Shown here piece after piece: positions 1 through 26,652 of a stretch of 26,652 nucleotides of DNA. Numbering within the stretch: the first letter of the stretch is position 1; each line of letters begins with the position of its first letter. Origin of the DNA: a virus. The stretch lies in IMG/VR virus record IMGVR_UViG_3300047408_000213, positions 1 to 26,652 of that record; one strand, written 5' to 3'. The translations under genes and the position numbers were made by a program. The notes under the pieces were generated by a model. That model did no database searches. It saw nothing but the letters and a program-made list of their open reading frames with translations, and was not told the DNA's origin.

Positions 1-234
1 CATGAGACTTTCTTCAAGCTGAGGAAAAGTCTCGCGAAATAAGATGCCGTGAAACTTCGGGTGCAGGTGCCAGCCTCTGAGGATTGGGAGCATTATGAGA
101 AGCTCCGATTTCCCTCCTCCCGCGGCACCTCCGTATAAAGCCTCGAAAATCGAATCCGGAATCTCGAGAAACTTTCTCTGTTTCTCGTGCGGCTTCCAAA
201 TCTGCGTGAAACGGTCGACGACTTGGATACCCAT
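1..234 (-). CDS. terL: Terminase large subunit, N-terminal part (runs off left edge)
   Basis: The minus strand is open from an ATG at 234 to base 1, giving the first 78 residues of a protein whose remainder lies outside the window. The translation contains WKPHEKQRKFLE, then ALYGGAAGGGKSE, a Walker A loop at about residues 35-44, then GILFRETFPQLEES. This order (an adenine-binding-like Q before the P-loop, then a FR-T-P-L segment) is typical of the ATPase half of phage large terminases, which drive DNA into the procapsid and cut it with a C-terminal nuclease domain. It is the last gene of the leftward operon visible here. No good Shine-Dalgarno is seen and a hairpin sits just upstream of the start. 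Family recognition is from motif memory. The nuclease domain cannot be checked here. Confidence 0.85.
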   Translation of the reverse strand, partial: MGIQVVDRFTQIWKPHEKQRKFLEIPDSIFEALYGGAAGGGKSELLIMLPILRGWHLHPKFHGILFRETFPQLEESLM

Positions 235-235
235 G

Positions 236-287
236 AGAAAAGAAGGGGGCTACTGAGGCGTCATCCCGGTCGGAATCGTAGCCCCCT
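236..287 (-). terminator. Stem-loop with T-rich tail between the 188-aa gene and terL
   Basis: AGGGGGCTAC (244-253) and GTAGCCCCCT (278-287) are perfect 10-bp inverted arms with a 24-nt loop. On the minus strand the second arm is followed by TTCTTTTCTC, immediately before the terL ATG. It looks like an intrinsic terminator or attenuator. It could also occlude terL translation initiation, since it ends about 9 nt from the start codon. Confidence 0.55.
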
Positions 288-297
288 CTGGAGTTAC

Positions 298-864
298 CTA
301 CTCCAGCTTCTTCGGCGGTGCAGGAGGAGCCGGCGCGTGCTGCGTGGCCACCTTCCGCTCCTCCGCCGACTTCTGACCGATGGTGTAGAACACCTTGTCC
401 CTGAAGGACAGCGTCGTCGGCTTGTCTCGCCCCTCGTTCGCTGCCTTCGCCAGAATCGCGTTGTCGAGAGCCTCGCCGGTCAGTCTCTCGTCTCCGGGAT
501 CGACTGCTCCGGTGATGAGCAGAAGCTCTGCCGTCTCGGGCGGAGGAATCACGATGCCAAGCGCCTCGGCCAGGTTCGACGGAAGCACGTATTTCCCGCC
601 GTCCGACAGCTCGTAGATACCGTCGCCCCCAAGAGCCTTGAACAGGCCGCGGCTCTCGATGTCCTCGATGGCGATCGGTCCACCGTAGCCGAGGAACTCA
701 CGTGAGTTGACGACCGTGCACTGCTGCGTGGGGAGGACTTCCTTGCCGATGCTGACAACTCCCTCGGCGTTCGCCTTCAGGTCCTTCAGCTCGATTGCCT
801 TCTCCACGATTGGCTTCGCGGGAGGCGGGGTTGCCATCGTTGGTGCTGGTGTCGCTGTTGCCAT
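298..864 (-). CDS. Hypothetical late-operon protein, 188 aa
   Basis: I do not recognise this family. The protein has Ala/Pro-rich ends (MATATPAPTMATPPPAKP at the start, APAPPAPPKK at the end) around a central acidic/hydrophobic domain of about 130 residues containing GDGIYELSDGGKYVLPS. There is no signal peptide or membrane segment. A GGAGAG Shine-Dalgarno precedes the ATG. It sits directly upstream of terL and downstream of the Gly/Pro-rich protein in the leftward operon, so a virion or packaging accessory role is possible but is inferred from position only. The low-complexity tails resemble flexible termini of other proteins in this operon. Confidence 0.7.
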   Translation of the reverse strand: MATATPAPTMATPPPAKPIVEKAIELKDLKANAEGVVSIGKEVLPTQQCTVVNSREFLGYGGPIAIEDIESRGLFKALGGDGIYELSDGGKYVLPSNLAEALGIVIPPPETAELLLITGAVDPGDERLTGEALDNAILAKAANEGRDKPTTLSFRDKVFYTIGQKSAEERKVATQHAPAPPAPPKKLE

Positions 865-873
865 TGCTCTCTC

Positions 874-1407
874 CTATCTCATCATGAACGGATTGGGACG
901 CTGCATCCACGGTGGCACCTGTCCCTGCGGTGGCATTCCGGGTGGTGGTCCTTGTGGAGGAGGCACTGCTTGTGGAGGCGGACCGGCCGACTGCATTGCT
1001 CTTGCTACGTTCGACATTGACTGGAGAGGTCCTGCTCCTTGTGCTCCAGGTGCTCCTCCTGGTGCCAATCCAGGAGCGAACTGGGCAGGTGTGCCCATTC
1101 CTGCTGCACCCATCGTCCTGATGCGCGGGTCCGGCATCGGGTTCTGTGGGCGCATCATCGGAGGCTGAGGAGGTGGCATAGGAGCTGGTGCTCCTACTTG
1201 AGGAGCGAAACCCGGACCAAGAGGGCCAGCCATCCCTCCTGGACCGGGCAACGTTCCACCAAGAGGACCTGCACCTGGGCGGAATTGAGCGGTGCTCTGG
1301 TTCCCTTGTCCAGTTGCGCCTCTGAACGAGCCGCCCTGTCCAGCGATGGGGGACTGCATTTGGGGATTCGATGAGACCATCCCCATACGGCGTTGGTTCT
1401 GAGGCAT
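874..1407 (-). CDS. Gly/Pro/Met/Gln-rich low-complexity protein, 177 aa
   Basis: The whole protein is low complexity: runs of P, G, M, Q and A, with motifs such as MPPPQPPMM and PPPQGPPPGMPP. There is no predicted fold, signal peptide or catalytic motif. An AGGGAG ribosome site lies about 9 nt before the ATG, which supports real translation. It lies between a PEP-CTERM gene and the 188-aa gene in the late operon. Disordered Gly/Pro-rich proteins occur among phage head and tail accessory proteins, but the function here is unknown. Because composition alone can create open frames in GC-rich DNA, the good ribosome site and operon placement are the main support. Confidence 0.65.
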   Translation of the reverse strand: MPQNQRRMGMVSSNPQMQSPIAGQGGSFRGATGQGNQSTAQFRPGAGPLGGTLPGPGGMAGPLGPGFAPQVGAPAPMPPPQPPMMRPQNPMPDPRIRTMGAAGMGTPAQFAPGLAPGGAPGAQGAGPLQSMSNVARAMQSAGPPPQAVPPPQGPPPGMPPQGQVPPWMQRPNPFMMR

Positions 1408-1419
1408 CTGGCTATCTCC

Positions 1420-2205
1420 CTACAACGAGAATTTCCTGCGCGCCGCACCGATCATGCCGAGAAGTCCAGAACCGAGAAGAATCATCGAACCCGGCTCCGG
1501 AGTCGGGAAGCTCTGCGGATTCGGACTGCATCCAACGCACGGTGGCGTAGGACCGTCACGGAAGGCCCATTCCTCGAACGTGCCTTGTGACTCGTAGCCA
1601 GTCTCGTGTCCGAACGAGGTATACATGTAGAAGTAAGTCCCAGGGTTCGCCCCAAACACGCTGGTAGGCACGTAGAAGAACAGGTCGCTGTTCCCATTGC
1701 CACCACCGAACAGGTCGTAGTCGAGATGCACTGACCCGTTCATCGTGTAGACCGGACTAGTCGGGCATCCATCGGCTTGCACCAGAGATGCGGTGTTACT
1801 GGTGCAGAGTTCGATGCGATCAAGCGTCAACAGATTCATGTCGTTGCCGCTCGGTTCGCCGAGGTCGAGCATGAACTCGTAGTAGTTCGTGCCGCCGATG
1901 TTGAAGATGTTGTCGAGATCAGAGAACAGGACATCGTGCGTCCAGATGCCGCCAATCTCATCGTTCAGAAAATCCTGCGACGGCGCACCGGTATTGTGAC
2001 CATCCTCCGTCGGCTTCTGGTGGATACGAACAAAGGGATTGAACACACCGGTGCCAGAGGGCTGAACTGAAACGGTCGAGAAGATTGCCCCACTGTATAC
2101 CGCCCCTGTGCAGCCAGACTGACAGTTGAGCGGGATTGGTGTAGCCATCACCGAGGGCGCGGCAAAGAGTAGTGCAAGCAGGCTAAGCTGGGGAACCTTT
2201 TTCAT
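1420..2205 (-). CDS. PEP-CTERM sorting-domain secreted protein (261 aa)
   Basis: The N-terminus MKKVPQLSLLALLFAAPSVMA is a clear Sec signal peptide with an AxA-like cleavage site. The C-terminus reads TPEPGSMILLGSGLLGM followed by IGAARRKFSL: a PEP motif, a hydrophobic helix and a basic tail, the three-part PEP-CTERM signal recognised by exosortase in Gram-negative bacteria. The middle is Gly/Asn/Asp/Tyr-rich with paired cysteines near the start and at PPCVGC. The mature protein would be exported, cut by host exosortase and placed at or released from the cell surface. An AGGAG ribosome site precedes the ATG. No exosortase is encoded in this window, so processing would depend on the host. Such proteins are unusual in phage late operons. 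Gene function is unknown. Assignment of the sorting signal is strong. Confidence 0.85.
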   Translation of the reverse strand: MKKVPQLSLLALLFAAPSVMATPIPLNCQSGCTGAVYSGAIFSTVSVQPSGTGVFNPFVRIHQKPTEDGHNTGAPSQDFLNDEIGGIWTHDVLFSDLDNIFNIGGTNYYEFMLDLGEPSGNDMNLLTLDRIELCTSNTASLVQADGCPTSPVYTMNGSVHLDYDLFGGGNGNSDLFFYVPTSVFGANPGTYFYMYTSFGHETGYESQGTFEEWAFRDGPTPPCVGCSPNPQSFPTPEPGSMILLGSGLLGMIGAARRKFSL

Positions 2206-2398
2206 CGTCCGACTCCTGAGTTGGCTTTCGTTGAGTTATCGAACCGGACGGACACGCCGAACCGCATGATGTGTCCATTGCCCGGTTACCCGCCGCCATG
2301 ACCGAACGGCTTGTCACTGTCATCAAGACCAGTGGCAGAGCGGACTTCAGAAGCTCTCTCCGCTCGTTAACCGTTCGGTCTGTCTTTTCGGTCCCCAC
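2183..2398 (-). CDS. Small Tat-signal-like secreted protein, 71 aa (GTG start)
   Basis: This small frame fills the gap between the two PEP-CTERM genes. It starts at a GTG one base after the upstream stop and overlaps the start of the downstream PEP-CTERM gene by 23 nt. Its N-terminal part, NERRELLKSALPLVLMT, then VTSRSVMAAGN, has the twin-arginine pattern R-R-x-L-L-K, a hydrophobic stretch and an AxA-like site. That suggests export by the Tat route. The rest is Ser/Gly-rich with two cysteines (SCGSACPSG). There is no obvious Shine-Dalgarno for the GTG, so translation may be coupled. A longer version from an ATG at 2437 is possible but overlaps the upstream gene. It may be spurious; its location between two exported proteins raises its credibility. 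Confidence 0.45.
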   Translation of the reverse strand: MGTEKTDRTVNERRELLKSALPLVLMTVTSRSVMAAGNRAMDTSCGSACPSGSITQRKPTQESDDEKGSPA

Positions 2399-2399
2399 G

Positions 2400-3074
2400 T
2401 TACCGGCCGACGAAACGACGCTTGAACCGTCGAGCACCGAACATCAGTCCAGTTCCGAGGAGCACAAGGCTCGTTGGTTCTGGGACTGCTGAGATTTGTG
2501 CATCAGCTGTGCCTGTGAACGACGCATTGAAGGAGCCAATGGTCGTGTGCGACACCCCGCCGACCAGATACGTGTCGGTGTGGAACGGCGGGGTTACGTT
2601 ACTAAGCGACAGAGAGAAGCTCTCCGGGTCGATTAGTGCTGCCAGGTCACTCGTTAGCACCAGAGGACCGAGCAGCCCGTTGTTGCTCGTCAGGACTGAG
2701 TTGGTCCCACCGATCGTTCCAAGTTGCAGTGAGCCACCGAATGTCCCATCGAGGTAATCGAAGGTATCGGCTGCGTTGTGCAGGGAGAACGACCCAGCGA
2801 ACGGCTGTGCAATCAGCGGACCGAACGCCTGAGCATCGCCGGTGCTCGTCGCGTTCAGAGTCAGCACCGCGTTCGCATCGAGCGCACCCATGAAGATCTG
2901 GGTGATGTTGACGCCAGTGTTGATGCTGATGGCCGTGGTTCCGTTGCCAAGGTCGGTGGCAACGAACTGGTTCGTCGCTGTGTTCCCGAACGAGGTGATG
3001 GTCGTCGCCTTCGCCGCTGGAACTACGAGCAGAGCAAGGCTGAGGAGCAGGGGAAGAACTCGGGCTGGTTTCAT
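2400..3074 (-). CDS. PEP-CTERM sorting-domain secreted protein (224 aa)
   Basis: MKPARVLPLLLSLALLVVPA is a Sec signal peptide ending before AKATT. The C-terminus has VPEPTSLVLLGTGLMF followed by GARRFKRRFVGR: PEP motif, hydrophobic helix and strongly basic tail. The mature body is Thr/Ser/Asn/Leu-rich, with many predicted beta-like alternations (ITSFGNTATNQFVATDLGNG) and no cysteines. This composition is typical of exosortase substrates, which are often glycosylated surface or matrix proteins. A TAGGAG ribosome site precedes the ATG. It is not an obvious duplicate of the neighbouring PEP-CTERM protein: the bodies differ and only the sorting signals match in plan. Its role is unknown. Superinfection control or alteration of the host surface are inferences. 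Confidence 0.85.
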   Translation of the reverse strand: MKPARVLPLLLSLALLVVPAAKATTITSFGNTATNQFVATDLGNGTTAISINTGVNITQIFMGALDANAVLTLNATSTGDAQAFGPLIAQPFAGSFSLHNAADTFDYLDGTFGGSLQLGTIGGTNSVLTSNNGLLGPLVLTSDLAALIDPESFSLSLSNVTPPFHTDTYLVGGVSHTTIGSFNASFTGTADAQISAVPEPTSLVLLGTGLMFGARRFKRRFVGR

Positions 3075-3113
3075 GTTTGTTCTCCTACGTTACCGATTAC
3101 GTTGACGTGACGT

Positions 3114-3713
3114 TCAGGCGCGAGGGTCGACGACGGGCTGATCTCCGGGAAGCTCGTGGTCCGGGTGCGGTCGGTCACCGGTCTCGGGCGGTGCGGGCGG
3201 ATTCGGGACGTATGCCCACATCCATCCGTAGCCGGGGACGTAACCGAACACCCATCCACCGTTCGGGTCCGACGCCGGAAGCTGTCCGGGGAGTCCACCC
3301 TGAGATGGAGGCTGCGTCGGTGGCTGATTCGGAGGCAGCACGATGGGATGCGTCGGTGTCGGTGGATACCACGGGCCACCCCAGATTCCGAGCGGTGGCT
3401 GTGGCGGCTGACCCCCACCAGACGGCGGCACCCACGGATGCGCTGGATACGGGGGCAGCGTGTTGTCCACGTAGGGCGGCCAGTAGATGGGATGCGATGG
3501 ACGTGAACCCCACGGTGGCTGAGGTGCGGGGCCACCGATGTCGACGTATGGCGGACGTGGGCCGGGCCAGATTCCAGGCGGAGGCTGTCCACCAGGTCCA
3601 CCGGGAATCCCTCCACCGGGCGGTGACCACGGAGGCGGGTCCGCCGGATAGATGGGATGCTCCGGGTGCGGTGCGCCGTCGAGGAACGTGATGAGTGCCA
3701 GTCTTGAGCTCAT
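3114..3713 (-). CDS. Proline-rich HPIY-repeat phage protein, 199 aa
   Basis: The protein is Pro/Gly/Trp-rich with loosely repeated elements such as PEHPIYP, PSHPIYWPP, PAHPWVPP and PTHPIVLPP. It ends in a more ordered segment, GWVFGYVPGYGWMWAYVP. Proteins of this style (HPI-Y/W-P repeats with PGQPPG linkers and a Trp/Tyr-rich C-terminal patch) recur in tailed phages near structural genes, but their function is not known to me. A TAGGAG ribosome site lies 9 nt before the ATG. There is no signal peptide, so despite its proximity to the PEP-CTERM genes it is probably a cytoplasmic or virion protein. Confidence 0.7.
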   Translation of the reverse strand: MSSRLALITFLDGAPHPEHPIYPADPPPWSPPGGGIPGGPGGQPPPGIWPGPRPPYVDIGGPAPQPPWGSRPSHPIYWPPYVDNTLPPYPAHPWVPPSGGGQPPQPPLGIWGGPWYPPTPTHPIVLPPNQPPTQPPSQGGLPGQLPASDPNGGWVFGYVPGYGWMWAYVPNPPAPPETGDRPHPDHELPGDQPVVDPRA

Positions 3714-3725
3714 GTGCTGCGTCTC

Positions 3726-4007
3726 CTACGGAGTTGGTGTTTGACCGAACGAGAACTTGTCGGAACCGAATTGCTGAGCGCTTCCTGCCGACTTCATCCG
3801 ACCCTTGAAGTTGGCCGCTCGTCCGAAGCCAGTCTGTTTCTTCTGGCCTTTCTGACCTCGCTTGCCCCTCTTCACCTTCTTTCCTTTCGATCTCCGCGCA
3901 TTCGACAGCGAAGCTGCAACAGCCTGCTTCTGTGGGTGACCGGACTTGACCATCTCACGGATGTTCTGAGAGATGACATTCTGCGCGGCGCCGGGTTTGA
4001 GAGGCAT
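3726..4007 (-). CDS. Basic DUF6496-like phage protein, 93 aa
   Basis: The N-terminus, with [20 protein letters not shown] then [10 protein letters not shown], matches the short phage family usually described as DUF6496 (a pattern of I-x-x-N-I-x-x-M-x-x-x-G-x-P-Q-K-Q-A-V-A). A very basic Lys/Arg/Gly linker ([17 protein letters not shown]) and a Gln/Ser/Phe-rich tail follow. The function of the family is unknown. The charge suggests DNA or RNA contact, perhaps with packaged DNA. It lies in the late operon. The Shine-Dalgarno is weak, so it may rely on translation from the tiny gene just upstream. Family naming is from memory of the motif. Confidence 0.7.
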
Positions 4008-4017
4008 GGCGATTATC

Positions 4018-4098
4018 TCAAAATGGTTTCCGGTCCAGATAGATTACGAGTGCGACGAATGCCAGAAAGACTGCGAGTGAGATGTAGAAGTTGTTCAC
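4018..4098 (-). CDS. Membrane microprotein, 26 aa (GTG start)
   Basis: A GTG overlaps the upstream stop as GTGA and opens a 26-codon frame beginning [20 protein letters not shown] and ending LDRKPF. This is a single hydrophobic helix with a short basic tail. The GTGA junction is the same device that starts the gene upstream, which argues for real translational coupling. The function is unknown. Single-helix phage microproteins can be holin-like, pinholin-like or membrane-stress modulators, but nothing here distinguishes these. Confidence 0.5.
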
Positions 4099-4226
4099 TC
4101 GCCCCACTTGCCTTTGTGGTCCTTGGGTCGACGGAAGCCGAACCAGGGCTTGAATATCGGTGCGTGCCAGAGTAGAAGGATTACGCACAAGAGAATGATG
4201 GCGATGGCTACGTTTCCGGTAGTCAC
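4095..4226 (-). CDS. Single-pass membrane protein, 43 aa (GTG start)
   Basis: The start is a GTG overlapping the stop of the cold-shock gene (GTGA). The protein begins VTTGNVAIAIILLCVILLLW, one transmembrane helix near the N-terminus, followed by a basic aromatic tail ([19 protein letters not shown]). A longer ORF reaches back to 4322, but its first 32 residues are an Arg-rich shadow of the cold-shock gene and have no ribosome site. Together with the next microprotein it forms a two-gene membrane pair in the late operon. A lysis or membrane-modifying role is only a guess. Confidence 0.6.
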   Translation of the reverse strand: MTTGNVAIAIILLCVILLLWHAPIFKPWFGFRRPKDHKGKWGE

Positions 4227-4519
4227 GCCATTCTCCGAATCTCGATTGCGCGCGGCCCCTTCGGAGCCTCTATCTTCAGGAACTCTACTCGGTCGCCGAC
4301 TTCGAGTTCGGAGAATCTGCACGAAGTCTTTTGCAGTGCGGTCCAGTGAAAGAAGTAGTCCTGTCCGTCATTCCCGGCGATGAATCCAAATCCCTCTTTC
4401 ATCTTCCGGACTACTCCACTTTCGGGAACTGCCCGCGCCGCGCCTTCTGACGAGATTGACTCCTGCTCGCGAGCTTCATGACCTTCTGACAGTCTTGAAT
4501 TATTGCGTCCGTTAACCAT
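4223..4519 (-). CDS. Cold-shock-domain protein, 98 aa
   Basis: Residues from about 36 onward match a cold-shock (CspA-type OB) domain: GVVRKMKEGFGFIAGNDGQD then YFFHWTALQ, containing RNP1-like GFGFI and RNP2-like YFFHW. VGDRVEFLKIEAPKGPRA completes the last strands. Such domains bind single-stranded RNA or DNA and act as RNA chaperones or antiterminators. The N-terminal 35 residues are a polar extension. I prefer the ATG at 4519, which has GGAGG about 9 nt upstream and overlaps the preceding gene by 8 nt; a further upstream ATG (4549) has no such site. It lies early in the late operon, so it may affect late mRNA structure or host translation. Confidence 0.85.
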   Translation of the reverse strand: MVNGRNNSRLSEGHEAREQESISSEGAARAVPESGVVRKMKEGFGFIAGNDGQDYFFHWTALQKTSCRFSELEVGDRVEFLKIEAPKGPRAIEIRRMA

Positions 4520-5195
4520 GCTGCGCCTCCGTCGGCTTTGGTTCGTCAACTACGCCTTCGATAACCTTCGTCTCCGGTCGTTCCTCTCCTACCTCGACAC
4601 GCTCGTATTCAGATTCCTCTTTCACTGGCGGACGGAACATGTGGAAGTGCACGTTCTGATCAGCCTGCATCTCCTTCGGTAGCATCTTCTCAGCGATGGT
4701 TGCGACTTGCACTCCAATGTGAGACAGCTCTCTGGCCTTGGTAACACTCTTGATCTTCGTCTCGTCCAGACATTCCATGATGGTATTGAGACGGTCGAAA
4801 GCCAGATCGCGAATCTTAGTCCTCTGGCCCTCGATGAGACGAGTGAGAGTCTGCTCGGTGCCGTTGTGACTCTGAGTCTCCTTGTCCGTCATCAACCGAA
4901 TGTGGTCAGGTTGCTTCTGGAAGAGTTGCGCCGCTAAGTCCTTCCCGGCCAGTTTGCCGACTATCACGGCGTCAGCTGCTTCTTGGCGAGTCAGGATGGG
5001 ACCTGTAGCGCGGCGCGGTCTCCTCACCGCTGCCTCAACCTGTGACTGCATCGCCGGATCAATGCAATCTTCAGGTGCGGCCGGTATCTGAGGTTCCAGA
5101 GATACTTCGTCGTAATCGGACTCCCGCTGCACCCGGTTCAACAGGTTCCGATTGCTGTTCAGGCGAATGTCTCCGTCTTCCTCGCTAATCCACAT
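4512..5195 (-). CDS. Possible small terminase subunit, 227 aa
   Basis: This is the first gene after the strong minus promoter. It has a polar N-terminus, a segment with TRQEAADAVIVGKLAGKDLA that resembles a helix-turn-helix, and helical, coiled-coil-like stretches (QTLTRLIEGQRTKIRDLAFD, then LNTIMECLDETKIKS). An acidic C-terminal tail (about residues 190-227) follows. HTH plus helical oligomerisation region plus acidic tail is the usual plan of small terminase subunits, and the gene is the leading gene of the operon that contains terL. However, terL is ten genes away and I cannot confirm homology. No clear Shine-Dalgarno is visible before the ATG. A DNA-binding regulator is the main alternative. 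Confidence 0.6.
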   Translation of the reverse strand: MWISEEDGDIRLNSNRNLLNRVQRESDYDEVSLEPQIPAAPEDCIDPAMQSQVEAAVRRPRRATGPILTRQEAADAVIVGKLAGKDLAAQLFQKQPDHIRLMTDKETQSHNGTEQTLTRLIEGQRTKIRDLAFDRLNTIMECLDETKIKSVTKARELSHIGVQVATIAEKMLPKEMQADQNVHFHMFRPPVKEESEYERVEVGEERPETKVIEGVVDEPKPTEAQHG

Positions 5196-5239
5196 AGCAA
5201 TGGTGTCCGACAGTGGCCCAGAGGCCTTGCTCCCTCGCG

Positions 5240-5268
5240 ATTATACCATCGTTTTTCAGGGCTGTCAA
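5240..5268 (-). promoter_or_regulatory. Perfect-consensus sigma-70 promoter, leftward (late operon)
   Basis: Read on the minus strand: TTGACA (5268-5263), a 17-bp spacer, and TATAAT (5245-5240). Both hexamers and the spacing match the sigma-70 consensus exactly. Start of transcription is expected near 5233, giving a leader of about 38 nt before the ATG at 5195. A perfect host-type promoter on the late operon suggests it is held off by a repressor or other control early in infection. Confidence 0.85.
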
Positions 5269-5351
5269 GCGGTTTTTCATTGGCTTTTTTAATGTTCACC
5301 AGATGAACTTAGTTTCTCGGCGTAGGCTCTCTCGTCATAAAGGAACCGTTC

Positions 5352-5382
5352 GTATGGGACCCGTTCGAGTATGGGACCCGTT
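5352..5382. repeat. Tandem 14-bp operator-like repeats
   Basis: GTATGGGACCCGTT occurs exactly at 5352-5365 and again at 5369-5382, start-to-start 17 bp. A third partial copy, ATGGGACCCG, lies at 5448-5457 at the predicted start of the distal leftward promoter. The GGGACCC core is a near-palindrome. Repeats of this sort beside divergent promoters are typical of repressor or activator sites. Confidence 0.55.
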
Positions 5383-5447
5383 AACGACAATAGCAATTCT
5401 CAAACTGAATTTGACAGTTTGACTACTGTACCGCCTCGGGCGGCGTC

Positions 5448-5457
5448 ATGGGACCCG
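5448..5457. promoter_or_regulatory. Third GGGACCCG element at a predicted transcription start
   Basis: ATGGGACCCG matches ten bases of the tandem repeats about 70 bp away and spans the predicted +1 of the distal leftward promoter, a position where a bound protein would block initiation. Confidence 0.45.
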
Positions 5458-5462
5458 CTCAG

Positions 5463-5492
5463 ATGATACCATACCCAGGGCACCCATGTCAA
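5463..5492 (-). promoter_or_regulatory. Second leftward sigma-70-like promoter
   Basis: Minus strand TTGACA (5492-5487), an 18-bp spacer and TATCAT (5468-5463). Transcription would start near 5456, directly on the third GGGACCCG element (5450-5457). It would give a leader of about 260 nt that passes through the other two elements and the downstream consensus promoter. Confidence 0.65.
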
Positions 5493-5602
5493 GCACAATC
5501 TACTTATGACGGTCATGCGCTGTAGTCATACAAAAAATCTGATCCATCTTTGTATCGCAAAGTCAAGTCCAAAAAAAAGTTGTCGAAAGTTGCAATGAGC
5601 GC

Positions 5603-5631
5603 TTGACCTTTGATCGGATCGGGCGTATGAT
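5603..5631 (+). promoter_or_regulatory. Rightward sigma-70 promoter for the first early gene
   Basis: TTGACC (5603-5608), a 17-bp spacer and TATGAT (5626-5631): five of six bases match consensus in each hexamer. Transcription should start near 5638, about 59 nt before the ATG at 5697. The spacer contains the repeated GATCGGATCGGG. Confidence 0.75.
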
Positions 5632-5696
5632 TGTCTTGTTGTTGAGCGGCGGGCGGCGCGGCAACGACGAAACAACCGCCCGATTGAGAGAGTGTC

Positions 5697-6059
5697 ATGC
5701 AGACTACCAAAGTGAAGCTCGAAATCCCCGTCGACGGCAAGGCCGCTTACGAGCACAACTACGAGAAGCTGGTCGCGGAAACCGTCGACGACGCGCGGAC
5801 CATCAGCAAGGGTGTCGTGGTCGGACTCCCGGCGGACGAGCAGGCGGCGGCGGCTGCGGCGTATCTGGTCAAGGCCTTCAACTATGGCCACGACCTGCTG
5901 GTCCGCGGTGTGGAACGCGCCAAGGGAAACCGTGCCGCGCAGGGACCGGCGAAGGAGATCCAGAAGGGCGTGGACGCGCTGGTGGCTTCAGGGTTCGGCC
6001 CGGACGAGGCCCGCGCCATGATTCTCGCACAGCGCGAGGCGAAGGGACTCCCGGTCTAA
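5697..6059 (+). CDS. Early hypothetical protein, 120 aa
   Basis: First gene of the rightward block, with its own strong promoter and an intrinsic terminator right after it, so probably expressed alone and abundantly at the start of infection. The protein begins MQTTKVKLEIPVDGKAAYEH and is helical and Ala-rich in the middle (ADEQAAAAAAYLVKAFNYGH). It ends in SGFGPDEARAMILAQREAKG, a segment like the short helical UBA/HTH-style tails that follow G-F-x-x-x-E-A. There is no signal peptide, membrane helix or metal site. I do not recognise the family. Early solo expression is consistent with a host-takeover or anti-defence protein, but that is inference. Confidence 0.8.
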   Translation: MQTTKVKLEIPVDGKAAYEHNYEKLVAETVDDARTISKGVVVGLPADEQAAAAAAYLVKAFNYGHDLLVRGVERAKGNRAAQGPAKEIQKGVDALVASGFGPDEARAMILAQREAKGLPV

Positions 6060-6067
6060 CGGAATCC

Positions 6068-6098
6068 GGGGGAGGGTCGGATGCCCTCCCCCACTTTT
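6068..6098 (+). terminator. Intrinsic terminator after the first early gene
   Basis: GGGGGAGGG (6068-6076) and CCCTCCCCC (6084-6092) form a 9-bp GC-only-plus-one stem with a 7-nt loop, followed by ACTTTTC. A strong stem with a short U-run, 9 nt after the stop codon. Confidence 0.75.
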
Positions 6099-6134
6099 CG
6101 TCCCATCCAACCATACCGTCCAAGGAGTCAACGA

Positions 6135-6323
6135 ATGGCACAGAGACCGTGCGACGAGCTGATCAAGGTCCACGTGACCGAGGACCAGCTCCTCGAATTA
6201 GACCGGCTAGTCACCGTGCGTATCAATCAGATACTGGCCCTGCGTCCAATCCAGATGCAGCTGGCCGCTGAACTACAGATGCTCTACAACCTCAAGACCG
6301 AGCTGGAGCAGGCAGGAACGTAA
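6135..6323 (+). CDS. Small helical protein, 62 aa
   Basis: The ATG at 6135 has AAGGAGT about 7 nt upstream. An ATG 54 bases earlier lies within the terminator tail and has no ribosome site. The protein starts MAQRPCDELIKVHVTEDQLL and continues as an amphipathic helix hairpin (ELDRLVTVRINQILALRPIQ, then a Leu/Gln-rich second helix). This plan suggests a small helical bundle or dimer. The family is not recognised. It is bracketed by two intrinsic terminators and has no clear promoter of its own, so it may depend on read-through from the first early gene. Confidence 0.7.
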   Translation: MAQRPCDELIKVHVTEDQLLELDRLVTVRINQILALRPIQMQLAAELQMLYNLKTELEQAGT

Positions 6324-6329
6324 CACCAC

Positions 6330-6353
6330 GAGGGGCACCGCGCCCCTCTTTTT
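6330..6353 (+). terminator. Intrinsic terminator
   Basis: GAGGGGC (6330-6336), loop ACCGC, GCCCCTC (6342-6348), then TTTTT: a textbook rho-independent terminator 7 nt after the stop of the 62-aa gene. Confidence 0.9.
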
Positions 6354-6369
6354 CATTTCTGAGGATACC

Positions 6370-6453
6370 GTGTCACACCAGACCATCTACCTTCTCACTT
6401 GCGCGTTTCTCACGTGTGCGTTCCTGCTCGACATCTTCTGCCCTGAGGTATAG
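6370..6453 (+). CDS. Hydrophobic microprotein, 27 aa (GTG start)
   Basis: A GTG with GAGG five bases upstream opens a 27-codon frame: VSHQTIYLLTCAFLTCAFLL, then DIFCPEV. It is one hydrophobic helix with three cysteines and almost no charge. It ends three bases before the GTG of the next gene. Membrane insertion is likely if it is made. The role is unknown. It could instead be a leader peptide for the following gene. Confidence 0.4.
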   Translation: MSHQTIYLLTCAFLTCAFLLDIFCPEV

Positions 6454-6456
6454 ACC

Positions 6457-6642
6457 GTGCACAGCTTCACCATTTTCGTCTACAACGACTACCGCTACGC
6501 TGGCGATGGCGTAGACTACGTGTTCTCCATGACCGTGTGGGCCAGCACCTTGGACATTGCCATTGAGCGTGTCCGCAACATGGTCGGACCGGGCCACCTG
6601 GTAACAGACCTCGACCTCTCGGGAGCGAACTCGGACATTTAG
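6457..6642 (+). CDS. Hypothetical protein, 61 aa (GTG start)
   Basis: The GTG at 6457 has GAGG 8 nt upstream. The protein begins with a beta-rich segment, HSFTIFVYNDYRYAGDGVDY, then VFSMTVWASTLDIAIERVRN, an alternation of strand and helix that looks like a small folded domain. No catalytic or metal-binding motif is visible. It is the last gene before the repeat-rich gene-free region, so an origin-linked role is possible only by position. Confidence 0.6.
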   Translation: MHSFTIFVYNDYRYAGDGVDYVFSMTVWASTLDIAIERVRNMVGPGHLVTDLDLSGANSDI

Positions 6643-6760
6643 TTCGCGCTCTGAACATTCTTGTCCGTGCCAGCTCCGACAGGGGCATCCGGGTTGATAC
6701 GTGCCGGTTAGATGCCGCGCCGATTCCCCTGATGCCCCTTGAACATTTTGTGCGCCGCTC

Positions 6761-6833
6761 TGATCAATTATCGGTCCGAGCCTGGCACTCCCGATCGCCG
6801 CCGCGCCGAAATTGATCACAAGGCCGCTGATCA
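6761..6833. repeat. Three TGATCA palindromes, two forming an inverted repeat
   Basis: TGATCA occurs at 6761, 6813 and 6828. The first is part of TGATCAATTATCGG and the second of CCGAAATTGATCA, which are near-perfect reverse complements; the third continues as TGATCATTTCG, in the same orientation as the first. These could be binding sites for a second origin factor or methylation targets (GATC). Confidence 0.4.
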
Positions 6834-6853
6834 TTTCGATAGGCTCGACAAGC

Positions 6854-6926
6854 GGTATTTGACGTGCATGTCTCGGGTATCTGTCGTGTATCTGTGGGGT
6901 ATGTCTCGGGTATGTCTGGGGTATCT
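6854..6926 (+). repeat. Rightward array of 11-bp repeats (seven units)
   Basis: Units follow each other in exact 11-bp phase: GGTATTTGACG, TGCATGTCTCG, GGTATCTGTCG, TGTATCTGTGG, GGTATGTCTCG, GGTATGTCTGG, and a last partial GGTATCT. Consensus is about GGTAT(C/G)T(G/C)TCG. Eleven bases is close to one turn of DNA, so bound proteins would line up on one face. Confidence 0.8.
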
Positions 6927-6930
6927 TTTT

Positions 6931-6969
6931 GATCGCTAACCCTTTCAGGATCAATGAGTTAGCGCGATC
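6931..6969. repeat. Imperfect hairpin next to the rightward array
   Basis: GATCGCTAAC (6931-6940) pairs with GTTAGCGCGATC (6958-6969) apart from a two-base bulge, with an intervening 17-nt loop that contains GGATCA. It lies directly after the 11-bp array and before the C-rich tract. Confidence 0.45.
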
Positions 6970-7214
6970 CCCCTCCCTCTCCCCTCACCTTTTTAGGGCC
7001 GACTACCCCCACCCGTCCGAGGTCCGTTCAGCTCTTGTCGGGCACTTTTTCTTCCTTGTAGTATGTATTTTTTATATATATATAAAGGAATAGAACACTC
7101 CGACATGAAATTTTTTCCGAGGGGCACCCGGCCTCCCCATTTTAGGGTAGAGGTGGGGGTGGGGGGTCTCGCTAAGTCCAATAGAATCAACGACTTACGG
7201 GCAAAAAACTATCA

Positions 7215-7280
7215 CGAGACTTACCCGAGAGATACCCGAGAGATGCCCCAGACTAGCACGAGAGATACACCGCAGAGTCA
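7215..7280 (-). repeat. Inverted array of the same 11-bp repeats (six units)
   Basis: Plus-strand units in exact phase: CGAGACTTACC, CGAGAGATACC, CGAGAGATGCC, CCAGACTAGCA, CGAGAGATACA, CCGCAGAGTCA. The reverse complement of the second unit is GGTATCTCTCG, one base from the rightward units, so this is the same motif in the opposite direction about 290 bp away. Confidence 0.8.
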
Positions 7281-7355
7281 GGGCTATCTTCGCTTGGGTT
7301 TCGCTTTCGCTAGTCATTTCGCTATCTCGACGAGAATCGACCGCCCTCAGAAAAG

Positions 7356-7384
7356 TTGACATCCGGCGCAAAGTGTGCTATCAT
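7356..7384 (+). promoter_or_regulatory. Rightward sigma-70 promoter for the small-gene operon
   Basis: TTGACA (7356-7361), a 17-bp spacer and TATCAT (7379-7384). Transcription should start near 7391, about 57 nt before the GTG at 7448. It lies immediately to the right of the candidate origin. Confidence 0.8.
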
Positions 7385-7447
7385 ACTGGAACGCGAAGCG
7401 TGTCGGGCATTTCCGCCCACCTCGGATTCGCGTATGGGAGAGCAGCA

Positions 7448-7630
7448 GTGGAACAGACGACAAAGCAAGAACCTCGCTACCGCATCACCTGGACAGACTT
7501 CCTCGGTGGGAAGAACACCAGAGACTTCTACACCCGCAAGTCAGCCGTCCTCTCGCTCAACAGTCTCATCCTCGATATGGGCATCGCTAACGCGAAGCTC
7601 AGACTCCTCCCGCGAAAGAAGGTGAGCTAA
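7448..7630 (+). CDS. Hypothetical protein, 60 aa (GTG start)
   Basis: I chose the GTG at 7448 because GGGAG lies 7 nt upstream; an in-frame ATG at 7373 lies inside the promoter. The protein contains YRITWTDFLGGKNTRDFYTR and a C-terminal helix with RLLPRKKVS, a basic small domain. No family is recognised. Its stop overlaps the next start as TAATG, so the two are translationally coupled. Confidence 0.65.
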   Translation: MEQTTKQEPRYRITWTDFLGGKNTRDFYTRKSAVLSLNSLILDMGIANAKLRLLPRKKVS

Positions 7631-7866
7631 TGCCGAAGAAGCAAGCTCCCCTCAAGCTCGGGGACAAGATGAAGGTCATCCCTCTGAAGAAGCAACGCAG
7701 GAATCCTCGGGTTCCTTCACTCGCAGAGTTCTCGATGCAAGCGGTCAGGCGCGCCGCCGAGACATTGGTCAACCTGGGATTCTCTGAGGTCGATGCATAC
7801 CGCTCGCTCGCAGCTCAGCTCCACGAGAGTCTCGTTGCCCTCAAGAAGCATCAGGAGGGCAAGTAG
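7630..7866 (+). CDS. Hypothetical basic helical protein, 78 aa
   Basis: Starts in the TAATG junction with the preceding gene. The first 30 residues are very basic (MPKKQAPLKLGDKMKVIPLK, then KQRRNPRVPS). They are followed by a helical region, AEFSMQAVRRAAETLVNLGF, with a short SEVDAYRSLAAQL helix. The G-F-x-x-x-x-A pattern resembles small UBA- or HTH-like folds. No catalytic motif is seen. Nucleic-acid binding is plausible from charge only. Confidence 0.7.
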   Translation: MPKKQAPLKLGDKMKVIPLKKQRRNPRVPSLAEFSMQAVRRAAETLVNLGFSEVDAYRSLAAQLHESLVALKKHQEGK

Positions 7867-7867
7867 C

Positions 7868-8119
7868 ATGGCTCAGATTGTCTCAATCGAGAAGGTCAAG
7901 CCTCAGGACGACATCAGGCCGGTCGCGAATTGGGCCGTCAAGAAGACGATGGAGGTTCTGGAGCGTCAAGGCCAGATTGAACCCCTGCAGGTATGGGAGC
8001 AGGACGGAGCCTACGTCATCTACGGTCAGGAGCCTTACGGAGCCGAGATTCTCGAAGCTGCCAAGAGGTTGGGATGGCCCACGTTGCTTATCGTAGTCAT
8101 GATGAGGTATGAAGCATAA
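7868..8119 (+). CDS. ParB-N-like small protein, 83 aa
   Basis: The sequence follows the plan of a ParB/sulfiredoxin-type N-terminal domain: VSIEKVKPQDDIRPV for the first strand, ERQGQIEPLQVWEQDG for the G-Q-x-x-P-x-x-V turn, AYVIYGQEPYGAEILEAAKR for the box II-like helix (where ParB usually has G-E-R-R), and LGWPTLLIVVM for the last strand. In this copy G-Q-E-P-Y replaces the usual catalytic or CTP-binding G-E-R-R, so nucleotide chemistry may be lost. The ATG at 7868 follows the previous stop by one base. The next gene overlaps it as TAATG. Confidence 0.7.
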   Translation: MAQIVSIEKVKPQDDIRPVANWAVKKTMEVLERQGQIEPLQVWEQDGAYVIYGQEPYGAEILEAAKRLGWPTLLIVVMMRYEA

Positions 8120-8319
8120 TGGCCTGCGAAGATTATCCATGCTGTGGGCACGAGTCTGGTGATTGCCCCCGAGTCGACTCCAAGGGCCGCGAGAGATGGA
8201 GATGTGTGGGATGTGGCAAGACGCTCCCTCTCAAGGCCTCATCGAGCTACTGCAACAGATGCCAGAAGCGTCAGGCATGGAACGACCCATACGAGGACTC
8301 ACACGACGGAGCATACTGA
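8119..8319 (+). CDS. Cys-rich zinc-ribbon protein, 66 aa
   Basis: Eight cysteines: an N-terminal group (ACEDYPCCGHESGDCP) and a ribbon with WRCVGCGKTLPLK followed by SYCNRCQKR. C-x2-C pairs separated by about 12 residues are typical of zinc ribbons that bind nucleic acid or protein. The acidic C-terminus reads NDPYEDSHDGAY. Coupled to its neighbours on both sides (TAATG before, TGATG after). Specific function unknown. Confidence 0.75.
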   Translation: MACEDYPCCGHESGDCPRVDSKGRERWRCVGCGKTLPLKASSSYCNRCQKRQAWNDPYEDSHDGAY

Positions 8320-8579
8320 TGTCAAAGATTCGATACGCACCACGGATGGCCGATGGTCAGACTGTAGCTTACAGACTACTCGACATCCTCCAGCACATCG
8401 CGCCCGACGGGGAAGCGCAGAAGGTGTGCACCGACCTGCACAACAGCTACAATCGTGGTCGAGAGCAGGATGAGGTGATGGCCCGAGCGCTGGCCGATGG
8501 CTTTCTCTACGGGAACTGGCCTTGGGTCATCGCAGCAATGAACAAGGAAGCAAAGGCTCGACTGGGCGAGGGTAAATAG
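8319..8579 (+). CDS. Hypothetical protein, 86 aa
   Basis: The start is the ATG in the TGATG overlap with the zinc-ribbon gene, with GGAG 7 nt upstream; the longer frame back to 8163 is a shadow of that gene. The protein is helical with YRLLDILQHIAPDGEAQKVC, NSYNRGREQDEVMARALADG and FLYGNWPWVIAAMNKEAKAR. No motif is recognised. It ends the first coupled group of small genes. Confidence 0.65.
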   Translation: MSKIRYAPRMADGQTVAYRLLDILQHIAPDGEAQKVCTDLHNSYNRGREQDEVMARALADGFLYGNWPWVIAAMNKEAKARLGEGK

Positions 8580-8661
8580 GCGTTAGGCCCAGTGCGGCGC
8601 GGCGCTCGAAACATCAGGGTGCCGCGAGTCGTGCAGCACTAAATCAAGCTGCAAAGGAGAG

Positions 8662-8859
8662 ATGATGGGACAGAACGACGTAAGACCATGCCCCTGCAAG
8701 TCAGGCAAGCCATCGCAGTGGATGTTCGATTGCAAGGGAATCGCGCTCGACCGAGTATGCGAGGACTGTGAGGACACCAAGAGGGCGAAATACAATCCGA
8801 TGGTGTTCACCGGATACACGCAGGCGGACGTCGATGAGCAGATTGAGGAGGATTACTAA
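8662..8859 (+). CDS. Small Cys-rich phage protein, 65 aa
   Basis: The N-terminus has RPCPCKSGKPSQWMFDCKGI, followed by RVCEDCEDTKRAKYNP: two cysteine pairs separated by about 22 residues, then an acidic tail. Proteins with this C-P-C-x-S-G-K-P-S start and C-x-D-C-E-x-x-K pair are common small phage/plasmid proteins of unknown role, with a likely metal site. AAGGAG lies only 2 nt before the first ATG and 5 nt before the second (8665), so the second may be the real start. Its stop overlaps the next start (TAATG). Confidence 0.75.
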   Translation: MMGQNDVRPCPCKSGKPSQWMFDCKGIALDRVCEDCEDTKRAKYNPMVFTGYTQADVDEQIEEDY

Positions 8860-9083
8860 TGTCCTCAGTAAAGCTCGCTGAGAAGGTATCGGTAGCGTTA
8901 GACCAGCTCGCAGAGAGATTGGAGTCTGGTGCAATCACCAATGACGAATACGACAATCGGATGTTTGCCATCTGTGTCTGGGCAAAGCGTCGTATCTTTC
9001 ATCAGGTTCTCGACATCAGCAAGCTCACTCCAGCGAACTATCCGACGCTGAGCGAGTTCATGAACCGTTGGAGTGTCCACTAA
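8859..9083 (+). CDS. Hypothetical helical protein, 74 aa
   Basis: Starts in the TAATG overlap. It begins MSSVKLAEKVSVALDQLAER and continues with ESGAITNDEYDNRMFAICVW, a helix-turn-helix-like outline without clear DNA-binding signature, then basic AKRRIFHQVLD. No family is recognised. It ends in another TAATG junction with the Cys-rich microprotein, showing a chain of coupled genes. Confidence 0.65.
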   Translation: MSSVKLAEKVSVALDQLAERLESGAITNDEYDNRMFAICVWAKRRIFHQVLDISKLTPANYPTLSEFMNRWSVH

Positions 9084-9193
9084 TGCTCCGATGTCCGAAG
9101 TGCAAGCGATATTTGCCAGTCTGCACGTGCAAGGCGAAGATTATTGTTCAACGGTTGAACAATAGCGATAACAGCCCGAGAGGAACTGTCTAG
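9083..9193 (+). CDS. Cys-rich microprotein, 36 aa
   Basis: Too short for most gene finders, but it starts in a TAATG overlap and its first 20 residues, MLRCPKCKRYLPVCTCKAKI, carry C-x2-C and C-x-C pairs spaced like a miniature zinc ribbon with basic residues between. The tail is polar. A small metal-binding or RNA-binding peptide is plausible. It is followed 12 bases later by another Cys-rich gene. Confidence 0.55.
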   Translation: MLRCPKCKRYLPVCTCKAKIIVQRLNNSDNSPRGTV

Positions 9194-9204
9194 GAGATAG
9201 CGAT

Positions 9205-10113
9205 ATGGCACAGAGATTCTGCGAAGTGTGCAACGATCCACTACCGCTTGAGACCGAGGAATCCATGTGTGATTCCTGTCTTGAGGTTGTGGAACTTCAG
9301 GTGGCAGAGATAAACGAGGCCGAGGAATGCGAGACACCTGCCAGTGTGGTGGAGCCATCATCGAACGAAACGCCCGCCGAGACAAGAACCGAGGACAACA
9401 GGAGCACATCAGAGAACGCCGCTGTTCTCGTTGCCACCGTCGCTTCGGAGTTAGGAAACCTGGACTTGGGGATGGAGGAGAGCCTGAGTCCAGCGAACCC
9501 ACAACCGAAGAAACCAGCTCCAAGCCTCGCGTGTGACTCCTGTGGAGTCCTGCAATACGAACTGAAGAAGTTCAAGGCACCCACAACGAGCAACACGCTG
9601 GACCTCTGCGACAAGTGCTATGAGGGCGAGATGGCCCTCGTAGTTCATGCTGAGGATCCGATGCAGGGCAAGGTAGTTCATCCTGATGAGAGCGAGCGCG
9701 AAGAGATCATCACGATGGACGTCGAGGATGCCGAACTCTACAATGCAGAGGTTCGTATCAGCATGGAGTCGCCAATCGAGGAAGTCTACGCACGCATCGC
9801 ACTCCTCGAAGGCAAGTTGCAGCGTGCGAAGCTGCTCCTGAAGGCCAGCCGAACGACACTCTTCGTGCGCATCGAGCACATGAAGTCTGCCGAGCGCGAG
9901 GCCGAATACAAGAGACTCAACGAGCGTGACGCGAAGAAGCGGCGTCGAGTGCAGCCTGTGAGCGCGGATGGCACGACGCCAGCACCGAAGCGTTCAGTCT
10001 CCCGCGCACCGAAGCGGTCCAAGGCTCAGCAGTTCCGCGACTCAATGCTCGCCAACGGATTCAGCGAAGAGTGGATTGCCGAGCAAATCAAGAAGCGAGG
10101 CATCGAGGGCTAA
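9205..10113 (+). CDS. Multi-zinc-ribbon protein with coiled coil, 302 aa
   Basis: GGAGA precedes the ATG. Three parts are visible. Residues 6-25 form a ribbon (FCEVCNDPLPLETEESMCDS, then C). Residues about 40-108 are an acidic Ser/Thr/Glu-rich linker. Residues 111-140 form a second ribbon (LACDSCGVLQYELKKF and DLCDKCYEG). From about residue 190 comes a helical region (RIALLEGKLQRAKLLLKASR) and a basic tail with KRSVSRAPKRSKAQQFRD. The design suggests a scaffold or nucleic-acid adaptor. The linker DNA also encodes a zinc-ribbon-like ORF in another frame. Function unknown. The rightmost part overlaps no other gene, and the helicase promoter follows. Confidence 0.8.
   Translation: MAQRFCEVCNDPLPLETEESMCDSCLEVVELQVAEINEAEECETPASVVEPSSNETPAETRTEDNRSTSENAAVLVATVASELGNLDLGMEESLSPANPQPKKPAPSLACDSCGVLQYELKKFKAPTTSNTLDLCDKCYEGEMALVVHAEDPMQGKVVHPDESEREEIITMDVEDAELYNAEVRISMESPIEEVYARIALLEGKLQRAKLLLKASRTTLFVRIEHMKSAEREAEYKRLNERDAKKRRRVQPVSADGTTPAPKRSVSRAPKRSKAQQFRDSMLANGFSEEWIAEQIKKRGIEG
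9327..9536 (+). CDS. Nested zinc-ribbon ORF inside the 302-aa gene, 69 aa
   Basis: In a different frame, wholly within the linker of the larger gene, an ATG with GAGG 7 nt upstream opens MRDTCQCGGAIIERNARRDK, followed by RERRCSRCHRRFGV. The C-x-C-G-G start and R-R-C-x2-C-x3-F second pair are typical of small zinc ribbons, while the larger frame here is low-complexity linker. This pattern fits overprinting: a second gene using a permissive linker. The alternative is a chance ORF in Arg/Glu-rich DNA, or two compensating indels in an ancestral single frame. Confidence 0.45.
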   Translation: MRDTCQCGGAIIERNARRDKNRGQQEHIRERRCSRCHRRFGVRKPGLGDGGEPESSEPTTEETSSKPRV

Positions 10114-10132
10114 GCCAAGCCCGACAAGGGTA

Positions 10133-10162
10133 TTGACAAGGGGCACCGGGCGATGCTATCAT
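10133..10162 (+). promoter_or_regulatory. Rightward sigma-70 promoter for the helicase
   Basis: TTGACA (10133-10138), an 18-bp spacer and TATCAT (10157-10162). Transcription is expected near 10169, which coincides with the ATG of a 13-codon upstream ORF. Confidence 0.8.
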
Positions 10163-10179
10163 CTCTGCATGGCCCGGTG
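10144..10179. promoter_or_regulatory. Palindromic operator centred on the helicase -10 box
   Basis: CACCGGGCGATGC (10144-10156) and GCATGGCCCGGTG (10167-10179) are inverted arms matching at 12 of 13 positions. The 10-base centre is TATCATCTCT, i.e. the -10 hexamer. A dimeric repressor bound here would block RNA polymerase completely. Confidence 0.65.
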
Positions 10180-10210
10180 TAACTCGATAACGAGAGGACA
10201 CATGGAATAG
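10169..10210 (+). CDS. Possible leaderless upstream ORF, 13 codons
   Basis: ATG at the predicted transcription start opens MARCNSITRGHME and stops at TAG, three bases before the helicase ATG. GAGAGG inside it is well spaced for a second in-frame ATG (10202) that reads only Met-Glu-stop. It may serve translational control of the helicase by reinitiation rather than make a functional peptide. Confidence 0.3.
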   Translation: MARCNSITRGHME

Positions 10211-10213
10211 ACT

Positions 10214-11806
10214 ATGGCAACGATTCACAGAAAGTGCGAAACGTGCGGGAAGGTCGCTGAGGTCCAAGCTGAGTTCAAGCTTGACTTCGGGCGTCTATCC
10301 ATCCTGAGATGCGGACACACAATCGTCTTCAAGGGCATCGAGAACAAGGCTGCCATCGAGATTACATCGCGCACTGGCAAGCAGCTCTATCCCTTCCAAG
10401 CCGAGACAATCGACTTCATGGAGCAAGCGGGTGGAGTCGTGCTGGTAGGCCACGAGATGGCGCTCGGCAAGACGATCTGCGGAACAGGCTTCGTAAAGCG
10501 TAACGCGAAGGACTGCTTCAACGTCCTGGTTCTCACCAAGTCGAGCACCAAGGTCAACTGGTTCAGAGAGTTCGTCGAATGGGCTGGCATCGTTGGTCAG
10601 GTCATCGACAGCAGCATCCAGCGACCGCATCTCGACATCTTCCCCGTAACCATCATGTCCATCGACCTGTTGGCGAGGGTCACTAGCAAGACCAAGACAA
10701 TCAATGGTCGAGCGGGCGAACCCAACCCTGACTATTGGGGCGAGGACATCTGGAAGCAGTACAACACAGTCATCATCGATGAGTGCCAGTCCATCAAGAA
10801 CCCTGACTCACTGCGGAGTCGGGCGCTCAAGGACAATCTCGCTCACGTCAAGTATCGCATCCCGATGAGCGGCACCGCAATCAAGAACGCGGCGCACGAA
10901 TACTTCACCGTCCTAAACTTCCTCCGTCCTGAGCTGTTCCCGAGCTACGCTGGATTCATCGAGAAGTGGACGATGGGACGGCATCTTCGCAGGTCGGAAG
11001 CGTTCCACGAGATGACGAAAGACTTCATCATCCGTAAGACGCGAGCTGAGGTTCTTCCAGACCTCCCGAAGGTGGCTCGGAACTTCCGTCCAGTGCAGAT
11101 GGACGACAAAGAGCTTATGCAGCGGTATGCAGATACCGTCGCTGAGTTCAACAAGTGGATGGACGAGAATGAAGAGAAGATGACGCCCGCTGGGTATGTC
11201 AATCTCCTCGCGTTCTTCGCCAAGATGCGCTACATCACTGGTGTGGCGAAGGTTCCAGCGGCCATCGACTACATCGAGGAGTTCCTGCTTGAGTGCGACC
11301 GCAAGCTGGTCGTGTTCGTCCATCACAAGGATGTGGCCCTCCTGCTGACCAGTCATCTCAACAAGATGATGGCTGAGATTGGGATGCCGAAGGTTCTGAG
11401 CTTCCACTCAGGGCTGGATGGTCAGGAGAGGCAAGGAGTCATCGACGAGTTCTGGAAGCCTGAGAACCGCATCATGATTGCTTCGACGTTGGCTGCTGGA
11501 GAGGGCATCAACCTCCAGTGCTGCTCGGACTGTCTGATGCTGGAACGTCAGTGGAATCCAGCGAACGAGGAGCAAGCGGAAGCTCGATTCCCGCGGCCGG
11601 GTCAGACGGCTGACAAGATCAACGCGACGTATCTTACGGCGCTCGGGACAATCGACGAGTTCCTCAGCGAGCTTATCGAGCAGAAGCGTCGGGCGGTCAC
11701 GGCAACTCTCGACAATCGGGAACTGACCTGGGAAGAAGAAGGACTGATGAGAGCACTTGCTGATGCCATCTGGAAGGCTGGCAACAAGAAGTGGAACTAC
11801 AAGTAA
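10214..11806 (+). CDS. SNF2-family DEAD-like helicase/ATPase, 530 aa
   Basis: A superfamily 2 translocase. Residues 6-34 form a Cys zinc-binding start (RKCETCG ... RCGH). Then come a Q-motif-like LYPFQAETI (59-67), Walker A GHEMALGKT (79-87; usual SNF2 form is DEMGLGKT), Walker B DECQ (189-192; usually DEAH/DEGH), motif III MSGTAIKN (218-225), motif V ASTLAAGEGINL (423-434) and motif VI QAEARFPRPGQ (454-464). SNF2-type phage proteins remodel or translocate on DNA in replication or anti-host roles. Its own promoter and palindromic operator set it apart from the upstream operon. The only well-placed ribosome-site-like sequence belongs to the upstream ORF. Length is usual for small phage SNF2 helicases. 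Confidence 0.9.
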   Translation: MATIHRKCETCGKVAEVQAEFKLDFGRLSILRCGHTIVFKGIENKAAIEITSRTGKQLYPFQAETIDFMEQAGGVVLVGHEMALGKTICGTGFVKRNAKDCFNVLVLTKSSTKVNWFREFVEWAGIVGQVIDSSIQRPHLDIFPVTIMSIDLLARVTSKTKTINGRAGEPNPDYWGEDIWKQYNTVIIDECQSIKNPDSLRSRALKDNLAHVKYRIPMSGTAIKNAAHEYFTVLNFLRPELFPSYAGFIEKWTMGRHLRRSEAFHEMTKDFIIRKTRAEVLPDLPKVARNFRPVQMDDKELMQRYADTVAEFNKWMDENEEKMTPAGYVNLLAFFAKMRYITGVAKVPAAIDYIEEFLLECDRKLVVFVHHKDVALLLTSHLNKMMAEIGMPKVLSFHSGLDGQERQGVIDEFWKPENRIMIASTLAAGEGINLQCCSDCLMLERQWNPANEEQAEARFPRPGQTADKINATYLTALGTIDEFLSELIEQKRRAVTATLDNRELTWEEEGLMRALADAIWKAGNKKWNYK

Positions 11807-11826
11807 ACGGATAACGGAGGCGAACG

Positions 11827-12084
11827 GTGGCGAAGCGTCGATTTCAACCCCACATCAAGGGAGTTTCGAGGGTCAGCAAGCCCTCGGGACTCCTTCCAGT
11901 CGTAGAACATGGTCTGCAGACGATTGCCAGCATCGAGAAGAAGTCTCTCTCGTGGGTAATCGCTGAGATCATATCGGCATACTTCAACTTGGACAGCGCG
12001 ACAGGCAAACCGCTGGTCGAAAGACTGGCACAGACTCAACTCATTGGCAGCGTCAGGCGGCGCAGGAAGGCGGCGGTTCGATGA
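11827..12084 (+). CDS. Ribbon-helix-helix-like protein, 85 aa (GTG start)
   Basis: GGAGG sits 6 nt before the GTG. The middle, SGLLPVVEHGLQTIASIEKK followed by SLSWVIAEIISAYFNLD, matches the outline of a CopG/Arc ribbon-helix-helix domain: short strand, helix, S-x-S turn, helix. The ends are basic (MAKRRF at the start, VRRRRKAAVR at the end). This is a good candidate for one of the regulators that bind the palindromes or repeats in this window, but no target is shown. Overlaps the next gene as ATGA. Confidence 0.65.
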   Translation: MAKRRFQPHIKGVSRVSKPSGLLPVVEHGLQTIASIEKKSLSWVIAEIISAYFNLDSATGKPLVERLAQTQLIGSVRRRRKAAVR

Positions 12085-12467
12085 AGGTCACAATCTACGC
12101 ACACGATGGAGAGATCAAGGCCGATGTTCTCGGGAGCGGCGCGCATCAGTTCGTCGAGCTTGAGCTTGGCGACCTGACCGTCTTCTTCAAGGGCTTCGGA
12201 CAGGACAACGTCGACTGCGTGCGTGAGGTCATCGAGAAGCTGACCGTCGCGATGGAGCAACTGCAGGACAGCGTGTTCGCTGAGCTGTGCAAGCCCGAGC
12301 CTGAGCCTGAAGCTGGCCCGCTGTTCGACGACGAGCCTGCGCACGCAAGCACTCCTGACTCGGACATGTTCTCCGAGCCGAGCAGGAAGCTGACCACGAC
12401 CGAGCGTCATCAGTTGCAGGCTGACAACGGACAGGACACTCGCGAGGAAGCGAGAGGAGAGCGGTAA
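12081..12467 (+). CDS. Hypothetical protein, 128 aa
   Basis: Starts in an ATGA overlap. Residues 1-65 are a compact alpha/beta domain (MKVTIYAHDGEIKADVLGSG, DLTVFFKGFGQDNVDCVREV). The remainder is an acidic, Pro/Glu-rich and polar tail (PEPEPEAGPLFDDEPAHAST), probably disordered. There is no known motif. The acidic tail is of the kind that contacts partner proteins in replication complexes, but that is speculation. Confidence 0.65.
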   Translation: MKVTIYAHDGEIKADVLGSGAHQFVELELGDLTVFFKGFGQDNVDCVREVIEKLTVAMEQLQDSVFAELCKPEPEPEAGPLFDDEPAHASTPDSDMFSEPSRKLTTTERHQLQADNGQDTREEARGER

Positions 12468-12468
12468 C

Positions 12469-12717
12469 GTGCCGATTCGCTTCGGTCCTTTCCATTTCGT
12501 CTACACTCAGCGTGAGCAGGCACAGAGGACCGTGCTTGCTCACCTCATCGAGGTCTACGGCATCAATGGTGCTCGGTTGCGTATCAACCACGAAGCACAT
12601 GCCGCTGCTTGGAGACACGATATCCACAGCGAGCAGCACGAGTGGTGGTTCGATCTCAAGACAATGCACCACAACTTGGAGCACTCGTTGGCATGGGGGA
12701 GAGGAGTAGGGCTGTGA
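12469..12717 (+). CDS. Hypothetical His/Trp-rich protein, 82 aa (GTG start)
   Basis: AGGAG lies 9 nt before the GTG. The protein has two aromatic/His-rich areas, FGPFHFVYTQREQAQRTVLA and HAAAWRHDIHSEQHEWWFDL followed by KTMHHNLEH. Repeated His and Glu might bind metal. No family is recognised. Its TGA overlaps the next start as GTGA. Confidence 0.6.
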   Translation: MPIRFGPFHFVYTQREQAQRTVLAHLIEVYGINGARLRINHEAHAAAWRHDIHSEQHEWWFDLKTMHHNLEHSLAWGRGVGL

Positions 12718-12881
12718 CTGAGCAGGAATACAAAGAGAATGAAACCTCTTACAAGGCTACGATTCAGAACCTGCGAGAGCGTGTCGAGACTCTCTCCGAG
12801 GAGAATCGTGAACTCAAGCGGCAAATTGAAGAGGGACAGCGCGTAATCGACGCGTTCATGGGTGGAGTGAACAAGCCTTGA
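12714..12881 (+). CDS. Short coiled-coil protein, 55 aa (GTG start)
   Basis: The GTG overlaps the previous stop. After an acidic N-terminus, residues 14-45 form a heptad-like coiled coil (TIQNLRERVETLSEENRELK, then RQIEEGQRVIDAF), followed by a Gly-rich end. It is similar in size to small phage scaffold or adaptor coils. A longer frame reaching upstream has only shadow sequence. Function unknown. Confidence 0.65.
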   Translation: MTEQEYKENETSYKATIQNLRERVETLSEENRELKRQIEEGQRVIDAFMGGVNKP

Positions 12882-13375
12882 ACGTAACGCGCACGATGAC
12901 ACCAGGAGCGGGCGAGGTCGTGGGCATTGAATTATCGTGCCCAGACTTCGACGAATACGCTCTGTCTCCACGGTATCCGAACCATTGCAGTCCCGGTTGC
13001 AGTGATGGCATCAAGCTGTTCATTACTCCCAAGCTGCATGGCTCATCAATACACGCGAACGTCTGCTCAGGCAGATACGAGTTCGTCAAGTCCCTTTCTA
13101 GAGAATGGTGGGCGCGGAAGGCAGCCGGAGTTCTCGGATGGGACGAGAGCAAGATTCGGCAACAGATCGACCCAGTCTGGGCAATGAAAGTTCAGAACGC
13201 GAACATTGCTGCGGATTGGAAACCAGACGCGAAAGGCACTAGACGGAGCAGCGGACCATCATGTATCTACTGTGGTGGACGAGTAGCAAAAGGTGACCAA
13301 GTTTGTCTGACTTGTATCAACAAAAGTGATAAGCCAACAGTCGATCCGGGTTCGTTGGACGACCTAGATTTCTGA
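12878..13375 (+). CDS. Zinc-ribbon protein, 165 aa (TTG start)
   Basis: The frame starts at a TTG overlapping the previous stop, with GGAG about 11 nt upstream; an ATG at 12896 is an alternative without a ribosome site. The C-terminal part has CIYCGGRVAKGDQVCLTC, a clear C-x2-C / C-x2-C zinc ribbon. The N-terminal two thirds contain paired cysteines (HCSPGCSDG, NVCSGRYEF) and a WWARKAAGVLGW segment. A mixed metal-binding protein of unknown role, perhaps a host RNA-polymerase or nucleic-acid binder. It ends 10 bases before the lipoprotein gene. Confidence 0.7.
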   Translation: MNVTRTMTPGAGEVVGIELSCPDFDEYALSPRYPNHCSPGCSDGIKLFITPKLHGSSIHANVCSGRYEFVKSLSREWWARKAAGVLGWDESKIRQQIDPVWAMKVQNANIAADWKPDAKGTRRSSGPSCIYCGGRVAKGDQVCLTCINKSDKPTVDPGSLDDLDF

Positions 13376-13385
13376 GGGGGATGAC

Positions 13386-13784
13386 ATGGAACGTAGACTC
13401 TTTCTCGTAGGACTCCCGTTACTGGCGGCGGCGTGTGTCCGAGACAACACAATCGTCACGAAGAATCCTGACGATGGCGGGACGGGACCGACACCAGTGG
13501 AAGTCGTCCACGAGTTCGAGTTCCGCGTCAATGGTGTTATCACCGGGCAGGTCGACATCACGATGTCCAACACGCAGGAAGGCACTACACTTCTGCGCTC
13601 GGACGTGCCGTGGTTCGTGACTGTCAAGAGCGTCAGGAAGCTGATGTTCGTGTCCCTGACTGCATCGTCGTTCAACTTCGGCAAGCTCACCGTTCAGATT
13701 TTCGTAGATGGTCAACTTTTCAGGGAGGCAAGCGCCGATGGGTTCTCCCCGTCTTGTTCAGTTAGCGGACAGTGGAGTGCGTGA
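13386..13784 (+). CDS. Phage lipoprotein, 132 aa
   Basis: The N-terminus MERRLFLVGLPLLAAAC is a lipoprotein signal with lipobox L-A-A-A-C and the lipidated Cys at residue 17. The mature protein begins with a polar Asp/Asn/Gly/Thr linker and continues as beta-rich sequence (VVHEFEFRVNGVITGQVDIT, ASSFNFGKLTVQIFVDGQLF). GAGGGGG precedes the ATG. A surface lipoprotein in the early region fits superinfection-exclusion lipoproteins, which mask receptors soon after infection; that is inference from class and position. Its end overlaps the start of the next gene by 47 bases. Confidence 0.75.
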   Translation: MERRLFLVGLPLLAAACVRDNTIVTKNPDDGGTGPTPVEVVHEFEFRVNGVITGQVDITMSNTQEGTTLLRSDVPWFVTVKSVRKLMFVSLTASSFNFGKLTVQIFVDGQLFREASADGFSPSCSVSGQWSA

Positions 13785-13962
13785 CAAGTTCCGTATCACT
13801 CTGAGCCGAGATGAAGTTCTGGCACTGGACCACTACTTCACTTGGCGTGTGGGTTGGATAGGCCACGAGGAGCCTGCCGACCTGGTTGCTAATCAGTTCG
13901 CAGACATCATCTCTGGGATGGCAAAGGAGATTCAGAAGGAAGATGAGAACCATCGCGATTGA
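13738..13962 (+). CDS. Hypothetical protein, 74 aa
   Basis: The ATG at 13738 has GGGAGG 9 nt upstream and lies within the last 47 bases of the lipoprotein gene; the longer frame from 13708 adds only shadow sequence. The protein has VRDKFRITLSRDEVLALDHY, then a Trp-rich FTWRVGWIGHEEPADLVANQ and a basic end. It looks like a small helical domain. No family is recognised. It overlaps the nuclease gene that follows by 20 bases. Confidence 0.65.
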   Translation: MGSPRLVQLADSGVRDKFRITLSRDEVLALDHYFTWRVGWIGHEEPADLVANQFADIISGMAKEIQKEDENHRD

Positions 13963-14773
13963 TAGTCAGGTGCTTAATGACGTGATGGCCTGTGGATACA
14001 AGGCGTATCTGCGGTTCATCCGTAACAAGTCACCTGAGCACAAGGCAGAGGCGCTTGAGAAGGGCGACCTCATGCACAAGATGCTGGCCTATCACTACCG
14101 GCAAATCAAGGCTGGTCGTAAAGCCGAGTATCCTCACATCGTCAACGAGGCGGTGAACGTCGGCGTGCAAGCCAGCAAGGAGATGGAGCTGTCACAGACC
14201 GATATTGCAGAGGACATCTTGCAGTATCGGCAATACGCGCTCTACTACCAGCAGGACGGTTGGGCACCAATCGAAGTCGAGCAGCCCTTCAGCAAGTTGC
14301 TTTATGAAGGCAAGGACATCAAAGTCATTTACGAAGGCATTATCGATTTAGTCGCTCAGACTCCAGGTGGCCTTGCTATCGCGGACCACAAGACGAGTAA
14401 GATGAGGAAGCAACCATTCCTCCTCTCGACTCAGTTCATGGGCTACTCGTGGGCAATGAATATCCCACACGTCGTCGTCAACAAGATAGGGTTCCAGAAA
14501 ACTCTGTCACCGAAAGAGAGGTTCAACCGATTCAGGATGCCTTACCAGAAGGCACACATCGAGCAGTGGAAGCGAGATGCCATCTACTATTCACATCTGT
14601 TGGTTTCATGGATGGACCAAGGTTACTTCCCCATGAACTACACTAGCTGTGACAAGTATGGTGGCTGCATCTTCCAACCAGTCTGCGCGTCGATTCCCGA
14701 GGTTAGGGAACACAAGCTGGCCATGCTGTATCGTGATGAGAAGCCTTGGTCAGTTCACACGCGGGACGAGTAG
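13943..14773 (+). CDS. PD-(D/E)XK nuclease, Cas4/RecB-like with Fe-S cysteines, 276 aa
   Basis: Residues match a RecB/AddB/Cas4-type exonuclease: GDLMHKMLAYH (His45, the G-x-x-x-H motif), GIIDLVAQ (Asp135), IADHKTSK (Asp148 and Lys150) and the Q-x-x-x-Y motif TQFMGYSWAM (about 164-168). Cys17 and Cys236, Cys242 and Cys248 have the one-plus-three spacing of the Fe-S cluster that clamps this fold. It is likely a DNA end-processing exonuclease in the recombination set with the RecA-like ATPase and SSB-like genes downstream. I chose the ATG at 13943; the 19 residues further upstream are shadow sequence. Confidence 0.85.
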   Translation: MRTIAIDSQVLNDVMACGYKAYLRFIRNKSPEHKAEALEKGDLMHKMLAYHYRQIKAGRKAEYPHIVNEAVNVGVQASKEMELSQTDIAEDILQYRQYALYYQQDGWAPIEVEQPFSKLLYEGKDIKVIYEGIIDLVAQTPGGLAIADHKTSKMRKQPFLLSTQFMGYSWAMNIPHVVVNKIGFQKTLSPKERFNRFRMPYQKAHIEQWKRDAIYYSHLLVSWMDQGYFPMNYTSCDKYGGCIFQPVCASIPEVREHKLAMLYRDEKPWSVHTRDE

Positions 14774-14789
14774 GCGAACGGAGTCGTCA

Positions 14790-15161
14790 ATGGCCAAAAA
14801 GAGTAAAGACCCCTACGATAAGAACCACATCCACAAATACATCCTTGCCGACATCGGTCGGAACAAGGAGTATCTTGTCTACATGTGCGCTTTAAGCTGT
14901 AATCACTACAAGCCAGCAGCTGAGGTTGTTGGTCTTGACACAATCTGTTGGCGTTGTGGTCGTGTCTGTCAAGTCCCAAGGATGCGTAGGAATCGCTATG
15001 TCAAGCGTCCTCACTGCGTATCGTGCGTGAAGGAATACAAGAGCAGACTTCCCAAGCCAAGCAGTATGCCCGTCGACCTGAAGAAGCTCGAAGAAATGAG
15101 CATCGAGGACTTGCTTCAGGATGACGACTTGTTCAACCCGGACAAGAAGGATGAGCACTGA
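14790..15161 (+). CDS. Cys-rich zinc-binding protein, 123 aa
   Basis: GGAG lies shortly before the ATG at 14790; the upstream part of the frame is a shadow of the nuclease gene. Cysteines are arranged as YMCALSCNHYK, TICWRCGRVCQV and RPHCVSCVKEYK, enough for two zinc sites. The N-terminus is basic (MAKKSKDPYDKNHIHKYILA) and the C-terminus acidic (LEEMSIEDLLQDDDLFNPDK). Lies between the nuclease and the recombinase-like ATPase. It could be a recombination accessory or transcription factor; nothing more specific can be seen. Confidence 0.75.
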   Translation: MAKKSKDPYDKNHIHKYILADIGRNKEYLVYMCALSCNHYKPAAEVVGLDTICWRCGRVCQVPRMRRNRYVKRPHCVSCVKEYKSRLPKPSSMPVDLKKLEEMSIEDLLQDDDLFNPDKKDEH

Positions 15162-15162
15162 C

Positions 15163-15258
15163 ATGAGACGCATCCCCCTTCTTTCGTGGCTCATCGAGCA
15201 CATTCGGTGGGCGTGGTGCGAGTGGCGTTATCAGCGTCACTTGAGGAGATTTGACTAG
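15163..15258 (+). CDS. Trp/Arg-rich microprotein, 31 aa
   Basis: A 31-codon frame starts at an ATG just after the previous stop and reads MRRIPLLSWLIEHIRWAWCE followed by WRYQRHLRRFD. It ends in a TAGTG overlap with the GTG of the ATPase gene. It is an amphipathic Trp/Arg-rich helix. Its tight fit between neighbours argues that it is translated, if only to couple the downstream gene. Function unknown. Confidence 0.45.
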   Translation: MRRIPLLSWLIEHIRWAWCEWRYQRHLRRFD

Positions 15259-16070
15259 TGCCGTCAACGAAGGACATCGACCTCGGCGACCGGATCATGG
15301 CGCTGTTCATGGGACCGAACGGCGACGGGAAGTCTGTAGCTGCAGGTAGCTTCCCCGCGCCTATCAAGTTCTATGACTTTGACGGGCGCATGAAGCCTCT
15401 GAAGCTATTCTATCCAAACGCTGACATCCAGTATGTCACGGTTGGTCCGAAGGCTATCCCTGCGAAGGGCATCATCGACTTCCTCGACTTCTGCAAGGAG
15501 TTCGAAGACCTACAGGACCGATGCCCCTGGAACACAGTAGTCATCGACTCGTTCACGAACCTGAGCAACACTGCAATCACATATCAGCTTCGTGTCCGAG
15601 GCGGCTTCGATGACTTCAAGGGAAAGAAGTCTGCAAGTGGCCTTCCGATTCCCGGCTTCGACGAATACAACGGAGAGACAACGAGCCTCTCTCAGATTCT
15701 CGACGTCGCGAAGGTCATACCTTGCAACATGATAATGACAGCTCATCCCATCATCAAGATTGCTGATGAGGGCGGGAAGTCACGACGCTACACCAGTATC
15801 GCAAGTTACGGTGCGAAGATTGCTAGCATTGCACCGACCTACTTCGATGAGATTTGGGTATTCGAGCGAGAGTCTGAATCGCTGGATGCCAAGCGTCTGG
15901 TCTGGACTGGTGGCCGAGCAATGACCAAGACTGCTCTGCCAATCCCCGGAGTGTTCGACATTACCAAACGCCGTTTGTATCCTCTGGTCAAGTCAGCGAT
16001 TGAGGAGCACGGCATCAAGCTGGCGGAGAAGCTGGCATCACAGGAGGTGACGGAGCCGAGCAACGGTTAA
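15258..16070 (+). CDS. RecA-like/Sak4-type recombination ATPase, 270 aa (GTG start)
   Basis: The GTG is preceded by GAGGAG at 9 nt spacing. Residues 17-26 read FMGPNGDGKS, a Walker A loop, and NTVVIDSFTNL (92-102) is a Walker B ending in Asp97. MTAHP follows a conserved strand. This short P-loop protein with an I-D-S Walker B resembles the Sak4 / AAA_24 group of phage recombinases and annealing-type ATPases. It probably acts on ssDNA with the SSB-like protein just downstream. Length 270 is in the usual range. Exact subfamily is uncertain from sequence by eye. Confidence 0.8.
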   Translation: MPSTKDIDLGDRIMALFMGPNGDGKSVAAGSFPAPIKFYDFDGRMKPLKLFYPNADIQYVTVGPKAIPAKGIIDFLDFCKEFEDLQDRCPWNTVVIDSFTNLSNTAITYQLRVRGGFDDFKGKKSASGLPIPGFDEYNGETTSLSQILDVAKVIPCNMIMTAHPIIKIADEGGKSRRYTSIASYGAKIASIAPTYFDEIWVFERESESLDAKRLVWTGGRAMTKTALPIPGVFDITKRRLYPLVKSAIEEHGIKLAEKLASQEVTEPSNG

Positions 16071-16104
16071 CGTGAGTAACGCACTCTAACAGGAGACAGA
16101 GACA

Positions 16105-16545
16105 ATGGCAGAATCGTTGAGACTGACAATCACGCCAGCCGACGTGAAGCGCAACAAGATTGTGCAGGGCGGCTGGTATCAGAGCAAGGTCGTCGAGGTG
16201 TCCATCGAGAAGAACAAGAAGGACCCCTCATCGAACAACGCTGTCGTCGAGGTCGAGGGCATGGAGGGCGCGTCGGAAGGTGCGCGGGCCATGTCGTGGT
16301 TCCCGGAGAAGTATCCGTCGATGGCTCAGACGTTCGTCGAGGCCGTGACGGGCACGAAGCTCTCCGAGGACACCGGAGGTGACTTCATCTTCGGACCGAA
16401 CCTCAAGGGCAAGGTCATCCTCGCCCTCTGGGAGCCGGGCGAGTACAACGGTCGCAAGACCAACAACATCCGCGATTGGGCACCCGTCGCCGACCTCGCA
16501 GCGGCTGCAGCTGCATCGGCGAACGTCCCCGGCGCGGACTTCTAG
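16105..16545 (+). CDS. Single-stranded-DNA-binding-like protein (DUF669-like), 146 aa
   Basis: Begins MAESLRLTITPADVKRNKIV and contains GWYQSKVVEVSIEKNKKDPS, then NNAVVEVEG: the opening strand pattern of an OB-like DUF669/SSB fold. LKGKVILALWEPGEYNGRKT forms a later strand pair. The C-terminus is Ala-rich and ends NVPGADF, a short acidic-aromatic tip like that of SSBs that recruit partners. AGGAGA precedes the ATG by about 10 nt. Position right after the RecA-like ATPase supports a recombination SSB role. Confidence 0.75.
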   Translation: MAESLRLTITPADVKRNKIVQGGWYQSKVVEVSIEKNKKDPSSNNAVVEVEGMEGASEGARAMSWFPEKYPSMAQTFVEAVTGTKLSEDTGGDFIFGPNLKGKVILALWEPGEYNGRKTNNIRDWAPVADLAAAAAASANVPGADF

Positions 16546-16584
16546 TTCTCACTGTCGCTAGGAGTCTGAGTAGTCAACCGTGTG

Positions 16585-16609
16585 GTCCCGAGCGGTGGGG
16601 AATCGGGAC
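16585..16609. other. Small stem-loop upstream of the acidic gene
   Basis: GTCCCGA (16585-16591) and TCGGGAC (16603-16609) are perfect 7-bp inverted arms with an 11-base loop in the 96-bp gap between the SSB-like gene and the acidic gene. It has no U-run, so it may be a protein-binding or mRNA-stability element rather than a terminator. Confidence 0.35.
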
Positions 16610-16641
16610 AACCTTTCAACGCAAGACAACAGGAGAGTGTC

Positions 16642-16785
16642 ATGAATCAGCACAACGAAGAGCACGAAGTCGACGAGCAGGACGAAGCCGAAGCCCGCGC
16701 TGACGTGTCGGACGGCGAGGGGTCGGAGGAGACTGCCGAGGAGTCGAAGAAGGAAGACTCGCTCGACGCACTCGACGGGATGTAA
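16642..16785 (+). CDS. Highly acidic small protein, 47 aa
   Basis: AGGAGAG precedes the ATG at 16642. Of 47 residues, 19 are Asp or Glu and only 3 are Lys or Arg, with no aromatic core: NEEHEVDEQDEAEARADVSD then GEGSEETAEESKKED. It ends in SLDALDGM. Phages make small acidic proteins that mimic DNA or bind host RNA polymerase or nucleases, but here the role is unknown. A strong terminator follows, so it closes the second early operon. Confidence 0.7.
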   Translation: MNQHNEEHEVDEQDEAEARADVSDGEGSEETAEESKKEDSLDALDGM

Positions 16786-16798
16786 GAGCTAGACCTTT

Positions 16799-16833
16799 GG
16801 GGGTGGACCTGACCAGTCCACTCCCTCTTTTTT
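16799..16833 (+). terminator. Intrinsic terminator before the ParB-methyltransferase gene
   Basis: GGGGGTGGAC (16799-16808), loop CTGACCA, and GTCCACTCCC (16816-16825) form a 10-bp stem with one G-T pair, followed by TCTTTTTT. The next gene's GGAG ribosome site begins immediately after the T-run, and no new promoter is obvious, so read-through or antitermination would be needed for the replication genes. Confidence 0.85.
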
Positions 16834-16843
16834 GGAGTAATCC

Positions 16844-18151
16844 ATGAAGATACTCGTCGAGAACATAGTGAACAACATCCCGGTTACGTGGGATGACGAG
16901 AAGGAGCGAGACGAATTCCTCGAATCGCTCAAGGAGCAAGGGCAGCTTCACGCAATCATCGTTCGTCAGATGATGGAAGAGAACGAGTTCAACCACGCGA
17001 TGTATCAGGTTGTCACTGGAGCCAAGCGATACGAAGCAGCCAAGCTCTTGGGATGGACCGAGATTGATGCCGAGGTCAAGAACCCTACGGATATCGATGC
17101 CAAGATTATGCGGGTGCATGAGAACCTCCACCGGCACAATCTTCCGTGGTATGAATCTGTCATTCTGGTCCAGCAGCTGCATGAACTTCGCCAGGAGCAG
17201 TTCGGAAAGAAGGAAGGCGTCGGCCGTCCGAAGAAAGACGAGAAGGTATGGGGCGTTCGTGAGACGGCATCGGAGCTGAGTCTCTCCATCGGAGGAGTCT
17301 CGGAAGACCTTGCGTTGGCGAAGGCTGTCATCTACGACCCATCACTGAAGAACATCAAGGACCGCAAGACTGCCATCAAGCTGGTCAGGTCAGCAGCGCG
17401 CCGCATGCAGAACGAGACTGTCGCTGCGATGGGAGACATCACCATCACTGCCGACGAGGTCTATCTCGGAGAGAGCGCAGAGATTCTGGAGCGCATTCCC
17501 GAAGAGACATTCGACGCCTGCATTACCGACCCGCCCTGGCTGAACTTCTACGACCCCGCACTCACCGTGGACAAGAGGACACTTCCAGTCTTCGAGCAAC
17601 TCTATCGAGTACTCAAGACGGATGCGTTTCTCTATCTGTTCGTCTCAGTCGATGACTTCGTTTACTATGGGGGCTACGACTATCTGGACGACAAGGGTGA
17701 GAAGTCCCATCGTCGCGGCGCGCTGGAGAAGCTTGGGTTTCGAGTAGCTAAGACTCCAATCTTTTGGAAGAAGGAGAACAGCCTCTCTCGTCGAGGCGTC
17801 AAGACCTGGGAATACGACCGCGACTTCGAGACGATTCTCGTAGCAGCGAAGGGGTCACCAGTTCTTGCCCGTGTCGGCAATCTCTCTGCCTTCAAGAGCT
17901 TTCCTCAGGTTCCACCAGTCCACATGATTCACCCGAATGAAAAGCCAAGTGTGCTCATTCAGGACATCATCGAGGACTGCACCTTCAAGGGCGCATTTAT
18001 CGTGGACCCATTCGGAGGTTCCGGTGTCACCGCTGCGTCCTGCATCAAGACCGAGCGCAAGTTCATCACCATCGAACGGGACAAGAAGTTTTTCGACGGC
18101 ATCGTTGACCGACTCGCAAAGGTCCGAACCGACAAGGAGAAGTCAGCATGA
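16844..18151 (+). CDS. ParB-domain DNA methyltransferase fusion, 435 aa
   Basis: Two parts are visible. Residues 1-100 are a ParB/Srx-type domain (FLESLKEQGQLHAIIVRQ, VVTGAKRYEAAKLLGW, with G-A-K-R for the usual G-E-R-R, and AKIMRVHENLHRHNLPWYES). An HTH-like linker with TASELSLSIGGVSEDLALAK follows (about 141-160). From residue 200 comes a beta-class amino-methyltransferase: DACITDPPWLNFY (catalytic DPPW, 229-232), HPNEKP (363-368) and VDPFGGSGVTAASCI (SAM-binding motif I, 387-401). DPPW with C-terminal FGGSG is typical of N6-adenine or N4-cytosine methylases. ParB-MTase fusions are known in phages and are thought to modify phage DNA against host restriction. GGAG precedes the ATG. Confidence 0.9.
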   Translation: MKILVENIVNNIPVTWDDEKERDEFLESLKEQGQLHAIIVRQMMEENEFNHAMYQVVTGAKRYEAAKLLGWTEIDAEVKNPTDIDAKIMRVHENLHRHNLPWYESVILVQQLHELRQEQFGKKEGVGRPKKDEKVWGVRETASELSLSIGGVSEDLALAKAVIYDPSLKNIKDRKTAIKLVRSAARRMQNETVAAMGDITITADEVYLGESAEILERIPEETFDACITDPPWLNFYDPALTVDKRTLPVFEQLYRVLKTDAFLYLFVSVDDFVYYGGYDYLDDKGEKSHRRGALEKLGFRVAKTPIFWKKENSLSRRGVKTWEYDRDFETILVAAKGSPVLARVGNLSAFKSFPQVPPVHMIHPNEKPSVLIQDIIEDCTFKGAFIVDPFGGSGVTAASCIKTERKFITIERDKKFFDGIVDRLAKVRTDKEKSA

Positions 18152-18318
18152 GGTATAGCTGCCACTTCTGCCACAAGTCAGTGAGCAGCGAACTGCCGGA
18201 TGACTCGGTGATTCGCGCTACACTCATCTGTCCAGAGTGTTTGGAGCTTGGTGACCCAACGAAGCTCAATGCCGCACTGGATGATATCGCAAAGAAACTC
18301 AAGGAGAAAGCCTCGTGA
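18148..18318 (+). CDS. Zinc-finger microprotein, 56 aa
   Basis: The ATG overlaps the stop of the methyltransferase as ATGA. The protein reads MRYSCHFCHKSVSSELPDDS, then ATLICPECLELG: C-x2-C and C-x2-C pairs 20 residues apart, the form of a small zinc ribbon, followed by a helical Lys/Ala tail. Its stop overlaps the next GTG. Probably binds nucleic acid or a partner protein; function unknown. Confidence 0.7.
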   Translation: MRYSCHFCHKSVSSELPDDSVIRATLICPECLELGDPTKLNAALDDIAKKLKEKAS

Positions 18319-18512
18319 CCGAGAAGCCAAAGCAGGGATTCGCAACGATGTCTCCGGAGCGGCAGCGTGAGTTGGCATCCAAGGGTGGCCGGACCGTGCA
18401 TGAGAGGGGACTTGGCCATCAGTGGACCAGCGAAGAGGCCAAGGAGATGGGTCGAATCGGTGGACGTATCACAGCAGAGCGCCGCAAGAGGTTGAAGGAG
18501 AGTCAGGCATGA
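18315..18512 (+). CDS. KGG-repeat stress-type protein, 65 aa (GTG start)
   Basis: The GTG overlaps the previous stop (GTGA). Residues 8-50 hold two diverged copies of a S/A-x-x-x-x-x-x-K/R-G-G unit: MSPERQRELASKGGRTVHER, then GHQWTSEEAKEMGRIGGRIT. Such KGG or con-10-like repeats occur in hydrophilic bacterial stress proteins and in many phage proteins of unknown role. The C-terminus is basic (ERRKRLKESQA). Coupled by ATGA to the next gene. Confidence 0.7.
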   Translation: MTEKPKQGFATMSPERQRELASKGGRTVHERGLGHQWTSEEAKEMGRIGGRITAERRKRLKESQA

Positions 18513-19138
18513 AACTCTACGTCTCAGGCTCATACGCACACAAGAGCAAGATTCAGGAGCTGGTCGATTTCCTCCTGATTAACGTCTCTGGCATCGAAAT
18601 CACCAGCAGGTGGCTTTCTCTGCCCGAGGAACTGAGCGAGAGCGACAAGGGATTCGACCATCAGTTCTACATCAACGAGGATGTCGAGGATGTTGACCGC
18701 TGTGATGCGGTGGTGCTCATCAACACTACCGACCTCAGCACTACATCTCCAGGCAAATGGATTGAGCTGGGCTACGCGCTCGGACAGGGCAAGCTCGCCA
18801 TCGTCTGGGGCGGCGCGCAGACCTCGCTGTTCCTGCATGACCAGAACGTCGTCTGGCTCCGCAACGATGACTGGTCTGCGCTGGTCCTCGCGCTCCTCGC
18901 TGTAAGAGCAACACTCAACTCACTGGACTTGGAGGGCACAGGTGCAAATCGAACGAACGCGGGAAGAGGACCGGGAAGAGATCGAGAAGGAGCTCCGCCG
19001 AATAACGCTCAAGATCGAGGTGAAGCTCTCCGTCAAGGAATACTCCAGCGAGAAGGTCGCACACTATCTGACCTTGATAGAGCGATTGGAGACAGAGCTT
19101 CGCGAACTGGAGGCCTCGCGGACCCGACTCGAGGCTAG
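18509..19138 (+). CDS. Nucleoside 2-deoxyribosyltransferase-like protein with overprinted tail, 209 aa
   Basis: The ATG at 18509 overlaps the previous stop. Residues 1-140 match the nucleoside 2-deoxyribosyltransferase-like fold: MKLYVSGSYAHKSKI at the start, DVEDVDRCDAVVLINTTD in the middle, and GKWIELGYALGQGKLAIVWG, with a Glu in W-x-E-L-G where the family keeps its catalytic Glu. Such enzymes exchange or cleave bases on deoxynucleosides; phages use them to alter nucleotide pools. The last 65 residues (RTNAGRGPGRDREGAPPNNA onward) are Gly/Arg-rich and overlap the next gene in another frame, so the ancestral stop was probably lost. Confidence 0.75.
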   Translation: MKLYVSGSYAHKSKIQELVDFLLINVSGIEITSRWLSLPEELSESDKGFDHQFYINEDVEDVDRCDAVVLINTTDLSTTSPGKWIELGYALGQGKLAIVWGGAQTSLFLHDQNVVWLRNDDWSALVLALLAVRATLNSLDLEGTGANRTNAGRGPGRDREGAPPNNAQDRGEALRQGILQREGRTLSDLDRAIGDRASRTGGLADPTRG

Positions 19139-19172
19139 GCTCAAGGAGAACCGAATATACGTTGTGAAGTAA
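18942..19172 (+). CDS. Coiled-coil protein, 76 aa (GTG start)
   Basis: GGAGGG lies 5 nt before the GTG. The protein is one long charged coiled coil: MQIERTREEDREEIEKELRR, then SSEKVAHYLTLIERLETELR. Its first 197 bases overlap the end of the deoxyribosyltransferase-like ORF in another frame. The strong ribosome site and heptad pattern make this frame the more credible one in the overlap. Function unknown. It is followed by the polymerase gene two bases after its stop. Confidence 0.7.
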   Translation: MQIERTREEDREEIEKELRRITLKIEVKLSVKEYSSEKVAHYLTLIERLETELRELEASRTRLEARLKENRIYVVK

Positions 19173-19173
19173 C

Positions 19174-21699
19174 ATGTCCAATTACGTCCCAGGTGAGGGA
19201 CCGGGTGACGCTGACTTCGCTATAGTCGGTGAAGCACCCGGTGCCCACGAGGACCGAATCGGCAAGCCATTCGTCGGCCCAACCGGCGACATGCTTGAGG
19301 AGATGCTCTCCGAGATTGGAGTGCATAGGTCCGAGGTCTATCTATCCAACGTCGTCAAGTATCAGCCACCAGGAAACGACATCAAGAAGCTAGAGATGAT
19401 AGGTATCAAACTTGATGCCTGCATCAGTGACCTGTGGATAGAACTTGGCGCAATCAAACCCAACTGCATTCTCGCGCTTGGCAATACAGCGCTGCGAGCA
19501 CTCACTGGGAAAGATGGAATCCAGAAGTGGCGTGGCTCAGTAATACTTGGTAAGGACGCCAAGACGAAGGTAGTTGGAACCATACATCCTGCAGCTCTAC
19601 TCCACAGCGAAGGAGAGGGTCAGGGTGGTGCAATGAGCTGGTCGGCGCGGGTCTATATCGTCCATGATATGCGCCGCGCACTGGAGCATAGCAAGTATCC
19701 AGACTACAGACCACCCAGGAGGCGTCTTGAAATCATACGGTCGGCGGTTTCTCTCGCACGTTTCTTCGAGTTCTATCGGGGTCACGATACGCTGTCTGTT
19801 GACATCGAGGTATTGCGTGCTATCCCTGTCTGCATCGGCCTCTCGTTCCACCCCAACCACGGAGTGTCCATACCGCTCCTCGACGTGTTTTCTCTCCAGA
19901 ATAAGGAAGGTATCCACAGGCATGAACTCGCCCAGATGTGGCGTATTCTTGCAGCCCACCTTGCACGACCAGACCTCAAGGTCATTGGACAAAACTTCAA
20001 GTTCGACCACGAGAAACTAGAGCGGCCTTGCGGGTTCCGTATTGGTAACGTCCGTGCCGACTTGATGCTCATGATGCACACGTTGTATCCAGAGCTACCC
20101 AAGTCGTTAGGCTTCTCGACAAGTATCTACACTGAGGAACCATACTACAAGGACGAAGGTAAAGACTTCAACTTCGCAAAGCAGAAGATAGATGACCTCC
20201 TCACGTATAACGCGCGCGACGCAGCAGTCACACTTGAGGCTGCAAAGAAGTGTCTTGCAGAGGCACGATCGGTCGAGGTCAATGGATTCCCCAACTGGTT
20301 CGACACTTTTTATTTCGGTTTTGTTAATCGTCTCCATTACTTCTATAAGGACATGGAGCGAGTCGGTCTGCCGATTAACAAGGCGAAACGTGCCAAGCTG
20401 GTTGCGGAATACACAGCAAAGGTAGCTGCTGCTGAGAAGTTGATGAATGAGATAGCTGGCTTCGAGCTGAACGTGAACTCTCCGAAGGCCGTAGCTATCT
20501 TCCTCTACAAAGAGCTGAAGTTCCCTGAGCGTGGCGAGTGGGTTATCGGCAAGAATGGTAATCGTTACTTCAAGTATCACACAGATGAAGAAACGATTAT
20601 CGCTCTAGCAGCTAATCATGCTAAGAAGGATGCTAGGAAACGTTCGGCGTGTGAACAAATCCTCGCTACCCGCCGACTGAGAAAAGCTCTCGGAACCTAC
20701 TTCCTCGCGGTGCCAGATTTCGATGGGAGAATGAGAACGTCCTATCGAATTGCCGGTGCTGAGACAGGCCGCACTAGCACATCCCTCCTCAAACCACCAG
20801 TCCGACCGTCAATCGAGGTGAAGATTGGCAAAAAGAAAAAGAAGCGTAATATCGGTCTCGCCTTCCAAACACTCACCAAGTTCGGAGACGGAGCAGAAGT
20901 CCGTGAAATCTTCGAAGCCAACGATGATGAGGAGTTTGTTGAAATCGACCAGTCCCAAGCCGAAGCGCGAGTTGTGGCTCTCCTCGGAAGAGATGAAGCT
21001 ACTCTCGCAATGTTTGGCCGAGTGGATATACATAAGCTCACGGCGTCGTGGATATTTGGTATCCCGCCTGACAAGGTTAATAAAGAGCTTCGGTTTATCG
21101 GAAAAACTACGCGCCACGCTGGGAACTATGGGATGCGGAAACGTCGTCTTATGTTTCTCGTTAATACGGATGCCAAGCGTTACGGCATTGACATTGAGAT
21201 TTCCGAATGGAGGGCTGGTGAGATTCTTGACAAGTTCCACCAGTTCAACCCGTCCATCCGTGAAGTCTTCCACTACGAGGTCGAGCAAGCCCTCCTAAAC
21301 AACATGATGACGCTGGTGAACCCATTCGGTCGCCGTCGTCAGTTCCTGGGCCGGTGGAATGACGAGCTATTGCGTGAGGCCTTCGCGCAGATTCCACAGA
21401 GCACCGTCGCTGACCAAACTAAGAAGGCTGGATTGGAGATTGTGGACAAGATTCCAGACGCGAAGAACTGGATTTGTCTCGAAGCACATGACGCTCTACT
21501 CGCATTAGTCCCGAAGGCGCGCAGAGCCGAGTATCTCAAGGTGGCGATTCCGGCGTTTGAGCGTTCAATTGACTTTACGTGGTGCACGTTGTCGCGTGGT
21601 TCACTCACGATACCGTGCGAGGTCAAAGTAGGGGCAAACTATGGCGCACTAGAGGAGTTGGACATTAAGGGTTTCAGGGATGCCGAACGGGTGGCTTGA
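19174..21699 (+). CDS. polA: Uracil-DNA glycosylase / family A DNA polymerase fusion, 841 aa
   Basis: Three domains. (1) Residues about 8-170 are a family 4/5 UDG-like domain: VGEAPGAHEDRIGKPFVGPT (18-37) and HPAALL (138-143); the N-terminal C-x2-C of Fe-S family 4 UDGs is absent. (2) About 195-365 is a 3'-5' exonuclease: D210-x-E212 (SVDIEV), GQNFKFD (N274, D278), and YNARD (Y345, D349), all intact. (3) About 380-835 is a family A polymerase: motif A VEIDQSQAEARVV (589-601, D592), motif B RFIGKTTRHAGNYG (640-653; R640, K644, Y652) and motif C EAHDALL (770-776), with H-D-A in place of the usual H-D-E. A Lys-rich insertion (KIGKKKKKR) lies before motif A. It is the phage replicase. The UDG part may proofread or exploit uracil. 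The ribosome site is weak. Confidence 0.9.
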   Translation: MSNYVPGEGPGDADFAIVGEAPGAHEDRIGKPFVGPTGDMLEEMLSEIGVHRSEVYLSNVVKYQPPGNDIKKLEMIGIKLDACISDLWIELGAIKPNCILALGNTALRALTGKDGIQKWRGSVILGKDAKTKVVGTIHPAALLHSEGEGQGGAMSWSARVYIVHDMRRALEHSKYPDYRPPRRRLEIIRSAVSLARFFEFYRGHDTLSVDIEVLRAIPVCIGLSFHPNHGVSIPLLDVFSLQNKEGIHRHELAQMWRILAAHLARPDLKVIGQNFKFDHEKLERPCGFRIGNVRADLMLMMHTLYPELPKSLGFSTSIYTEEPYYKDEGKDFNFAKQKIDDLLTYNARDAAVTLEAAKKCLAEARSVEVNGFPNWFDTFYFGFVNRLHYFYKDMERVGLPINKAKRAKLVAEYTAKVAAAEKLMNEIAGFELNVNSPKAVAIFLYKELKFPERGEWVIGKNGNRYFKYHTDEETIIALAANHAKKDARKRSACEQILATRRLRKALGTYFLAVPDFDGRMRTSYRIAGAETGRTSTSLLKPPVRPSIEVKIGKKKKKRNIGLAFQTLTKFGDGAEVREIFEANDDEEFVEIDQSQAEARVVALLGRDEATLAMFGRVDIHKLTASWIFGIPPDKVNKELRFIGKTTRHAGNYGMRKRRLMFLVNTDAKRYGIDIEISEWRAGEILDKFHQFNPSIREVFHYEVEQALLNNMMTLVNPFGRRRQFLGRWNDELLREAFAQIPQSTVADQTKKAGLEIVDKIPDAKNWICLEAHDALLALVPKARRAEYLKVAIPAFERSIDFTWCTLSRGSLTIPCEVKVGANYGALEELDIKGFRDAERVA

Positions 21700-22867
21700 C
21701 AAGGTGTTAGAATACTCCAAGGAATCAGAAAGTCCAAGCCAGTATTTCTACTGGGCTGGCCTTGCTGCACTCGCTGGAGTCGTTCGTAACAAGGTCTACC
21801 TTGACAAGTTCTATTACAAGCTCTACCCGAACCTCTACATCCTGTTGATTGGAAAGTCGGGCATCAGGAAGGGTATTCCGGTTGCGCTTGCAAAGGAGCT
21901 TGTTAATGGAGCAAAGGTAACGCGAGTCATCTCGGGTAGAGCGTCGATTCAGAAAGTGATTAGTGAATTAGCAACAGCCCACTCTACACCGGGAGGACTA
22001 CCGATACTCGATGCCATTGGCTACTTCAGTAGTTCGGAGTTCGCCTCGTTTATCATACAAGATCAGCAGGCTCTCACAATCCTGACGGACCTGTATGATG
22101 GCCATTACCACGCTGATGGCTGGGCGAACATGACGAAAGTCAGTGGCAACGAAAAGCTCAAGAACATCTGCCTGACACTATTCGGCGCGAGCAACGAGGT
22201 CCACTTTAAGGAAGCGGTTCCGGATAACGCTCTCGGTGGTGGATTCATAGCGCGCACCGTCATTGTCTACGCAGACAAAAAGAATGGAGTCAACTCTCTC
22301 ACGCACAGACCGAAGCAATCGTTGGACATCTTAGAGCTGTCCGACTACATCAACAAGGTCAAGCAAGTCGAGGGTGAGTTCACTTGGTCAGAGGATGGCC
22401 GTGACCTCTATGACAAGTGGTATACCGAGTTCAGTGGCGAGGTCAATAATGACGACACTGGCACGCTCGAACGGATACACGACACCGTTCTGAAGATAGC
22501 GATGCTGGTCTCTCTGTCTAGAAAGCTGGACTTGGTCTTAGAGAAGGAGGATATTGCCGAAGCCTTAGAACAGGCGCGGCGGACGGTTCCGGGACTCAAG
22601 CGATTGGTGATGGGTGCTGGTAAGAATCCTCTCGGTCCTCAGACTGCGATGGTTCTTAAAGAACTGTTGACCAGACCATCAACATTCTCTGCCTCCAAGT
22701 CTGAAATACTCACGAAGTATTGGGGGCACTTGGATAGTTACGACCTGGATAGGATTGCAGAGTCACTCCAACAGCAGAAAGCTATCAAGGTTTCGGAAGG
22801 TGGTGGGGACACCTACTACATACTGAATCCGAAGGTGGCTGAGAGCTTCTTCAAGGGGAAAAGCTAA
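21680..22867 (+). CDS. Primase/helicase-like ATPase (DUF3987-like), 395 aa
   Basis: Overlaps the polymerase end by 20 bases, with AGGG before the ATG. Residues 19-36 (PSQYFYWAGLAALAGVVR) and 48-65 (LYPNLYILLIGKSGIRKG) match the start of the DUF3987 / phage primase-helicase ATPase region. Here the P-loop G-K-S-G-I-R-K-G carries Gly where Ser/Thr is normal. SSSEFASF (about 116-123) and the SGE region follow the family outline. The remainder is helical with a winged-helix-like C-terminal domain (TKYWGHLDSYDLDRIAESLQ). The position beside PolA supports a replisome helicase or loader role. Exact activity is not established by eye. Confidence 0.7.
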   Translation: MPNGWLDKVLEYSKESESPSQYFYWAGLAALAGVVRNKVYLDKFYYKLYPNLYILLIGKSGIRKGIPVALAKELVNGAKVTRVISGRASIQKVISELATAHSTPGGLPILDAIGYFSSSEFASFIIQDQQALTILTDLYDGHYHADGWANMTKVSGNEKLKNICLTLFGASNEVHFKEAVPDNALGGGFIARTVIVYADKKNGVNSLTHRPKQSLDILELSDYINKVKQVEGEFTWSEDGRDLYDKWYTEFSGEVNNDDTGTLERIHDTVLKIAMLVSLSRKLDLVLEKEDIAEALEQARRTVPGLKRLVMGAGKNPLGPQTAMVLKELLTRPSTFSASKSEILTKYWGHLDSYDLDRIAESLQQQKAIKVSEGGGDTYYILNPKVAESFFKGKS

Positions 22868-23094
22868 TGGTCTCAGATGACGAGTTGGTCAATCGGTTCA
22901 AGCACCACCCGCCGAGCACACCGGAGATTGCCAAGGCTCACGAGCAGATTCGTGATGGCTTCCTCGAGCAGGCGTTGGCCCTGAACGTCCTGCTCCCTGA
23001 GGGGCGAGACAAGGCACTGGCTTTCACCAAGCTCGAAGAAGCCATGTATCACTCGAACGCAGCCATCGCGAAGAACCAGAGAGTCGGCATGTAG
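22867..23094 (+). CDS. acb2: Acb2/Tad1-hairpin-like anti-CBASS/anti-Thoeris sponge, 75 aa
   Basis: Starts in a TAATG overlap. The sequence has VNRFKHHPPSTPEIAKAHEQ, GRDKALAFTKLEEAMYHSNA, then AIAKN. It follows the plan R-F-x-x-H-P-P near the start, R-(E/D)-K-A-L-A-(L/F)-T-K-L-E-E-A-M in the second helix and N-A-A-I-A-(R/K)-N at the end. This is the pattern of the Acb2-type phage family, small helical proteins that form oligomers and trap cyclic di- and trinucleotides made by CBASS (and, for some, Thoeris) defences. Length (75) and two-helix layout fit. It is the last gene of the early block. The family match is from memory of the motif and was not verified by search. Confidence 0.75.
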   Translation: MVSDDELVNRFKHHPPSTPEIAKAHEQIRDGFLEQALALNVLLPEGRDKALAFTKLEEAMYHSNAAIAKNQRVGM

Positions 23095-23101
23095 CGACTA
23101 G

Positions 23102-23133
23102 GCCGGGGGGTCTCATCGTTGGGACTCCTCGGC
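23102..23133. terminator. Stem-loop between convergent genes
   Basis: GCCGGGGGGTCTC (23102-23114) and GGACTCCTCGGC (23122-23133) can pair with two G-T wobbles in the 39 bp between the converging stops. Neither side has a long U-run, so it is a modest bidirectional terminator candidate. Confidence 0.5.
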
Positions 23134-26079
23134 TTACCTTCCAGAACGCCCCCTGCTGTGACCCCTTCCACCACTCGGGGCTGTCCCCTGCTCTATGCGC
23201 TTCTCTCGGGCAGCCTGTGCACCGAACCCGAGGTTGCTCCGCGCCCACCTACGTCCCGGTGAGTCCATGATAGCTCCGAACGGATCGGTAAGGGTCTTGG
23301 TGATGCCCCACTCCGGTATCGGAGATATGCCCTGCAGCGCTTTGCTACCCTGCACCAGCGACGCGCCAAACAGGAACGGAAGCGCGTAGGGACCAGCAAA
23401 AGCAGAGGCCAATGCTAGTCCCTCCTTATCCTTAATCTGAGACCCGGCGACAGCTCCTAGCGTCACAGCACCAACGTAGACTGCTGGATACTTCTTCCAG
23501 CGAGTGAGTCCCTGCTCGAACTGGTTTGACGCAATCGTCCTGAATGGGACCAGCACCTTTCCAAGCCGTGTATTGAGTGGCTTCCAGTTGGTAAGAGTAT
23601 TGGCATTGGTCAGCATTATCTCTCGTGCGTCGGTCTCGCTGATACCTGCACGCTTGAGAGACTCTACAGCAGCGTAGTCAGCTGCTCCCATCGCACGACC
23701 GGGAAGATTAAATCTACCTACCCCTCCAGTCTGCGCCGGATTCTGTCCACCCTTCCACCCACGCTTCAAGTCCCTCCCAATATTCTTGACCTGAGTGAGC
23801 ACCTTGAGAGGCTCGATTGTCCGATGCTCCAGTGCGGCAGTGAAGTGTGCTCCGAGGTTGCCAATCAGTGACTTGGGCAGTGCAAGACCAGAGAGCATCG
23901 ACGTCATTCTCAGCTGGTTGGCACCGTCGAACACTGCACCAGCACCCTTACCAAGCTGCTGCTTGCTCGGAAGCTTGAGTGCTCCTTTCTCAGAACCTCC
24001 GAGTTTGCTCAGCAGGTCTTGAACTCCAGACTTGAGCTTCTCGTGCTCGACTCCCCCGGTATCCTCTGAGATGAACCTCTGGAGTGCGGCCTTCAGTGCT
24101 CCGGGCTTGACTCCAGCATCAGCAGCGTGTTCAGCGAGAGCACCACTGTCGTGCATCAAGTTCTCGACTTCAGCGCCACTGTAGGTGCTAGTGAGTTCAT
24201 CTACTTTGGCCTGAACACGAGTCCCAACCTTGACACCCTTGACCGACGAGGCGACTGGCTGCTCACGTCCACCAGCCTCAGAAGCCAGTGCAGCAGGTGG
24301 AGGCTGTGTCGGTTCTGGCACCGCTCCCTTCTGCTTCAAGACTTCTTGCAACTGGCTCAGTGGGTCTGCTCCAGCTGCGACATCGGCCGTGGCTGCCGGG
24401 ACATCAGTGAGTTTCTTGCCCTTCCTGAGCCTTGGCTTGAGAGCCTTCTGAGACTCCAAGATGGCTGGTTCGTTCGGGACAGGCGGAGGCGACTGGACTG
24501 GAGCAGCAGTTTCACCCAATCGTGGTGCTACCATTTCGAGCGTATCGCTACCGGCCTCGGCAGTCTTGGGTAGAGCTTTCGCCATATCCATGACCTTGGC
24601 TCGATAGTCAACAGCTATCTTCACAGCTTCCTTCTCGCTGACTCCAAGCTGCCGTGCAAGGCTTGAGAAATCAGGCTTGATGCCTTTCACACCCTGAGTC
24701 ATCTTCCTCATTCTGCCCATAGCAGAGAAGAGGTCAGCGTGCAGCTTGTCGGGAAAGACAGTGCGAACCACGTCCCAATTGCCACGCGCGATACGAAGCA
24801 CTCGGTCGGGGGTTGGTTTGCCAGTGGGTTTCGGAACCACTGCTGGAACCTCTGCCACCGGAGCCGGAGCTGCCTCTACTGGTGGTGCCACGACTGGAGC
24901 CGCTGCAACAGGAGCTGGAGCTACTACTGGCGCTGGTTCTGGTGGTGGCACTACTGCTGCAGGTGCTTGCTGAGCTCTCCTACCTCGCCTGACTGGAGAC
25001 GGTGGTGCTTGAACAGGCGCGGCATTTGGGTCCACCAAGTCAGGAACAGGAGCCGGAGGCCGCTCTGGACCAAAGGGTGCTGGCTCAGGTCCAAACATCG
25101 CAGGTGGATTCTGTGGCACCCACTGCTCAGGATTGGCGATATCAGGGACTGGCCCTTCCATTGGGCCTACGTGCTGTGTGGCCCACTCTGGTGGAGCCTC
25201 CACAGGGGGAGCCTGACGAGCGTTCTGGAACCCCTGAACAAGCTGGCTGCCGACAGGATTCTCCGGCTGGTATGGTGTCTCTGGTGGCTGGATGTCTCCA
25301 AGAGCAGCAGGTTCACCCTGCAGACCCTCTACTGAGATTCTACCCTGCCCTGCAATGTCAGGCCCAGAGCTAACTATGTTTGGGTCAACGTAGTCAACCT
25401 TCGGAACCGGAATCTCTGCTTGCGGGAACATGCGAGTGTTCCGCGGTGCCCGAGCGACAGGTGGTGGAGGCGGCGCGTTTGGGTCGGTGACGTCCGGGAC
25501 AGGAGATTCACCACCGTGCATCATGGCTCCCAGACCAGCCATTGCAGTCAGACCACCAATCGATCGGGCAGCCTGATGAGGAGCGACTGGAGTGCCAGTG
25601 CCAGTCAGTCCATATCGGAGGGCATTGAAGGTATCAACTACGGGGTCGATTGGAATAGGCGACATTCCCTTCGCCTGATTCCAAGCTGGTGTCACGTAGT
25701 CAGGTGACTGGTCAGATGGCTGCATCGCTAGGTCCGACGCGTATTGGGAACCAGCGTCGATAGCCATCTGAGTCGGACTACTCACCATCATCTTGCCCAT
25801 ACCGAGAGCAGTCTCGCCGACTCCTTTGCCAAACTCTGCCAAGTCTCCAGCAGAGGTTGAGATGTCGCTGGCAGTTCTTGCAGCTTCATCCATTGCAAAG
25901 TCTTTACCAGCAGTCAGGGCACGAGCAAGACGTCCATTGTGCCCTAACCAAGATGACTTGTCTGCTTCCTGCTGCTGCTGGTAAGTAGCGATGTCGTCAG
26001 GCGTGGGAGGATTCGGACTTTCCCACGGCATAGTGAAGACTTCGCCAGTGCGCCGGTCGCGGATTCTACGAGGAGGCAT
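23134..26079 (-). CDS. Large ejection/internal virion-like protein, 981 aa
   Basis: GGGGAGGA precedes the ATG, which overlaps the upstream stop as TAATG. The N-terminus is basic and polar. Residues about 190-430 are Pro/Ala/Val-rich with runs such as PVVAPAPVAAAPVVAPPVEA, probably disordered. A helical middle follows (RGNWDVVRTVFPDKLHADLF, LARQLGVSEKEAVKIAVDYR). The C-terminal third has MTSMLSGLALPKSLIGNLGA, LVPFRTIASNQFEQGLTRWK and hydrophobic stretches at about 864-879 and 887-912, then a Gly/Arg tail. Size, low-complexity linker and membrane-active C-terminus fit internal virion (ejection) or large polyvalent proteins carried into the cell. No catalytic motif is seen. It is the last gene of the leftward block on this side. 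Confidence 0.7.
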   Translation of the reverse strand: MPPRRIRDRRTGEVFTMPWESPNPPTPDDIATYQQQQEADKSSWLGHNGRLARALTAGKDFAMDEAARTASDISTSAGDLAEFGKGVGETALGMGKMMVSSPTQMAIDAGSQYASDLAMQPSDQSPDYVTPAWNQAKGMSPIPIDPVVDTFNALRYGLTGTGTPVAPHQAARSIGGLTAMAGLGAMMHGGESPVPDVTDPNAPPPPPVARAPRNTRMFPQAEIPVPKVDYVDPNIVSSGPDIAGQGRISVEGLQGEPAALGDIQPPETPYQPENPVGSQLVQGFQNARQAPPVEAPPEWATQHVGPMEGPVPDIANPEQWVPQNPPAMFGPEPAPFGPERPPAPVPDLVDPNAAPVQAPPSPVRRGRRAQQAPAAVVPPPEPAPVVAPAPVAAAPVVAPPVEAAPAPVAEVPAVVPKPTGKPTPDRVLRIARGNWDVVRTVFPDKLHADLFSAMGRMRKMTQGVKGIKPDFSSLARQLGVSEKEAVKIAVDYRAKVMDMAKALPKTAEAGSDTLEMVAPRLGETAAPVQSPPPVPNEPAILESQKALKPRLRKGKKLTDVPAATADVAAGADPLSQLQEVLKQKGAVPEPTQPPPAALASEAGGREQPVASSVKGVKVGTRVQAKVDELTSTYSGAEVENLMHDSGALAEHAADAGVKPGALKAALQRFISEDTGGVEHEKLKSGVQDLLSKLGGSEKGALKLPSKQQLGKGAGAVFDGANQLRMTSMLSGLALPKSLIGNLGAHFTAALEHRTIEPLKVLTQVKNIGRDLKRGWKGGQNPAQTGGVGRFNLPGRAMGAADYAAVESLKRAGISETDAREIMLTNANTLTNWKPLNTRLGKVLVPFRTIASNQFEQGLTRWKKYPAVYVGAVTLGAVAGSQIKDKEGLALASAFAGPYALPFLFGASLVQGSKALQGISPIPEWGITKTLTDPFGAIMDSPGRRWARSNLGFGAQAAREKRIEQGTAPSGGRGHSRGRSGR

Positions 26080-26652
26080 TACTGTTCCTCCCCAAGGTCC
26101 TCGTATGGATTGTCTCCAGACGAGCCACCTCCGATGCCGAAGTCCATCTGTCCGCTTGCTCTCTGCTGGATGCGACGTTGCATCTCATCCATGCCGCTCT
26201 TCCATGTGAAGTATTCAGGCGTGCCGACTGCTGGAGCAGGCTTGGGAACCCAGTTACCGGGCTTTGTTGGATCTGGCTGCACAAGTCCCGGATGCAACGT
26301 GGACATCTCTGCCATCACGCTCTGAGCCGCCGTGTCGACTCCGCTTGCTGACGGATGGGTTGGCGTCGCGACTGGGAACGCCTGCTTGTAGCGGTCGAAT
26401 GTAAGCCTGTTTTGACCAAGGTCAAGTTCACCTTGAGCAATCCTGTTTCGACCTTGAGCAACCCCAAGCATCCCTTGAGCGTTCTGAGTTTGATTCTTTC
26501 GATAGTCTGCCAAGGAGTTGTAGTTACCCTGCTCCATGTTGAGCCGCTTGTCACCGGAGCTAATGGTGTAATTGGTAGCTCGCTCCTGATTGGCAGCAGT
26601 CCGATTGTGCCACTGATTAGTCATCCAGTCGTTGTAAGCTTGCCGATTGTTT
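26079..26652 (-). CDS. Late protein, C-terminal part (open at right edge)
   Basis: The frame is open to the last base of the window. An internal ATG at 26624 has no ribosome site, and residues before it (NRQAYNDW) continue the same polar helical composition, so the true start is probably outside. The visible protein is Asn/Gln-rich and helical (RTAANQERATNYTISSGDKR, LADYRKNQTQNAQGMLGVAQ), then a Pro-rich part and an acidic end with GGGSSGDNPYEDLGEEQ. Composition and place, just upstream of the ejection-like protein and coupled to it by TAATG, fit an internal virion or tail-tube partner protein. Confidence 0.6.
   Translation of the reverse strand, partial: NNRQAYNDWMTNQWHNRTAANQERATNYTISSGDKRLNMEQGNYNSLADYRKNQTQNAQGMLGVAQGRNRIAQGELDLGQNRLTFDRYKQAFPVATPTHPSASGVDTAAQSVMAEMSTLHPGLVQPDPTKPGNWVPKPAPAVGTPEYFTWKSGMDEMQRRIQQRASGQMDFGIGGGSSGDNPYEDLGEEQ

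Follow-up and report, generated by a model that had tools for sequence, protein, structure and literature searches.

A predicted Acb2-family counter-defence gene at the end of a tailed-phage replication operon

Acb2 has been described from phage T4 (Vs.4, PDB 7uq2) and from the Pseudomonas phages PaMx33, PaMx35 and PaMx43 (gp24), and the family reading used here follows the Acb2 papers PMC10419184 and PMC12043709. Function has been tested for T4 Acb2 and PaMx35 Acb2, and both match the Pfam model PF24729 (Acb2_Tad1_hairpin) across all 58 positions. T4 Acb2 contacts cGAMP through Y8, H11, K23, R79 and F82 and assembles through L29, A66, A73 and A77 (PMC10097602). A related hairpin forms the C-terminal part of Tad1 (Thoeris anti-defence 1; PDB 8kbe and 7uav). 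Tad1 is approximately 125-140 aa long and has an N-terminal beta-sheet domain which helps to form the gcADPR pocket. In profile comparison the hairpin spanned residues 45-121 of Tad1 chains of 123-138 aa. A further structure, PDB 9ptq ("Acb2 homolog 43"), comprises a protein of 76 aa with six chains deposited; no paper naming it was found in a literature search. An actinobacteriophage gene has already been named Acb2 in a 2026 genome note (PMC13348362).

The window analysed here is a stretch of 26,652 nucleotides, positions 1 to 26,652 of IMG/VR virus record IMGVR_UViG_3300047408_000213. The record encodes phage-type polymerase, primase, Sak4-like and ParB-methyltransferase genes and was counted as that of an uncultured tailed phage. 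When the replication region was searched against phages at the nucleotide level, no match was obtained. The acb2-like gene is located at 22867-23094 on the plus strand and has 75 codons, beginning with ATG and ending with TAG. The first-pass annotation had quoted three motifs in this ORF and a TAATG coupling to the primase/helicase-like gene upstream. The coordinates were exact and the motifs RFKHHPP (residues 10-16), GRDKALAFTKLEEAM (46-60) and NAAIAKN (64-70) were all present in the translation. The TAATG at 22865-22869 (plus strand) is a one-base overlap between the stop codon of the primase ORF (21680-22867) and the acb2-like start. In the relatives L007, L008 and L009 the start lies a few bases downstream of the primase stop. 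A purine-rich AAGGGGA at 22853-22859 (plus strand) is the likely ribosome-binding site, and AAGGGG is also found in L008 and L009. The frame was kept in four phage contigs with 55-60% protein identity, no internal stops and a dN/dS of less than 1 at a dS close to saturation. The frame at 22867-23094 is a real gene.

An Acb2 pattern had been read in the protein from its motifs and a profile search against the Acb2/Tad1 hairpin family proposed. As far as the hairpin domain goes, this reading was borne out. Residues 13-69 aligned to positions 2-58 of the 58 in PF24729 (E 2e-14), with a score of 53.9 bits, about double the curated gathering score of 27 bits. This was the sole match above the cut-off in Pfam-A, and the same model gave no match in 14 control genomes. 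NCBIfam held no model for the protein. Among the PHROGs the protein matched PHROG 1454, annotated as "unknown function", with an E value of 2e-24. PHROG 717, the T4 Vs.4 group, was not among its matches, while T4 Acb2 belongs to PHROG 717 and touched PHROG 1454 only weakly. Against solved structures the single sequence found PDB 9ptq (E 0.002). A profile of 60 sequences found the six chains of 9ptq at 3e-12, Tad1 at 5e-5 and T4 Vs.4 weakly at 0.08. Aligned with hhalign to PaMx35 Acb2 as a single sequence, the same profile gave no significant match; PaMx Acb2 is thus linked to the protein by their common Pfam model and by genomic position. The protein is placed in the Acb2 family about as securely as sequence allows and is an addition to a family already described and widespread.

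Likeness to the individual family members was partial. PDB 9ptq was the nearest solved sequence and shares the motif LPEGREKSxxxTKLEEAM, but differs at the N64 and R69 positions. T4 Acb2 shares the PF24729 hairpin, the TKLxEA helix and small residues at three of the four hexamer-interface positions but is only 22% identical, and its Y8, H11, R79 and F82 are not kept. PaMx Acb2 shares the hairpin and likewise has no extra domain. Unlike the window protein, PaMx35 Acb2 is 93 aa long, has a longer interhelix stretch, lacks TKLEEAM and is 17% identical over the alignment. The PHROG 1454 proteins of Mycobacterium, Gordonia and Streptomyces phages, such as Anthony gp44, belong to the same branch, with about 35-52% identity and the same invariant residues. 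They occupy other genome positions than the window gene and are annotated "hypothetical protein". Tad1 shares its hairpin with RE-x5-T-x2-EEA-x2-W-x-N. A Tad1 identity was rejected as the protein has 75 aa, an all-helical model and no N-terminal beta-sheet domain. The first-pass annotation had taken known members to block CBASS and some Thoeris signalling, and had further conjectured that the host lineage uses such defences; the Thoeris part applies to Tad1, whose beta domain the protein lacks. The AlphaFold model agreed with an Acb2 and not a Tad1 architecture.

That model, made as a single chain from the 60-sequence alignment, had a mean pLDDT of 91 with helices at residues 4-10, 19-42 and 47-70. 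The predicted monomer has the anatomy of Acb2 with high confidence, namely a short N-terminal helix and two long antiparallel helices (PMC12043709). A Foldseek search of the model against the PDB gave no significant match (Vs.4 appeared at E 8.6); helical hairpins this small are hard to tell apart. Of the T4 hexamer-interface positions, A66, A73 and A77 correspond to A52, A59 and S63, so that three small residues are kept, and the fourth, L29, corresponds to the polar Q35.

The gene stands last in a group headed by a family A DNA polymerase with an N-terminal uracil-DNA-glycosylase domain (19174-21699, plus strand). The end of the polymerase gene overlaps the start of the primase/helicase-like gene (21680-22867, plus strand), which has a DUF3987 domain, matches PHROG 14296 (DNA primase) and lies directly upstream of the acb2-like gene. 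Relatives of the uracil-DNA-glycosylase/polymerase fusion aligned along its whole length. On the far side is a convergent gene on the minus strand (23134-26079), ending about 40 bases from the acb2-like gene. It encodes a 981-aa protein with no family match which is presumed to be structural, given its position and the analogous ORF23 of PaMx35. A strong hairpin at 23098-23137 fills the space between the acb2-like and convergent genes. The 76-nt stretch 23085-23160 folds at -36.3 kcal/mol (z -2.9), and none of 200 shuffles was as stable. The hairpin has no T-run and was not listed by a consensus terminator scan; it is probably a two-way transcription terminator. The first annotation of the gene as closing the replication operon was thus upheld. 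The order polymerase, primase, acb2-like gene was the same in four virus contigs, followed by the convergent gene where similarity was detectable.

Two other genes upstream were observed. A ParB N-terminal domain fused to an N6/N4 DNA methyltransferase is encoded at 16844-18151 (plus strand), and relatives of this fusion are found close to the polymerase in distant phages, e.g. a Desulfofustis phage and Mel-JY34. The gene at 18509-19138 (plus strand) encodes a nucleoside 2-deoxyribosyltransferase-like protein (PF05014, 25.1 bits, just below the cut-off of 28.8). It is the operon's other fast-evolving gene, with 35-47% identity compared to 73-87% for its neighbors, and might serve a counter-defence related to nucleotide signals or NAD. 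In the relative L002 a small HNH-like ORF, judged by eye, lies between polymerase and primase (8512-8835, plus strand) and is possibly a homing endonuclease.

The founding acb2 genes occupy a similar place. In PaMx35 and PaMx43 the order is polymerase, primase, MazG, two small genes, acb2 (ORF24), annotated terminators and a convergent large structural gene. The primases are homologous, the window protein being 25% identical to that of PaMx35 (E 2e-14), and acb2 is again the last gene, tail to tail with the structural gene. No similarity was detectable between the 981-aa protein and PaMx35 ORF23, so synteny there is by position and not by sequence. This stretch, in which acb2 follows the MazG-like gene and the two small genes of unknown function, lies at 6064-8117 of L087 and 6096-8149 of L088 (minus strand). 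The MazG-like protein Atd1 has itself been reported as counter-defence (PMC10419184), and counter-defence genes may more generally be housed at the operon end. In seven other phages with related primases the slot held other small genes or none, and PF24729 was absent genome-wide. The slot is an accessory position holding an Acb2-family gene in two distant phage groups, which may have come by descent or by separate gain.

The gene changes faster than its neighbors. Protein identity between the window and its relatives was 81-85% for the polymerase, 82-87% for the primase and 55-59% for the acb2-like protein. Between L008 and L009 the respective values were 93, 96 and 57%, with dN of 0.047, 0.038 and 0.338. 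Such fast divergence relative to primase and polymerase is expected of an arms-race gene, and it fits either that or allele exchange. Purifying selection acts on the gene, which also diverges fast. In a tree, the four acb2-like proteins from this group of phages formed one clade with a local support of 0.72.

The preferred reading, to which we give a probability of about 0.82, is that the gene encodes an Acb2-family counter-defence protein acting as a hexameric cyclic-oligonucleotide sponge. To our knowledge, all characterised members of the PF24729 family are signal sponges. Judged by its sequence, the protein is most likely a stoichiometric sponge, and we infer hexamer formation, ligand binding and CBASS inhibition. 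It would probably be co-expressed with the polymerase and primase of the phage. Six chains would then pack into a compact hexamer like those of known family members and trap the cyclic oligonucleotide alarm molecules of the infected cell so that cell-killing effectors stay off. We would guess that the ligand is a cyclic trinucleotide, bound at the trimer ends of the hexamer. The pocket between head-to-head chains might take a cyclic dinucleotide or another signal, held by H14, R29 and K69, which would stand in for the Tyr/Lys/Arg/Phe set of T4 Acb2.

The ligand is where this reading meets its strongest rival, a sponge with a narrowed or shifted ligand. Such a protein would be restricted to binding cyclic trinucleotides at the trimer ends, or would take up some signal that is not a CBASS dinucleotide, the dinucleotide pocket having been rebuilt throughout the branch. 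The T4 contacts Y8, H11, K23, R79 and F82 map to H14, S17, R29, A65 and A68, and of the five only K23 is kept in kind, the change to R29 being conservative. Over 60 sequences of the PHROG 1454 branch the alteration was uniform, with H at the Y8 position in 59, R at the K23 position in 59, A at the R79 position in 57 and A at the F82 position in 59; the H11 position was variable. The branch as a whole appears from these residues to have a pocket unlike that of T4 Acb2. R47 and T54 were invariant (60/60 each), and the same spacing, Arg and Thr seven apart in the second helix (R-x6-T), is found in PaMx35 Acb2 (R67 and T74) and in the Tad1 hairpin. R67 of PaMx Acb2 is presumably needed for binding of cA3, a trinucleotide. 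T68 of T4 Acb2 corresponds to T54, and its change to M reduces binding (PMC12657230). PaMx35 Acb2 belongs to a group proven to bind cGAMP, but has Y11, L14, K26, R85 and A88 at the five positions. It therefore lacks equivalents of H11 and F82, and loss of those contacts alone is no proof of lost dinucleotide binding. It does keep the Tyr and the Arg, so the Tyr-to-His and Arg-to-Ala changes (H14 and A65 in the window protein) separate the branch from both T4 and PaMx35. R29, moreover, retains the charge of K23. A narrowed or shifted ligand is a tentative alternative, held at clearly less than even odds. The more specific proposal that the branch has a rebuilt inter-chain pocket (H14, R29, N64, R/K69) for an immune signal other than the dinucleotides of T4 and PaMx Acb2 is doubtful.

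A second rival concerns the window copy only, which might be a weak or failing sponge in which H62, and Q35 at the hexamer interface, reduce assembly. Position 62 is W in 58 of the 60 sequences and position 35 is hydrophobic in nearly all. The copy nevertheless has a full-length open frame, a likely ribosome-binding site and a confident model, and the relative L067 has Y at position 62, which together make a defective allele improbable. Reuse of the hairpin fold without a sponge function, e.g. in a regulatory or replication-associated phage protein, would suit a gene within a replication operon whose homologues adjoin thymidylate synthase (Anthony) or lie between portal and RNA ligase (a Gordonia phage), but is quite unlikely as these locations have only an accessory-slot character in common and in more distant relatives of this phage the slot is empty or taken by other small ORFs.

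The sponge reading bears on a large set of genes. Matches were found in 330 phage records, including 241 of Mycobacterium, 40 of Gordonia and 28 of Streptomyces phages, and in 117 confirmed stretches in IMG/VR. Among the matches listed, the phage homologues were mostly annotated "hypothetical protein". A search of genomes with the protein found more distant members in actinobacterial genomes only and was uninformative on the host of the window phage, and a host search based on the primase found no relative in 84,980 genomes. Two minus-strand ORFs (1423-2205 and 2403-3074) carry PEP-CTERM sorting signals (TIGR02595, 20.1 and 22.4 bits, cut-off 16). A matching PEP-CTERM tail ORF was found in all four close phage relatives, with likeness limited to the last ~30 residues. 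In this phage group the encoding of exosortase substrates looks to be conserved, and the host is probably a PEP-CTERM bacterium.

As it stands, the finding extends a described family in a predictable way. It offers a guess at function for a type of gene in over 300 cultured phages, mostly called "hypothetical", and places an Acb2-family gene in the replication-operon-end slot of the founding acb2 phages in a distant phage group as well. Were the branch-wide change of the pocket to reflect a different ligand, these phages would indicate an immune signal that is common among their hosts.
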